A stretch of 64,000 nucleotides of DNA from assembly GCF_000278135.1 (NCBI RefSeq), contig NZ_JH725022.1:132186-196185 (forward strand), read 5' to 3'. Within the stretch, counting starts at the first letter, position 1; every line of letters begins with the position of its first letter. Positions 1 through 64,000 of the stretch are shown in pieces. The notes beneath the pieces are model-generated. The model searched no databases, was not told where the DNA came from, and worked only from the letters and a program-made list of their open reading frames with translations. The stretch is from Candidatus Bartonella washoeensis Sb944nv (GTDB lineage Bacteria > Pseudomonadota > Alphaproteobacteria > Rhizobiales > Rhizobiaceae). Both the position numbers and the translations under genes were made by a program.

Positions 1-1
1 A

Positions 2-418
2 GGGGAATGGAAAAATGAATCTTTAGCTGAGCGTTGGAAAAAAGTTCGGCAGGTTCGTAAAGTTGTGACGGGTGCTTTAGAGCTAGAACGTGCTGACAAA
101 CGTATTGGATCATCTTTAGAAGCGGCACCTATTGTTTTTATTTCTAATCCGGTTTTGCTGGAGGCTTTAGAAAATTTGGATATGGCAGAAATTTGTATTA
201 CCAGTGCTCTAACAATTACTGAGGATGTACCGCCTGCGGATGCTTTTATTCTAAGCGATGTTGAAGGCGTTGGTGTATATCCAGGTAAGGCTTTGGGGAC
301 AAAATGTGCTCGATCATGGCGTTATACACAAGATGTTGGAAGCGATCCCGCTTATCCTGATGTATCTGCTCGCGATGCGGCTACTTTGCGGGAGTTACAC
401 ATGCTTGGCAAAATTTAA
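2..418 (+). CDS. ileS: Isoleucyl-tRNA synthetase, C-terminal end (partial)
   Basis: The reading frame is open from the left edge of the window to the TAA at 416-418, so only the last ~138 residues are visible. They match the C-terminal anticodon-binding and tail region of class Ia isoleucyl-tRNA synthetase, which charges tRNA-Ile in the cytoplasm. The frame contains the pattern LAERWKKVRQVRKVV followed by GALELERADKRIGSSLEA, typical of the IleS tail, and ends with a conserved KCARSWRY segment followed by a run to RELHMLGKI. The catalytic HIGH/KMSKS domains lie outside the window. A short gap then leads to a lipoprotein gene on the same strand. Identification is by family resemblance and is firm. 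Confidence 0.9.
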   Translation, partial: GEWKNESLAERWKKVRQVRKVVTGALELERADKRIGSSLEAAPIVFISNPVLLEALENLDMAEICITSALTITEDVPPADAFILSDVEGVGVYPGKALGTKCARSWRYTQDVGSDPAYPDVSARDAATLRELHMLGKI

Positions 419-619
419 AAGTTTTGCATCAGGGAGGAAAAATCCAAGATTGTAAACAGCGTTTTAGCGTTCAGATTCTGTCATTGATGCGTAAGGTCTT
501 TTATGGTAGGGGTAGGCTCCGTTGTTTTATCTTTGGGGGGTAATTTTCTATGTGGGGATTGATCTCCAGTAAATTGCGGGAATATCTATCAGCCAGATAC
601 TTAGAAAAATGGATAAGCA

Positions 620-1201
620 GTGAAAAAACGTGAAGTAAAAATATTTTCAACAAGCATTTTGGGCGTGTGCCTTATCTTAACGGGATGCGGTTTATCTGCT
701 CCTACCTATGGTACAGGTAAGCCGGCTTCCTTGCAATTTTTTGAAGATGTCGCTAACATTACTTCGTTAACGCCGACAAACAACACTAGCCAGCTTGTTA
801 TGAAATCTCGTCCAAAACTTGTAATGCCAAGCCCTGGTTCACGGGTAATTTTACCACTACCTCAACAAGATGTAACACAGGCTGGATCTTTTGGTGGAAC
901 AGCAACACTAAAGCAACATCCTGACAGAGGCAGCGTTTCTGTTTTCCCCCAAAAAGTATCATCTATTGATGGTTCAGAAAATGTTTCACGGTTGAATGCG
1001 GAGCAACGGCAAGAATATTTACGTCGTCAGAGAGCACACGTTGGAAGCCCAGAGTATCGTCGGTATCTTACTGAACCTCCTTTAAGTTATCGTCAGCCGG
1101 CAAGGACTGCGCCTGTTGGCCAACAAGGTAAAGACGAAGCATTGAAAGAGCGGGAGAGAAAAAGCACTTCGAAAAGGGGCTCTGGCAAAAAGAGCTGGTA
1201 G
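620..1201 (+). CDS. Putative lipoprotein conserved downstream of ileS
   Basis: A 193-residue protein with a bacterial lipoprotein signal: positively charged start (MKKREVK), hydrophobic core, then the lipobox LTGC with Cys at about residue 23. It is therefore probably exported and lipid-anchored. The segment right after the Cys (PTYGTGKPA, then FFEDVANI) resembles a lipoprotein family I recall from other Rhizobiales near ileS; no enzymatic motif is visible. The C-terminal third is rich in Arg, Gln and Lys and looks disordered. The start is GTG, with only a weak Shine-Dalgarno (ggataag) in front. It converges with tadA, whose 3' end is 5 bases away. Function unknown. Confidence 0.7.
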   Translation: MKKREVKIFSTSILGVCLILTGCGLSAPTYGTGKPASLQFFEDVANITSLTPTNNTSQLVMKSRPKLVMPSPGSRVILPLPQQDVTQAGSFGGTATLKQHPDRGSVSVFPQKVSSIDGSENVSRLNAEQRQEYLRRQRAHVGSPEYRRYLTEPPLSYRQPARTAPVGQQGKDEALKERERKSTSKRGSGKKSW

Positions 1202-1206
1202 CCTTT

Positions 1207-1653
1207 TTAACGCCGCTTTTGTGCAAAAAAGTTTTTAAGCAGTTGAGCAGCTTCTTTTTCCTTGAAGCCAGAATAGACTTCAGGTTTGTGATGACAAGTT
1301 GGCTGTTGATATAGGCGTGGACCATGTTCGATAGCACCACCTTTGGGATCACTCGTTGCGTAATAGAGGCGTCGTATCCGTGCAAATGAAATAGCTGCTG
1401 CACACATAGCACAAGGTTCAAGCGTTACATAAAGGTCGCAATCAGGAAGCCTTTCACTTTGGAGTGCTTCACAGGCTATACGGATAACCCGCATTTCTGC
1501 GTGTCCCGTAGGATCATGTGGGGTTTTTGTATAATTACCAGCGCGTGCAATGATTATTGTTCCACGTGTTATGACTGCTCCGACAGGGACTTCCTCTTTT
1601 TTTTCTGCTAATTGTGCTTCTAAAAGAGCTATTTCCATAGGAGTTAAAGTCAT
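1207..1653 (-). CDS. tadA: tRNA adenosine(34) deaminase TadA
   Basis: Zinc-dependent deaminase that converts A34 to inosine in the anticodon of tRNA-Arg(ACG), allowing wobble decoding. The 148-residue product has the cytidine/deoxycytidylate deaminase-fold signature: HAE at residues 51-53 (zinc ligand His and proton-shuttling Glu) and PCAMC with zinc ligands Cys81 and Cys84. The region EEVPVGAVI is typical of TadA. The length is normal for the family. The start at 1653 gives MTLTPMEIAL; an internal Met six codons in (MEIALLEAQ) is an equally plausible start, since neither has a strong ribosome-binding site. It is transcribed toward the lipoprotein gene. Confidence 0.93.
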   Translation of the reverse strand: MTLTPMEIALLEAQLAEKKEEVPVGAVITRGTIIIARAGNYTKTPHDPTGHAEMRVIRIACEALQSERLPDCDLYVTLEPCAMCAAAISFARIRRLYYATSDPKGGAIEHGPRLYQQPTCHHKPEVYSGFKEKEAAQLLKNFFAQKRR

Positions 1654-1694
1654 CGTGTTTTTTCTACTTGAAATGTAGTGCCCAAAGGCTCTTT

Positions 1695-1726
1695 TTTATA
1701 GTGAGATACTTTTATAGTGAGATACT
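1695..1726. repeat. 16-bp tandem duplication upstream of tadA
   Basis: The 16-base unit TTTATAGTGAGATACT occurs twice head to tail (1695-1710 and 1711-1726) in the divergent gap between tadA and rluB. It is a perfect duplication with no evident function. Confidence 0.85.
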
Positions 1727-1931
1727 GTAAAGTAAGTAAGCTATTACCATGTCAGAAGGTACCATAGCTTTTTTAAAGTGTTTAAAACTGACTTGCAAGT
1801 AATAGGTATATTATTGCTGTCAAAGGATAGAAAATGATCAATGATTGTGCTACTCCCCCTTACAAGGTAAGCAATATAGTGCGTGTAAAAAGTTTGCTGA
1901 ATGTACTGGAAAAAAATGGTGTGAAAAGCAA

Positions 1932-3335
1932 ATGAATGACAAAAATGAGAGTGAGCGGATTGCTAAAAGATTAGCGCGTGCTGGTGTTGCGTCACGGCGT
2001 GATGCAGAAATGATGATTGTGGCAGGTCGTATTGTTGTTAATGGCACAGTTGTGACGACGCCTGCTTTTAACGTTACACGCTCTGATATTATTACAGTTG
2101 ATGGTAAACCTTTATCTCCTATAGAACGAACACGGTTATGGCTTTACCATAAGCCGGCAGGACTTGTCACCACAACCCGTGATCCTGAAGGTAGGCCGAC
2201 AGTATTTGACAATTTGCCGAAAGGAATGCCACGTGTCCTTTCTGTCGGCAGGCTTGATATTAATACAGAAGGGCTTTTGTTGCTCACCAATGACGGTGGA
2301 CTAGCGCGTGTATTAGAGCTTCCGTTGACGGGCTGGGTGCGTAAATATCGGGTTCGTGCTCATGGAAGAGTGAAACAGAGCGCGCTTGATAACCTTAAAA
2401 ATGGCATTGCAATTAATGGTATTTTCTATGGTTCGATTGAGGCATCGATTGAACGTGAACAAGGGGCGAATGTGTGGCTTTCTGTGGCTTTGCGTGAAGG
2501 AAAAAATCGTGAAATAAAGAATGTTTTGGGTGCATTAGGACTATCAGTTAATCGTTTGATTCGTGTATCTTATGGTCCATTTCAGCTCTCTGATTTAGAA
2601 GAGGGAGCAGTTCGTGAGTTAAAAGGGCGGATGTTACGTGATCAATTGGGAGAGCGTTTAATTATGCAAGCCAATGCAGATTTTGATGCTCCTATTCTCA
2701 AGCCATTTTCAAATTCTGCAGTTTTTCCGGAAAAACGAAGTCATAAAGATCTTGCTGTCACGAATGATGGATGGATTTTTTCAAGTGGGAGAGATGTACA
2801 GCGCAGACAGAGAGGCGGCTCTCTTGAGCGCGGTCGAGCACGATTGAGCACAAAGTCTGATGAAAAATTTATGCGAAAAGATAAAAACGAGGGTGAAAAA
2901 GCAGAGCAATTTTTGCCTCGTTCTCGGCGTTCTAATGTTTGGATGGCTCCTGGCGCACGTCCGCAGAGTACGCGTAAGAAGTCTTTCTATAGTGAGGATA
3001 ATTCTCGTGGTCATAAAAGCGATTTGTCTGGTAGAAGAACTTTCCATAGAGGTAAGGAAAAGCCATTAGAAGACCGGTTTAAAAAAGATAAGGGCATTAA
3101 TTTTGATAAAAAACGTGGCAAAACATCTTATGGTGCGGTGCGTATTTCTGGTAAGAAAGATTGTTTTTCTAATAAAGAAGGGAAGGTTATTAAAGAGGGG
3201 CATGAAGGGCGCCCCTTTGAGTATAAGAGAAAGACGAAATCATTTGATGGTGTCATGAAGAAATCTAAACCGTATGGCAGTGGTGTAAAAACATCGAAGC
3301 CATTTGGAGGATCGCGTGCGAGTCATCGGCGGTAA
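1932..3335 (+). CDS. rluB: 23S rRNA pseudouridine synthase RluB-type, with long basic tail
   Basis: Converts a uridine of 23S rRNA (position 2605 in E. coli numbering for RluB) to pseudouridine. An N-terminal S4 RNA-binding domain (about residues 6-62, [17 protein letters not shown]) is followed by the RsuA/RluB catalytic domain with the signature GRLDINTEG, where Asp is the catalytic residue, and a [13 protein letters not shown] motif. Beyond residue ~250 the protein continues for about 200 residues rich in Lys, Arg, Ser and Gly with no predicted fold; such tails are common in alphaproteobacterial RluB. The frame is open from 1845, but the ATG at 1932 ([12 protein letters not shown]) fits family starts. 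The 3' end overlaps rsmD by 20 bases, so the two are probably co-transcribed. Confidence 0.9.
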
Positions 3336-3885
3336 ATTTGCTGGACGTGTTTTGTTTTCGCCTATTGATCAGTCGATTCGCCCAACGAGTGATCGTACGC
3401 GCGAAAGCCTTTTTAATATTCTTTCTAGCCGAGAAGAACAATTTTGGACCAATAAACGTATCCTTGATCTTTTTTCTGGGACTGGTGCTTTAGGCATAGA
3501 AGCTCTATCGCGTGGTGCAAAAGCTGCTGTTTTTGTTGAAAATTCAGTTGAGGGGCGTGGATTAATTCAAAAAAATATTGAATTGTTGGAATTACAAGGG
3601 TTTGGGCGAATTTTGCGTCGTGATGCAACTAAACTTGGCAGTATTGGAACAATGCTTCCATTTGATGTTATCTGTGCGGATCCTCCTTATGGCCATTGTT
3701 TAGGTGAGCGTGCTTTTGTAGAGGCTTTGAAAGGGGGGTGGGCAAAAGCTGATACACTTTTCGTGCTTGAAGAAAAGAAAGAAGCAATTATTCATTTACC
3801 TGATGTATTTTATCTAGATGATGAACGTTTTTATGGTGAGACAGCAATACGTTTCTATAAACTGCGATCATGTTCTCAGACTTGA
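3316..3885 (+). CDS. rsmD: 16S rRNA (guanine966-N2)-methyltransferase RsmD
   Basis: SAM-dependent enzyme methylating G966 of 16S rRNA in the assembling 30S subunit. The 189-residue product has the SAM-binding motif [10 protein letters not shown] (residues 51-60) and the catalytic DPPY (122-125), plus the family N-terminus [11 protein letters not shown]. The GTG start at 3316 is preferred because GGAGG lies at 3306-3310, five bases upstream, and because family members begin MRVxGG. The gene starts inside the end of rluB, so translational coupling is likely. The stop at 3885 is followed by a gene-poor stretch. Confidence 0.93.
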
Positions 3886-4477
3886 GAAAGTTTTCATTTT
3901 ATCCGATAGGATAAAAAAATTATTCTGTACAGTTTTTTCATGCACACTTTATTTTAGAGCGGTTTGCTTTGTGAACGTGAATTACGGAGAAAAAACCGTA
4001 AAATTTTATCTTTTCATCAAAGATTCTTAGGATCATACCGCATAAAGTTGTTTTTTCATATATTTCTGTTTCTCATAATAGGCTTTCTATGTCTTATACT
4101 TAAAAAATGCAGCAAGTATATGAATGAGATGGTTGGTAATGATGGTAATGTATCTCTTTATATTAGAAAGGAAAGCACTGGAGGAGAGATAACTTCTTGA
4201 AAACACTCTTTACTAACCCTGAATTTACGCTTAATTCAATAGCGGGTTGTATATTCTCTTCTTTAAGGATGTATATTTTACTCCTCATTTTAGGTTCAAC
4301 TTTTTTCGATCATATAGGTTATTAACTACCTAATCAATAATTGAGAAATTAATCCACTTGGCTTGGTTGTGTATTTTCAATGGTGCAGAGTAGACGGCTT
4401 TGTTATACATAAATTTAAAAAAGATATTTCACGTAGTGTAAAAAATATCGCTTGTTTTGTGAAAGAGTAAATACACA
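3886..4477. other. Gene-poor gap after rsmD
   Basis: About 590 bases with only short, low-complexity, Phe/Lys/Ile-rich open frames and no recognisable product on either strand. It leads into a cluster of broken genes, so it is probably decayed coding DNA or spacer. Confidence 0.6.
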
Positions 4478-4895
4478 ATGAAACATTGGGCAGCGGTGAT
4501 TTTGCGGGCCTACGCACGCCTTGCAGCCGAATTTGGTTTTCTTCAAGTCTGTCACGGTAAAGCCGCCCCCCTTCGACAAACATCTAAGGGAGATGAAGTC
4601 TTCATTTACTGTCCACGCAATGAAATGGGTACAGGACAAAACCTTCAAACAATAGAATTTCAGTGTGTGTTTACAGGTAATCACATTTATCAAGTAGAGC
4701 AAGCTCCTCATTTTTACCATTTCGAAAAAATATCATTTTAAATAAACAAGCACAACCTGTTATTTTAAAAGACAATGAAGGAATTGAATTTCTGATCAAC
4801 CCTCATTGAGGGATGTTAGCGCGATGAGTTTTTTTGAAATTACGGCTTACGATGCAATTCTAATTCGCGAAGCAATGGGGATTTTTAATGGCTAA
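4478..4895 (+). pseudogene. EVE-domain protein, frameshifted
   Basis: The frame opening at 4478 begins MKHWAAVILRAYARLA and continues with FGFLQVCHGKAAPLR, the hallmark of the EVE domain (a PUA/YTH-like fold thought to bind modified nucleic-acid bases). It ends early at 4741. A shift of frame near 4722 restores family-like sequence (FRKNIILNKQAQPVIL), which stops at the TGA at 4808-4810. A third segment from 4824 (SFFEITAYDAILIREAMG) resembles the C-terminal end of EVE proteins. At least two frame disruptions are needed to rebuild a protein of about 140 residues, so I call it a pseudogene. EVE proteins often accompany restriction or anti-phage genes; here the neighbours are also decayed. Confidence 0.65.
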
Positions 4896-5076
4896 TTATT
4901 CATCTATTTCTGCTATTTTTGATCAGGTGTCTAAAAAAGATTTCTTCAAAAAACTTGAATGGTCCTATTTAATTAAAGCATGGTCTAAAATAATTGATTG
5001 GCATCAACTAACTCGCCACAAAGTTTTATTAAAATTATCAGGATTAGATGGATTGGAGTCTTTGCTTATTACATGA
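4888..5076 (+). CDS. Small open frame of unknown function
   Basis: A 62-codon open frame beginning MANYSSISAIFDQVSKK, overlapping the tail of the EVE remnant by 8 bases. The composition looks protein-like (Trp and Leu rich, KLEWSYLIKAW, LLKLSGLDGLESLL), but no family is recognised. It may be the surviving piece of a longer gene, because it lies in a stretch of broken genes. No Shine-Dalgarno stands out. Low confidence that it is expressed. Confidence 0.25.
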   Translation: MANYSSISAIFDQVSKKDFFKKLEWSYLIKAWSKIIDWHQLTRHKVLLKLSGLDGLESLLIT

Positions 5077-5296
5077 GGAAAGTGGAAAAAACGTATTTTT
5101 ATTTATGCTAAGAAAATTATAGAGAAGTTATACAATCTAGATTTTTAAAATATGATAAAAAAAATAATTTATGTATATGTTATAGACCTATATACAAGCT
5201 AGAAATTGTAAGTGTAGTGAGAAGAAGATTACTGAATTTGCATTGCCCTTTAATGTATTTAAACGTAAATTATTTGAAAAAAAATAGGGGGGACTA

Positions 5297-5747
5297 ATGT
5301 TTAAATGGACGTATAGCGAAGAAATTAATACAGAAGCAAGTGCTGAGCAAATTTGGGCTCTGTGGGAAGATGTGGCAACTTGGCCTTGTTGGGATAAAGA
5401 ACTTGAGTTGGTAGAACTTTCTGGTGTTTTCAAAGCAGGAGCTGTAGGGAAAATGAAGCTTAAAAAAGGACCGAAAGTAACCTTTACACTTGATAAAGTT
5501 ATTAAAAATCTTTGTTTTTCTGATTATGCTAAACTTCCTCTTACGCGCATGATTTTTGATCATGAGTATATTGGTTCAACGAAATCTAGTTCTTCAAACA
5601 ATAGAATTCGTCATACTGTAAATATGTCTGGCTTATTTGCTCCCTTAATATGGGGTCATTATTGGATCGAAAATTAAATTACACCTTCGTGATGCAATGC
5701 TTGAAATGAGCCGTCGTGCTCTTACTAAAAATAAAACGCTTCTATAG
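5297..5747 (+). pseudogene. SRPBCC (START-like) family protein, frameshifted near its end
   Basis: The frame from 5297 begins MFKWTYSEEINTEASAEQIWALWEDVATWPCWDKELE, typical of the polyketide-cyclase/START-like SRPBCC family that forms a hydrophobic ligand pocket. It reads to residue ~120 (MSGLFAPLIWGH) and then stops at 5677. Moving one frame at about 5655 gives GSKIKLHLRDAMLEMSRRAL and a stop at 5745-5747, which is how family members end. The gene is thus intact except for one frameshift close to the 3' end; the truncated product may still fold in part. GGGGGGA at about 5287-5293 gives a good ribosome-binding site. A sequencing error is possible. Confidence 0.7.
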
Positions 5748-7163
5748 TTACATTTATTCACGAAGAAAATTGATATTTGTCAAAAAGGAGATGATGCAGC
5801 GGTTATAGTCCGCATTAGAACTAAGTCTTGGAATCTTTGGTGACAAACCAATTGTATCTGCGAAGTATTTTTCAGTTATTCATTTAAATCTAATAATGCC
5901 ATAATATGGGATCAATTCTACATTAAAGCTTTTATAGAAATCAAAGCTTATAAACTCCTTTTTTCGTTGAGATTAAGAGAGTTGTGGATCGTTAATTGTT
6001 GTTTTATAAGAGTTTATAAAGCCAAAAGATTCCTTCTTTGGTACTTTTTTGAAAGTACAGTTTGAAAGCTTCTAGATAATAAATAAGCTGAATATCTATA
6101 CCACAAAGATTGATCTGACTCCGCTAGATATATCTGTTAAAAAACATTGTTTTTTATGTGCACAGATGTTTCGTTATTGGAAAATACCTCTGTAGTTGTG
6201 AAAAAAATTGTGAACTATGATTCTTCTAAAATTAGTTGCGTGGATGCTGTTATTTGTAATTTGAATCGAAGGAGAGATGTAATATTTGAGACTCTTCTAA
6301 AAATTTTAATTCTCTATCATCCATTTATGATAACATGGCACTAAAATCGTCATTTCAATAAAATGCTGGGGGGAAACGTGTCAATGTTTAAAGCAAGATC
6401 TTTCTAGCAATTTTGAATTTGTGTTTTGAGGAGAGGAAGTTGATTAGGCTTTTCTGTTTAATGATAAAGTGGCCTATTAATTATGGCGCATAAGATAAGA
6501 CAATATCGTACTGTTTATATCCTATAAGATAGCATCAAGAGAGAATATTATAATCTAATTTATTTTTGATAGATGTAAAATAAAGTAATTGGCGATAGTA
6601 TTATTGATATCCATTCAGAGTTAAAGAAATTTATGGCTGCTGATCTCGGTAAAATTATCACGAAAGAAGATATTTTTTATTTTGTTTATAGTTTATTTCA
6701 TTCATAAGATTCGTATTTGTGATAAGAGAGCTCGTAAAAGAAAAATGGATCCTACAAGAGTTAAATTATTTCCTTATACTTGTTTATAAATTAAAGAATG
6801 CTATTGGAGGAATAACGTGAGGATTGGTTTAGCCTTCCGTAGCTGAAGGAGAGGAGGTTTAGAACATTCTTTGGTTATTTGAGTGGTTGAGAGTTTTAAA
6901 GCTAATGTCAATTGCATGATCTTCTATTGGTTGGATTGTAAGTGCAGATTTTGATCGTGGAATGACAAAAGTGAATTGGAAAGGCTTAAGTCAAAAAAAA
7001 TACAACATATTGTGCTTTTTCAAAAAGAGAAATTTCTCACTTCATTGAAAAAAAGAGTGCATGAATAGTGCATAATTTTTATCAATGAGCATGTGAGTGT
7101 TATATTTTTGTATAGATTGGCTAATTTTATCAATATGAACGATTAATATTTGAGGGAGCTATG
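5748..7163. other. Decayed stretch; possible restriction/helicase remnant
   Basis: About 1.4 kb with stops in all frames. One segment near 6610-6710 reads ELKKFMAADLGKI then ITKEDIFYFVYSLFHS, which resembles the C-terminal DIFxYVYxLLHSPxYR motif of large helicase/methylase (type ISP-like) restriction proteins; what follows is broken in every frame. Nothing else is recognised. The reading is tentative. Confidence 0.3.
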
Positions 7164-8495
7164 ATGGCTGACAAGGACCAAATAGATAAAGCCGCTTCGT
7201 TAATTGAATCGGCAAGGCGTTCTGGAGCAGATGCTGCTGATGCTGTTATTATTCACGCGCATTCTACCCGTGTATCGGTTCGTTTGGGAAAAGTTGAATC
7301 GACAGAAGCTTCGGAAAGCGATGATTTTACATTGAGGGTTTTTGTTGGGAGGAAAGTAGCAAGTGTTTCTGCTAATTTAGCGGCTTATCCGCAGGAACTA
7401 GCAGAACGTGCTGTTGCGATGGCTAAAGCTTCTCCAGACAGTTTATTTGAAGGTTTGGCAGATAAAGAGTATTTGGCTACGCATCCTAAAGATCTTGATC
7501 TTTTTGATAATTTTGTTCCGGACAGTCATTTTTTAACGGAAGATGCTTTGAAAATGGAAGCAGCAGCACTTGATGTTAAAGGGGTAAGCAATTCTGGTGG
7601 ATCTGCAACCTCTTATGGCCGTAGTGGATTTGTTCTTGTGACCAGTGATGGTTTTTGTGGGGCCTATCGCTCTAGTTATTTTTCACGTTCTTGCAGTGCG
7701 CTTGCTGGGGAGGGGACGGCGATGGAGCGAGATTATGATTACACAACGGCCTTACATTTTTCTGATTTGGAAGCACCTGAAACGGTAGGCAGGAATGCAG
7801 GATTAGGTGCAGTTCGACGTTTAGGTGCAGTTCGTGCTGCTACTGGGGGGATTGATGTTATTTTTGATCCGCGTACGGCTCGAGGAATTGCTGGGCATAT
7901 CGCATGTATGGTGAATGGAGCATCTGTAGCGCGTAAGACGAGTCTTTTACAAAATTTCATGGGTAAATCAGTGATGAAATCTGATGTGAATGTGACAGAT
8001 CAGCCTTTGCGATTGCGTGGGAATTCTTCTCGTCCTTTCGATGGGGAAGGAGTAGAGGGGCAAACATTAAATATTATTGAAAATGGTGTTTTGAAAAATT
8101 GGCTTCTTTCCTCATCTTCAGCGCGTGAATTGGGGCTTAAAACCAATGGTCACGGTGTGCGTTCGGCGTCGTTAGTTCAGCCGGCAAGTACAAATTTTGC
8201 TATTGAACCAGGTTTGATATCGCCTCACGATATGATAAAAAGTTTGCAGAGTGGTTTTTATGTTACAGAATTATTTGGACACGGTATTGATTTTGTTACC
8301 GGCCAATATAGTCGTGGCGCTTCCGGTTTTTGGATTGACAACGGTGAAATTTCTTATCCGGTAAATGAAGTAACGCTAGGTTCTGATTTACTCCATATGT
8401 TAGCACATTTAACACCTGCGAGCGACATTGATCGGCGTTATGGTACAGCGGCTCCGACATTGTTAATTGAAGGGATGACACTTGCAGGAAAATAA
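7164..8495 (+). CDS. pmbA: TldD/PmbA-family protein PmbA (TldE)
   Basis: Subunit of the TldD-TldE metalloprotease family, known from E. coli for processing of microcin B17 and of the CcdA antitoxin. The product (about 443 residues) carries the PmbA layout: N-terminal domain with VSVRLGKVESTEASESDD and a C-terminal domain with VIFDPRTARGIAGH, GEGVEGQTLNIIENGVLKNWLLSS and TELFGHGIDFVTGQYSRGASGFWI. In this family TldE lacks the zinc-binding motif of TldD, and I see no HExxxH here. Two ATGs stand in tandem (7161 and 7164); GAGGGAG at 7152-7158 is better spaced from 7164. The 3' end overlaps the next gene by 14 bases, which starts a lipid A-linked gene block. Confidence 0.92.
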   Translation: MADKDQIDKAASLIESARRSGADAADAVIIHAHSTRVSVRLGKVESTEASESDDFTLRVFVGRKVASVSANLAAYPQELAERAVAMAKASPDSLFEGLADKEYLATHPKDLDLFDNFVPDSHFLTEDALKMEAAALDVKGVSNSGGSATSYGRSGFVLVTSDGFCGAYRSSYFSRSCSALAGEGTAMERDYDYTTALHFSDLEAPETVGRNAGLGAVRRLGAVRAATGGIDVIFDPRTARGIAGHIACMVNGASVARKTSLLQNFMGKSVMKSDVNVTDQPLRLRGNSSRPFDGEGVEGQTLNIIENGVLKNWLLSSSSARELGLKTNGHGVRSASLVQPASTNFAIEPGLISPHDMIKSLQSGFYVTELFGHGIDFVTGQYSRGASGFWIDNGEISYPVNEVTLGSDLLHMLAHLTPASDIDRRYGTAAPTLLIEGMTLAGK

Positions 8496-9285
8496 GACGC
8501 ATCATTCTTCTGACCTAAACCTTTTGCTTGATGTTTGTCGACAGGCAGGGGATTTAGCAATGGAATATTTTGGATGTGAATTGGACGTTTGGATTAAAGA
8601 TGGCAATTCACCGGTCAGTGAGGCGGATTTTGCAGTTGATCATTTTTTGAAGGAAAAACTTCTTGGAGCACGTCCAAATTACGGATGGATTTCAGAAGAA
8701 ACAAAAGATGATCGCGGGGAAAAGGTCTATGAACGCTACTTTGTGGTTGATCCTATTGATGGGACTCGTGGTTTTCTTTCTGGCAGTATCTATTGGTGTA
8801 TTTCGATTGCCATTATTGAAAATGGGCGTCCTATCGTAGGTGTTTTGCAATGTCCGGCTCAGGGAGATGTTTATGCAGCTGTTACTGGTGAAGGGGCGAC
8901 ATTAAATGGCAGAGAGCTTCCTCTTTTAGAATCTGAGGTTAATCACAAATATAGGGTTTCGCTTGATAAATCGCTAGCTCAAAAATTGCCGGATGATTTT
9001 TGCAATCAAGTCAGTTTTTACCAATACATTCCCTCCCTTGCGTATCGTATTGTTCTTGTTGCCCAAGGTGAGGTCGATATAGTGTTGGTTCGTCCGAATT
9101 GTCATGCGTGGGATATTGCCGCTGCTGATCTTATTTTGCAGGAATGTGGGGGATGTTTTCTATCACTTGATGCATCTTTTATATCTTACGGAATTGAACC
9201 TTATCAATATGGACTATTAGTTGCTGGTAAAAATAATTGCTGTCAAAATATGATAGATGTTGTTCGTCAAGCAAAGTTAGTTTAA
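8482..9285 (+). CDS. Inositol-monophosphatase-family phosphatase (CysQ-like)
   Basis: A 267-residue Mg2+-dependent phosphatase of the IMPase/FIG superfamily. Metal-binding motifs are in order: the EE pair in WISEETKDD, DPIDGTRGF (core DPIDGT) and WDIAAADLIL near the C-terminus. In Rhizobiales this neighbour of pmbA is annotated either as 3'(2'),5'-bisphosphate nucleotidase CysQ (hydrolysing PAP, a by-product of sulfate assimilation) or as an inositol phosphatase; sequence alone does not settle the substrate. The start is TTG at 8482, inside the end of pmbA, with AAGGGA six bases upstream; no closer ATG keeps the whole domain. Probably co-transcribed with pmbA. Confidence 0.85.
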   Translation: MQENKTHHSSDLNLLLDVCRQAGDLAMEYFGCELDVWIKDGNSPVSEADFAVDHFLKEKLLGARPNYGWISEETKDDRGEKVYERYFVVDPIDGTRGFLSGSIYWCISIAIIENGRPIVGVLQCPAQGDVYAAVTGEGATLNGRELPLLESEVNHKYRVSLDKSLAQKLPDDFCNQVSFYQYIPSLAYRIVLVAQGEVDIVLVRPNCHAWDIAAADLILQECGGCFLSLDASFISYGIEPYQYGLLVAGKNNCCQNMIDVVRQAKLV

Positions 9286-9330
9286 TCACATAAAAGCGCG
9301 CTAAAATCTCTGAAAGATATGGAGGCACAC

Positions 9331-9576
9331 ATGATTGAAAACAACAAAAAAAAACAATATTTGCATCTTGTATTTGGTGGGGAATTAAAAAATCTTAATA
9401 GTAATCAATTTAGGAATCCTGATGATTTAGATGTGGTTGGTATTTTCGCAGATTACCAATCAGCGCATGAAGCTTGGCAGGCGAAGGCACAAAGCAGTGT
9501 AGATAATGCATTACAACGTTATTACATCGTAGATTTGCATCAGTTTCTTGATCCTGAAACAGGTGATGCAGAGTAA
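9331..9576 (+). CDS. DUF4170 family protein
   Basis: An 81-residue protein of the small DUF4170 family conserved in alphaproteobacteria at this place in the genome. The characteristic sequence YLHLVFGGELKNL and GIFADYQSAHEAWQAKAQ is present, and it ends HQFLDPE. Function is unknown; the fixed position between the phosphatase and lipid A genes suggests an envelope-related role, which is inference. The frame is open from 9319, but GGAGG at 9321-9325 is five bases before the ATG at 9331, which decides the start. Confidence 0.85.
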   Translation: MIENNKKKQYLHLVFGGELKNLNSNQFRNPDDLDVVGIFADYQSAHEAWQAKAQSSVDNALQRYYIVDLHQFLDPETGDAE

Positions 9577-9637
9577 AGTTTGAATATTCGATTTCTGTTT
9601 TCTTGGTTATACGACTGTAGCAAGGTTGAATATCAGG

Positions 9638-10377
9638 ATGAGTGAAATAATTCAGAAAAAGAAACAATGCGCTTTAAAGCGCTTTTGGCAAGAGAAGCAT
9701 TTATCGATAAAGACGTGGTTTACAAAGTTTTTTGTTGTATGGATGAATTATTTGCGTTTTTTTTGTTGGATAAATCTGCTGTTGAAAAGTTAAAATAATG
9801 TTGTGAAGGCATAGAGCATTTATAATCAATTTATTATCATTTTTTTACATGAATAGCATATGATGAGCTCTCTTTTTCATCCTCAAAGTGAAGAAATTGT
9901 TCCTATGTTTTCTTGTTTGATTCATACAGGAATGAAGCCACAATTTGCAAAAAATGAGAATTTAAATTTGTGCATGGTTCGAGGGGACGAAGTAGAATGC
10001 ATGATGTTAATAAAGATGGGTGTGAGCACGATTAACTAAAATGCTCTTAAATCTAACAAAAGATATTATGATTGCTGATATTTCACATGGAAAAACGTAT
10101 AAAATTGGGAAAGGAATTATTTTATTAGTCAAATTATTTATCTGCCCTATCATACTTTGTGCACACTCACTTTTTTATGAGGCAAGATTCTTGAAAAAAT
10201 AGGGAATAAAACTGTGATTTCTTTTCTTGTTGGAGATCAAATTGATCTTAGAGAGGGAGTCATTTTGTCTCCTAAAATGTGAAGAGTGTTTTATGAGAAG
10301 AGAAATCAATGCAATGAAAAGAGTTGATGAATCGTTTAACAAAAGAAGCTTATAAATGTCTCAAGATAGGTAAATGA
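9638..10377 (+). pseudogene. DUF374 lysophospholipid acyltransferase, decayed
   Basis: Between DUF4170 and waaA, related genomes carry a DUF374 acyltransferase gene (PlsC-like fold). Here the stretch holds matching pieces in different frames. The start at 9638 reads MSEIIQKKKQCALKRFWQEK and stops after 51 codons. Further on are LTKDIMIADISHGKTYKIGK then GIILLVKLFICPI, resembling the family core (SVALTADxPKG, GIVTLAKxxGxPI). The end reads VISFLVGDQIDLREG and ELMNRLTKEAYKCL before the TGA at 10375-10377. The conserved histidine-containing middle part is scrambled. The gene is dead, while its downstream neighbour waaA is intact and has its own ribosome-binding site. Identification rests on position plus these fragments. 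Confidence 0.7.
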
Positions 10378-10388
10378 GGTGATTTTAA

Positions 10389-11708
10389 ATGTTGGAACTA
10401 AAGGCACGTGTGGCTCTTTTAATCTATCGGATGATTGGTTTTTGCTTACGTCCCATGATCCCTTTTTATTTGTTTTTTCGTACTGTCCGTGGAAAAGAAG
10501 AGCAAGGTCGCCAAAAAGAACGCCTAGGTAAAAGCCATGAAGTACGTCCTCCAAGTCCATTAATTTGGCTGCATGCAGCAAGCGTTGGAGAAACGCTTGC
10601 CCTTATCCCACTGATTAATTATATCTTATCATTGAAAATCAATGTATTATTGACAACTTGTACTGTAACATCTTCTTCTCTTGTGAAAAAGCATTTTGGT
10701 AATCGGTTAATTCATCAATATGCTCCGTTAGATTTGGACTTGGCAGTACGCCGTTTTATAAGCCATTGGAAGCCTGATTTAGCACTGATTTGTGAATCGG
10801 AAATTTGGCCTTTACGTATTAGAGAACTTGCCAAAATGCATATTCCACAGATTTTAGTTAATGCTCATATGTCTGAATGTTCTTTTAACGCTTGGCAAAA
10901 ACGGCGCGTTCTTGCCAGACATATTTTTAAGCATATTGACCTAGCTATTGCTCAGAACGAAAGGGATGTGGCTTATTTCCATGCACTTGGGGTAAAATCT
11001 GTTGTGCTTTCTGGTAATTTGAAAGCTGATGTTTTTCTGGTTAAAGATAAAACAGTGTTAGCACGGTATCGTGATGCTATTGGTAATCGTCCAGTTTGGG
11101 CAGCTGTTTCAACCCATGAAGGGGAAGAGCAGATTGCTTTTGAAGTTCATAAGATTCTTAAAAATTATTTGCCAGATTTATTGACAATCATTGTGCCTCG
11201 TCATCCTGAACGTTCAGAAGATCTTATCAAGAAATGTGACAATAATTTGCGTTTTATTCGTAGAAGCGAAAACGCTGTTCCAGATACGAAGACAGATGTT
11301 TTGTGGGGAGATACAATTGGAGAAATGGGACTTTTCCTTCGCTTATCGAAAGTTGCTTTCCTTGGGAAGTCTTTGTGTGGACATGGTGGACATAATCCAT
11401 TGGAGTTGGCTTTGTTAGGTTCAGCTATTTTAACGGGTCCTCATGTCTCAAATTTCCAAGAAATGTTTGAACAATTTTTAAAGCGTGATGCAGCATGTAT
11501 GGTTCAAGATACAAAACAGCTTGCTATTCAGGTATATAGGCTTTTAACAAATGAAGCATTACGGGAAAAAATGGTTGATAAAGCTCATGAAGTAGCGACA
11601 GATATGGCAGGGGCACTCGAGCGTACACTAAAGGTTCTTGATCCATTTTTGCAACCCCTTGTAATACAGACAAGTTTAAGCCAACATCGGGGTCAATATG
11701 CATATTAG
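10389..11708 (+). CDS. waaA: 3-deoxy-D-manno-octulosonic acid (Kdo) transferase WaaA
   Basis: GT30 glycosyltransferase that adds Kdo from CMP-Kdo to lipid IVA at the inner face of the cytoplasmic membrane, building the LPS inner core. The 439-residue length is typical. Visible family features: hydrophobic N-terminal segment (about residues 9-30), [17 protein letters not shown] with the proposed catalytic Glu, CESEIWP, and the C-terminal GxGGHNPLE pattern ([10 protein letters not shown]). GAGGTGAT lies at 10376-10383, five bases before the ATG, overlapping the end of the DUF374 remnant. The end overlaps lpxK by 11 bases, so the two are translationally coupled. Confidence 0.95.
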
Positions 11709-12717
11709 CGCACCTCGTTTTTGGTGGAAGGAAAGAAGCTTTTTACGTTTTTTATTAGCTCCAATTTCTTGGGTATATGGTTATTTTTCTCGTTGCCGTA
11801 TGACAAGACAGTCCCTTATTATTGATCTTCCGGTTTTATGTATTGGCAATTTTACATGTGGTGGTGCTGGTAAAACGCCTGTTGTCATTGCTTTTGCGAA
11901 AGCCGCTAAAGAGCTTGGTTTTGTCCCTGGTGTTGTATCGCGTGGTTATGGTGCGATGGTTAAGGGGGTGCATCTTGTAAATGAGAAATGGGATAATGCG
12001 CGCGATGTTGGTGATGAGGCACTCTTACTTGCACGGCATGCATTTGTTGCTATATCACCAGACCGTTATGAAGCGGCACAACGACTTAAGCAAGAAGGAT
12101 GTGATTTTATTTTAATGGATGACGGATTTCAAAGCCGTCGTCTTCACATAGATTACGCATTGCTCGTTGTCGATGCAATGCGTAGTTTGGGGAATAGAGC
12201 TGTTTTCCCAGCAGGGCCTTTGCGTGTACCCTTAAAAACACAGTTTTCTTTGATGGACAGTGTTTTATTGATTGGCCATTCGGATGCGTGTGATAATATT
12301 GATTTCCTTGTCACCCGTACTGGAAAAGCTTTGCATTATGCTCATTTTAAACCATTAGCATCCGATAGGGTTGCGGGAAAATCATTTTTGGCATTTTCAG
12401 GCATTGGCAATCCGGATAAATTTTTTCAATCCATTAAAGAATTATCTGGTTATGTTGTGCAAGCTTACTCTTATCCTGACCACTATTTTTTTACTGATAC
12501 TGATTTAACAAATCTTGCACAAAGGGCTAAAATGCACAATTTATGGTTGGCAACAACGGCTAAGGATTACACACGTATACAGACAAGCGGTGTGCAAAAA
12601 GATTTAAAAAATCTTATTGTCTTTGATGTTAAAGTTGATTTTGCTCAAAGAGATTTTTGCCATATGCTCCTTGAGGAAGTTATGACCCGTTTTAGAGAAC
12701 GCAAACACCTCTTTTAA
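11698..12717 (+). CDS. lpxK: Tetraacyldisaccharide 4'-kinase LpxK
   Basis: Phosphorylates the 4' position of the tetraacyl disaccharide-1-phosphate to make lipid IVA, a late step of lipid A synthesis at the inner membrane. The 339-residue product has an N-terminal hydrophobic stretch (about residues 16-31), the P-loop [12 protein letters not shown] (50-61), the following VVSRGYGA, and [13 protein letters not shown], all LpxK hallmarks. It starts inside waaA. A short palindrome (CACTTTTAAAAGTG, about 12721-12734) lies just after the stop and may help end transcription before the convergent DUF2093 gene. Confidence 0.95.
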
Positions 12718-12762
12718 ATTACACTTTTAAAAGTGAGGGCTGGATTTATAATTTTCAATTGG

Positions 12763-12999
12763 TTATTTTTTTTGTGTTTTTAACAATTGGCTGAGATACG
12801 GATTACATTCAAGTTCGCGATGATAGGAAATTTCACAACTGGCATATGCTTCTTGGCGGTGATGATTCCAATATTTTAGATCATCGAGAGGTATTTTTTG
12901 TCCGCTAACAGCACAAAAGGTATAGGTTCCATATTCGACGATTTTATATCCATTGTTGGAATAATGGATTTTTGCTTCACGTTCATCATTGGAAAACAT
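12763..12999 (-). CDS. DUF2093 family protein
   Basis: A 78-residue protein of the DUF2093 family, found in Rhizobiales between lpxK and mutL. Family features are YGTYTFCAVSGQKIPLDDLKYW and HRQEAYAS. It has no signal peptide or membrane segment; the Cys in the middle and near the end are not arranged as an obvious zinc site. Function is unknown. It is transcribed on the same strand as mutL and convergent with lpxK. Confidence 0.85.
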   Translation of the reverse strand: MFSNDEREAKIHYSNNGYKIVEYGTYTFCAVSGQKIPLDDLKYWNHHRQEAYASCEISYHRELECNPYLSQLLKTQKK

Positions 13000-13113
13000 T
13001 CTTTATAATCCCTTTTTATCTTTGTGAGAGATGATCGAAATAAAATGCCATAAGATATATTATAAAGTCGAGAGCGAATTAAAAAAATTCTTTTTCACCA
13101 AAACGACGGTAAT

Positions 13114-14961
13114 TTATTTTCTGCCAAAAAGCCGTTCTATATCAGTTAATTTAAGTTCAATATAAGTAGGACGACCGTGATTGCACGTACCTGTATTGGG
13201 TGTGGATTCTATTTGTCGTAAGAGTGCATTCATTTCTTCGGGGCGTAAAAGACGCCCTGATCGTACCGAACCGTGACAGGCCATAGTTGCTGCAACATAA
13301 TCAAGCATTGCTTTTAAATTGTTTGTAGTATCATATTCAGCTGCTTCATCTGCAAGATCTTTAATCAGGGCTTGCACGTTGATTTCCCCCAACATAGCAG
13401 GCGTTTCCCGCACAACGATTGCACCAGATCCAAATGGCTCTATACTCAAGCCAAATTTTTGCAAAGCATCTTTATGCGTTAAAAGGCACGTTGCATCTTC
13501 TTCAGAAAGTTCTACAATTTCAGGAATAAGTAACAATTGTGAAGGAAGCGGTTTAGAATAAAGGGCATTCTTGAGTGCTTCATAAACCAGTCTTTCATGA
13601 GCAGCATGCTGATCAACAATAATCAAACTGTCTTGGGTTTGAGCGATAATGTAGTTTTTATGAATTTGTGCTCTTGCAGCTCCTAGTGGATAATGTAATT
13701 CTTCCGCTGAAGGTGTAAGGTTTGCAGTGCAGACATCACCACTTGGCCTATCTAAACACTCCATGATTGGGGTAGTGCCCTCTCTTAAACTGATAGAACT
13801 TGTAGCATCTAGTGGTTTATGAATCATTGATGCGGTTGATGCAAAGTGATGGTTCTGTTGCTGTGGGTTATAAGAAAAAGGTCGGTGAGCGCTCTTAAAA
13901 GTTCCCACTGGTTGTGGTGCTTGAAATGCATCCAACATTGCTTCAGAGCGCGTTGAAGTTGGACGAACACCACTTTGATGCAAAGCTTCATGAATTGCTC
14001 CAACGATTAAACCGCGAATGAGTCCTGGGTCACGGAATCTTACATCGGCTTTGGTTGGATGCACATTAACGTCTACATCAGTGGGTGGTAGATCAATAAA
14101 AAGGATAGATACGGGATGACGATCTTTAGCCATAACATCAGCATAGGCTCCTCGGATTGCTCCCCAGAGTAATTTATCGCGCACTGGACGACCATTAACA
14201 TAAGCAAATTGGTGAAGACTATTGCTACGGTTGAAGGACGGCAAACAGGCAAATCCGCTTAAGCGAACAGCTTCGCGTTCAGCATTAAGGACAATGCTGT
14301 TGGGAGCGAATTCATTTCCCATAATCTGTGTAATACGTTGTAATTGCCCTTGGGTATTATTTTCCGTAGCAGGTAATTCTATAGAAGTTCGGTCTGATCC
14401 AGAAAGAGAAAAGCGGATATGTGGAAATGCAATAGCAATTCGTTTAATCATATCGGTAATGGCGTTTGTTTCAGCACGATCAGTTTTCATAAATTTTAGC
14501 CGTGCTGGAGTGACAAAGAAGAGGTCACGAACTTCAACAATAGTTCCAGGGTTAGCAGCAGCCGGTTTGGGACCGACAATTTTTCCTGCTGTGACAATAA
14601 TTTCAGCAGCATTGTCAGCGTGCTGTGTTCGTGAGATTAATTTAAGTTTAGCGACAGAACCAATGGAGGGTAAGGCTTCTCCTCGAAAACCAAGAAAACA
14701 GATATTGTGAACATCATCTGTAATTTTTGATGTACAATGGCGAGAAACTGCTAAAGTTAACTGATCTGCAGGAATACCGAAGCCATTATCACTTACCTTT
14801 ATAAAATTTTTTCCACCGTTTACTGTCACGATTTCAATACGGGTTGCTCCAGCGTCAATAGCATTTTCAACCAGTTCTTTGACAACATTTGCCGGCCGTT
14901 CAATAACTTCACCAGCGGCAATTTGATTAATAATATTTTCGCTAAGATGGCGTATGATCAT
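13114..14961 (-). CDS. mutL: DNA mismatch repair protein MutL
   Basis: Mismatch-repair matchmaker between MutS and downstream steps. The 615-residue product has the GHKL ATPase motifs ([27 protein letters not shown]) in the first ~110 residues and a C-terminal dimerisation/endonuclease domain with [12 protein letters not shown], the metal-binding endonuclease motif, followed by ACHGSVRSG and the NHGRPT variant of CPHGRP. This is the MutH-independent type of MutL expected in alphaproteobacteria. The frame is open from 15009, but the ATG at 14961 ([23 protein letters not shown]) matches the conserved N-terminus. Confidence 0.96.
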
Positions 14962-15256
14962 AATAAATTCTAAACAGATTCCTGAAAACTTAAAGAAGCT
15001 TGAAATCATGATAACATTATTTGTTGAACATTCAAGGATGAGAGAGTGTAAAGATATTATCTTCGAAAGTTGTATTTACTTTCAAAGAATGTTTTTACCA
15101 GTTACTGCTTTATTGTTTGTGGCATCCATGTATTGATTGTGGTAGCAAATTAACTGACAAAATTGGGAGGGAATGATTTGTATCATTTTAAAAGATTTAC
15201 ACTGATCGATTATTTGGGTCAAAAAGAAGCAGAGTAAAGATGGAAGGCAGGATCAT

Positions 15257-16345
15257 ATGGTGCGTATGAGTGGTATTTTGGCAGATAGTGATCTACAGGC
15301 TTTAATTGACAATGGTATTCTTAAGGCTCTTTGGCCATTTGATGCAGCCCAAATACAACCTGCAAGTCTTGATTTGCGTTTAGGGGAAAAAGCTTATCGT
15401 ATCCGTGCTTCTTTTATGCCGGGATCTGATGCAAAAGTTTTAGATAAGCTCGAACGGTTAAAGTTGCATGAATTTGATTTGCGGGAGGGGGCGGTTTTGG
15501 AAACGGGGTGTGTTTATATTGTGCCTCTTTTGGAAAGTTTGGCTTTACCAGAAACTTTATCTGCGGTTGCTAATCCAAAAAGTTCTACGGGACGGTTAGA
15601 TATTTTTACGCGTGTGATTACGGATAATGCTCAGGAGTTTGATAAAATTTGTGCAGGTTATCATGGCCCACTTTATCTAGAAATTAGTCCACGTACATTT
15701 CCAATTTTAGTACGCACCGGATCGCATTTATCTCAGCTTCGGCTTAGAAAGGGACAAAGTTATTTAAATGAAATTGAGTTGCACGCTTTGCATAGGCAAG
15801 AAACGCTTATATCAGACGATTTTCCTAATATTAGCGATGGTGGTATTGGGCTTTCCATTAATTTGAAAGGGAACGAAAACGGACTTGTGGGATATCGTGG
15901 GAAACGTCATACAAGTGTTATTGATATTGATAAGCGTGCTGTTGCCGATGTTTTAGATTTTTGGGAACCTCTTTTTGACCGTGGTCAAAGAGAAATGGTA
16001 CTTGATCCTGATGAGTTTTATATTTTAGTTTCACGAGAAGCTGTCCATGTTCCTCCGCTTTATGCAGCTGAAATGACACCTTTTGATCCCTTAGTTGGTG
16101 AGTTTAGGGTGCATTATGCAGGTTTTTTTGATCCAGGATTTGGGCATATGGAGGCCAGTGGAAAAGGGGCAAAGGCAGTTTTGGAAGTTCGCAGCCATGA
16201 GGTTCCATTTATCTTGGAGCATGGCCAAATTATTGGTCGTTTAGTATATGAGCACATGCTTAATCGACCGTTAGCGCTTTATGGGCATGATGTTGGCTCA
16301 CATTATCAAGCGCAGGGATTAAAGTTATCTAAGCATTTTAAGTGA
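15257..16345 (+). CDS. 2'-deoxycytidine 5'-triphosphate deaminase, double-domain form
   Basis: Deaminates dCTP toward dUTP in pyrimidine deoxynucleotide supply. At 362 residues it is about twice the length of classical Dcd and looks like two dUTPase-fold DCD domains joined. The first (about 1-180) carries NPKSSTGRLDIFTRVI with the Ser/Arg triphosphate-binding motif. The second (about 190-362) has EMTPFDPLVGEFRVHYAGFFDPGFGH and a C-terminal IGRLVYEHM. This long form is the usual one in Rhizobiales. An alternative start lies at 15266 (MSGILADSDLQ). It stands alone, divergent from mutL. Confidence 0.88.
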   Translation: MVRMSGILADSDLQALIDNGILKALWPFDAAQIQPASLDLRLGEKAYRIRASFMPGSDAKVLDKLERLKLHEFDLREGAVLETGCVYIVPLLESLALPETLSAVANPKSSTGRLDIFTRVITDNAQEFDKICAGYHGPLYLEISPRTFPILVRTGSHLSQLRLRKGQSYLNEIELHALHRQETLISDDFPNISDGGIGLSINLKGNENGLVGYRGKRHTSVIDIDKRAVADVLDFWEPLFDRGQREMVLDPDEFYILVSREAVHVPPLYAAEMTPFDPLVGEFRVHYAGFFDPGFGHMEASGKGAKAVLEVRSHEVPFILEHGQIIGRLVYEHMLNRPLALYGHDVGSHYQAQGLKLSKHFK

Positions 16346-17358
16346 GTTTTAAAACGCGGACTTTGATAAAGTGTATGTAGAAAGCATCTTCATTAGAAGG
16401 GAAGCTTTAGTTTTCAAAATAAATATATAAGATCGGTTGCCACTACTTACTTGATTCCTAAAAGTTTAGATGAAGACATCGTACATTTATTCTGTATAAA
16501 ATCTCACTAAGGGACAAATAAATAAGCTTTCACATACAATGCATTAACAGTTTTTTTCAAAAAAAACGTAGTGCTTTCTAATAAATATTGTCCCTAAATT
16601 TTAATGTATTTCATTTCTGCTTTAGATGATTTTATCTTGATGTTCTAAGTTACCCATTTTGTGTATAAAGCAATTTGTAGTATGACCAAAATCGCTCAAC
16701 AAAAGTGAAACTTTTTCTGTTGAGACATACTCATATTTCAAATCCTTTAGAAGGCTCTATATATCGCATTTTTGATATTCCCCCATTAAATGTCTGCATT
16801 ACAATAAATTGCCGCATCTTTAATGTGACGCAGCTTTTTACTGTTTTAAAGTAAGCGTTTCCACCAAAAACTATCATCTATTCTATACAAAAACAATATT
16901 TTCAATGACAGGTTCTTTATAATCATCACCAATTTTTGTATCACCATTAATCTCAGCTTTATGAGAAATTAAAGCATTACCTCAAGCTCTAGCGCGCCTG
17001 TAAACTCTACAAAAAAACCGAATATTATCATAAATCAATGCACCAACACCATTTCAGCAATTTTCCTGATGAGAGAGGTTGGCTTCCTTTTCAATAAAGC
17101 CACTAAGATCAACAGCTTTATCAAAAAAAACATCATATCTAAGTTATTAAGAGCATTCTTCACCCCCCTGAATAAGACCGGTGATATTTATAAAATAACT
17201 CAACAGATAATATTGAAGCTACAATCAAAGGCTTTTCTTTTCAAGATTAAGCAAGTTTTGTAGCCTATATTTATCTCCATAGAAGTAAACAGCCTATATG
17301 GACGGGGGTGAGTAGCTATGCCTTCACAGCTAGTGCTTTACAGGTGTTTTTATAATAC
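16346..17358. other. Gene-poor kilobase between the deaminase and MATE genes
   Basis: No intact gene. On the minus strand around 16850-17190 there are protein-like fragments in shifting frames (for example SHKAEINGDTKIGDDYKEP, and GALELE a little upstream), so a gene probably decayed here, but I cannot name its family. Confidence 0.5.
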
Positions 17359-18702
17359 TCACTCAGACCCAAATATAGAATTGCGTTTTATTAAATAACT
17401 CACACGCATATAGTTAAATATAGAAACGATTAAGCTTGCACCAATCATGCCTAGCCAATAGCCAATAAAGCCATATTCAAAAAAATGCGCTATGAGCGCT
17501 CCTCCCAATAGGCCTACTCCCCAATAGCTTGTTGCTACAACAAGTGTTGACCAAAATGTATCAAGAAAGCCCACAAGTATGCCATTGAGCATCGCCCCTA
17601 AAGTGCCAAAAGCAAAAGACAATAAAATGAGCGGAAGCAACTCCCAAGAAAAAACAATGACACTGGCCTCGGAAATATCAAAGATAGTTGTAAGAATAAA
17701 TTCATAAGAGAGATAAACAACCCCTGATAAAAACAAGACATAAACTACAGCAAAAACTGTAACACTCATACGCAACTGTTTTATAGCCATATTATTCTCA
17801 TCTGCTCTATACCACGCTGCTATTGTCGCGGCTGCGCTAGATATCCCCAAAGCCACCACGGAAATAAGCATATCAAGACGCATTCCAATCGCATGCGTAG
17901 CCAAAGCTTGGACCCCATAATCAGTAATCATGAATGCAATGACAGAAGGAAAACCTTCCGCAATAAGAATACGTATACCAATGGGTAGCCCTACGCGCAG
18001 CAATGTTGTTATTCGTGAAATCTCTAACTTCGGTCTCAAATAATTAAAGTGAAAGGCATGAAAAGCAGAATTGCGGGTCAGAATTATTGCCGCTGCAATG
18101 ACAATCAAAATACGGATGAAACTGCTTGCAATTCCTGCACCAAAGACACCTAATCCGCTTGCAAAACCTATACCCAAAATAAGCGGCCAAGAAATAAGAA
18201 AATTCACGAGGATAGCCGCAAGCATAACCCAGGTTAAGGGCTTTGGATTACCAATTGCTGACAGTAATCCGCGGCTATTCACATAAAGATAAAAAAACAC
18301 CACCCCTATAGCAGCGCCACTATTATATTCCTGCGCTATATTGGCAATTGCCACATCTTGGCCGAGAAGACACAAAATATTCCTCGTATTGAGTAAAATG
18401 ATCGCATTCATCATTCCAATCAAAAGGGAAAGCCATATTCCTTGATCAAACCACGCCTTCAATGCATATCCCTCTTGTCTGCGAAAGCTTTCCGCAAGTT
18501 TTGGTGCAACAGCGGTAATAATACCTAGCCCCAACAACATAACAAAACTAAACATACTCAGAGCCAACATTGTACCACTCAAGGCTTGAACGCCTAAATG
18601 CGCCACAAGCGCTGCATCTGTGAAGGAAATCATCATCTGAGAGATAAACCCAACAGCCAGTGGCATGCCAAGAAATAGCAATTGTTTCATCACAACAAAC
18701 AT
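17359..18702 (-). CDS. MATE-family multidrug efflux transporter
   Basis: An integral membrane exporter with about twelve hydrophobic segments spread over ~447 residues, beginning KQLLFLGMPLAVGFISQMMISFTDAALVAHLG, which is the MATE/NorM N-terminus (two homologous six-helix halves; cation-coupled drug or metabolite efflux). The frame is open to 18789, but the first 29 codons are not membrane-protein-like, and the ATG at 18702 has GGAAGGG nine bases upstream, so I prefer that start. Substrate cannot be told from sequence. The flanking DNA on both sides is gene-poor. It stands as a single gene on the minus strand. Confidence 0.85.
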   Translation of the reverse strand: MFVVMKQLLFLGMPLAVGFISQMMISFTDAALVAHLGVQALSGTMLALSMFSFVMLLGLGIITAVAPKLAESFRRQEGYALKAWFDQGIWLSLLIGMMNAIILLNTRNILCLLGQDVAIANIAQEYNSGAAIGVVFFYLYVNSRGLLSAIGNPKPLTWVMLAAILVNFLISWPLILGIGFASGLGVFGAGIASSFIRILIVIAAAIILTRNSAFHAFHFNYLRPKLEISRITTLLRVGLPIGIRILIAEGFPSVIAFMITDYGVQALATHAIGMRLDMLISVVALGISSAAATIAAWYRADENNMAIKQLRMSVTVFAVVYVLFLSGVVYLSYEFILTTIFDISEASVIVFSWELLPLILLSFAFGTLGAMLNGILVGFLDTFWSTLVVATSYWGVGLLGGALIAHFFEYGFIGYWLGMIGASLIVSIFNYMRVSYLIKRNSIFGSE

Positions 18703-18826
18703 TGTGAAATACCCTTCCATATTGAAGGATGTATTAAACTCGGATCTTTTAAACAAAACGCATTGATTTTTTCCGTAAAATCTTTCCATCGCAAATCTTG
18801 CGTAAAGGATGCATAATGAGAACTCA

Positions 18827-19138
18827 TTAAGCTAAGAGGAGATGTCCAGTTCTTAAAGGAGAAGCGCAATGCGCCTTTATGGTTTTTTGGACTTCATGCC
18901 ATGCGTTTTTTTGTACAACATTATGCTCCCAACAAGTTACAGTCGTTGATACAATATCTTCAGCAAGCGTTTGTTCGTCTTGCATATCCATTTTCAATAT
19001 TTTCAATAACATTTTTGGAAGATTTCTTGGTACAAAACTTGATATGCTCCCCCTAAAAAACAAAAAGCAATTTTGTGGTTGATTTCTGATAAGAATTAAA
19101 ACTCTTAAATACTCTCTTGCTAAACAATAAATCTTCAT
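18827..19138 (-). CDS. Hypothetical protein
   Basis: A 103-codon open frame upstream of, and on the same strand as, the MATE gene. The second half (NLPKMLLKILKMDMQDEQTLAEDI, then HEVQKTIKAHC) is helical and protein-like; the first half is hydrophobic and Cys-rich and less convincing. No family is recognised. It may be a fragment of a decayed gene, since the next kilobase upstream also holds broken frames. Confidence 0.3.
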   Translation of the reverse strand: MKIYCLAREYLRVLILIRNQPQNCFLFFRGSISSFVPRNLPKMLLKILKMDMQDEQTLAEDIVSTTVTCWEHNVVQKNAWHEVQKTIKAHCASPLRTGHLLLA

Positions 19139-20261
19139 ATATATCCCCGCAGATATTCCACAATAACTTCTTTCTTCATTTAAAAGTTAAAGAAGATCTG
19201 CATGTGTTTCAGTGTGTGCATCACGACAGCCTCATTAATCATCTCTCAATAGATGACATTATACTTTCTTTGCCTTTATCACTAGCTCTATCCGTATTCA
19301 TCAGAGCATAAAATGGTCTTTCCAGATATAATTCACTGCGATTTTCTTTAGCAATCATGCCACGCAGAGATCCGCTTGGTGACGGATGAGGTGCCGGTAA
19401 TATTTTTTGATGATCATACCAATAGCGAGAGCAGCTTTTTTAGCCCTATAGTTTTTTAGCCTTTTCAAAAGCGCTAGATGAGATTCTGGATATTTTAGGT
19501 AAAAAGTCCATAGCCATTATTAAATCATTTTCAGATTCAAGCTCATATTTGAGATACATAAGCCTGATTTGGCAATGCCTTTCTTAACATCTCCGGCTTA
19601 ATTTGAGGCAATATACTACCTTTTAAAGGAAATGATGTTTCGGCTTTGCCTTTTTCTTTATTTTCATAAGTAATTTTATTGTGACCGAAGCTCACATTAC
19701 TGCTTTGAGTGTGTTCAGATTTTTCTAAACACACTTTTTTATTACAATTACAATTTGAGTTAAGGGTTGTATGTTCTATGTGAATTGTTAGTAGTAAATC
19801 TACAAGATTTTGGATATTAATATGAGGGAAAATAACCAAATTTATTCAACAGTTTGATTTATGTCTATTAATGTTTTGTCTTTTAGATAAGGTTGAATGA
19901 TTGTTTATATACTCTTACAGATTGTAATGTGATACATCTTTGTAGAAGAGAATTACTTTGAAAGTAGAATAAATGATGAAAGCGATGCTTCGGAATGGCA
20001 TCAATCATAAAGGGGAAAGCCTTACTTAGGTTATGATGAATTTATACGTTATTTATCGAGGTTGAATATTTCTCAGGTATTTAAATCTGGAAAAGAGAAG
20101 TAAGGACTTTATTTTTGTTGTTTAGTTTTTTGAGTTGCAATCTTTGTTGCCTGCATCTACTGAGTGGAGTGTTCTATTGAAACGTTTAATAGGAGGTGCG
20201 CGGGTTGGGGCTTATAGGTTTAAGGTGTTTTCGCTTTTCATTCAGAAACAATGGTGCCATA
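19139..20261. other. Decayed stretch before lldD
   Basis: No intact gene. The minus strand holds a 98-codon open frame (19543-19839) and, continuing below it, pieces such as ELESENDLIMAMDFLPK and YLERPFYALMNTDRASDKGK separated by stops, which suggests one decayed minus-strand gene of unknown family. The plus-strand end holds AGGAGG at about 20191-20196, 65 bases before the lldD ATG and too distant to serve it directly. Confidence 0.45.
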
Positions 20262-21413
20262 ATGATTATTTCCTCAACATTTGATTACCGCAAAGCAGCA
20301 AAGCGTCGGCTTCCACCTTTTCTTTTTCATTATATTGATGGCGGTGCTTATGCTGAGGAAACGTTGCGGCGCAATTGTACAGATCTTCAAGCACTTGCAC
20401 TCCGTCAAAGGATTCTGAGGCAGGTTGGTGAAGTTGATCTTTCAATCAAGCTTTTTGATCAAACACTTGATTTGCCGATTATTCTTGCACCTGTAGGGTT
20501 AACTGGTATGTATGCACGTCGTGGTGAGGTAAAAGCTGCGCGTGCGGCAGTTTCGAAAGGCATTCCTTTTACACTATCTTCAGTTTCAGTTTGTTCCATT
20601 GCAGAAGTGCAAGAAGCGGTTGGAAATGCATTTTGGTTTCAACTTTATGTTCTCAAGGATCGCGGGTTTATGCGTGATGCATTAGAGCGGTCTTGGTTGG
20701 CTGGTGTGCGTACATTAGTTTTTACAGTTGATATGCCCGTTCCTGGTGCGCGTTATCGTGATGCGCATTCAGGAATGTCTGGGCCTTATTCTGGATTACG
20801 CCGTATTTTACAAGCTGTTGCCCATCCACATTGGGCTTGGAATGTTGGTGTTATGGGACGCCCTCATGATCTTGGAAATGTCTCTACTTATCTAAAAAAG
20901 AAGATTACATTGGAAGACTATGTTGGGTGGCTTGGTGCAAATTTTGATCCATCAATTGGTTGGTCTGATCTGCAATGGATTCGAGATTTTTGGAAGGGAA
21001 AAATGGTTCTGAAAGGTATTCTCGATCCAAAAGATGCACGGGAGGCAGTACAATTTGGTGCTGATGGTATTGTTGTTTCCAATCATGGTGGGCGCCAACT
21101 TGATGGTGTCTTGTCCACTGCGCGAGCACTGCCGGCAATTGCGGAGGCTGTAAAAGGTGATTTGACCATTTTAGTTGATTCTGGTGTTCGTTCTGGGCTT
21201 GATGTTGTACGTATGATAGCACAAGGTGCAGATGCCGTCATGATTGGTCGTGCTTTTGTATATGCACTCGCAGCAGCAGGGGAGAAAGGTGTTGCTCACC
21301 TTCTTGATCTTTTTGCTAATGAAATGCGTATAGCTATGACATTAACTGGAGCGTATGCAATTAAAGAAATAACACACGAGAGTTTAGCAAGTACAGATGT
21401 TCTTATACAATGA
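20262..21413 (+). CDS. lldD: L-lactate dehydrogenase (quinone), FMN-dependent, LldD
   Basis: Membrane-associated flavoenzyme oxidising L-lactate to pyruvate and passing electrons to the quinone pool. The 383-residue protein aligns from its first residue with E. coli LldD as I recall it: [70 protein letters not shown], and the active-site [10 protein letters not shown] with the catalytic His. The FMN-binding TIM barrel is complete. The frame is open from a GTG at 20196, but the ATG at 20262 gives the family N-terminus. No lldP permease or lldR regulator is adjacent, so it is a stand-alone gene here. Confidence 0.95.
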
Positions 21414-21589
21414 AGAAAATGTATTTTTACTAGTTCTCTCTTTAAATAAAAGAATTTTTTCATTGAATGCAGAAAAAGTACGATTCCGTATGCTTATTAT
21501 TTTTTATTTTCTTTTTATCATGCTCAATGATTTGTGATGTTTTTTAGCTGATGAGCATATTCAGATGCAGTTTGATATTCTTTGTATAT

Positions 21590-22481
21590 TACTGCATTGC
21601 CTAATACAGTTTTTATTATGCCATTTCTACTGATTTCATAATTTGCTAAAATGTTTAATTATCTTTCATTCCAGACGAGCTCATTCGGTATTCCTAGTGA
21701 TACAAATCTGTATGCAATGCTATATTCCATAAGTAATCTCGCAATTGCTTCTTTAAGCTCTCATTGATACTAGTTTTTCACAGGCAAAAAAATTGTTGGG
21801 ATTGGCATAGTTTTAGCACAGATTCACCATCTAAAGGTTGAATTGTTGAAACACTTACAATTGTTGGCATAACTTCATATTTTGGGAGTTCTTCAACGGC
21901 ATCGAGACAAATGTGAACGGTTTCTCCAGTTGCAAGCAAGAGAATATCTTTTCCCTCTCTTATAACAGAAGCTTTACAAGCATTGATTTTTCGAAAGATA
22001 ACTATGAATATTTGTAGCAGCACGCTTTCCTAAATGTATATAAGCAGGCGTAGGGTTACTTAAAGTAGAGAGAATTGCAGCTTCTGTTTCTTTATTATTA
22101 TCAGCATGAGCAATGATGCGTATATTAGGAATAGCGCGAAGTGACGCAAAATCGGAAATGGTATGATGTGTGGCCCTTAAGTGGTCCATAGCTAATACCA
22201 ATTAGTCTAACTGGATGTTTCGCAATAAGCGATATTTACCTTTATTTGTTCACGTGTACGCGTCGTCAAAAAACATGCCTGTGAAACAACACATGGCTTT
22301 TTTCACATGAAGCAAGACCAGCAGCAATGACTACCAAATTTTGTTCAAAAATACCAACTTCTATAATACGTCCTGGATAAAGCTTTGCGAATTGATCAAT
22401 CTTTCCGGATATTCGTGAATCAGCAGTTAAAACGACAATATCTTTATCAAATTGCGCTATCCTTATAAGGACCTTATTCAT
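21590..22481 (-). pseudogene. Transketolase C-terminal subunit, broken
   Basis: The minus strand from 22481 reads MNKVLIRIAQFDKDIVVLTADSRISGKIDQFAKLYP and GRIIEVGIFEQNLVVIAAGLAS, the pyrimidine-binding domain of a split transketolase. It is then interrupted. Later pieces continue the same protein in other frames: 22201-21974 and 22023-21778 (KDILLLATGETVHICLDAVEEL, TIQPLDGESVLKL), then a tail resembling LGIPxEL...LL.NYEI..NGI down to about 21590. Several frameshifts separate these pieces. It formed a pair with the N-terminal subunit gene just upstream; both are dead. Confidence 0.85.
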
Positions 22482-22544
22482 AATTTCGAGGTTTGAACTT
22501 CACAGCAGTTTGCGTTTCTTGATGATACGCATCTACGCTTATTT

Positions 22545-23386
22545 TCCCATTAATTGAATTTTTGTCTGAATTTCATTGACAGCAATATTATATTCCTCAT
22601 CTGTTGGAACTTTATGGTGCCAGCGTATGTCATTTTTCATCGTGGAAATTCCACATCCCTTTATGGTGTTTATAAGTATTGCTGTTGGTTTGTCCTTACG
22701 AGATGGAGGAGAACCTAATGATGTTTTCAGTTGTGTTATATCGTGACTATCAATTTCTACAATATGCTACTCAAAACTTGTAAATTTATCTGCTAAGGCT
22801 TTGTTTTCATTAAGACATCAGTTGTATCAGAAATTTGTAGCGGATTTTTATCAACAATTGCGGTAAGATTACTGAGTTTATAGTGCGCTGAAAATAATGC
22901 AGCCTCCCAGACGGATCCCTCTGTCATTTCGCCATCGCTAAAAAGCACCAAAACACAAATAGGATTGAGATTAAACTGTCTAGAAAGAGTCATTCTCGCA
23001 CCAAGAGATAAGCCATGACCAAGAGAATCTGTGCTTTATTCAATATCAGGGACTTTTTTAGTTACATGACCAATAAATTTTGAACAAAATTTTAAATAAG
23101 TATCGAGAAGTTGAGGATCAAAATATCCCATTTCTGATAATACAATATACAATGCTTCAACTGCATGTCCCTTACTTTGAATATATCGATCGCGATTAGA
23201 ATCATGAAGAAGCGTTAAACTTATTCTAAGAATATATTTATATAAGACATAAATCAAATCAATGCAGGAAAGGTTACCCGCTGTGTGTCCAGATTTCGCT
23301 TTTCTGATGAAGTCAAGTATTTTAAGGCGTAAACGGAGAGCATAGATTGCATTGACAGTATCCGCTTTATTGCTTGTATAAGCCAC
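22545..23386 (-). pseudogene. Transketolase N-terminal subunit, broken
   Basis: Thiamine-diphosphate-binding half of a two-subunit transketolase-like enzyme. The frame from 23386 (MAYTSNKADTVNAIYALRLRLKILDF) holds SGHTAGNLSCIDLIYVLY and DRYIQSKGHAVEALY, both typical. A stop at 23036-23038 interrupts PDIExSTDSLGHGLSLGA in the same frame. The gene resumes with LVLFSDGEMTEGSVWEAA (TPP motif start), then a frame change near 22795 leads to DSHDITQLKTSL, AILINTIKGCGIS and WHHKVPTDEE before the end near 22545. Order and strand match an operon with the C-terminal subunit. Whether the organism keeps a normal tkt elsewhere cannot be seen here. Confidence 0.85.
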
Positions 23387-24121
23387 ACTCTATCCCCTCA
23401 AAAGATTTATAAAATAATCACCTTAAATTCTCTTTATGTATCATGGACTCTTTAATTTATTAGATATAAATATTAGATATTTCTTATTTTAATCTATAAA
23501 ATATTTAAATAAAATTTATTAATTTTAAAATAATATTATTAAATATTTTTTAATATATATTGTTCATTGTATAATGGTTTTATGGTATAAATTTCAATAA
23601 TTATAAAATTTATTTATTGCAAATAAGCAAAACTTTCTGAAAAAAATTTACTTTTTATAAGAGTTAAAGTGAAAAAATACGCAGATTTTTACTGGTGTGT
23701 AAGATGCTTACATATTTTATATAAAAATTATGAAATCATTTTTTATTCAGAATGCAATCTTATTTATGAGCACGAGGTTTTAACATTTATAGTTTTTCTA
23801 TTGAAATTCTGCTGCCAAAACACTAGAGTTGTGGCTACTTAGTACACACTCTGAACTACATTTACAGCGCCGCAATTTGTAGCAGGAGAGTTCTTGCGAA
23901 CCCTTCCTCTTTATCATAACATATCTTCAAATTCTTTGAAAACGAATGTCTCAAATATGGATGGATATTACCTATCGCATCTATGAGATAAACAAAATCA
24001 ACCACTAATAAGACAAAAACACCCTATTTCACACAACGAGACACTATTTTCATACTTGGGTAGGTATTGATTATCTCATGAAAAAGCTGTCTTTCTTAAT
24101 TCTGTGAATTCTATATTTCTG
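23387..24121. other. AT-rich gene-free stretch at the prophage edge
   Basis: Very AT-rich (almost pure A/T around 23460-23600) with no plausible gene. It separates the transketolase remnant from the phage lysis genes and may contain the old prophage boundary; I could not find a copy of the tRNA-Thr 3' end here by eye. Confidence 0.5.
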
Positions 24122-24337
24122 TCACTTTGTTTCCTGTTCACGTTTCCACCCACACAGACGCTCACCTTGCTTGTTATGTTTTAGGATATCTCTTGCCAAG
24201 TTTGGGCTAATCACATTGAGATCTTGGTGGTTCAAATAAATTGGCAGCCACCCAAGACAAGAAGTTCGTTCATTCGTTGCGCAGCCAGTCAGAAAGCTCA
24301 GTACGCACACTAGCATCACTTTTTTTGTTAATTTCAT
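24122..24337 (-). CDS. Phage outer-membrane spanin-like lipoprotein (Rz1-like)
   Basis: A 71-residue protein with a lipoprotein signal, MKLTKKVMLVCVLSFLTGCATNE, lipobox LTGC with Cys at about residue 19. It overlaps the 3' end of the preceding membrane-anchored frame by 68 bases in another reading frame, the arrangement expected of an o-spanin gene overlapping its i-spanin. Spanin pairs bridge inner and outer membranes and fuse them in the last step of phage lysis. The Pro content is lower than in lambda Rz1, so the assignment rests on lipobox, size, order and overlap. Confidence 0.6.
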   Translation of the reverse strand: MKLTKKVMLVCVLSFLTGCATNERTSCLGWLPIYLNHQDLNVISPNLARDILKHNKQGERLCGWKREQETK

Positions 24338-24497
24338 TTTCTACCTCAAGCCTTGTCTTTGCTGTGTTTAAAGCTTTCTCTGTTTGTTTTTGCTGCTCAG
24401 CTTTTTTCCCAAGAAAAAAAGCTTTCACTAAAGCTACAAAAAAAGCTGCTGAGATTGTTGCTATTATCGTCAGATATTTTTTTATCCATAAGATCAT
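24270..24497 (-). CDS. Phage inner-membrane spanin-like protein (Rz-like)
   Basis: A 75-residue protein with one N-terminal transmembrane segment (about residues 9-28, TIIATISAAFFVALVKAFFL) followed by a hydrophilic, Lys/Glu-rich helical stretch (KKAEQQKQTEKALNTAKTR) likely to form a coiled coil. This is the i-spanin layout (type II anchored). It lies directly after the endolysin gene, overlapping its stop by 4 bases, and its own 3' end overlaps the lipoprotein frame. It is shorter than lambda Rz. No direct sequence match is claimed; the call is by architecture and context. Confidence 0.6.
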   Translation of the reverse strand: MILWIKKYLTIIATISAAFFVALVKAFFLGKKAEQQKQTEKALNTAKTRLEVENEINKKSDASVRTELSDWLRNE

Positions 24498-25156
24498 AGA
24501 CGGTGCTCCTGAAAGCGTTTAGCGATATATACCATAGCCGTACAAGCAGCCAAAACCATAATGCCTGCTAAAGCCCATTGAACAGGACCATTCCCTGCGA
24601 AAAGTCCTCCAAGCCCTGAGAAAGAACCTATAATTGGTGCAAGAGCTTCTACTTTGCAAATACCTGTGACGCCTTGCGCTTCTACTTTTTGATAATTGGG
24701 AGATACATGAGCTCCTTGAGTCCATAGCCATGCTTCGGCTGCTCGACGATTGACAAGGCCTTGGAGACGCTTTCCTCCTGCTCTCGTCCATTTTTGTAAT
24801 TCAATTGGTATAGCATCATAATTGCCTTTATTAAGCTTTTTTAAGAGTGTAGAGCGATGAAAAGCTTCTGTTCCAACATTATAGCAAAACGACACCAGTG
24901 CTGCGAACTGCTCATCGCTTAAAGGAACATTAACAGTTTGTTTAATAACATCTTCAAATTGTCTCAAATCTTGACGAAGGATTTTTTCTGCTTCTTTTTC
25001 CGTAATTTGCATTCCTTCATAGACATCTGGAGCACCAGCAGCACTTGTATGTCCATAACCAATTGTCCACACACCAATAGCATCTTCGTAAGCACTTAAC
25101 CGCAAACCCTCCAATTGCTTAATTAGTGCAAGCCCTTCTTTTGATATTTTCCGCAT
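24494..25156 (-). CDS. Phage endolysin (GH24 lysozyme) with C-terminal membrane segment
   Basis: Cell-wall-degrading lysozyme of glycoside hydrolase family 24. The T4/P21-type triad spacing is visible: Glu16 in KQLEGLRLSAYED, Asp25, and Thr31 in VWTIGYGHT (Glu+9, then +6). Further family features are AALVSFCYNVGTEAFHRSTLL and the C-terminal GLVNRRAAEAWLW. The 220-residue length exceeds ordinary GH24 endolysins (~150-165): after residue ~165 there is a linker, a Gly-rich segment and a hydrophobic stretch at about 190-209 (WALAGIMVLAACTAMVYIAK) with a basic end. This looks like a membrane anchor or a fused holin-like tail. It is first in an intact endolysin / i-spanin / o-spanin cassette. Confidence 0.88.
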   Translation of the reverse strand: MRKISKEGLALIKQLEGLRLSAYEDAIGVWTIGYGHTSAAGAPDVYEGMQITEKEAEKILRQDLRQFEDVIKQTVNVPLSDEQFAALVSFCYNVGTEAFHRSTLLKKLNKGNYDAIPIELQKWTRAGGKRLQGLVNRRAAEAWLWTQGAHVSPNYQKVEAQGVTGICKVEALAPIIGSFSGLGGLFAGNGPVQWALAGIMVLAACTAMVYIAKRFQEHRL

Positions 25157-27412
25157 TATTCTTAATCCGAATTATTCTTAATCCGCTAAAAAAGCCCCAC
25201 ACAAAGTAGGACGTGAAGTAAAATTCAAAACTCACCCTTCTCACCCTAAAGAACGGAAGAGTAAGATAGCCTATTAGAACTAAAAGATCTTTGCGACAGG
25301 AAGTATTAAAACCTATGACGCTTTGTTCATTGGAAAAAAAGATTATATTTTAATGATTATCCACTCTGTAGCTATCAACTTCCTTTCTGCCTTAAGATAA
25401 TGACTTTCAATAAATCTAATTCATAATCAGATAAAATTCTCTCGATAAATTTCTTTTGCTTCTTGTGCGATTCATTTCATGAATTCTATGCACAAAGACT
25501 ATCCTGTGTATTTACTGTAATTAATGACAAATCACACTTACAATACTCCATTGAATAAAACCTTATAGCACTGCCCTAAAAAACAAGTTTTACGGCAAGC
25601 CAAATAATCAAAATTTATAAAGTATACAAATACGGAAGTCATTGAGATCTTACGACTAATTACAAATTTTCCTTTGCGAACTTATTTATAAAAAAACTGA
25701 ATAATACTTAGCACACATGACAAAATTACTAATTGTTGCAAACTCAATACGAACAGCAAACTATTTAGTTATTGTTTTTCTTATTATCTTCCATCCACTT
25801 CATTTGTATCCTCTTTACAACACTACAACACACCAAAATCGCTCCAGAAAAAAGCTCTTTCCGAGGCAAATACTAAGATTTGCATAAAAACTCCTTATCG
25901 TCCATTAAGGTTTAGGTAATAAATTTCAAATCATAATTCTCCAGCATTAGCCTCTTTAGAGCATTTTTAAAGTAGCTTTACTTGAAAAAAGCATCAATCC
26001 ACCACCAATAAATAATCTATTCAATAAAATCATGTATTACAATAACTTATGAAGTAACGGATACTGATTCTTTAAGAATTATAGCATCCATTACTTGTAC
26101 TGTAGAAGTTGCTATCAAACTGAAAAAATATACCGCAATTAAACATTTTGTATTCATAGATTATATCGAATCCATATTGTAGACACAAAACGTACTATAC
26201 ATGTTTTGTTCAAAAAAACTACAGTTAATTTGAATATCCTCTATTTTGTTTTCTAATTGCATTAAAAAATATAAACCGATATTGCTTATCACTTCATTGT
26301 TTGTTTTTCAGATAAAAAGCGAAATTATTCATGAATTTATATTATATAAAAGTCAAAAATAATTGTTAAAAAATGATTGATCAATGAGTTTCGAAGTGTG
26401 TCTCTGATAATTGTGCCGTATCATGCGTGTGTCAAACCGTGTTCAATTTGGAGTGCTTATCATGGAGAACCAGAGGTAAAAAAACCTGTGAAGATATGTT
26501 ACCTATATTTTCTGTTGTCTTAAATCACTTGAATTAATAGAAACATAATTAGTTGCTTAGAGGGCAACACTTTTCTTTTGGCGCTTAATTTGAGCCTCAT
26601 GTTCTGAGGTAATCTTTATGCTCTCTAGTGTTATAAGTTCTAACGTAATATCATCACCTTTTCTCGATATGCTTCAGAAATCATAATAATGAAATTCCTT
26701 CTGATTTGATGATGAGTATATAGTATTTTATTTATCATCATACGCAACTGTTATTCTATTAGAGGGTATGGTTCGATAAATTCTACTTTTATCGGCGGTT
26801 TAGTTGGTATCCGTATGAATGAAGTTAACGATTACTTTTTGCTATAAATCCTTTGATGAAGAGAGAACAAGAATTTGTTCTCTAACATCGCATTCCTCAT
26901 GGGAATGCAGTTTACCAGCGTGGGCTTGTTTATGAAAGGCAATACTAATGAGATTGCTACTTTTTTATCCAGTCGAGCGCGTTTCTGTGATCAGCATAGC
27001 TAATTCTGTCCACTATAAGTATTTTATAAATGAGGCTTGAGATCGGTGATTTCCTTGTCATGCCATTCAAGCATAGGAACCTCAATTTTTGTGTATTTAT
27101 CTTCATTTTTTATTTCTGTTTCTGGTGAAAAAATTATGATGGGCTCAGATTGTCCTGCTGTTGCATTCTTTTATTTATGGTGTGGATATTTCTCAGATAA
27201 GTGACTTCAAAGGTTAAAGTTGCACTATGAAGTGTGTGTGAGCCGTTATCATCAAATGTTATAGCAATATGTTTGTAAACAATAGATTTCAATCGTGTTA
27301 TTAAAATTAGAATTGACAAGAAAAATCTCTTCAACTTGGCGTGATAATAAAGCAATACAGCACGCTGTCTTCTTTCGTTGTGTAGTATTCTACATAGTTA
27401 CAGTATATCACC
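25157..27412. other. Decayed prophage interior
   Basis: About 2.2 kb without intact genes. The minus strand between ~26550 and 27360 holds protein-like fragments in changing frames (THTLHSATLTFEVTYLRN-like, KQAHAGKLHSHEECDVREQ, ELITLESIKITSEHEAQ), suggesting two or three short phage genes in decay; I cannot assign them. 25160-26500 shows nothing recognisable. Confidence 0.5.
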
Positions 27413-27434
27413 CTAACCATAATCATACCAATCT

Positions 27435-28514
27435 TCAGCTTTAACAAGCGCCATCATAAAAACCATTGCAGCTCTGATGGCTTTTAATATTGCTTTGCGG
27501 GTGTTGCGTTTTACCATGGCTGGTACACGCCTTGGGCTTCTGCAACTCATGACTTCTTTTGTAAAGCTTGGAGCGCTCAGCCGTGCTCTTAAAACAAGTT
27601 GGTGAGGTTTAATCGCATCAGGGCGCTCAGTGGGAATAATGGCAGCAAGTCTTGGTGGGAGCACGCTGCGTCTTCTCCGACCGATGACTTTACTCGTGGC
27701 TGCGTTTCGAGGGCTTATGGTCTCTGGCTCTGCATTCGCCGCTACTTTCGGTTGGATAGGCACAGTGATCGAAGTGGTTGGTGCTGGCATTGCCTCTGTG
27801 GTTGGTGCTGTTTTTAGCCCGATAGGGGCTTTGATTGCTGCTGTTGTGGCGGTGATCCTTGCTAGCTGTTTTGTTTTGTGGAAATATTGGGATCGTTTTT
27901 CTTCCTTTGTTAAAGGCTTTGCACGGGGAATAGCACATGCTCTTGTTTTGATTTCTCTGAACATTGGCAAAAGTTTAAACAGGGACTTAGCATTGTTGGC
28001 AAGTGGTTTGGCAATGTGGGGGATGGTTTCAAGCAAAGTCTTTCCAACTTTTGGGGCTGGTTGGGAAGCTTTTTTGCGCGCGAAAAGCTCCCTGAGGATG
28101 CCAAAGCCAGTATGGAACAAGCAGGGGAAGACTTGGCCAATTGGATTGTCGGTGGTTTTATGGCACCCATTACAAAATTGAAGGACTTTTTTCAATCTTT
28201 GCCAAATCGCATCAGAGAATGGATTGGCAATGTTGATTTATCTGATCTGTTTCATTTGCCCAGTTGGCATTTATCAAGTTGGTTGGGCGGCAAAACAGCC
28301 ATCCAGCCCATTATGCAATTTGCTGGTGCTGGTTATGCAAATCGATCTGGTCGAGAGCAAAGAGACAATAACAAAGATCACTCCACCACTACGCACAATC
28401 GAAAATGTCACGGTGCATATTAATGGCGCTCGTGATCCCGTAGCCACTGGTCGTGCGGTTGCTCACGCCATTCAACGTGCACGCGCCAATGCTCTGCATG
28501 GTGGAACAGAATAA
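27435..28514 (+). pseudogene. Phage tail tape-measure protein, C-terminal remnant
   Basis: The plus strand holds the end of a tail tape-measure protein, which sets tail length in myophages. Alanine/glycine-rich hydrophobic sequence runs from about 27435 (SAIIKTIAALMAFNIALRVL), hits an in-frame TGA at 27603-27605, and continues in the same frame (SVGIMAASLGGSTLRLLRP) through VIEVVGAGIASVVGAVFSPI. A frameshift near 27940 moves it to FKQGLSIVGKWFGNVGDGF and EDLANWIVGGFMAPITKL. A second near 28350 gives ETITKITPPLRTIENVTVHI, ending at 28514. The N-terminal part is missing. It sits directly before the U-X-D genes as in P2-like phages. The 260-codon minus-strand open frame over it is a shadow. Confidence 0.75.
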
Positions 28515-28544
28515 TGGAAAGAATAAAATGAGGGGAGGGAGGCA

Positions 28545-29006
28545 ATGAGAGATCCTTTGATGATGTTAGGACCGCATCAATTTTACGTGGACTGGCTGAA
28601 TTTCCAATCCTTTGAAGAAGAGTTTTCTGCCTCATGGGTTTGCCTAGAGCGTTTTGGTAGGTCGCCCAGTTTACAATTTACTGGCTATGGCAATGATGCA
28701 AAGACCATTTATGGGGTTTGGTTTCCAGAGGAATTTGGTGACCGTGTCGCCATTGATGCCATCACCCAAACAATTAGAAGAGCCAAGCCTGTGCAGATGC
28801 TTCGGTGGATCAATGATACGAGCTATAGTGCTATCCTCCATGGCCCTGTGGTGATCACCGCACTCACGCAAGACCACGACTATATCAGCCGCTCTGCTCA
28901 ATCACAGCGCATCCGCTATTTCCTCAGTCTTTTGCCATTTTTTGATGGGGGCAAACCGCAAGGTCAATATCAGGTGGAACAATCTCAAGGAGGACAAACT
29001 CCATGA
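28545..29006 (+). CDS. P2 GpU-like phage tail protein
   Basis: A 153-residue protein resembling phage P2 tail protein U: begins MRDPLMMLGPHQFYVDWLNFQSFEEEFSASW, with FTGYGNDAKTIYGVWFPE in the middle and RIRYFLSLLPFFDGG near the end. In P2 this protein is needed for tail completion. A strong GGAGGGAGG stands just before the start. The stop overlaps the next ATG (ATGA), so U and X are coupled. The gene is intact, unlike the tape-measure gene upstream. Confidence 0.8.
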   Translation: MRDPLMMLGPHQFYVDWLNFQSFEEEFSASWVCLERFGRSPSLQFTGYGNDAKTIYGVWFPEEFGDRVAIDAITQTIRRAKPVQMLRWINDTSYSAILHGPVVITALTQDHDYISRSAQSQRIRYFLSLLPFFDGGKPQGQYQVEQSQGGQTP

Positions 29007-29257
29007 AGATACCCCAAAAGCGCATTGTTGTAGAGCTAGAGGATATGAGTCTTGATCTCATCTGCTTTCACCATGCCATGGCTGTGTTAGGAGACCGTGC
29101 ACAAGTTGGGGCACTAAACGGCTATCTCGAAGCCACACTGGAAGCCAATCCAGAGATTGCCAAATATGGTGTGCTTTTGCCGCGCGGCTTAACTGTTGTT
29201 TTGCCTGAATTCGCACTTCACAATCCTCAAAGCACGGTGAAGCGGTTATGGGATTAA
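29003..29257 (+). CDS. P2 GpX-like tail protein (LysM-like)
   Basis: An 84-residue member of the tail protein X family, which is LysM-like and tail-associated. Family features: LDLICFHHAMAVLGD near the start, then TLEANPEIAKYGVLLPRGLTVVLPE. AAGGAGGAC lies about ten bases upstream of the ATG. It overlaps gpU by four bases and gpD by a few bases, preserving the P2 gene order U-X-D. Confidence 0.85.
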   Translation: MKIPQKRIVVELEDMSLDLICFHHAMAVLGDRAQVGALNGYLEATLEANPEIAKYGVLLPRGLTVVLPEFALHNPQSTVKRLWD

Positions 29258-30246
29258 TGCGCACATACCCTTTTATTGTGGTCAAGGTGGGAGACAAACC
29301 TGTTTATGAGGTTTTTTACCAACGTCTTTTAACGGCAACCATCACTGATCATGCCGGCAATGAAGCCGATAGATTTGAAGCGGAGTTTGACGATAGTGGC
29401 AATGATTTAGAGGTTCCACAAACGGGCAGTGCTCTGCAGGTGATCTTTGGTTATGAGAACAGCATCAGTGCTTCGATGGGGTGTTTTGTTATCGAATCAG
29501 TTGTAAGTATCGGTGGCAGTTATGGCGAGATCTTGCGCCTTTGTGGCAAAAGCGCCTCGATGCGTAAAGAACTCAAAGAACAAACAAGTGAACATTTTGA
29601 TGGTAAAACTGTTGGCGAGATTGTGGAAACCTTAGCCAAACGCCATGGCTATCAAGCAAAGATAAGCCCCCAGTTCACTCAACAAACTCTCCCTTATGTG
29701 ATTCGTACGGATCAATCGGCTGTTGATTTTTTAACGCGCCTTGCTGAGCGCATGCAGGCACGTTTTTTCATCAAAGACAATAAGTTTTTATTTTTAAGTG
29801 GAGAGAACTTACCGGCATTAGCAATCCATAAGCATGACTGTTCGAGCTGGGAATTTACCTTTGAGCCGCGTACGCAATATGGCACCATTGAAGCCTGTTA
29901 TTTTGATCGTTCACAAGGGCAACAATGCCAAGTCAAACATCAGACAGGTTTTACTGGTCCCGTACGCCGTCTGCGTTGTTGCTACACTTGTAAGGAAGAG
30001 GCACTGGCTGCTGCCGCTTCAGAATCAGACCGGCTGTGTCGTGCTGTAGGCAGTGGCTCTTTGTCCCTTGAAGGGCGCCCCGAAATCATGGCGGATCAAC
30101 CGCTGCTTCTTCAAGGGTTCCGCAGTGAAATCGATGGACCATGGAAAGCCCAAAGCGTCACCCATCGCTATGAGAAACAAAGCGGATACACCACAGACAT
30201 TACTCTTGAAGCACCAGACAAGGGAAGGGACAGCAATAAAGAATAG
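29248..30246 (+). CDS. P2 GpD-like late control / tail protein
   Basis: A 332-residue protein of the phage late control D family (baseplate hub structure in myophages). Begins MGLMRTYPFIVVKVGDKP, contains DHAGNEADRFEAEFDDSG and LQVIFGYEN, then VGEIVETLAKRHGYQAKISPQF, typical of D, and near its C-terminus SDRLCRAVGSGSLSLEGRPEIM. An internal Met at 29257 (TAATG overlap with the end of gpX) is an alternative start. The gene appears intact. It is the last structural gene before the methylase remnant; no ogr-like activator gene is seen downstream. Confidence 0.85.
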   Translation: MGLMRTYPFIVVKVGDKPVYEVFYQRLLTATITDHAGNEADRFEAEFDDSGNDLEVPQTGSALQVIFGYENSISASMGCFVIESVVSIGGSYGEILRLCGKSASMRKELKEQTSEHFDGKTVGEIVETLAKRHGYQAKISPQFTQQTLPYVIRTDQSAVDFLTRLAERMQARFFIKDNKFLFLSGENLPALAIHKHDCSSWEFTFEPRTQYGTIEACYFDRSQGQQCQVKHQTGFTGPVRRLRCCYTCKEEALAAAASESDRLCRAVGSGSLSLEGRPEIMADQPLLLQGFRSEIDGPWKAQSVTHRYEKQSGYTTDITLEAPDKGRDSNKE

Positions 30247-30317
30247 AGGCTGGGTTGGTTGTCCAGCCAACGGGACTAGTTTTGCGAACACACCCCGTCC
30301 GATGTAACACAACTTAA

Positions 30318-30364
30318 CATCGCAGCCACTTCTTATCACTTGAAGCAATGAGAAGATGGCTACT
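30318..30364 (+). terminator. Imperfect hairpin after gpD
   Basis: AGCCACTTCT at about 30325 pairs with AGAAGATGGCT about 20 bases on, with one bulged base. It follows the phage tail genes and precedes the methylase. There is no clear T-run, so it is a possible terminator or processing structure only. Confidence 0.3.
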
Positions 30365-30389
30365 AGTGATGAAAGAGTGTTAAAAAAGT

Positions 30390-31208
30390 ATGGATACACT
30401 TTGTAAAGAAACATTAAAATCTATTGATCCTATAGAACCAGCTGCCGCTTATATTGGTGGCAAAATCAGGTTAGCAAAAACCATTATCAAAATCATTGAA
30501 GCGATCCCACATCGCACTTATGCTGAGCCTTTTGTTGGCATGGGGGGAATATTCTTCAGACGGAAATTGATACCCTTATATGAAGTCATCAATGATCGCT
30601 CAGGGGATGTGGTGAATTTTTTTCGGGTTTTGCAACGCCATTATCACCCTTTTATGGATCTGTTAGAGTTCCAAATTAGCAGCCGTGAGGCGTTTTAAAG
30701 TTTTGCTCTGCAAGATCCAAAGACACTGACGGATTTAGAGCGGGCTTTGCGGTTTTTATATCTACAGCGGTTGAGTTTTGGTGGGCAGGTAGCAAAGCGG
30801 TCGTTTGGAGTTGATCCCTACCGTAGTGCCCGGTTTAACTCTTTCAAACTTGAGGGGTTCTTAAAGCTGATTTACCGGCGTTTATCAAATGTGACCATTG
30901 AACATTTAGACTGGTTTGACTTTATCAAGCGCTATGACTTGCCAACGACCTTGTTTTACCTTGATCCACCTTATTGGGGCGTTGAGGATTGCTATGGAAA
31001 GGATTTGTTTAAGCGAGAGGATTACCAGAAAATGTCGACACTGCTTGCACAATTAAAGGGGAAGTTTGTTTTGTCTCTCAATGATGTGCCAGAGATCCGA
31101 ACAACCTTTAGCCAATTTAAACGAAAAGAGGTGAATACGTCTTATACATGTGGTTCAAAGTATCCGATTCCGGCGAAGGAGCTGATCATCTCAAATTGCG
31201 ATTTTTAG
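30390..31208 (+). pseudogene. D12-class DNA adenine methyltransferase, nonsense-mutated
   Basis: N6-adenine methyltransferase of the Dam/D12 class. The frame shows the SAM site (AAYIGGKIRLAK and AEPFVGMGGIFFRR) near the N-terminus and the catalytic FYLDPPYWG later. It ends KELIISNCDF at 31208. A TAA at 30696-30698 interrupts the same frame between SSREAF and SFALQDPKTL; the sequence on both sides is family-like and no base is missing, so this is a single nonsense change (for example GAA to TAA). Without an internal restart, the N-terminal SAM-binding part and the DPPY part are separated. Phage-borne orphan methylases often protect phage DNA; this one is probably dead. Confidence 0.85.
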
Positions 31209-31434
31209 AAGAAGAGAAAAATGACTCATAAAAGGGGCTTTAAATGACCTTTGAAAGGTCTTTGAAGACCCTTTGAGAACCTCTTAAAAAACTTTTGAAA
31301 AAATAAATTGGTACAAAACCTACTGTCAAGCTACAGTCAAATTATATAAATTGTAGAAGGTGGTCCAAAAGGTGGTCTGAAAATAATTGTTTAAAGGAAA
31401 AACCTATATATTTCAATGTGTTAAAAGCAAAACA

Positions 31435-31510
31435 TGGTGCCGCATGCCGGATTCGAACCAGCGACCCCATCATTACGAATGATGTGCTCTACCAACTGAG
31501 CTAATGCGGC
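31435..31510 (-). tRNA. tRNA-Thr (CGT anticodon)
   Basis: Minus-strand cloverleaf of 76 bases including encoded CCA. Acceptor GCCGCAT pairs with ATGCGGC; anticodon arm CATCA-TTCGTAA-TGATG gives anticodon CGU (Thr, ACG codons); T-arm contains GGTTCGAATCC; discriminator A. The prophage remnant lies on its 3' side. Confidence 0.97.
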
Positions 31511-32819
31511 ATAAGCTTACATATTAATCAGACAAAAGTCAGACCGAAGGTAATAACCAAAAGAATGCACAAAAGCAAGTGTGCATTTTGTTCGATTAAT
31601 CTAGAAGATTCAGGAGTCATTGAGGCAGTTGAGGTAAAAAGCGTGGCTTGCTGAAATTAGCAGTGCAGAGCGATATTTTTTTCATCTTAATGCTATGAAG
31701 TTGCCGATAATATATCTTTTCAATTTACAATTGTATTTAATGTTGGAGGCGGTATAATAAGTCGATTTTTGGGATAGAGATTGCGTTAAGAGATCTTTGC
31801 ACAGATTAAGGATGCCTTTCTTATCCGAAAGGGAGAGATTTATTTTATAGATTATTTTTGAAATAAAAAAATACCATCAATCTTTATAACCTAAAGAGAA
31901 GATCAGTGTAAGAATTGTTTTTTAGAAAAGCTACTTTTCATTCTTATATCACAGGAATGGAGGTAAAGGGGAATAATGTGATAAAATCGGCTTTCAGGAC
32001 GACAGACAATACCGAATCAAGCAAAAGCAAGCACATCAAGAAAAGGTTCATTGAGAAGCTTTCTTGCGTGGTAAGTGATCAAGGCAAGAATATGAAATAT
32101 CTAAAAATTTAATATTTTAACAAGGCGATTTTCATATTTAGAAAAATGAAGTTTCTCTGAAACAGCTGCTATATTATTTCTTCATGAATAGGGATATTGG
32201 ATATTTTTGTTGAAGCTTTCAATTTTTGTCAGTAAAGCCTTCTTTTTTTCAAGGTATGTATCTCCTAGACTACAATAGGATGAAATGTTTTTTTGTTGTA
32301 ATTGTAACCGTTTATTGCACAGATTTTTCAGTTTAATGCATCTCAGTAGATATAAGGGATGGTTTTTGCAAAATCTATGTTATCATCATTATTTCAAAAG
32401 ATATCAATTCAATAAAGAGTTTCCATATTATTTTAGGGTACATTTTTTGTCTACGATCACTGTTCCAAAGAACGGAGAAAAACTTTTAAGAGATAAATTA
32501 GGGATAATAAATAATTTTAGCTACAGCAATATGTTGTTCAGTTTTTTCTATGCAGAATTTTCTTACAGGTAGGAACAGAAGTAACATTGCAATAGCTAAA
32601 TGCTTTTATTGATAAAAGTAAAGCTTATTTATAGTAGTAGCCCACAGTGATCATCGGGTAGGGTAGGCCACTTTATATTCATAATAAAGCCTTATTCAGT
32701 TATGCCTATTGGTGAAATAGCTTTTGTTTTATCAAGAGGATAAATTTCTTTAAGGTGTGCCGATTATTTATAGCGCAATAGATTTTGAAAATCTTATTAA
32801 ATATCAAATGTATTTTTCT
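31511..32819. other. Gene-poor gap behind tRNA-Thr
   Basis: About 1.3 kb with only short low-complexity open frames (65 codons at 31915, 95 codons at 32285, the latter rich in Phe, Tyr and Cys). No family is recognised, and I see no integrase remnant on either strand. Confidence 0.5.
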
Positions 32820-33140
32820 TTATCTATAGAAGATTTTATGAAAAGGCTTTTGTTTTTCATAACTCAAAATACAAAATATTATTGCTAAGGTACCTAAAAT
32901 AGACCATATTGGTAAACAGATGAGGGTGATGCAAATTGAGTGTAAGAGAGGGAGTGTCATATTATGCATAGATTGGTTGAGTCCATAGATATCTGTTTGT
33001 AGGAGATTTTCTAGCATTTTATTGAGGGGTGTTGTTTCCCAATGTGATGTGCTCACAGAGCGCGTACCATCGATGACTAATGCTATAATCATCAACGTAA
33101 AAGAAATAAAAGCCATTAATTTAAATAAAGGACGAAGCAT
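32820..33140 (-). CDS. Small conserved membrane protein
   Basis: A 106-residue protein with two hydrophobic segments: about residues 5-24 (LFKLMAFISFTLMIIALVID) and 68-93 (ICITLICLPIWSILGTLAII). Between them is a polar loop (STSHWETTPLNKMLENLLQ). The pattern, with VIDGTRSV after helix one, resembles small two-helix membrane proteins I recall as widespread in Rhizobiales; function unknown. The frame is open to 33284, but the ATG at 33140 (MLRPLFKL) has GGAAG upstream and removes a non-membrane-like Cys-rich leader. Divergent from the permease gene. Confidence 0.65.
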   Translation of the reverse strand: MLRPLFKLMAFISFTLMIIALVIDGTRSVSTSHWETTPLNKMLENLLQTDIYGLNQSMHNMTLPLLHSICITLICLPIWSILGTLAIIFCILSYEKQKPFHKIFYR

Positions 33141-33333
33141 ATTTCTTCCTGTTATTTTAACGCAGCGTTTGCTCAATTCAACACTTGCATAACGCACAGA
33201 AAAAAAAGTCGTTGCACATTGTGAGACGAAAGGTGTGTTTACGTTTGTGTTCGTGATTTTTTTAGAAAAATACATAAAAGTCATGGGCGGCGTTTTTGAT
33301 AAAATTGAAGTTAAACCTAACAGGAAACGAGGA

Positions 33334-34764
33334 ATGATGTTTGAAGAAAAGCATAGTGAATTGAAACGTAGCCTTCAAAATCGTCATGTTCAAATGATTG
33401 CTTTAGGAGGCGTTATTGGGACCGGTCTTTTTTATGGCTCAGCGGAATCTATACAATTGGCTGGTCCTTCAACTATTTTAGCTTATCTTTTCGGTGGACT
33501 TATTATCTATTTTATCATGAGAATGCTTGGTGAAATGTCAGTAGAAGAGCCAACTTCGGGTGCTTTTAGCTTCTTTGCCTATAAATATTGGGGAGATAAG
33601 GTTGGTTTCATAACGGGTTGGAATTATTGGTTTCTTTATATTCTTGTCAGTATGACTGAACTTACAGTTATTGGATTTTATCTTGATCATTGGGTTTTAA
33701 TGGATCATTGGAAGTCATCCCTCATTGTTCTTATGTTTGTTACATTAATCAATTTGTTTAATGTTCGCTTTTACGGAGAATTTGAATTTGGCTTGGCTTT
33801 GATTAAAGTAGTTACTGTTGTTGGCATGATTATTTTTGGAATTTTCCTTATTGTCACTGGAACAAATGATAATCAAGCGAGTATTCACCATCTTTGGGAT
33901 CATGGCGGTTTTTTCCCTTACGGTGCAATAGGAGTTGTATTAGCTACTGCTGTGGTGATGTTTTCTTTTGGTGGAACAGAACTTATTGGTATTGCGGCTG
34001 GAGAGGTCTCCAATCCCCAAAAAACAATTCCAATGGCTATTCGTAAAGTGATGTGGAGGATTATCATTTTTTATATTGGTTCTATTGGCGTAATTATGAT
34101 GATAAGTCCGTGGGATACGATTGGAAAAGATGGCAGTCCTTTCGTTACTATTTTTGAAACCGTGGGAATTCCTGCAGCTGGACATATTTTGAATTTTGTG
34201 GTGATTATGGCTGCTATTTCTGTCTATAATAGTGGCATTTATTCGAATAGCCGCATGCTTTATAGTTTAGCAATACAAAAAAATGCACCATATATTTTTG
34301 GTAAACTTAATGCTGCCCATGTTCCTTATGTTGCTATCCTTTTTTCATCATTATGTACTTCGGTAATTGTTGTTGTTAATGCTCTTGTTCCCGACAATAG
34401 TTTTATGCGGATTATGGCTCTTGCGACTGCGGCAGCAGTTATTACTTGGGCTATTATTGTTATTGTTCATTTAAAGTTTCGAAAAGCACACAAGGACAGG
34501 GAAGGATCTTTTGTTTATGCGTTTGGTCTGTATCCTTATGCTAACTATTTTTGCCTCTTTTTTCTTGCTTTATTATTTTGTATTATGTTTATAAGTGGCT
34601 TTGGAAAAAATGGGTTAATGGCTCAAATTTTTGATATGATAGGAGTCAAAGCGACCTTTTTTGAATCATATATTCCTACGCAGATGCCTGATATGAGTTT
34701 GGCGGTTATTATCATTCCTCTGTGGTGTTTACTTTTGCTTTTAAGCTATAAGCTTAAGAGATAG
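33334..34764 (+). CDS. Amino-acid permease (APC superfamily, AAT family)
   Basis: Cytoplasmic-membrane amino-acid importer with about twelve transmembrane helices over ~476 residues. The signature of the AAT family is at the start: RHVQMIALGGVIGTGLFYGSA (helix 1 unwound region) and GEMSVEEPTSGAFSFFAYKY. EVSNPQKTIPMAI and SVYNSGIYSNSRMLY follow. It resembles AroP/ProY/CycA-type transporters; the substrate cannot be told. The frame is open upstream to 33235, but AGGAAACGAGG lies just before tandem ATGs at 33334 and 33337. bioM begins 26 bases after the stop. Confidence 0.88.
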   Translation: MMFEEKHSELKRSLQNRHVQMIALGGVIGTGLFYGSAESIQLAGPSTILAYLFGGLIIYFIMRMLGEMSVEEPTSGAFSFFAYKYWGDKVGFITGWNYWFLYILVSMTELTVIGFYLDHWVLMDHWKSSLIVLMFVTLINLFNVRFYGEFEFGLALIKVVTVVGMIIFGIFLIVTGTNDNQASIHHLWDHGGFFPYGAIGVVLATAVVMFSFGGTELIGIAAGEVSNPQKTIPMAIRKVMWRIIIFYIGSIGVIMMISPWDTIGKDGSPFVTIFETVGIPAAGHILNFVVIMAAISVYNSGIYSNSRMLYSLAIQKNAPYIFGKLNAAHVPYVAILFSSLCTSVIVVVNALVPDNSFMRIMALATAAAVITWAIIVIVHLKFRKAHKDREGSFVYAFGLYPYANYFCLFFLALLFCIMFISGFGKNGLMAQIFDMIGVKATFFESYIPTQMPDMSLAVIIIPLWCLLLLLSYKLKR

Positions 34765-34789
34765 CGTTGGGATAATATAAGGGGAATGA

Positions 34790-35482
34790 TTGGAAGAAAT
34801 CTTGGGAATCATAAAATTTAATAATGTCACACAAAATTTTGGTGATTTGTGCGTTTTAAGAGATATCACTGTAGAGCTTACTGAAAGACGAATTGCAGTT
34901 ATTGGTGCCAATGGTTCTGGAAAAAGTACATTTGTTCGTCTTATCAGTGGGCTACAGTTACCATCAAATGGTTTTGTGAGCGTTGATGGTCTTGATACAA
35001 AGCGTGATGCAAAAGCAGTAAGGCGTAAAATAGGATTTGTTTTTCAAAATCCTGATAATCAAATTGTTTTGCCATTAGTAGAAGAAGATTTATCGTTTGG
35101 TCTTAAGAATTTAAAACTTAGTAAAGATGAAATTAAGGAGCGTGTAGATGAAATCCTACAGCGCTATGATCTCCAAACTTTAAGAAATCATGCGGTTCAT
35201 TTATTAAGTGGCGGACAAAAACAATTAGTTGCCATTTCGGGTGTGGTGGCGATGAAACCCGATTATATTATTTTTGATGAGCCAACAACATTACTTGATT
35301 TACGAAATAAGCGTCGTATTACGCAAGTCATAGAAGAATTATCACAAACGGCAATTGTGGTATCACATGATTTGGAATTTCTCAGGAACTTTGATAGAGT
35401 ACTAGTTTTTGATAAGGGGGAAATAATTGTTGATGATATACCGTTTGTTGCAATTAAAGAATATATAAGAAGAATGTCGTGA
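34790..35482 (+). CDS. bioM: Biotin ECF transporter ATPase BioM
   Basis: ATP-binding subunit of the energy-coupling-factor biotin importer BioMNY. The 230-residue ABC ATPase has Walker [10 protein letters not shown], a Q-loop in [11 protein letters not shown] (an ECF-type motif), signature LSGGQKQ, Walker [10 protein letters not shown] and the switch His in VVSHD. No ATG fits: the frame starts at TTG 34790, preceded by AGGGGA; a second TTG at 34802 is possible. The stop overlaps the bioN start by 4 bases. Identification as BioM rather than a cobalt/nickel ECF ATPase rests on the adjacent bioY. Confidence 0.9.
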
Positions 35483-36093
35483 TCGGCTTATATCTTCCCA
35501 AGGATACATTTATCCATCGGCTTAAACCAGAGGTTAAGCTGGTGTTTCTAGCTTTATGTGGAACTATTATATTTACGGTTTCATCTTTACCTGTGCTCTC
35601 GTTTTTTTTACTGTTTGTAGCTTTGTTGTATGGAGTTGCGAAGGTTCCTTTCAACAATGTTGTAAAACAGCTCAAATCGATGAGTTTATTTTTAGTACTT
35701 ATATTTGTTTTTCAAGTTTTTTTTAAGAGTTGGTTTACGGGCTTTGAAGTCATATTACGCTTTATTACTCTTATTTTTTTAGCGTCGCTTGTTTCTTTAA
35801 CAACCAAAGTTTCAGATATGGTAAATTCAGTTGAAAGAAGGCTTCGACCATTTCGATGCTTTGGTATAAATCCATCAAAATTGAGTATGGCTTTATCTCT
35901 GGCGATCAGATTTATTCCGGTTGTTAGTGAAAAGTTCAATGAGGTGCGTGAAGCACAGCGGGCACGCGGATTTGATACCAACATTTTCGCTCTTGCAATG
36001 CCCCTTATTATACGAACTATCAAGATGGCTTCAGAGGTGGCTGAAGCCTTAGATGCACGTTCTTATGACAGTGATACTGATGATAAAGTCTAG
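35479..36093 (+). CDS. bioN: Biotin ECF transporter transmembrane protein BioN
   Basis: The T-component of the ECF biotin importer, coupling ATP hydrolysis by BioM to BioY. The 204-residue membrane protein has hydrophobic segments around residues 18-50 and 57-90, and the conserved cytoplasmic motifs near the C-terminus: EAQRARGF and a second ALDARSYD (the two Ala-Arg-x signatures that contact the ATPases). It starts with GTG at 35479, in the overlap GTGA with the bioM stop, which implies translational coupling. bioY follows after 36 bases. Confidence 0.9.
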
Positions 36094-36129
36094 TGTCGAT
36101 AAAAACACTCATAATAAAGGAATAATTTA

Positions 36130-36684
36130 ATGAATACAAAAGATTTAACCTACGTTGCTTTATTTGCAGCTATTTATGCAGTTTTAGGACTTTTCCCCCC
36201 TATTTTTCTTCCTGTTTTTCTTGGGCTTCCTATTACAGCTCAGTCTATGGGGCCGATGTTAGCAGGGTCTATACTTGGAGCGAAAAGAGGGGCTTTGGCT
36301 TCAATTCTTTTTCTTGTACTTGTTGCTATTGGATTGCCTCTATTGGCTGGTGGGCGTGGAGGTATTAGTGTTTTTTTAGGAGCTGGGGGTGGCTATATGA
36401 TTGGGTATCCAGTTGCTGCATTTTTTATTGGCATTATGGTTGAGTTATTTTGGCGACGGTTAAATTTTATTACATTGTTTGTGATAAATGCTTTAGGTGG
36501 TATTGGGATTGTTTATCTTTTTGGAGTTCCGTGGATGGCTTATATTACTCAAATTCCTTTGCTAACAGCTTTAATAAGTTCCTTAGGTTTTTTGATTGGC
36601 GATTCTCTGAAAGTGCTGATTACATCCTTTGTAGCACTTACAGTTAAAAAATCTGTTCCTCTCATTGTGTCAAAGAAAAGGTAA
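36130..36684 (+). CDS. bioY: Biotin-binding substrate component BioY
   Basis: The S-component that binds biotin within the membrane. The 184-residue protein has six hydrophobic segments and the family features LTYVALFAAIYAVLG, GLPITAQSMGPMLAG, and GGRGGISVFLGAGGGYMIGYP. AAAGGAATAA precedes the ATG. It completes an apparent bioMNY operon and is the subunit that defines biotin specificity. A biotin transporter suggests that the organism depends, at least in part, on host biotin. Confidence 0.95.
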   Translation: MNTKDLTYVALFAAIYAVLGLFPPIFLPVFLGLPITAQSMGPMLAGSILGAKRGALASILFLVLVAIGLPLLAGGRGGISVFLGAGGGYMIGYPVAAFFIGIMVELFWRRLNFITLFVINALGGIGIVYLFGVPWMAYITQIPLLTALISSLGFLIGDSLKVLITSFVALTVKKSVPLIVSKKR

Positions 36685-37195
36685 TTCTTGCTGTAAAGGA
36701 GGGATTTATATTGCGATATACCTAGGAGAGAAAGGACAGAAATAATAATATGGAAAAGTTTTCTGTCTTATTGTTTGCGCTTTCATAAGAGGAAATATGT
36801 AGGATAAAAGAAAAATTATTCTATGCTATCTAAGTGATCATCTCAAAACTAATAAATGTAATTTATATCCGTTATTATTAATAGATATTAAAAATATCAT
36901 TGAATATTAAAGTGAATTTTTGATATAAAATAGTTAATAATATTCTTCATATATAAGAAAATTTCATTCTTTTTTGAAAAATTAATTACAATGGATTATT
37001 ATTATCATATTTTTATTTAAATAATTTGAATAAGAAATTTATATTTTAATGCAGTGAATATAACATATTTTAATATCTATGTTTAATAAATATTATTATT
37101 GCAATTATTTCATTTGTAATATATAAATACATAACAATATTTATGTTAAACCCATTTTGTCTTATTTAATAAGCTAAATTGTAAAAGTAAAAACC
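36685..37195. other. Very AT-rich gap after bioY
   Basis: About 500 bases that become almost purely A/T from 36880 to 37160. No gene, repeat or clear terminator is visible. Confidence 0.5.
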
Positions 37196-37501
37196 ATGAA
37201 TGTAAGATATTTTTTTTCTATATTTTTTATTATTTTCTTTCTTTCTTCTGGTGCGAATGCATCAGATCGAACTCTTATTCAAGGAGAGACATCTTTTATT
37301 ATTTCTCCTACTCTTTCTAGGACAGCTTTATTTTCTAATAAACAGGTTCGTCCTTTATTGAATAAAGTGATCATGTCTGCTCATTCAAGCAATCAAGTTG
37401 TATTTTGGGAAAGTGTAACATCATTTTTTATGAAAGTGGCGCTTGTATATGCTAATTTATGGCAATATTTATACTCTTCCATATTTTCCATATTTAGGTA
37501 G
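37196..37501 (+). CDS. Putative small secreted protein
   Basis: A 101-codon open frame with a convincing signal peptide: MNVRYFFSIFFIIFFLSSGANA with a likely cleavage after ANA (about residue 22). The mature part (SDRTLIQGETSF onward) has no known domain and ends with an aromatic, partly hydrophobic stretch (ALVYANLWQYLYSSIFSIF) that could be a second membrane helix. Weak Shine-Dalgarno. It lies alone in AT-rich gene-poor DNA, so it could be lineage-specific or a chance frame. Confidence 0.4.
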   Translation: MNVRYFFSIFFIIFFLSSGANASDRTLIQGETSFIISPTLSRTALFSNKQVRPLLNKVIMSAHSSNQVVFWESVTSFFMKVALVYANLWQYLYSSIFSIFR

Positions 37502-38412
37502 GATAAAAGAGTATATTATAGTATTATTTGGCTTAATTATTTGCAATAAAGGCATGAAATGTATTTTATGGAATATCCGAATTTTATTGTAAGAATAAAA
37601 TAAAAAGAGGATTACTATCAAGGCAAAATTGGGGGGGCATGCATCATATATATACATAAATTTATGCGTTAATAATTTAATTATTGGGTGTATTAAATAA
37701 TCTTTTACAAGCATAAGTAGTTGCAGGTGAGATCACTAAGCTTTTCTAATGCTTCGGAATAATTTTGCTTATTTGGCAATTGGAATTGTTCATTTTTTCA
37801 AAGAGATTTTTACTTGATTATAAAAAAAAATTGATCTTGGCAACTTGCTTCCTGTGAAAAGAGTAGTCCAGTTTTTGTGATTGTAATGCTGTTCTATTTG
37901 GAAAAAAGACTAAAAGTGTTTTAAATTAAAAAAAAAGATCAGTCGCTTATAATCTAGAAAAGCTTTGAAGAAGAATGAAATAAGTTAAGCAAAACTTCAC
38001 TGATATCAAGAAATTTTTTATGGAACATGCTATTGAGTTTTAATCTTTATGATGCTCCATAGAGTTTATTTTTTTATATCCTCTGTAGTTTCAAGGATCA
38101 TTATTCTTCTGCGGATAATTTTAATGCAGATGATTTTGTTAATATGGCATACATCGTCAAGGATATCGAAAGCAAGTTTGTTTAAATCTTAAAGATTGTA
38201 ATGAGGTATCAGAGGTCTTCAAAGGGATCTATTTTTTTAGAAACGGAAACACTTTTGATGTTTAATGCAGCTAGGAATTCCTCAAAAAAGTCCTTTTTCA
38301 AATAATTAGAAAGGAATATTTTAAAATTCTATTCCCTCACTTTTATCGACGCATCCCTCACCTTAAAAAAACATATGGAAAATCAATAAGTTATTTAGAG
38401 AAAAAAAGAATG
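37502..38412. other. Gene-poor gap on the 3' side of tRNA-Phe
   Basis: About 900 bases with no intact gene. Short protein-like pieces such as DDFVNMAYIVKDIE and YRRIPHLKKTYGKSI (38110-38400) suggest decayed coding DNA, but I cannot name it. Confidence 0.45.
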
Positions 38413-38488
<76 letters not shown>

Positions 38489-38894
38489 ACATTTCACAAA
38501 ACACGTGAAACGTGTGCGGTTATAACATTAAAATTTTCTCTGTCCAGTCATCAAAAGAAAAATAATTGATTTTTTATAAATTTATTTCCGTATTTGAGGC
38601 AATTATAATTTCTCTTTTCATAAAATCAACTTGATAGGTATATTGCGATACGTTAGTGTATCGTCATCAGAATGTTGTCTTATCGTGGTGATGACGCAAG
38701 GAAATCTTTCTAAAGAATCAATAAAAATATAATTGAGAGGAATATTTTTCATAAGATTTCCACGTATTTTAAGCTTACGAAATAAATAGAAAATGTTTTT
38801 GATCTTTGTTTAAGGGGACTATTGGCACAGTCTTTATAATAATTCGTTTTTCTTTAAAGAAAGGCAAGCCATTTAAAAGGGGAGACTAATAATA
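38489..38894. promoter_or_regulatory. Upstream region of serC
   Basis: About 400 non-coding bases. The last 100 contain TTTTCTTTAAAGAAA (a small inverted repeat, about 38851-38865) just before AAAAGGGGAGA, the ribosome-binding site of serC at about 38876. Alphaproteobacteria are known to have a conserved serC RNA motif at this place; I cannot confirm that this sequence folds into it. Confidence 0.25.
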
Positions 38895-40052
38895 ATGTTT
38901 AAAAAACCAAGTTATCGTCCAAATAATCCTAATTTTTCTTCAGGCCCTTGTCGTAAGCGACCTGGTTGGACTCTTGAAGTCCTTAAAGAAGCATTAGTTG
39001 GACGTTCACATCGATCTAGAGCAGCAGAATCAAGACTGGCTGAGGTTGTTAATTTAACACGTGAAGTTCTTGAAGTGCCTTCTGATTATCGTATAGGAAT
39101 TGTTCCTGCTTCCGATACTGGTGCTGTTGAGATGTCTCTATGGTCCTTATTAGGCGAACGTGGTGTCGATATGGCAGCATGGGAAAGTTTTGGTTCGGGG
39201 TGGATTGCAGATGTTGTTGAGCAATTAAAGCTTTCTGATGTGCGTCGTTTTGAAGCCCCTTATGGCGAATTGCCGGACCTAACACAAATGGATTTTGATC
39301 GTGATGTTGTTTTTACATGGAATGGGACAACTTCTGGTGTGCGTATTCCTAATGCAGATTTCATTCCAGATAAGCGGGCAGGATTAACAATTTGTGATGC
39401 AACATCAGCGGCTTTTGCGCAAAATCTTGATTTTTCAAAATTAGATGTTGTGACTTTTTCCTGGCAAAAAGTTTTGGGAGGTGAGGCTGCGCATGGCATG
39501 TTGATTTTAAGTCCTCGTGCTGTTGAACGGCTTGAAAGTTATGTTCCACCTTGGCCCATGCCCCAAATTTTCTGTATGAAAAAAGAAGGAAAATTAAACG
39601 AAAATATTTTTAAGGGTAAGACAATTAATACACCCTCTCTGCTATGTGTTGAAGATTATCTTGATGCATTGAAGTGGGCAAAATCATTGGGTGGAGTGCA
39701 GGCATTAAGGGCGCGAGTTGATAAAAATTTTTCTGTAATTGATGCGTTTGTTCGCAAAACACCGTGGTTAGAATATTTGGCCAAGGATCCTCAAGTGCGG
39801 TCTAATACATCTGTTTGTTTAGATATTGTTGATCCAGTTATTACTACTTTGGATATTGAAAAGCGAGTATCTTTTATAAAAGCGGTAGTAAACCGTCTTG
39901 AAGAGGAAGATGCTGCTTATGATATTGGTTCCTATCGAAATGCTCCTCCAGGACTTCGGATTTGGACAGGTATAACCGTTGAGGCTTCTGATCTTGAAAT
40001 TTTAACACAATGGCTTGAATGGGCATTTCAGGTCGAAAAAGCTCGACTTTAA
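38895..40052 (+). CDS. serC: Phosphoserine aminotransferase SerC
   Basis: PLP-dependent class V aminotransferase making 3-phosphoserine from 3-phosphohydroxypyruvate and glutamate (also used in pyridoxine synthesis). The 385-residue protein is of the alphaproteobacterial type: [43 protein letters not shown], and the PLP lysine in [27 protein letters not shown] precedes the ATG. In related genomes serA follows; here purA is next after a terminator, so serC stands alone. Confidence 0.94.
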
Positions 40053-40088
40053 AGCATTGTTGGCAATTTTATAATGTGACTTTTCCAG

Positions 40089-40125
40089 AAAAATACGGGC
40101 GACCATGATGGCCTCTCGTATTTTT
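40089..40125 (+). terminator. Rho-independent terminator after serC
   Basis: Stem AAAAATACG (40089-40097) pairs with CGTATTTTT (40117-40125), with an inner GGC/GCC pairing. The A- and T-rich arms allow it to work in both directions. It lies 36 bases after the serC stop. Confidence 0.7.
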
Positions 40126-40449
40126 AAATAAGAAAACGATGTTAAAATATCGCGCAGATTGTAAGGAATTACAGGGGCTATGAATGATTTTTCAAATATT
40201 GGCGAAAGCAACAACCAAAGGTTCTAAAGTCTTCTACTTTTTACAGAAAAAATGACTGATTGAGAATGAAGATATATTTTATGTCTTAAGTATTGTTTTC
40301 TTTTAATTATCATAAAGTTGCAGATTGAAATCACCTAGAGATTTGGAAAAAGCTGAAATGAAGAGTCGCACTTTCTCTAAGGTTTCGTTATAAAACACCG
40401 TTTGTTTTTGAATGCTGGTTTTGTTTGACCAAACATGATGGAGAAAGTT

Positions 40450-41739
40450 ATGGCCAATGTAGTAGTTGTCGGTACACAATGGGGCGATGAAGGCAAAGGT
40501 AAAATTGTAGATTGGTTGTCTGAGCGGGCAGATATCGTGGTGAGATATCAGGGCGGACACAATGCAGGGCACACATTGGTTATTGATGGGGTTAGTTATA
40601 AATTATCGCTTTTACCGTCTGGTTTAGTACGTGGGAAGTTATCAATTATTGGGAATGGGGTTGTCGTTGATCCCCATCATTTTGTGTCAGAATTAAAAAA
40701 ACTACGTGATCAGGGCGTGAAAATTACACCGGAAATTTTACGTATTGCTGAAAATGCTCCGTTGATTCTCTCTTTGCATCGCGATCTTGATGCGACCCGA
40801 GAAAGTGGTTTATCGGGTTTAAAAATTGGTACGACAAAGCGTGGTATTGGTCCGGCTTATGAAGATAAGGTGGGGCGTCGTGCTATCCGAGTGATGGATT
40901 TAGCAGAACCTGATACGCTTATGGCTAAGATTGAACGGCTTTTGGGACATCATAATGCTTTGCGTCGCGGGATGGGTGTTGCAGAGATTGATTCCAAGGC
41001 GCTTTATGATGAATTAATGCAAGTAGCGGACGAAATTCTACCCTTTATAGATTGCACGTGGCGTCTTTTAGATGAAAGTTATCGGATGGGAAAGCATGTT
41101 CTTTTTGAAGGTGCGCAAGGTGCTTTATTAGATAATGATTTCGGTACTTATCCTTACGTGACATCATCCAATACAGTTGCTGGGCAGGCATGTACTGGTT
41201 CAGGTATGGGACCTAGCTCAATTCACTATGTTTTAGGTATTGCAAAAGCTTATACAACACGAGTTGGAGAAGGACCATTTCCGACAGAGCAGATAAATGA
41301 TATTGGCGAATTTATTGGAATGCGTGGCAAAGAATTTGGTGTCGTGACTGGTCGAAAACGTCGATGTGGTTGGTTTGATGCTGTTTTAGTACGTCAGATG
41401 GTAGCGATTTGCGGTGTTCACGGTATAGCACTGACAAAGCTTGATGTTTTGGATGGTTTGGATGAAATTAAAATTTGTGTTGGGTATGAGCTTGATGGAA
41501 AAAAGATTGATTATTTACCCTCTTCCATGGGAGCGCAAGCTCGTGTAAAGCCTGTGTATGAGACATTGGAAGGTTGGAAGGAAGAAACAGCACATGCATT
41601 GAGCTGGGAAAATTTACCGGTGCAGGCTGTTAAATATATACGCTATATTGAAGAATTGATTAATACGCGGGTGGCTTTATTATCTACTAGCCCTGAGCGT
41701 GAAGATACCATCCTTGTTACTGATCCATTTGCAGATTAA
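40450..41739 (+). CDS. purA: Adenylosuccinate synthetase PurA
   Basis: GTP-dependent condensation of IMP and aspartate, the first committed step to AMP. The 429-residue protein starts [23 protein letters not shown] with the GDEGKGK phosphate-binding loop, followed by [46 protein letters not shown] and [14 protein letters not shown], all PurA signatures. An in-frame ATG at 40435 exists, but GGAG at 40440-40443 is correctly spaced from 40450, which also matches family starts. Confidence 0.97.
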
Positions 41740-41980
41740 TCATTATCTTGAGATTTCCATATTGATTTTTGTTTTGGCTCTGTATTTTCCTATAGAACAG
41801 AGACTGATACGAGAGGGTGTGAGAGAAAGGTGCAAAATAGCATTGTTTATTTCGTATATTCACTTTAAACTGAGGCAATAGTTGTATCAATATAAATGGC
41901 AATCAACTTAGAAGGCTAAAATAAACGCTGGCCTGGGGGCTGGGGTTTTTCTTCTCAGTTTGAGAAAGATTATAGAAGAT

Positions 41981-43408
41981 ATGGTAGATTTCATTGGAAT
42001 CTTAAAAAAAACAATCAATGCGCAAAGTAATGTTACACCACAAGTGCGTAAGCGGGTTTATAAACGAGCTATCGAAACATTAGAACATCAATTTGTAGCA
42101 GCAACAATACCACAAGCGATGGCAGATAAGCAGAGAAAGATTTTGCAAAGTGCTATTGCAACTGTTGAAGAAGAATATTTAGCTGTTGAAAAGAATTTGC
42201 TGTCTTCAGTTATTGGGTGGAAAACTACACATATAGCTGAAGATGACAAACACACACAAGACTCTGTATTGCTACAGGGTAATGAGTTTTCAGTAGTAAA
42301 AACAGAAGGAAGACAAGACACTGTTACAAGTTTAAAGAACAATGAGGCAGTTGATGAGCTTTCTGTATCAGCGGTGCCAGATGCAGAGCTTGTCAGTATG
42401 GAAGCTTATTTGTCTTCTGAGCATGTTGACAACAATACCTTAAAGGCTTCATCTTTAGCTTCTCCTTTGCAAGGAGATAATACGTACATTGTTTCGCATA
42501 TTTTTTCTCAAGCTTTGCGTCGTGCTAATAGGTCATCGATGCAAAGGCGTATTGTGATAAGTGCTGCTGTTTTTGTTGGTTTTTTCACCTTAGTGATAGG
42601 TATTTATTTTATCTGTGAACGTTTGTTTGTATCAAATAATTATCGATTGTCAGGGGAAAATATTCACGTTTCTCATGCATTATCCAGGACACTTTCGGTT
42701 AACAGAAAGTTAACACAACGTCTGTTAGAGGATGGGAGCGAAATTGATGTTGGCTTAGATCAAACGGCAGATTCTTCGAATGAAGAAGGAACCTCAACAG
42801 TTATTGCTAAAAATTTGCAGTCAAGTGAACAATTAGGTGAGGCTGTTTTTTATCAAGCGCGTACGGATTATGATGCAGAAAAAGTAGCAACAGGGAGCGC
42901 TCGTTGGACACTTATAAAGGAGTCTCGCGGAAAGGGGGCTCCAGAAGAATTGGCTATCCAAGGTGATATAAAAATTCCAGATGAAGGATTATCATTACGG
43001 TTAATTTTGCGTCGTAATACCGATCTATCTTTTCCTGCTGCGTATATTATGGATCTTATTTTCATTCTTTCTGATAAATTTTCAGGTCAATCTATAAGCA
43101 ATGTTCAGGCACTAACTTTTAAAGCAAGTGAACAATCCATTGGACAGACTTTAACAAGGACTGTTGCAGCGAAGATTGATGAGAATTTTTTTCTTGTTGC
43201 ATTGAGCAGCAATCATCCATTTCTTAACCGAAATTTACAATTAATGCGGGAATTGGATTGGGTGCGTTTAGTATTGACTGATAAAAACGGACGTACAAAC
43301 GAATTGACTTTTGCAAAAGGACCAACAGGTGAGTCTATTTTTAATGAAGTCATTGGACAATGGCTTGTTAAATCAGAGAAGCTGACAATTCTTGGGCAGA
43401 AAAAATAA
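41981..43408 (+). CDS. Conserved membrane protein between purA and rpoH
   Basis: A 475-residue protein of unknown function, resembling proteins I recall at this location in Rhizobiales. The N-terminal ~60 residues (MVDFIGILKKTINAQ, RVYKRAIETLEHQF) are helical and conserved-looking; a polar linker follows. A single transmembrane helix lies at about residues 185-207 (IVISAAVFVGFFTLVIGIYF). The remaining ~265 residues are probably periplasmic, with a beta-rich portion near EELAIQGDIKIPDEGLSLRL. A TTG at 41960 extends the frame; the ATG at 41981 is more likely by comparison with such homologues. It is not an enzyme by any visible motif. Confidence 0.7.
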   Translation: MVDFIGILKKTINAQSNVTPQVRKRVYKRAIETLEHQFVAATIPQAMADKQRKILQSAIATVEEEYLAVEKNLLSSVIGWKTTHIAEDDKHTQDSVLLQGNEFSVVKTEGRQDTVTSLKNNEAVDELSVSAVPDAELVSMEAYLSSEHVDNNTLKASSLASPLQGDNTYIVSHIFSQALRRANRSSMQRRIVISAAVFVGFFTLVIGIYFICERLFVSNNYRLSGENIHVSHALSRTLSVNRKLTQRLLEDGSEIDVGLDQTADSSNEEGTSTVIAKNLQSSEQLGEAVFYQARTDYDAEKVATGSARWTLIKESRGKGAPEELAIQGDIKIPDEGLSLRLILRRNTDLSFPAAYIMDLIFILSDKFSGQSISNVQALTFKASEQSIGQTLTRTVAAKIDENFFLVALSSNHPFLNRNLQLMRELDWVRLVLTDKNGRTNELTFAKGPTGESIFNEVIGQWLVKSEKLTILGQKK

Positions 43409-43485
43409 AATATTAGCGCGAATGAGACAGAAGACTATAAAAAGAATTCTCGTTACAGAAAGCTTCTGGTAGCTTAGCTCAAACT

Positions 43486-43518
43486 GAAAGAGCCAACAGA
43501 TGTCAGCTCTTTCTTATG
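43486..43518. terminator. Bidirectional terminator between membrane protein and rpoH
   Basis: GAAAGAGC (43486-43493) pairs perfectly with GCTCTTTC (43506-43513) around a 12-base loop, followed by TTATGTT on the plus strand. It sits in the convergent gap and can serve both genes. Confidence 0.65.
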
Positions 43519-43570
43519 TTCAAAATGCACAAATAATTGATTTTATACTTAAAATTTAGGAGCTTTATAC

Positions 43571-44449
43571 CTAACTTTGGGATAAAGCAAAAGCTTTTAT
43601 AGAATCTTGCACTTTTTCAAATGCACGCATTTCAATTTGTCTTACACGCTCGCGACTAATGTTAAATTCACTTGAGAGTTCTTCTAATGTCAGCGGTATA
43701 TCGCTTAAACGACGTGCTTTGAATATACGCCTTTCTCGTTCATTCAAATTACTCATGGCATGTATTAGCATGGAACGACGATTTTCCAATTCATTTTGTT
43801 CAATCAAAGTTTGTTCCTGATTGTTTGAGTCATCCACCAACCAATCTTGCCATTGTCCACTTTCACCTTCTTTGGTGCGAACAGGTGCATTGAGCGAAGT
43901 GTCACCACCAAGTCGACGGTTCATCGATACGACTTCATCTTCTGTGACATTCAATTGGGTTGCAATTTCTTTCACTTGCTCTGCGTTGAGATCACCACTA
44001 TCAAGCGCTTGAAGCCTACTTTTTAACTTACGAAGGTTGAAAAATAAGCGCTTTTGATTAGCAGTTGTCCCCATTTTTACCAAGCTCCAAGACCGCAATA
44101 CATATTCTTGGATTGATGCTTTAATCCACCATATTGCATAGGTTGCAAGACGAAAACCACGTTCCGGCTCGAAACGCTTAACAGCTTGCATAAGTCCAAC
44201 ATTGCCTTCTGAAATGACTTCCCCAATAGGCAATCCGTAGCCCCGATATCCCATTGCAATTTTAGCCACGAGGCGTAAATGACTGGTTACCAATCTATGC
44301 GCAGCCTTTAGATCATTATGTTCACGATAACGTTGAGCCAGCATGTACTCTTCTTTTGGCTCAAGCATTGGAAAACGACGAACTTCTTCTAGGTAACGAT
44401 TCAATCCTCCGTCACCTGTCGTTACTGATAGCAGATTCATATGGGCCAT
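43571..44449 (-). CDS. rpoH: RNA polymerase heat-shock sigma factor RpoH (sigma-32)
   Basis: Alternative sigma factor directing heat-shock transcription. The 292-residue product has region 2 (LRLVAKIAMGYRGYGLP, GNVGLMQAVKRFEPERGFRLATYAIWWIKA), the RpoH box QKRLFFNLRKLK that distinguishes it from other sigma-70 proteins, and the region 4 helix-turn-helix (LTLEELSSEFNISRERVRQIEMRAFEK). The frame is open to 44488, but the ATG at 44449 is preceded on the minus strand by AGGAGGGT, which decides the start. It is downstream of, and on the same strand as, rluD. Confidence 0.95.
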   Translation of the reverse strand: MAHMNLLSVTTGDGGLNRYLEEVRRFPMLEPKEEYMLAQRYREHNDLKAAHRLVTSHLRLVAKIAMGYRGYGLPIGEVISEGNVGLMQAVKRFEPERGFRLATYAIWWIKASIQEYVLRSWSLVKMGTTANQKRLFFNLRKLKSRLQALDSGDLNAEQVKEIATQLNVTEDEVVSMNRRLGGDTSLNAPVRTKEGESGQWQDWLVDDSNNQEQTLIEQNELENRRSMLIHAMSNLNERERRIFKARRLSDIPLTLEELSSEFNISRERVRQIEMRAFEKVQDSIKAFALSQS

Positions 44450-44597
44450 ATAGCACCCTCCTTTTGCATGAATTCCCTGATAAGGCAAATTCGATTTGTA
44501 GACATTACCAATATCTCTAATGCATCACCTTATCATAATTTTTAATTTTGTTCAAAAAGAGACATTTTATTGTGAAATCATAAGAAGGCTAAAAGTT

Positions 44598-45602
44598 TCA
44601 ATTCATTTTTTGAAAATGCTTGATAAGTTCAGCCATATCGTGGGGAAGAGGTGAAGAAAAAGACATAATTTTACCTGTAGCAGGATGTTCAAAGGTAAGA
44701 CTGACTGCATGAAGCGCTTGTCGGTTGAATTGATCGATTGCATTTCTAATTATGGGATTAAGCACGTTTGATTTTGTTTTAAAAGCATTTCCATAAACAG
44801 TATCACCTACGAGTGGATGTCCTATATGGGCCATATGAACACGAATTTGGTGTGTGCGCCCGGTTTCCAAACGACATTCCAGAAGGCTAGCAAAAGATGT
44901 TGTATCTGCGAGAGTTCCATATTTTTCAAGGAGAGAAATATGTGTAATAGCGTGACGAGCATGAGAACTTTGGCTATGGACGACAGCTTGTTTCGTTCGG
45001 TTATGGGGGGAACGGCCAAGAGATGCATCAATTGTTAAAACATTACGGCTGGGAGATCCCCAAATCAAGGCGTGATAGCGTCGATCTAATGCACTGGTAC
45101 GTCCGTGGTCAGAAAATTGTGCACTTAAGCTTTGATGAGCAAGGTCATTTTTGGCGACAACCATGACTCCGCTTGTATTTTTATCGAGACGATGGACAAT
45201 ACCCGGACGTTTAATGCCACCGATACCAGACAAACTATCGTGACAGTGATAGATAAGAGCATTAACCAATGTACCTGTCCAGTTACCGTTTCCAGGATGA
45301 ACAACGAGACCAGCCGGTTTATTGATGACAATGACATGATCATCTTCAAAGAGAATGTCCAATGCAATGGCTTCACCGCTAGGTTTTGCATCAGAAAGGA
45401 CAGGTATTGTCAATTCGATCATTTGATTGGGTTTTAATTTTGTTTTCGGCTCTTTTATTAATTGACCATCAATTTTAAGGGAGCCTTCACGGATGAGGAC
45501 TTGCAAACGCGAACGCGATAACTCATTTTTATATTGTTCGGCTAGCCATTGATCAAGCCGCTGCCCAAGAGCATTTTCATCTGTTACTCGCTGTGTTATC
45601 AT
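44598..45602 (-). CDS. rluD: 23S rRNA pseudouridine synthase RluD
   Basis: Makes pseudouridines in helix 69 of 23S rRNA (positions 1911/1915/1917 in E. coli). The 334-residue protein has an N-terminal S4 domain (RLDQWLAEQY, RSRLQVLIREGSLKIDG) and the catalytic RluA-type domain with VINKPAGLVVHPG, HRLDKNTSGVMVVAK (catalytic Asp) and the C-terminal TGRTHQIRVHMAHIGHPLVGD. AGGAAATGT precedes the start on the minus strand. The rluD-rpoH adjacency is the usual rhizobial arrangement. Confidence 0.94.
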   Translation of the reverse strand: MITQRVTDENALGQRLDQWLAEQYKNELSRSRLQVLIREGSLKIDGQLIKEPKTKLKPNQMIELTIPVLSDAKPSGEAIALDILFEDDHVIVINKPAGLVVHPGNGNWTGTLVNALIYHCHDSLSGIGGIKRPGIVHRLDKNTSGVMVVAKNDLAHQSLSAQFSDHGRTSALDRRYHALIWGSPSRNVLTIDASLGRSPHNRTKQAVVHSQSSHARHAITHISLLEKYGTLADTTSFASLLECRLETGRTHQIRVHMAHIGHPLVGDTVYGNAFKTKSNVLNPIIRNAIDQFNRQALHAVSLTFEHPATGKIMSFSSPLPHDMAELIKHFQKMN

Positions 45603-45634
45603 ACATTTCCTATTAAGTTTTTAATAAGATTATT

Positions 45635-47065
45635 TTACCAATATGAAATTGCTTTGGTATCGAGGAATTCTTTAATTCCCCATCGTCCGCCTTCACGGGC
45701 ACGTCCAGAAAACTTTACGCCTCCAAAGTAACTACCATCGGGTAATCCATGTCCGTTAATTTCTACCATACCAGACCGTAGTTGCACAGCTATACGACGG
45801 CATTTGCTTCGATCTTGCGATTGTATATAGTTTGTAAGACCATACTCAGTATCATTGGCTAAAGCTACGGCTTCATCTTCTGTATTAAAGGGAAGAATAG
45901 ACAGGACCGGACCAAAGATTTCTTCTCTAAAAATACGCATACTAGATTTCACATTGGCAAAGACGGTTGGACGTACATAATAACCGCGTTCCATTCCCAT
46001 CGGTAAACCAGTTCCACCTGCGACAAGTGTTGCACCTTCATCAATTCCGGATTGGATAAGATCTTGAATTTTTTCGTATTGTTGTTTTGAAACTACGGGA
46101 CCAATATGATTTCCTACTTGGTGGCTTGGGCCTACCTTTGTTTGTTCGGCGATATCTTTGGCTATTTCGATAGCTTTTTCATAGATGGTTTGTTCCACAA
46201 GCATACGTGTTGGCGCATTACAGCTTTGCCCACTATTATAGAAGCAGTGGTGTACACCACGTTGAATAGCGTCTGTATCGGCGTCAGCAAAGATGATATT
46301 AGCGCCTTTGCCTCCAAGTTCTAGACAGACTCGTTTTAAAGTGTTGCTGGCATTTTTAGAAATATCTTTTCCTGCTCTGGTGGATCCAGTAAAACTGATC
46401 ATTTCCAGATCTGGATGAGCAGAGAGGTAAGAGCCGACATTTTTTCCATCACCATTGATCAAATTAAAAACGCCGGCAGGTAAGGCGGCTTCATCTAAAA
46501 TTTCAGCAAAGAGCATAGCAGAAAGAGGAGCAATTTCTGAGGGTTTCAAAACCATAGTACAGCCAGCTAAGAGAGCAGGAATAACTTTAAGAGTTATTTG
46601 GTTCATCGGCCAATTCCAAGGAGTAATCAATCCTACGACGCCGATAGGGTCATAATGAAGAATCGCTTTCTCATTGTCTTCTATTAAAAGACCTTGGAAC
46701 GAAAACTCTTTGTAAGCTTTGATAAAGTTGCGAATATGGTCACTGCCGGTTGCGGTCTGCGCATTGAGCGCCATATCAATAGGTGCTCCCATTTCCATTG
46801 AAATGGCTTGTGCCATATCTTCTGAGCGTTTTTCATAGATTTCTAAAATTTTTTCAACGAAACTAAGACGTTCACTGGGCAAGGTTTTTTTCCAATTTGG
46901 AAAAGCTTTTTTAGCAGCGTTAATTGCTTTATCTGCATCTGTTGTATTGCCCATGCTAATGACAGCACAAGCTTCTTCTGTTGATGGGTCAATGACGTGT
47001 AAATCGTGAGGAGTGCTCGGATCATCCCATAAACCATTAATATAAAATTTCCGCTTATTAAACAT
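45635..47065 (-). CDS. NAD(P)+-dependent aldehyde dehydrogenase family protein
   Basis: Oxidises an aldehyde to the acid. The 476-residue length is standard. Motifs: GLITPWNWPMNQI (N-terminal coenzyme region), LKPSEIAPLSAMLFAE, FTGSTRAGKDI, the catalytic Glu in LELGGKGANIIF, and the catalytic Cys in GQSCNAPTRMLV; the C-terminus holds EEIFGPVLSILPF. The closest type appears to be generic betaine-aldehyde-like dehydrogenases; substrate unknown. GGGAG lies before the ATG. It sits between rluD and the divergently transcribed ftsK and has no pathway partners next to it. Confidence 0.9.
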   Translation of the reverse strand: MFNKRKFYINGLWDDPSTPHDLHVIDPSTEEACAVISMGNTTDADKAINAAKKAFPNWKKTLPSERLSFVEKILEIYEKRSEDMAQAISMEMGAPIDMALNAQTATGSDHIRNFIKAYKEFSFQGLLIEDNEKAILHYDPIGVVGLITPWNWPMNQITLKVIPALLAGCTMVLKPSEIAPLSAMLFAEILDEAALPAGVFNLINGDGKNVGSYLSAHPDLEMISFTGSTRAGKDISKNASNTLKRVCLELGGKGANIIFADADTDAIQRGVHHCFYNSGQSCNAPTRMLVEQTIYEKAIEIAKDIAEQTKVGPSHQVGNHIGPVVSKQQYEKIQDLIQSGIDEGATLVAGGTGLPMGMERGYYVRPTVFANVKSSMRIFREEIFGPVLSILPFNTEDEAVALANDTEYGLTNYIQSQDRSKCRRIAVQLRSGMVEINGHGLPDGSYFGGVKFSGRAREGGRWGIKEFLDTKAISYW

Positions 47066-47466
47066 AATGCACTCCCTACTTTTTTATTTTTGTATTGTTA
47101 AATGATGTTCTATTTGAACCTTTTTTAATAAGGATAACAAGGATAATCTTATCAAAGGTAAAGAAATTGGACTGTTTTATAACAATGAGGCATGGAGCAT
47201 TGAAAAAGTAGGACTTAACTCTTTGTATTATTTTTACTAATCTTCTATAAGAAATTTTTCTTTAAAACCAACGAAGTACAGCTGTATAACACTATGAATT
47301 TTATCATTTACACAGCAAGAATAAAGGGAAAATTATAGAGAGAAATTATATTATTTTTTAAAAAAAAGTGACAGCCAGCAAAAGGTTATTAACCTTCGTA
47401 CTGTAGTCTCTATCCATTCTTTTTGAAGAAGCAAGTGTTCTTATTGCTATAATTTTGTTGGGTGTC
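47066..47466. promoter_or_regulatory. Divergent intergenic region between ALDH and ftsK
   Basis: About 400 non-coding bases that must hold promoters for both genes. It is AT-rich; no operator or RNA structure stands out. Confidence 0.4.
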
Positions 47467-50025
47467 ATGCATAGTTCGAAAACAAAATCCATTTCTACAT
47501 CTTTTTTTTCTGATGAGAGTGCACAAGGTGCATCAGAAAGAGATTCATCTACTAATATTGCTGAAATATTTTCTTATCCAGAAGTATGGAAAAAGGCATT
47601 CATGCTTGGACAGAATGTGCGTTTTACACGAACACCAGAAGTGGAAATTTTGCGTCGTCGTATAGAAACAGATCCAGTTTTTGCGAAACAGTTTCAAGTC
47701 TTTACGAAGCAAGAAAGAAAAAAGCTTACGAACATTATACATTGTAACAAGAAAACAAAAAATTTCCCATCGACCAAAAGAGTGATTAATCCGCGATCTA
47801 TAGAGAATAAAGCGTCAATTTGTCATTCAGCAGTTTTGGAGCAGTTGTCACGACAAACTGTTAATACGCCGGTTGAGGAGGATGCAGGAAAGCATAAATT
47901 ACAAGTAAAAAATGTGGTGCAAAAAACAAAGGCTGTTGTTCATCTTTCTGATGATGCATTTTTTGAGTGTGAATCCTTTATGCTAGAACAGATTGACACT
48001 AAAATTTCAGAAAAAGATGTAACACGGATTGATTTTGTAAGTGATGAGGTTGCACTGAATACGGCTTCTGCTTTTGATGAGTCAATTACTGCTCTTTATC
48101 GTGTTCTTGAATATCGTTTTCCGCAATTTTACGATTCCATTACATCAGAAGCTCCAACGGAGAATAATCAGGGCATTGAGCAAATTTCTAATTTAATACA
48201 TGCAAAGAATACTACTGTTAAAGAGCCTCAAAAGTGTCATTCTAAGTCTCAGCTTGTTGTAGAAGATTCTGCTCATAATTTAAGCGCAGCAGGGGCTGCT
48301 ATGGAGCCTCAAAATACCAATAATATTTCCGGTTGTATAACAGAAGGTATAGCGAAGAGTTCAGAAGATTTATCTGTGATAAAACCAAAACACAAAGCAT
48401 TGCACTCCGCTTATAAGTCGTTAGGAAATTATGATTCTGCTTTTAAGTCAAATGTTAAATCTCTTGACTATGGTACTTATGAATTTCCTCCAATTGATTT
48501 ATTACAAGAACCTATCTTTCAGGATGATAAAATTATTTCGCAAGAAATATTGGAACGTAGTGCTCGGCTTTTAGAAAGCGTTTTAGAAGATTTTGGAATT
48601 AAGGGAGAAATTATTCATGTCCGCCCAGGACCAGTAGTGACAATGTATGAATTTGAGCCTGCTGCTGGGGTGAAATCGTCTCGGGTTATTGGTCTTTCTG
48701 ACGATATTGCCCGTTCTATGTCTGCCATTTCTGCCCGTGTTGCTGTGATTCCTGGACGCAATGTTATCGGAATTGAATTACCAAATGCAGTTCGTGAAAC
48801 CGTTTATTTGCGTGAATTAATCCAATCAAAAACTTTTCGTGATAGCCAATTTAAATTAGTGCTTGCCTTAGGGAAGGGGATTAATGGTGAGCCTGTCATT
48901 GCAGAATTAGCAAAAATGCCCCATTTGTTGGTTGCAGGAACAACAGGGTCAGGAAAATCTGTTGCAATTAATACAATGATCTTATCGATCCTTTATCGCA
49001 TGACGCCAGAGCAATGTCGCCTCATTATGGTTGACCCTAAGATGTTGGAGCTTTCTATCTATGACGGCATTCCACATCTTCTAACGCCTGTTGTAACTGA
49101 TCCAAAGAAAGCTGTGACAGCCTTAAAGTGGGTAGTGCGTGAAATGGAAGAGCGTTACCGTAAAATGGCTAAGTTAGGTGTGCGTAATATTGACGGCTTT
49201 AATGCCCGAGTCGCACTAGCCATGAAAAAGGGCGAAACCATTATGTGCACTGTACAGTCGGGATTTGATAAAGAAAGTGGCGAAATGCTTTATCATGAAG
49301 AGGCAATGGATTTAACGCAGCTTCCTTATATTGTTGTCATTGTTGACGAAATGGCTGATCTTATGATGGTGGCTGGTAAAGAAATTGAGAATGCTATTCA
49401 ACGTTTAGCACAAATGGCGCGTGCTGCTGGTATTCATCTTATTATGGCTACACAGCGTCCTTCTGTTGATGTTATTACGGGTACGATTAAGGCAAATTTT
49501 CCGACCCGCATTTCTTTCCAAGTAACTTCAAAAATTGATAGTCGCACAATTTTGGGAGAACAAGGTGCTGAAACCCTTTTGGGCCAAGGAGATATGCTTC
49601 ATATGGCTGGTGGTGGGCGCATTGTACGTGTTCATGGACCTTTCGTTTCTGATAAGGAAGTTGAATCTGTGGTTGCACATCTTAAAAGACAAGGAAAACC
49701 TCATTATTTAGCGACAGTAACGGACAGTGAAGACAATAATAATGATTTAGAAATTGCTGATTCTGTTACTAAAAATGTTACAACAGAAAACCTTGGTGAA
49801 GATGGTGAAGAACTTTATGTGCAAGCTGTTAAAATTGTAATGCGTGATAAGAAATGTTCAACATCTTATATCCAGCGTCGACTTGCAATCGGTTATAATA
49901 AGGCGGCGTCTCTTGTTGAGCGGATGGAAGAAGAAGGTATTGTTGGGGCTGCAAATCATGTTGGTAAACGTGAAATTTTGCTTCATGGTTATAATAATCA
50001 TCAAGATTCTTTTAAGAGTGTATAA
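47467..50025 (+). CDS. FtsK/SpoIIIE-type DNA translocase lacking the N-terminal membrane domain
   Basis: ATP-driven double-stranded-DNA pump acting in chromosome segregation. The last ~500 residues carry the translocase motor: alpha domain, Walker A GTTGSGKS (about residue 493), [19 protein letters not shown], Walker [24 protein letters not shown], and the C-terminal winged-helix gamma domain ([21 protein letters not shown]) that reads KOPS-like sequences and contacts XerD. Unlike canonical FtsK, the first ~330 residues contain no hydrophobic segments and are Ser/Lys/Glu-rich. The start is either TTG 47455 or ATG 47467. A terminator follows at 50188. Confidence 0.88.
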
Positions 50026-50187
50026 TACTAGTAATTTCAAAGCCTGAAGCTTTATTTTGTTTATGAGAATGGAAATTATCTCGCGCTTATTTTTTATTGT
50101 GAAATATTAAAAAGATTAAATAGGAAACAACAGAGCAGGAAAGCTATCTTATATTAAAATTATTGGCAGGGAGATCAGATTAAGACA

Positions 50188-50218
50188 ACGAAAGGTCACA
50201 GACTGCCTTTCGCATTTT
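50188..50218 (+). terminator. Rho-independent terminator after ftsK-like gene
   Basis: CGAAAGG (50188-50194) pairs with CCTTTCG (50205-50211) around a 10-base loop, followed by CATTTTT. Classic stem plus T-run, 160 bases after the stop. Confidence 0.8.
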
Positions 50219-50336
50219 TAGATTATCTGAAATGTAAAGAAGTTAAACAAGCCTTCATGCGAGGGCAGATGGCTTTTTTTCCTTTTTTAGCGGCTATGAT
50301 TCAAGAAAGGTCTTTTTTTGACCAAGTAGAGCAGGA

Positions 50337-50370
50337 CAAGATACTAAAAGGTGCAAGATACTAAAAGGTG
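50337..50370. repeat. 17-bp tandem duplication
   Basis: CAAGATACTAAAAGGTG occurs twice head to tail (50337-50353, 50354-50370). The unit is not a multiple of three, so it would shift any frame through it; it lies just upstream of the broken sensor-kinase gene. Confidence 0.85.
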
Positions 50371-50440
50371 TAAAATGTGCGATTGTTGCGTTGTGTGGTT
50401 TAAAGCGCATCGCTAAATTTTCTGTAATTTCTATTAATGT

Positions 50441-52417
50441 TTGTGGTTTAGGCAAAGCGTTTTTGCTGGATCTTCTAGGGAAGAAGATATTTCTCTTATT
50501 GCTGGTTTGGATGGCGCAGTAACGTCTGTTGCAATGATTAATGAAAATACAACTGTGTTAGAGGCTCCATCTCATTTTTGTTCTGTTGATAAAATGGTCA
50601 AAATTTTGCTACAGACAATTGATAATGGGGTAATTGTCAAAACCATTTTATCCATAGGAGGTATCAGTAAACAGGTTAGCATTATTCGCTTGAAGGTAAA
50701 TCCGGAAAGTTTTTTGGTGTTATGCCCGCCATTAGAGGCAAAAGAGTTTGAATGTGAAAAAGAATTTTTTTGTTTTATGCCAGAACTTGTGCCACGACAT
50801 TTTACTTGGAAAATGGATAAAAGTGGATGGCTTTTTAATGTTTCAAAAGATTTAGCACAAATTATTTGGCATGTATCCTCTTCTATTTTAGGATCTAATT
50901 TTCATGAGCTTGCCAATCAATTTAATGATGAACGATATCAAGTACTCAGCGGGTTTATTGAAGCGGCTATGCCTTGGAGTAAACAGGCTGTTCAATCGCC
51001 TGTTGATGGTTGTTGAGAGTGGTTTGATGTTGAATTGTTTGCTTTGCCAATTTTTGATGCCAAACAGATGCTTAAAGGGTTTCGTGGCTTTGGTGTTTTG
51101 AAGATGCAAGAAAAAGTACAAGAAGGAAGAGCTGAAAAGCCGGATATAAAAACATCGAGTCTTTCAGAGAGTGAGCGTTCAGCTTTTCATGAGATAGCAG
51201 AACGGTTGCGTGGCGAATTGAAGTCATCGGTAAGGGGAAAGTCTTTTGTTGAAGAAACGGTGGTTCAATTGCCTTGTGCACAGACATTGCCTGGAAATGT
51301 TATAGAACAAGTGCTCATAAAAGAACCAGCAGCGGTTTTATCATTGTTGGATACAGCTACGGATGGCGTTTTATGGTTGGATGGACAAGGTTGCATTCAA
51401 TCGGTTAGTAGTGCTGCTTTGGTATTAATGGGCTATGAAATAAATGAATTACTGGCACAGCCATTATCATCATTATTTACTTTGCAAAGTCGATCTTTGG
51501 TTGAAAAGTATTTTGAGTGGATCCGTTTGAAGGGACAAAATCAGGTTTTTAATCGCGGTGAAACTGCTGATTTATTGACAAAAAGCCATAAGAATATAAC
51601 GGTTTCTATAGTAATCGTACCTTTGGCACGACGAGATAATTATGCTGTTATACTGCATGATATGACAGGACGGGGTCTACCCTTAGATAAAAAAGCAGAA
51701 GAAAATAAAATGGTTGGGGTTGTTCATGAAATGCGAACGCCTTTGAATGCTCTCATTGGTTTTGCAGAAATTATGAGGGATGGCTGCTTTGGTTCAATAG
51801 ATAATGAGCGTTATCGTGGATATTTACGTGACATTATCTCATCTGGAAAACATATATTATCGCTGGTGAATCAATTACTAGAGTGTTCAAAAGTACATCA
51901 TTTTGGCTCAAATAATCAGATTAATACCCCCCTTATAGCTGAAGCATTTGATGTGACATCTTGTTTGCGTGCTAGTATGGCTTTTCTTGAAACACAAGCC
52001 AATCATAGTGGCATTATCATGCGTATTGTTGCACCGGTTCATGTGCCATTTATTTGTGTATCACAACAAATATTCCGCCAGATTATATGGAATCTTCTTT
52101 CCAATGCCATCCGTTTTACACCATCGGGTGGGCAAATTATTGTCCACGTTTCTTATAGAAAAAATGAGCGAGTGAAAATTTCAGTGAGTGATAATGGTAT
52201 TGGGATGAGTGACGAAGAGATTTTACAAGCACTGCAACCTTATGGTCAAATAAAGCGCAAAAACGGCCGATCTGGTGACAGCGTTTTTGTTGGGACTGGT
52301 TTAGGATTACCGATGTGTAAGGCAATGGTGGAAGAGATTGGTGGTCAATTTTTATTATTTTCAAAACCCAATCATGGAACAACTGTAGAGATGTTTTTTC
52401 CTGTGTTCCATGAGTAA
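50441..52417 (+). pseudogene. PAS-domain sensor histidine kinase, interrupted by an in-frame stop
   Basis: A membrane-less sensor kinase in two pieces. The first (50441-51016, 191 codons) ends at TGA 51014-51016; the same frame continues directly with EWFDVELFALPIFDAKQM, so only one stop separates the halves. The second part has a PAS domain (about 51340-51690, ATDGVLWLDGQGCIQSVSSA), the HisKA box VHEMRTPLNALIGFAEIM with the phosphorylatable His, and HATPase motifs NLLSNAIRFTP, DNGIGM and GTGLGLPMCKAM. A TTG at 51035 could restart translation and still give a 460-residue kinase. The upstream end is also disturbed: no good start is seen and a 17-bp duplication lies there. It resembles the PdhS/PleC/DivL cell-cycle kinases of alphaproteobacteria (inference). 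Confidence 0.75.
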
Positions 52418-52433
52418 GTTTATACATAGATAT

Positions 52434-52841
52434 TTATTTTTTCTTAGCTAATAGGTCCCTGATTTCTGACAGAAGTTGTTCTTCTAAAGACATTGTTTTT
52501 GAACTTTCTTCTTCTTTCCGGCGCACTTTGTTCATTCCTTTAACAAAGAGGAAAAGAACCCAAGCAATAATAAGAAAGTTGATAAGTAAAGTTATAAAGT
52601 TACCATAGCTAATTGTTGCTCCAACTGCTTTGGCAGCACTCAATGTAGCTTGTTTTTCACCGGCAAGTTGAATAAACATGTTAGAAAAATCAATTCCACC
52701 CGTGATAAGCCCAATGATTGGCATAAAAATATCATTGACAAGTGAGTTGACTAAGCCACCGAAAGCACCCCCTATAATGACACCGATAGCCAGATCAATC
52801 ATATTACCTTTTAAGGCAAATTCTTTGAATTCTTTAAGCAT
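52434..52841 (-). CDS. mscL: Large-conductance mechanosensitive channel MscL
   Basis: Homopentameric inner-membrane pore that opens on hypo-osmotic shock. The 135-residue protein shows the MscL N-terminus ([28 protein letters not shown]), with the hydrophobic pore-lining first helix and the second helix at about residues 78-100 ([20 protein letters not shown]). The C-terminal charged helix ([15 protein letters not shown]) is typical. GGGGAAAA precedes the start on the minus strand. It converges with the sensor kinase gene. Confidence 0.96.
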
Positions 52842-53412
52842 TGCGTTTTCCCCTTTGTGTATGCGACATATGGTAAATTTAACTATGGCTTTTGCTAAAA
52901 AAGGAAAGGGTCGTTTCTATTTTCTTATAGAGTTATATTACAATATTAAAATTCTTTTCCAAAAGTATTATGATGTGTTAAAGGACTTTAGCGAGGGGCT
53001 TTATTTTGATTAATACTGGAGCATCTTATAGAGCTTCAACCTGAAGAGAAGCTTTTTTATCAAAAAAACTGCAAATATATAAAGAGAAAATGTGCTTGAT
53101 TTATAAGATCGTTTTAAGGCATTTATTATAATGCATTGAAAATAATGTGTATTTTTAGATTATTTTTTGATTTTGTTGACAGATTGCTCAAATTTTAATG
53201 CTCTTTATTCTTTCGGAAAAAGAGAGGAAATTATAAGGCAAAAAAGTCTTTATTGGTTAGTATTTGCAAACATAAATTTGATTGTTAATGATATCGTTAT
53301 TTTTCTTGCCGTGGAGATTTTTTTCCTCATGTAAAGAGTGTGTTATCTTGATCTGTAGTTTTGGTTGTTAAGAAGATGCAAAGGCTAATTTTTATTGTCT
53401 GGAGAAAGATTT
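52842..53412. promoter_or_regulatory. Divergent intergenic region between mscL and pyrD
   Basis: About 570 non-coding bases, AT-rich, with no recognisable gene, repeat or RNA. It must hold the promoters of mscL and pyrD. Confidence 0.4.
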
Positions 53413-54504
53413 ATGAGTTTCTTTCGTTGTATTGGTCGTCCTGCTTTATTTATGTTGGATCCAGAGTATGCACATCGTTTAGCAATTTTGGGTCTTAAAA
53501 GTGGGTTGAACAGTTGTAAGAAGATCGTTGATGAGCGTTTATCTGTAACTGTTGCAGGTCTTGAATTTGAAAATTTTATTGGTCTTGCTGCAGGTTTTGA
53601 TAAGAATGCAGAGGTTATAGAGGCTGTTTTACGTTTAGGATTTGGTTTTACTGAGATTGGTACAGTTACGCCAAGACCTCAAGTTGGAAACCAGAAGCCA
53701 CGGCTTTTTCGCTTGATAGAAGATGAAGCGCTTATTAATAAAATGGGCTTTAACAATGATGGGCATCAAATTGTTTATAACAGACTTTGTTCATATAAAT
53801 GGCCTGGTATCGTAGGGATCAATGTTGGAGCTAATAAGGATACGGTTAATAGAATCGACGATTATACTGCTGGTATTGCTTGTTTTTATGATGTTGCCAA
53901 TTATTTCACGATTAATATTTCTTCGCCTAATACGCCGGGTTTACGTGATTTACAGGTGCGTGATAGTTTACGGCTTTTGTTAAACGCGATTTCGCAAGCG
54001 CGCAGTGAACAAAAAGAAAAGTGCGGATTTCTTGTTCCGATTTTTTTAAAAATTGCTCCTGATTTGTCAGAGGAGGAATTGGATGATGTGGCTGAAGAAA
54101 TAAAATTTTCTGATTTTGATGGATTGATTATTTCTAATACCACTCTTTCACGTAAAGGACTGACAAATAGTCTATTGGCTAGCGAAGAAGGAGGATTATC
54201 AGGACGTCCACTGTTTGAGCGTTCTACGATTGTACTGGCAAAGATGCGTCAAAAATTGGGTAAAGAAATTGCAATTATTGGTGTTGGTGGCGTACGGGAT
54301 GCTTATACAGCTTTGGAAAAAGTTAAGGCTGGTGCAGATTTGATACAACTTTATAGTGGAATGGTTTATGAAGGGCCGCACCTTGCTGTAACCATTTTGA
54401 AAGAAGTTTTACAACTTATGCAGCAAGATGGCGTTGATACTATAAAAGCTTATCGTGATCATAGTACTGAAGATTGGGCAAAACGTTCGCTTTCTTTGGA
54501 ATAA
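53413..54504 (+). CDS. pyrD: Dihydroorotate dehydrogenase (quinone), class 2, PyrD
   Basis: Membrane-associated FMN enzyme oxidising dihydroorotate to orotate in pyrimidine synthesis, with quinone as acceptor. The 363-residue protein has the class-2 N-terminal helical extension ([18 protein letters not shown]), then [42 protein letters not shown], the Ser-containing [17 protein letters not shown] catalytic region, and [33 protein letters not shown]. The ATG at 53413 ([10 protein letters not shown]) has GGAGAAAG upstream and is preferred to the more distant start at 53395. Confidence 0.96.
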
Positions 54505-54646
54505 AATTGTTGTTTTTTGATAAAAAATGTAGGATTTTTTTTTAAGGGCTTGCAAACTCTTTTGATCTTCCTTATGTCACAGAAGATGAAGAGTTAAGTA
54601 TTTATCAAACAGTGAATACTTATAAGGCATTGGCAGTTTGTTTTGT

Positions 54647-54723
54647 GCGGTTGTAGCTCAGCTGGTTAGAGCGCTGGTTTGTGGCACCAGAGGTCGTAGG
54701 TTCAAATCCCACCAACCGTACCA
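54647..54723 (+). tRNA. tRNA-His (GTG anticodon), alphaproteobacterial type
   Basis: A 77-base cloverleaf including CCA. Anticodon arm CTGGT-TTGTGGC-ACCAG gives GUG (His); T-arm GGTTCAAATCC. The acceptor stem GCGGTTG pairs with CAACCGT, giving a G1:U72 wobble pair and discriminator A73. The base before G1 is T, so the G-1 that marks most tRNA-His is not encoded. Confidence 0.97.
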
Positions 54724-55124
54724 TTTATCTTGTTACGACTGTTCTAATTTTTATTTAGTGCTATTTTTGCTGTGGTTAAAAGCCGCAGTTATCGGCCTTT
54801 TTGGTGTTTGAGCCGTTACAGAGCAAAGACCTTGCACGAGTGATTTTATGCGTTTTTTGCCAAAAATGGCCAATTTGTCTAAAAGAGTGAAGACTTGGTT
54901 GCAGAAGGTTTTGGCTTATTTTCCCCTTGTTTTTCAATCTTTTATAAAAATAGCACTTTCTGAAGTTCGAATGCACCTCATGGGGTGCAGACAAGATACA
55001 AACCGACGAACTTCATTGAGAAGACACTATAAGTAGCATCTAAACCATTGTTTATTATATATAAAATTGTTGTTATGGCAGAAAATAGCATCTTATAATT
55101 TATTCTAGCGTAGGGGAGCGCCGA
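54724..55124. other. Spacer behind tRNA-His
   Basis: About 400 bases. A 62-codon open frame (54848-55036, MRFLPKMANLSKRVKTWL) is unrecognised. A short inverted repeat TGCACC/GGTGCA (54972-54989) lies inside it. Nothing else is supported. Confidence 0.4.
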
Positions 55125-55802
55125 TATGACGATTATAGCGGATAAGAAGAAGATAGAGGGCTTGAGCCAAAGCCCACAAGAGCAAGACATAGATAAGTTA
55201 AAGGCCGCCTTTCCGCAATGTTTTCGGGAGGGCAAGCTAGATATAGATCAGCTTTTAAACCTTATGCGGTGAATATATCGAAAATGATTTTGAGAATTAA
55301 GTTTGAATGGAAAGGCAAAGGAGCAAGTCTATAAAACTTGCGCAAAAGCCTTCTTTGGCAACGTTGCGGCCTAAGTTTGATGAAAGTGTAGACTTTGACA
55401 ACACGCATAATGTTTATATTAAAAGCGATAATCTCGAAGTCTTAAAGCTTATCCAACGGCCTTATTTTCAAGGGGTCAAGATGATTTATATTGACCCACC
55501 TTATAATATGGGGAACGATTTTGTCTATGAGGATGATTTTAAGGACCCGCTAGCGCGCTATAAGGAGGTGATGCGCCAAACGACAAAATCGAATCCCGAG
55601 ACAATGGGGCGCTTTCACACGGCGTGGCTGAATATGATCTACCCGCGCTTAAGGTTGGCTCAAAGCTTATTGCGTGATGATGGGGTGATCTTTATCTCGA
55701 TTGATGATCATGAAGTGCATAATTTGCGCAAAGTGTGTGATGAGGTGTTTGGCGAAGAGAATTTTGTTGCGCAATTGGTGTGGGAACGCGCCTATGCGCC
55801 CC
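55125..55802 (+). pseudogene. Type III restriction-modification methyltransferase (Mod), 5' fragment
   Basis: Site-specific adenine methyltransferase of a type III system. The ATG at 55125 opens MTIIADKKKIEGL, then DKLKAAFPQCFREGKLDIDQL, the typical Mod N-terminus, but stops at 55272. Two frame disturbances later it continues with AQKPSLATLRPKFDESVDF, NVYIKSDNLEVLKLIQRPYF, the catalytic MIYIDPPYNMGNDFVYEDDF, GRFHTAWLNMIYPRLRLAQ and DDGVIFISIDDHEVHNLRK. After FVAQLVWERAYAP (about 55802) the Mod sequence ends abruptly and unrelated sequence follows, so roughly the last two-thirds is deleted. No res gene is present. Confidence 0.8.
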
Positions 55803-56110
55803 TTCAGTTCGCTTGCACGATCTATTTCGGATCATACAGGACTGCAACCCAATGTCGATTTTCTAATTGCAAGCATCATGAGCAAACATTGGGCTGTTCT
55901 TGAGCTGGGATTGTTAGCTTTTTTCGTTTGTCGTATGCTGATACTTCTCGCACACTATCAATCGCGGTTTAGCTCTCATTCCTCCAATCATGGCTATAAA
56001 GCATCGCACCGAGCCAAATTTATTGGGTATATGTCAGAGTATCACCTTAACCGCACCGATGCGTGCTTGCGGGCAAATCGATATTTCTCACTGGGATTTA
56101 GCCCATAATT
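55803..56110 (+). pseudogene. Citrate-synthase-like C-terminal fragment
   Basis: Directly after the cut methylase, the frame used by 55701-56108 reads SLARSISDHTGLQPNVDFLI, LLAFFVCRMLILLAHYQSR and HRAKFIGYMSE. The order matches the end of citrate-synthase-family proteins (GLxPNVDFxLA, LFAxGRTxGWIAHxxE, RPRAxYIG). Only the last ~80-100 residues are represented and the active-site Asp region is not complete. The fragment has no start of its own. Identification is by pattern and is tentative. Confidence 0.4.
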
Positions 56111-56317
56111 ATTTGAAACAGGGCTTGTTACTCGAAGCCTTGCATCAGTTTTCAGTTCGATTCGCCACCGTGGTGGCTAAAAACTCGGATCTCACTTATC
56201 GCTATCTCCCTGTTATGGTTGAACAGTTTTTCTCTACCGCCCATTTTGATAGCGATCGGTTGCGCGTTGAAGGACATATTGAACGCATTAATGAGGCCTA
56301 TCGTATTCACTTGTAAG
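56111..56317 (+). pseudogene. Unidentified gene fragment
   Basis: Open frame reading NYLKQGLLLEALHQFSVRFAT, then SDLTYRYLPVMVEQFFSTAHFD and VEGHIERINEAYRIHL before its stop at about 56316. It looks like real protein sequence but I do not recognise a family. The frame extends back to 55990 through less convincing sequence. It lies between the citrate-synthase-like and hotdog fragments. Confidence 0.3.
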
Positions 56318-56333
56318 GCCAGCCCATACGACA

Positions 56334-56789
56334 ATGGCAGGGCCGTTAATTGCGCAGGCAATCATCATTGTCAGTAAGGTCTGCTTCTCTGGCTCGTGTT
56401 TTGAGAAAGCCGCTCTTCCATTACTAGGCTATTTATGTAAGATTTTCTCCGTAACCGGAGATTCTTGTAATTTTTCCTTTAATGCGCATCACCCGCTTTT
56501 TGATGAACATTTCCCCACCCGCGCCGTATGTTCTGGTTCACTATTGATTGAGATGATTCTGGCTTTGTCTACGCAGGGTAGGGCGAAAAATATCGCATCT
56601 GTTACGCTGAAAAAAGTAAAGTTCATTGAAGCAGTTTATCCGGGAGATACCTATCAGTTGACCATTAAACAGGATACAGAGCGTGAACTAGGTGGCGTTT
56701 TTTATATTCATACAGAAACTAAAAAACGAAGCACTTGCGGTAAGTTTTCTATCAAATATAAAAAGGAGGATGCGCCATGTTTAACATAA
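56334..56789 (+). CDS. Hotdog-fold 3-hydroxyacyl-ACP dehydratase-like protein
   Basis: A 151-codon frame whose second half carries the FabZ-like signature: NAHHPLFDEHFPTRAVCSGSLLIEM, with the expected His and the PxCSG variant of the usual PVxPG turn, then VTLKKVKFIEAVYPGDTYQL. Such proteins dehydrate 3-hydroxyacyl chains on ACP or sit in polyene/lipid gene clusters. The first ~45 residues do not look like a dehydratase, so the true start is probably inside the frame or the 5' end is rearranged. Its stop overlaps the next frame by 13 bases, as in an operon. Activity is doubtful in this degraded island. Confidence 0.5.
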   Translation: MAGPLIAQAIIIVSKVCFSGSCFEKAALPLLGYLCKIFSVTGDSCNFSFNAHHPLFDEHFPTRAVCSGSLLIEMILALSTQGRAKNIASVTLKKVKFIEAVYPGDTYQLTIKQDTERELGGVFYIHTETKKRSTCGKFSIKYKKEDAPCLT

Positions 56790-57334
56790 TAATCTCTTTT
56801 ATTCCGTGGAGTATTTACTCCTGGGTTATCAATGGAAACGTTTTAACTCTGGTCGAACGCTCTCTCATCTTAACTGTGATTTTATTGTCCATTATTGCTG
56901 TGAATATTAAAATTGTCCGACAGGGAGAATCCGTGATGATTACTAACATTCTGACAGTTATTGTCCTGTTTGTTAATTATTTCGCTGGATGGTCTACACT
57001 TTTACTGAATTAACCCACAGTTTTTTGCTATCTGTCACTTGCTCTGGTTTCATTGATTAGCTTGCTGGTAAAGAAACCCTTTACCATTTTTTATGCCAGT
57101 GCTGGTGTTTCTGAAGAAAAACGCAAACATATCCTATTTTATCTCATCAATAGATATATTACATGGATTTTGGTAATCATCTTTTTTGCCAATGGTCTTC
57201 TCGTGGCTTTTTTTGCATGGATCCCCCAGCTTTTGTGGGTCACTATGGGTTTAATTTGTGCTGGTATTCTTTTTTCTAAATATCTTCCTAATATCATGCA
57301 ATATTTTTATCGAGTCAAACACCACGGTGCATAA
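56777..57334 (+). pseudogene. Multi-spanning membrane protein, interrupted by a stop
   Basis: AGGAGG stands just before the ATG at 56777. The frame gives MFNIIISFIPWSIYSWVING with hydrophobic helices, and meets TAA at 57011-57013; the same frame then continues through LALVSLISLLVKKPF, EEKRKHILFYLINRYITW and IPQLLWVTMGLICAGILF to 57334. Together these form a ~185-residue protein with about five membrane helices split by one nonsense codon. No family is recognised. Codon use and base composition look less AT-biased than the surrounding genes. Confidence 0.55.
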
Positions 57335-57335
57335 T

Positions 57336-57838
57336 ATGTCATTGTTTAACATTCTGACCGGACCTTCTTTATGGGTCTGGATTTTGCTTATTTTTCTCAT
57401 TACGAGGGGAATAAGCGCATTGAAAGATAGGGAAATGAAGGTTAACTGCCTTTTTCTATTGCCGTTAATCTTTCTTTTTTGGGCGCAAGCGATGTGATTA
57501 ACGAGCTGGCGTTCCCACGCTGAGGAGCAATCTCAATATTGGCGGGGCTGATGATCGGCGTTGGCGTTGGCTGGTTTCTCTGACGTGCCGCTCCGCGTTT
57601 AAAAATCAAAGAGGGAACGGATTTAATTATTCGGCCTGGTACGCCGTTGACACTGATATTTATTCTTATCGCTTTTGTCATCAAATTCACATTGATTGTT
57701 TTTCTCAATGTTGAACCTGATTTGAAATATGCATTTGATTTTAAACTTCTTTTTGCTCTTTTAAGTGGGTTCACTGATGATATGTTTTGGGGCGGCACAT
57801 TAAATTTATATATAACATTTCAAAAGAATCCAAATTAA
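57336..57838 (+). pseudogene. DUF6622-like membrane protein, frameshifted
   Basis: Begins MSLFNILTGPSLWVWILLIF two bases after the previous frame, with RGISALKDREMKVN following, and stops at 57497. Another frame then continues GVGVGWFL, a TGA, and RAAPRLKIKEGTDLIIRPGTP, LIFILIAFVIKFTLIVFLN, ending at 57838. This layout (short helix pair, charged loop, GW turn, RPGTxxxL, helix ending in IKF) resembles the small DUF6622 membrane family. At least one frameshift and one stop break it. Confidence 0.5.
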
Positions 57839-58695
57839 TCCCTATACCATTAGCTGTGGGTGCTTCCCATCAGAACTATCTCAATAGAAGCTTATTCCTA
57901 ACAACAACGCTGCATACAAACGCAGCGTTGCCTCATAGTTTCGGATTTTTTTGTCTCAGCGCGTGAATACGTGACGGAAGTGATATATCTGACTATGCCC
58001 CACTTGGGGGCAGAGTAAGCCTAAAGGTTTAGAATGCTATAAGTTTAAGCTAGCTGGACTTTGAGCAGATGGTTTATCGCTAATGGTAAATCATTTTGTT
58101 TTACGATTCAAAAAGAGGATAGTGATGGTCTCATTGGCGTAGGTGGGCAAGAAAACTCTTAGTTTGGCAATGCGTCAACAGTTTGTAGAACTATGTTGTT
58201 GAATCCATACGCAAAGCGGTTGCTATGATGGCATGATGCTTTTGTCAAGCGTTATGATATGGTAGGAACCGGTGTTTAAGGGTGCACCTGCGGTCACTGT
58301 ACGACCCAGTAGCATTACGTTTAAGTATTTAGGAGCGGCAGACTCCGTACAGGCTACGCGTACAATATGTGAAGTACGCTTGCAGGAATCAGTGTGTCAT
58401 TATTGCGTTGTGCACGCAACCCTCTAGCTAGTATACTTCATTGGTAAGGCTGTTTTTTGAAGCTGTTTGTAATATCTGTGTGTTTTTAAAGAGAACGTTA
58501 GCACCGATGTATCGCATGCAGTACCAATTGTTTCACTTAGTTTTTTAGAATTGGCGGCTTTAGAAAGCGCAAAGTGTATTTTATTTTGATAAAGGTTATG
58601 TCATCCTTAGAATCAATTACGATGAGGTTTTGCATAGTGTTTATGCATGAATGATTCTAAAAAATGGGGATAATTGTTTTCTGAATTGGTGTTTT
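57839..58695. other. Gap between the pseudogene island and the puuA-like gene
   Basis: About 860 bases without an intact gene. A stretch near 58220-58430 reads protein-like pieces (RPSSITFKYLGAADSVQ and onward) but with stops, and no family is recognised. It contains the promoter region of the downstream operon; no clear element was found. Confidence 0.4.
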
Positions 58696-60123
58696 ATGGC
58701 TGTAAGAAATAGTGAACAAATGAAAAGAAAAAAATGTAAGCCTATTGCCGATTTTTTAAAAAACTTACGCGGTGTAAACAATTGGGAACAGGTTTCGCAA
58801 TGGCTTGCCTTCCGAGATGTAGAAGATATCGAGTGTATTACGCCTGATCAAGCAGGTGTGGCACGTGGCAAGATGATGCTTTCTAAAAAGTTTATATCAG
58901 AGACGTCATTGGCATTACCTTCAGCAGTTTTTATGGCAACAATTTCAGGAGATTATCCTGAAGATGGCCATGGCTTCGAATATCCCAAAACGGATGGTGA
59001 TTTACGTCTTGAGCCTGATCTTTCTACATTAAGCATTGTGCCATGGGAAGATGCTCCTACTGCACAAGTGATTTGTGATCTTGTTTATCAAAATGGGCAG
59101 GTTGTTGATTATACGCCTCGGAATGTTTTAAGGAAAGTGATTAATTTTTATACTCAAATGGGTTTGAAACCAGTTGTTTCACCAGAAATTGAGTTTTATT
59201 TGGTGGAAAAGAATCCGGATCCGGATTATCCTTTAACTCCTCCAGTGGGGCGTTCTGGACGCTCAATTGGTGGTGGGCAGGGTTATTCTATTGCTGGTGT
59301 TAATGAATTTGATGAACTCATTGATGATATTTATCAATTTTCAGAAGCACAAGGATTAGAAATTGATACTCTCATTCATGAAGAAGGGGCTGGTCAGTTT
59401 GAAATTAATTTACGCCATGGTGATCCTGTTGAATTAGCTGACCAAGTTTTTATGTTTAAACGAACAATTCGTGAAGCAGCACTTAAACATAATATGTATG
59501 CAACGTTTATGGCGAAACCTATTCAGGGACAACCTGGATCTGCTATGCATATTCACCAATCGGTTATTGATCAAAAAACGGGTTCTAATATTTTTACAGA
59601 GAAGGATGGCAGCGAAAATGTCTGTTTTCGCCATTTTATTGGTGGGTTACAAAGACATATGCCTGGGGTTCTTGTGATGCTTGCTCCTTATGTGAATTCT
59701 TATCGGCGTCTTATGCCAGATCTTTCAGCACCTGTTAATTTGCGATGGGGATATGATAATCGTACAACAGCTTTTCGGGTGCCACGTTCTATTCCGCAGG
59801 GACGGCGTGTTGAAAATAGACTTCCTTCGTCAGATGCTAATCCTTATTTAGCTCTCGCAGCTTCTTTGACTTGTGGTCTCATTGGTTTGCAGCAAAAGCT
59901 TGAACCAGATGAGCCGGCAGAAAAAACTGTGAATGCTGACAATATTGAATTACCTCGTGGATTGATTGAAGCGGTTAATTTGTTTGAACAAGATACGGCT
60001 GTACGTGCTATTTTAGGGGATGCGTTTGTAAGTACTTACGCTGCTATCAAACGACAAGAGTTTGAAACTTTTATGGAAGTGATTAGCCCGTGGGAGCGCG
60101 AATATCTTCTACTTAATGTTTAA
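58696..60123 (+). CDS. Glutamine-synthetase-family enzyme, gamma-glutamylputrescine synthetase type (PuuA-like)
   Basis: ATP-dependent ligase of the glutamine synthetase superfamily. The ~475-residue protein has the beta-grasp N-terminal domain (IECITPDQAGVARGKMM), catalytic-domain motifs SPEIEFYLVEK, IHEEGAGQFEINLRHGDP, the His-containing GSAMHIHQSV, and NLRWGYDNRTTAFRVP with RRVENRLPSSDANPYLA. The replacement of housekeeping-GlnA features and the neighbour gene (an FAD oxidoreductase, 11 bases on) point to a PuuA-like gamma-glutamylation of polyamines or similar amines. Starts at 58651, 58696 and 58720 are all possible; none has a clear ribosome-binding site. Confidence 0.85.
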   Translation: MAVRNSEQMKRKKCKPIADFLKNLRGVNNWEQVSQWLAFRDVEDIECITPDQAGVARGKMMLSKKFISETSLALPSAVFMATISGDYPEDGHGFEYPKTDGDLRLEPDLSTLSIVPWEDAPTAQVICDLVYQNGQVVDYTPRNVLRKVINFYTQMGLKPVVSPEIEFYLVEKNPDPDYPLTPPVGRSGRSIGGGQGYSIAGVNEFDELIDDIYQFSEAQGLEIDTLIHEEGAGQFEINLRHGDPVELADQVFMFKRTIREAALKHNMYATFMAKPIQGQPGSAMHIHQSVIDQKTGSNIFTEKDGSENVCFRHFIGGLQRHMPGVLVMLAPYVNSYRRLMPDLSAPVNLRWGYDNRTTAFRVPRSIPQGRRVENRLPSSDANPYLALAASLTCGLIGLQQKLEPDEPAEKTVNADNIELPRGLIEAVNLFEQDTAVRAILGDAFVSTYAAIKRQEFETFMEVISPWEREYLLLNV

Positions 60124-60134
60124 ATTTTATCACG

Positions 60135-61418
60135 ATGATTGATTATAATCAAATTTCGCCAGGAATTTCTTGGTATGAGGATGCTTTAGAGGAACGCCCC
60201 TCTTATCCATTTTTAGACGAACAAAAACAATGTGATGTGGTTATTGTTGGAGGTGGATTTACAGGGCTTTCAGCGGCTTATCATTTAGCTAAAGCTGGAG
60301 TGGGTGTTGTTTTGCTTGAAGCTTCGCGTTTTGGCGATGGTGCTTCGGGACGCAATGGGGGCCAATTAGGAACAGGTCATCGACAATGGATAGAAACATT
60401 AGAAAAACAGTATGGTTTTGAACGAAGTAAAGTGCTGTTTGATTTAGCGGAGGAAGCTAAAAGTGATGTTTTATCTTGGGATGCACTATCTGATTGCTCT
60501 ATCGACTTTAAGGCAGGACAGCTTTCAGTTATCCATAAAAAACGTAAAATAAATGCGTATCAGAGGCATGTTGAAACAATGCAGCGTTATGGGTATAAAG
60601 GACTTACTTTTATGGATAAAGCTGCAACAGCTGAACGGCTTGGATCATCTTTTTATTATGGTGGTATCTATGATGCTAACACTGGCCATGTAAATCCCTT
60701 AAAGCTGATTGTTTTGTTGGCAAAAAAAGCAAAAAATGTTGGCGCTAAACTTTATGAAAAAACACAAGTCACTGCGATAGAGCGCAATGGCAGCCATTAT
60801 AGAGTGAGAACAAAACGAGGCGACATAAAGGCTGCGCATGTTTTATTGGCAACCAATGGATATAAGCTTGGACTTCAGTGTTTTATTGAGAAAAATATTA
60901 TTTCTATCCGGTCTTATATTGGAGCAACGGAGCCATTATCAAAGCAGTGTTCGATTCTTGAGGGGGGTGAATCTGTGGATGATTCTCGTTTTATGGTTCG
61001 CTATTTTCGCAAAAGCATTGATAATCGCTTGTTATTTGGCGGAGTAGAAAGTTATGATAATCAACACCCTATAAATTTAGATGAACGTATACGAAGGCAG
61101 ATTGCTGAAATTTATCCTCAACTAGAATCTATAAATCTGACGCATTGTTGGGGTGCGACGGTAGCAATTACTGTTGAACGTATGCCTTATGTTCGCCAAC
61201 TGATGCCAGGTATCACTTATTGTGGTGGCTATTCAGGGCATGGAGTTATGCTTGCCCCTTTTATGGGAAAATTATATGCTGAGTGGCTGACAGAAAAGCG
61301 TGAACGTTTTGCATATTTTCAGGATTTAAAGATTTCCTCTTTTCCAGGAGGAAGAGTTTTTCGTTATCCATTTGTATTTTTAGCAATGCGTTGGTTTTCC
61401 TTGATGGATCATTTTTAA
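60135..61418 (+). CDS. FAD-dependent oxidoreductase (gamma-glutamylputrescine oxidase PuuB-like)
   Basis: A 427-residue DAO-family flavoprotein. The FAD-binding beta-alpha-beta motif is VVIVGGGFTGLSAAYHLAKAGVGVVLLEA, followed by GDGASGRNGGQLG, a strong PuuB-type feature, and the C-terminal GYSGHGVMLAPFMGKL. It begins 11 bases after the PuuA-like gene and so is very probably co-transcribed; together they match the first two catalytic steps of the Puu putrescine-degradation route. No puuC or puuD is adjacent in this window. Confidence 0.87.
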   Translation: MIDYNQISPGISWYEDALEERPSYPFLDEQKQCDVVIVGGGFTGLSAAYHLAKAGVGVVLLEASRFGDGASGRNGGQLGTGHRQWIETLEKQYGFERSKVLFDLAEEAKSDVLSWDALSDCSIDFKAGQLSVIHKKRKINAYQRHVETMQRYGYKGLTFMDKAATAERLGSSFYYGGIYDANTGHVNPLKLIVLLAKKAKNVGAKLYEKTQVTAIERNGSHYRVRTKRGDIKAAHVLLATNGYKLGLQCFIEKNIISIRSYIGATEPLSKQCSILEGGESVDDSRFMVRYFRKSIDNRLLFGGVESYDNQHPINLDERIRRQIAEIYPQLESINLTHCWGATVAITVERMPYVRQLMPGITYCGGYSGHGVMLAPFMGKLYAEWLTEKRERFAYFQDLKISSFPGGRVFRYPFVFLAMRWFSLMDHF

Positions 61419-61536
61419 TTGGATATCGTTTGAAGTGAAGAAAATTAATGGCTTGTTTAGCATCTGTCTGCTTTAATGAGTGAGCTTATACACACTATTT
61501 AAACTTTTATAATCAAATGGGAAAATAGACAAGTTT

Positions 61537-63012
61537 ATGGTTAGTAAAATTATTCCAGTCTCTCCCTTTGATTGTGTTGTTTTTGGTGGTAATGGCGATT
61601 TGGCATCACGCAAGCTTATACCTGCTCTCTATCATTGTCAGTGTGTTGGACAATTTAGTGAGCCAACACGTATCATTGCGGTTTCACGCTCTTCGTTGAG
61701 TAGTGAAGAATATAAAAATTTTGTTCGCATTTCTCTAGAGAAGTATGTTCATCCAAAAGATCTCAACCGAATTGAGCTTGATCGTTTTCTTGCACGTTTA
61801 ACCTATGTTTCTATTGATATTACCTCAAACCGAGGGTGGGGAGATTTAGCTCTCTTGTTATCAAAAGAAGCTGCTGATATTCGGGCTTTTTATTTAGCAG
61901 TTGGTTCGCCACTTTTGGGTGATATCGCAATGCGATTGGCACAAAACGATTTGGTGACGCAGCAAACACGGATTATCATTGAAAAACCTGTTGGTCGCAA
62001 TGTAAAAACAGCAGTTGAACTCAATGATACATTTGCAAGAGTATTTGATGAAAATCAAATTTTCCGCATTGATCATTATCTTGGTAAGGAAACTGTTCAA
62101 AATTTAATGGCATTGCGGTTTGTTAATACACTTTATGAACCGTTATGGAACTCCAATTATATTGATCATGTTCAGATAACGGTTGCTGAAACTATAGGAT
62201 TGGAAGGGCGGATAGAATATTATGAGAGTGCAGGTGCGCTACGCGACATGGTACAGAATCATATGCTACAATTGCTCTGTTTGGTTGCTATGGAAATGCC
62301 GTTTACCAACAGTGCAAATGCTGTGCGTGATGAAAAACTTAAAGTTTTGAATTCTTTAATGCCTCTCGATGTTCATAATGTAGAACAAAATACTGTGCGT
62401 GGGCAGTATCTTGCTGGTATATCGGAGGGTGTTTCTGTAAAATCTTATCTTGACGATTTGGGAGAAAAGGTCAGTAAGAACGAAACATTTGTGGCGCTTA
62501 AGATTAAGATTAATAACTGGCGTTGGGCGGATACACCTTTTTATTTACGAACTGGTAAGCGTATGTCCACGCGTATGTCTGAAATCGTTATAGTTTTCAA
62601 ATCCATCCCCCATAATATTTTTGATACGGATTTAGATGAAATTTTTTCTAATCGATTAGTTATTCGTCTTCAACCTGATGAGGGGGTAAAACAATGGTTG
62701 ATGATTAAGGATCCAGGTCCTGGTGGTATGCGGTTTCGTCATATTCCATTGGATATGAGTTTTGCGTCTGCGTTTTCTGAGCGTAATCCTGATGCGTATG
62801 AACGCTTATTGATGGACGTTGTTCGCGGAAATCAAACATTATTTATGCGTCGTGACGAAGTTGAGGCTGCTTGGCGTTGGATTGACCCAATTCTTGAGGG
62901 ATGGGAGGCAGTAAAGCAGCCTATTCATGGATATAGTGCTGGTTCATGGGGGCCATCTGCTTCGACTCTTTTGATGGAACGTGATAGGCGCATATGGAAC
63001 AACTTAGTTTAG
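61537..63012 (+). CDS. zwf: Glucose-6-phosphate 1-dehydrogenase Zwf
   Basis: Oxidises glucose-6-phosphate to 6-phosphogluconolactone with NADP+ (or NAD+), the entry to the oxidative pentose-phosphate and Entner-Doudoroff routes. The 491-residue protein has the nucleotide-binding VVFGGNGDLASRKLIPAL, IIEKPVGRN, the active-site signature RIDHYLGKETVQNLMALRF, and FYLRTGKRM. It opens a zwf-pgl-edd block, with 13 bases to pgl, an arrangement typical of Entner-Doudoroff operons. Confidence 0.96.
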   Translation: MVSKIIPVSPFDCVVFGGNGDLASRKLIPALYHCQCVGQFSEPTRIIAVSRSSLSSEEYKNFVRISLEKYVHPKDLNRIELDRFLARLTYVSIDITSNRGWGDLALLLSKEAADIRAFYLAVGSPLLGDIAMRLAQNDLVTQQTRIIIEKPVGRNVKTAVELNDTFARVFDENQIFRIDHYLGKETVQNLMALRFVNTLYEPLWNSNYIDHVQITVAETIGLEGRIEYYESAGALRDMVQNHMLQLLCLVAMEMPFTNSANAVRDEKLKVLNSLMPLDVHNVEQNTVRGQYLAGISEGVSVKSYLDDLGEKVSKNETFVALKIKINNWRWADTPFYLRTGKRMSTRMSEIVIVFKSIPHNIFDTDLDEIFSNRLVIRLQPDEGVKQWLMIKDPGPGGMRFRHIPLDMSFASAFSERNPDAYERLLMDVVRGNQTLFMRRDEVEAAWRWIDPILEGWEAVKQPIHGYSAGSWGPSASTLLMERDRRIWNNLV

Positions 63013-63025
63013 AGCGATAAGAATA

Positions 63026-63784
63026 ATGTATGGAATGAGTATCGACCGTTTAAATTTTGAAACACCCACGGATTTAGCTTTGGCATTGGCTGATCGAGTC
63101 GCAGCAGAGCTTAGTGTATCTATTCTTGAGCGTAAACGAGCGATTTTAGCGGTTTCTGGTGGGAAAACACCAGAATTGTTTTTTCATTATTTGTCAAAAG
63201 CTGATATTGATTGGAAAAATATCATTATTACTTTGGTTGATGAACGTTTTGTACCTGCTCATCATGAGCGTTCAAATGAATATGTTGTACGGCGCTATTT
63301 ATTACAAAATTTTGCTGCTAAAGCCCGTTTTGTAGGACTTTATCAGAAGGCAATTACTGCCGAGCTTGCAGCTTTTTCAGCAGCTAGTCGTATCAATGCT
63401 TTGCCTAGACCATTTGATGTGGTTGTTTTGGGAATGGGTGATGATGGACATACTGCTTCTTTTTTTCCTGATGCTGATCGTTTGAAACAAGCGCTCGATC
63501 TTCAGACACAGGCACTTGTTTTACCACTTCATGCGAAGAGTGCTTTTGAGCCAAGACTTACGCTAACTTTGCCAGTCATAATGCAATCTCGTTGCATTAT
63601 TCTCCATTTTGAGGGTTTTCAGAAACGCGATTGTTTTGAAGTAGTTTGTCGGGACGGATCTGAAATAGAAATGCCTGTTCGAGCAGTTTTACGCAATGCC
63701 AATCATCTTGTTCAAGTTTATTGGTCGCCTACAGAAGATGAAATAAGTGAAGCAGAACATGATAAAGAAGCTGTCGAGACTTGA
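63026..63784 (+). CDS. pgl: 6-phosphogluconolactonase (DevB/Pgl type)
   Basis: Hydrolyses 6-phosphogluconolactone to 6-phosphogluconate, acting between Zwf and Edd. The 252-residue protein of the SugarP isomerase/6PGL family has AVSGGKTPELFFHYLS, ITLVDERFVPAHHERSNE, VVVLGMGDDGHTASFFPD and LTLTLPVI. The start may be the ATG at 63026 or the one at 63035 (MSIDRLNFE); ribosome-binding sites are weak for both. Edd follows after 58 bases. Confidence 0.93.
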   Translation: MYGMSIDRLNFETPTDLALALADRVAAELSVSILERKRAILAVSGGKTPELFFHYLSKADIDWKNIIITLVDERFVPAHHERSNEYVVRRYLLQNFAAKARFVGLYQKAITAELAAFSAASRINALPRPFDVVVLGMGDDGHTASFFPDADRLKQALDLQTQALVLPLHAKSAFEPRLTLTLPVIMQSRCIILHFEGFQKRDCFEVVCRDGSEIEMPVRAVLRNANHLVQVYWSPTEDEISEAEHDKEAVET

Positions 63785-63802
63785 ATCTTTTTTAGGTATC
63801 AG

Positions 63803-63830
63803 AATGTGCGTATAAAAATGTGCGTATAAA
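63803..63830. repeat. 14-bp tandem duplication before edd
   Basis: AATGTGCGTATAAA occurs twice (63803-63816 and 63817-63830) in the pgl-edd gap, immediately before the AAGGAAT ribosome-binding site of edd. Confidence 0.85.
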
Positions 63831-63842
63831 TAAGGAATAAAT

Positions 63843-64000
63843 ATGGCAATTTCAAAGACAATCGCTACGGTTACACGAAGAATTTATGAACGTTCTCTCC
63901 CAACGCGAGAAATTTATGTAGGCCTTATTGCAAAGGCGCAAGCAAATCGTCCTAAGCGGAGTTTTTTGGGGTGTGCTAATCAGGCTCATGGTTTTGCTGC
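63843..64000 (+). CDS. edd: Phosphogluconate dehydratase Edd, N-terminal part (cut by window end)
   Basis: The first ~52 codons of a gene running off the right edge. The sequence MAISKTIATVTRRIYERSLPTREIY and the later LGCANQAHGFA match the N-terminus of Edd (family pattern SRPTREAYL, CGNLAHGFA), the Fe-S dehydratase that forms KDPG from 6-phosphogluconate. AAGGAATAA precedes the ATG. Its position after zwf-pgl supports the call. Iron-sulfur ligands lie outside the window. Confidence 0.85.
   Translation, partial: MAISKTIATVTRRIYERSLPTREIYVGLIAKAQANRPKRSFLGCANQAHGFA

Follow-up and report, generated by a model that had tools for sequence, protein, structure and literature searches.

The DNA between positions 55125 and 57838 of the window, the whole 64,000-nucleotide stretch of Candidatus Bartonella washoeensis Sb944nv that was analysed, is most probably the 3' end, now decayed, of a type II polyketide synthase (PKS)-like gene run and one block of a recombining tRNA-His array (Table 1). 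A sequence-only reading had described it as a cut type III methylase gene (mod) joined to a lipid/membrane gene cluster. The cut gene and its union with an unrelated cluster were borne out; the pathway is instead type II polyketide-like, as judged from an intact gene run in Bartonella grahamii ATCC 700132, which was found in a protein-level search for an intact donor-type cluster.

Table 1. Features of the tRNA-His locus, in positions of the window
Feature	Position	Strand	Basis or remark
tRNA-His	54647..54723	+	ARAGORN; the array's left border is its 3' end ...CCGTACCA
Probable left-end remnant of another block (TTTATCTTGTTACGACTGTTCTAAT...)	54724..55094	+	
Type III mod methylase gene, 5' fragment	55126..55783	+	N6_N4_Mtase 54.8 bits (cut-off 26.7)
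Junction of mod and citrate-synthase-like tail	55784..55791	+	where both similarities end
Citrate-synthase-like pseudogene piece	55790..55983	+	codons 273-338 of 357
Double-hotdog (dehydratase-like) pseudogene	55990..56789	+	FabA match and three-frame alignment
AGGAGG, likely ribosome-binding site for the membrane gene	56764..56769	+	sequence
Membrane-protein gene, 185 codons, hydrophobic product	56777..57334	+	homologues in G137 and G736
DUF6622-type membrane-protein pseudogene	57324..57838	+	
Non-coding tail of the unit	57839..58489	n/a	
37-nt right-end repeat, final letters AGTACCA	58490..58526	+	

The transition from mod to a citrate-synthase-like tail, previously read at about 55802, is real: similarity to mod ends at 55783 and that to the citrate-synthase-like gene begins at 55790-55792. 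The mod fragment is 82% identical to the intact mod of genome L002 and carries a frameshift in its 5' part, between about 55250 and 55350. The sole match in the strain's own genome consists of two overlapping pieces (codons 1-221 of 622, with breaks), and no complete mod gene beyond this fragment was found there. Since mod also adjoins the cluster tail in G021 and G052, in the order opposite to that of the window, we infer that the junction is best explained by the loss of DNA between two adjacent blocks of the array; the DNA between the mod block and the cluster block would have been lost in this genome, leaving a chimeric joint. No one-off chimeric acquisition is needed to explain the junction.

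The operon proposed from the sequence stands as an arrangement and fails as a set of genes. The hotdog, membrane and DUF6622-like frames are co-directional, their order and overlapping ends are real and the AGGAGG is in place, but every gene is broken by frameshifts, stops or truncations. Judged by its reading frames, the gene run is dead in Candidatus Bartonella washoeensis Sb944nv, where only a pseudogene remnant survives. The citrate-synthase-like piece, 91.8% identical in DNA to the intact B. grahamii gene, retains only the codons listed in Table 1 and no complete active site. Two frameshifts spread the hotdog gene over three frames (codons 1-107, 108-119 and 119-265), and the match of its frame to FabA (E=6.7e-5, 23 bits) lies exactly at the cut-off. 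The membrane gene has an internal TAA stop at 57011-57013. In the DUF6622 gene, a T6 tract at 57475-57480 stands where most relatives have T7, accompanied by two TGA codons; a reversible phase-off state was dropped as an explanation, as the T6 slip comes together with these stops. The remnant accounts for an otherwise unreadable stretch and cautions that frames of this kind are pseudogenes.

The gene types of the window are found at the end of an intact run of 12 genes in B. grahamii, a mouse Bartonella. This run encodes an SDR, an ACP, a chain-length-factor-like protein, a ketosynthase (KS), an AMP ligase and a possible PPTase, followed by a methyltransferase, an IaaL-like ligase, a citrate-synthase-like protein, a double hotdog protein, a membrane protein and a DUF6622 protein. 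The scaffold contains a 10-N gap (24060-24069) upstream of the cluster. The chain-length-factor-like gene occurs in only 1 of 71 Bartonella genomes, so that outside B. grahamii the 3' genes are all that links the remnants directly to a complete cluster. The intact type II PKS-like cluster with its citrate-synthase-like enzyme suggests that B. grahamii, a host-restricted blood bacterium, produces a specialised metabolite or did so until recently. No description of the cluster or of the tRNA-His array was found in the accessible portions of the literature, the two B. grahamii genome papers being covered by a term search.

Family assignments agree with this gene list to varying degrees. Cys177, His318 and His353 of the ketosynthase are invariant in all three homologous clusters. 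The KS partner gives an hhalign match to KS (93%, E 2.6e-7), has ketosynthases 6kxd and 1tqy as its best PDB matches (E 0.005-0.007) and carries Ser162, Asn280 and Tyr311 where KS has Cys, His and His; by these residues, it is a catalytically altered, chain-length-factor-like protein. The ACP is a separate carrier protein (PP-binding 38.7 bits, cut-off 20.8), while the PPTase candidate (ACPS 19.3 bits, cut-off 25) and the second, IaaL-like AMP ligase (25.3 bits, cut-off 29.9) score below their thresholds. The citrate-synthase-like and DUF6622 frames of the window also fall under the Pfam cut-offs by themselves; they are so assigned because homologues pass, namely the intact citrate-synthase-like protein of B. 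grahamii (Citrate_synt 69.3 bits, cut-off 27) and the DUF6622 protein of G137 (35.7 bits against a cut-off of 27, with 25.9 in L002 and 13.1 in the window). His214, His255 and Asp296 of the B. grahamii protein lie inside the expected motifs, which we presume to have the usual catalytic meaning in citrate synthases. Two structure predictions (pLDDT 31.7 and 39.1) were too poor for use. Eight of the 23 hotdog matches among the 71 genomes of the genus, 33-35% identical to a 168-aa protein, were set aside and taken as FabZ; one of them, in L027, sits between frames that by eye we take to be lpxD-like and lpxA-like.

Homologous clusters were found in two other alphaproteobacteria, G137 and G736, with conserved partner genes in both. 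Identities between G137 and B. grahamii are 43% for KS, 26% for the KS-like protein, 33% for ACP, 30% for SDR, 29% for the ligase and 26% for the membrane protein, and both hotdogs are present in G137 as separate genes. A survey of the family around G137 gave matches in 11 of 295, with G137 itself as the only strong one; a survey of the class gave 3 of 385, the match in G726 being weak. Five records matched by the citrate-synthase-like protein pointed to a Rhodobacteraceae cluster, borne on a plasmid, that has citrate-synthase-like, methyltransferase and PPTase-type genes in common with the Bartonella run. No plasmid match was obtained for the hotdog or the KS-like protein, and none of the 62 plasmid records matched by the first AMP ligase covered 80% of the protein. 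For the second ligase, 23 plasmid records brought up IaaL-type and PaaK-type genes and were discarded, none of the 4 examined having a shared cluster. Pattern-based scans, which for a single protein mainly detect close relatives, returned no viral-contig relatives of the ketosynthase or of the DUF6622 alignment.

Within the genus, at least one piece occurs in 30 of 71 genomes (29 with DUF6622, together with G039), and the genes are therefore not foreign to Bartonella, contrary to the sequence-only reading. The unit lies beside tRNA-His in 18 of the 30. No tRNA-His was found near it in G032 (within 17.5 kb), G056 (19 kb on each side) or G053 (16 kb), and the flank covered in the remaining 9 was too short for scoring or nil; because of these three genomes, the unit is not confined to the tRNA-His site.

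In the relatives, GTACCA marks both borders of the remnant: on the left it belongs to the 3' end of tRNA-His, on the right to the 37-nt repeat. These 6 nt are all of the tRNA end that is directly repeated. The 37-nt repeat is present in 25 of 71 genomes (0 of 71 for the reversed control), and in B. grahamii it ends successive tandem blocks of unrelated content. Between G016 and G034, identity rises at the tRNA-His end from 79.0 to 90.0% and drops at the right repeat from 92.7 to 71.7%. In three pairs the left border coincides with GTACCA of tRNA-His, and in the sole pair tested finely the right border falls at the repeat; similarity of the window to G016, G034 and G049 likewise falls right after the repeat. 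At the right, rapid intergenic change may account for some of the drop, since GS beyond it is 84-86% identical. The segment 54724..55094 is 87-88% identical to G022/G027 across 371 nt and is similar to other block starts in a selected set, and the remnant unit itself begins inside the citrate-synthase gene, not at a left end of the block type. The gene names pyrD, GS (glutamine-synthetase-like), puuB-like, mscL, zwf, res, MFS, MATE, radical-SAM, primase and ATP-grasp are presumptive.

The array offers a tangible example, with sharp borders, of blocks being exchanged among Bartonella species. We propose tentatively that in rodent-type Bartonella it consists of trans-mobilised cassettes with the 37-nt right end and a GTACCA crossover, which may move biosynthetic, restriction-modification and transporter modules across species, one of them an undescribed polyketide-alkylcitrate-amide pathway in a bacterium carried in the blood. 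A tyrosine recombinase acting in trans, from the integrase family amplified in Bartonella (matched in 58 of 71 genomes), would recombine at GTACCA. No integrase occurs among the frames of at least 100 aa in the B. grahamii blocks, and in G022 one N-terminal integrase fragment adjoins the repeat. An integron cassette was rejected: attC is a folded site with its crossover at GTT, whereas two folded copies of the repeat gave no stable hairpin (z 0.42 and -0.98) and the crossover is at GTACCA.

The exchange could also have taken place by homologous recombination of DNA carried by a gene transfer agent, phage or conjugation, the borders being the limits of homology and no site-specific recombinase being involved. 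We regard this as a possibility that deserves weight, though short of a likely one. A gene transfer agent is known in Bartonella (the portions of PMC2697382 and PMC6899734 available to us), and three observations fit such exchange: no integrase is seen in the blocks of B. grahamii, only GTACCA is directly repeated, and the units of G032, G053 and G056 lie away from tRNA-His. It is at odds with the position of the borders at the tRNA-His GTACCA and at the repeat, with one 37-nt repeat closing unrelated tandem blocks and with the flanking pyrD and GS, which do not share the low divergence.

The unit probably spread between species after the species split, because its identity is higher and its synonymous divergence about fourfold lower than in flanking genes. 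It is mostly 90-96% identical to the window in 14 genomes compared, the flanking genes being 79-88% identical, and dS of DUF6622 is below that of pyrD in 15 of 15 matched pairs. The non-coding tail (segment 57839-58520) is about as similar across species as the genes of the unit, with 90-95% identity in 11 of 13 matching genomes, 77% in G052 and 86% in G053. Strong constraint on a regulatory RNA or DNA or on protein function might instead slow the region with no recent spread, and the conserved tail, the DUF6622 frame intact in 21 copies from 20 genomes and the dN/dS of 0.35 for the membrane gene (10 pairs) are in line with it. We consider this improbable, given that many copies have broken frames at unchanged identity, that dN/dS of 0.60 for DUF6622 (136 pairs) and 0.58 for hotdog (one pair) indicates weak protein constraint there, and that synonymous sites are more alike than those of flanking genes, with abrupt shifts of identity at both borders.

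The suggestion that the genes are less AT-rich than the host holds slightly, the region having 40.2% G+C against 37.8% in the whole window; the difference is unremarkable, as 19.5% of 620 equal-length sliding windows are as G+C-rich, and a foreign island judged by composition was rejected. GC3 gives a clearer compositional sign than G+C: it is 0.355-0.459 in the 12 genes of the intact B. grahamii cluster, against 0.246-0.289 in four nearby host genes. That this strain took up the genes in one recent event from a source other than Bartonella, as first supposed, is very hard to credit: this GC3 and the homologous clusters in other alphaproteobacteria favour it, but pieces in 30 of 71 genomes, 18 of them by the same tRNA-His, and the high identity of the unit across the compared genomes oppose it, and a single event in this strain was already contradicted by the L002 mod match, the cross-species identity and DUF6622 in 29 of 71 genomes.

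The decayed gene run, when intact, would encode a short assembly line. The PPTase-like protein would charge the ACP, one AMP ligase would load a starter acid, and the ketosynthase with its chain-length-factor-like partner would elongate it. Ketoreduction may fall to the SDR and dehydration to the hotdog protein. The citrate-synthase-like enzyme would condense the acyl thioester with an alpha-keto acid, for instance oxaloacetate. The methyltransferase would methylate, and the IaaL-like ligase may couple the acid to either an amine or an amino acid. Handling or export of the product may be the task of the membrane and DUF6622 proteins.

In its architecture, the array resembles composite genomic islands, which are tandem integrative elements at tRNA genes: blocks are likewise stacked at a tRNA 3' end with an end sequence in common. 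It differs in that no integrase is seen (B. grahamii), the direct repeat is 6 nt long and one 37-nt end is found on unrelated blocks.

The gene run can be compared with several known biosyntheses. Cispentacin and coronafacic acid operons (AmcB-H, Cfa1-5) are likewise small and have an ACP, KS with a partner, an AMP ligase and a hotdog protein. The NCBIfam Amc models match KS, ACP, ligase and hotdog, but their cut-offs are missed by far (KS 151 against 325, ACP 20.6 against 80, ligase 28.7 against 370, hotdog frame of the window 15.1 against 140). Unlike those operons, the Bartonella run also has genes for a citrate-synthase-like protein, a methyltransferase, an IaaL-like ligase, a membrane protein and a DUF6622 protein. 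The ishigamide-type highly reducing type II PKS also has KS with a chain-length-factor-like partner, a ketoreductase and a hotdog dehydratase, and 6kxd is, we assume, the ishigamide ketosynthase pair; aryl polyene clusters, likened by description, have the same kinds of genes. We know of no citrate-synthase-like enzyme or IaaL-like ligase in either type. The second ligase is about 39% identical over 83% of its length to IaaL-type proteins of Pseudomonas plasmids (7 Pseudomonas records, one annotated as iaaL, indoleacetate-lysine ligase), and the neighbourhoods examined in 2 of the 7, with an incomplete gene table, showed no gene matching the cluster. In fungal maleidride pathways, an alkylcitrate synthase beside the PKS couples the chain to oxaloacetate (in the part of PMC8851701 consulted). 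Those systems, likened by description, use a fungal iterative PKS, unlike Bartonella, where the alkylcitrate activity is putative. For the last gene, the nearest counterpart known by description is vbmA of B. krasnovii, likewise a DUF6622 membrane protein of a rodent Bartonella, which is likened to an oxidoreductase and for which frame switching at a C6-14 tract is reported (PMC11466379, as seen in part); the DUF6622 gene studied here has a T7 tract instead.

In the genome of the window (1.97 Mb in 11 contigs), whose nearest relatives are named Bartonella records, the genes between tRNA-His and the glutamine-synthetase-like host gene are broken. The hotdog gene carries two frameshifts and the membrane gene one stop codon, while the DUF6622 gene is interrupted by a slip in a T-tract and by TGA at two codons. 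Matches to the hotdog, citrate-synthase-like and DUF6622 proteins are confined to this stretch; the genome as a whole gave neither a further mod match nor a ketosynthase-like (KS-like) protein. The flanking host genes, as well as res, MFS and MATE, were named by eye.

Features of the window and of B. grahamii ATCC 700132 (G021)
Feature	Sequence	Position	Remark
pyrD	window	53395-54504	upstream of tRNA-His
tRNA-His	window	54647-54723	
type III mod fragment	window	55126-55783	end of similarity
citrate-synthase-like tail	window	starts 55790-55792	
hotdog, membrane, DUF6622 frames	window	last ends 57838	in this order
37-mer	window	58490-58526	
glutamine-synthetase-like (GS) host gene	window	starts 58651	first host gene 3' of DUF6622
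SDR	G021:C4	26204-26983	
ACP	G021:C4	26983-27366	
KS-like	G021:C4	27368-28435	
KS	G021:C4	28449-29735	
AMP ligase (first)	G021:C4	29746-31155	
PPTase-like	G021:C4	31143-31847	
methyltransferase	G021:C4	31899-32564	
IaaL-like ligase (second)	G021:C4	32571-33788	
citrate-synthase-like	G021:C4	33883-34956	
double hotdog	G021:C4	34947-35744	
membrane protein	G021:C4	35732-36289	
DUF6622	G021:C4	36279-36794	
mod + res	G021:C4	39294-44457	3' of cluster
GS	G021:C4	52347	beyond mod/res
37-mer	G021	23596-23632, 37446-37482, 52140-52176	last with five mismatches

An intact cluster is present in B. grahamii on contig C4, which is free of N-runs from 24070 to 60000; the link upstream of the cluster spans a 10-N gap. 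Matches above the Pfam cut-off were obtained for adh_short_C2, PP-binding, ketoacyl synthase N and C, Citrate_synt, AMP-binding (first ligase) and methyltransferase, and those to ACPS and the second AMP ligase fell below it. The second ligase shows about 39% identity to IaaL-type ligases (seven Pseudomonas plasmid records), and the hotdog of locus L002 matches FabA with 25.5 bits against a cut-off of 23. The KS retains Cys, His and His; its partner is alignable to it and has Ser, Asn and Tyr at these positions. The citrate-synthase-like protein retains the His, His and Asp motifs, whose role we presume. The chemistry of the cluster would be that suggested by these protein families.

When 398 genomes of the phylum were searched, the KS-like protein gave one match, G137, and a two-sequence profile run on 385 genomes of the class gave G137, G736 and one weak match. 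Each of the two strong matches, alphaproteobacteria outside Bartonella, has one run of ACP, KS-like, KS, IaaL-like ligase(s), membrane protein and SDR genes, with the hotdogs as two separate genes and with NAT and ATP-grasp-like genes beyond the run. The hotdog and membrane matches are individually weak (E 4e-4 to 1e-8, small sets) and are strengthened by gene order. A DUF6622 gene above the cut-off is also present in G137; none was noted in G736. Hotdog and membrane proteins (in one case with DUF6622) thus belong with a type II PKS-like set in all three clusters. The sequence-only reading saw no recognisable pathway in hotdog and small membrane proteins beside a citrate-synthase-like one. The approximately 30 kb read around the clusters of G137 and G736 showed no citrate-synthase-like gene. 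On the Rhodobacteraceae SC52 plasmid (L085 3022-17641), a gene of this kind, with 22% identity over the full length, is paired with genes for a 2391-aa ketosynthase-matching protein, a dioxygenase, a methyltransferase and a PPTase-bearing protein. The G736 cluster is preceded (L101 8670-11647) by genes that score below the NCBIfam cut-offs: SbnA-like, diaminopimelate-decarboxylase-like and SerK-like. They might supply diaminopropionate-type building blocks.

The mod and biosynthetic blocks adjoin in G021 and G052 with mod downstream; G020, G022 and G027 have the order of the window, mod before the remnant, with junction points that differ from it. We infer for the window copy a deletion from about mod codon 221 to citrate-synthase codon 273, which would have fused the two, and subsequent decay of the remaining genes. 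G005 (L060 1503-1786) has an independent deletion, with citrate-synthase-like codons 14-56 fused to 299-358, which implies that its gene had been longer before.

Pieces of the unit (citrate-synthase-like piece to DUF6622, and the non-coding tail after it) occur in 30 of the 71 Bartonella genomes: DUF6622 in 29 (21 full-length uninterrupted copies in 20 genomes), hotdog and membrane pieces in the thirtieth, G039. The citrate-synthase-like piece was found in 21/71, the hotdog in 15/71 (after removal of 8 weak FabZ-like matches from 23) and the KS-like protein in 1/71. The unit adjoins tRNA-His in 18 of the 30; for nine others too little flanking sequence, or none, was at hand. In G032, G053 and G056 the 16-38 kb read are free of tRNA-His, so the unit occurs also away from it. 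Membrane/DUF6622 tail copies in G032 (L138 14348-15981; no tRNA-His in 17.5 kb read) and on G021:C31 1-744 have the 37-nt repeat in the same variant form.

In G052, G011, G034, G016 and G017, the citrate-synthase gene abuts the tRNA-His end at GTACCA from codon 193-194. In G040, G049, the second, truncated copy of G021 and ten further loci, one of which (L069) has an inserted base, a stretch of some 37 nt with AGTACCA at its end precedes the same codon. The 37-mer was found in 25/71 genomes and its reversed pattern in 0/71; its 30-nt core did not occur in 100 shuffles. An attC-like nature was rejected because the repeat lacks attC-type folding. In B. grahamii, the repeats split the tRNA-His-to-GS interval into membrane-protein, biosynthetic and mod/res/transporter blocks; other arrays hold MFS- and MATE-like transporter genes and one for a PLP decarboxylase with an attached acetyltransferase domain. 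A block of four hydrophobic proteins lies beside tRNA-His at G021:C4 19274-23512 (L040, L041) and L137 10763-14619, and none of the L137 copies reaches a Pfam cut-off; the G021 block is preceded by a glycine-rich peptide of 104 aa, also without Pfam match. Another junction at the same tRNA-His end, with the membrane gene start, occurs in G018 and G070 (L135 15825-15867, L139 2793-2835).

In G022, an integrase N-terminal fragment (Arm-DNA-bind_3) adjoins the repeat, and this family has matches in 58/71 genomes, often dozens each. From the border positions we infer the mechanism of the array, in which this integrase would act on GTACCA. The family is strongly amplified, with at least 46 matches in G021, 66 in G022 and 20 in the window's genome, which are not exact copy numbers.

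The G016/G034 identity rises from 79.0 to 90.0% across tRNA-His and falls from 92.7 to 71.7% across the right repeat, which may partly be ordinary intergenic change; the left step is repeated in G052/G034 (80.0 to 90.0) and G011/G016 (80.3 to 89.3). In 14 genomes the identity of unit segments to the window ranges from 88 to 97% and is mostly 90-96%; the exceptions are the non-coding tails of G052 (77%) and G053 (86%). Where the flanking gene was available, identity was 79-82% for pyrD (11 genomes), 84-86% for GS (5), 80-83% for the gene next to GS (5) and 82-88% for mscL (7). With the broken window copy left out, synonymous divergence of DUF6622 was below that of pyrD in 15/15 matched pairs from six genomes (means 0.14 vs 0.55); when all 28 pairs from eight genomes were taken, pyrD gave 0.63. 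The dN/dS of DUF6622 was 0.60 (136 pairs); the single hotdog pair gave 0.58, and 10 pairs of the membrane gene gave 0.35. The unit being closer than its housekeeping flanks, even at synonymous or broken sites, points to its exchange after species divergence.

At the DUF6622 T7 tract (window 57475-57480), 5 of the 29 tract-spanning copies (30 examined) are frameshifted exactly there; T6 occurs in G000 and G031, T8 in G069 and both G056 copies. This pattern might be that of a contingency locus. PMC11466379 presents vbmA of B. krasnovii as a DUF6622, frame-switching gene; its C-tract is unlike the T7 tract of the gene here. Amc (cispentacin) models matched four enzymes of the cluster, all far below cut-off. 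In cispentacin biosynthesis, a KS pair elongates and cyclises on ACP (PMC10698177), and in fungi alkylcitrate synthases join polyketide chains with oxaloacetate (PMC8851701). Both likenesses are mechanistic analogies, not membership.
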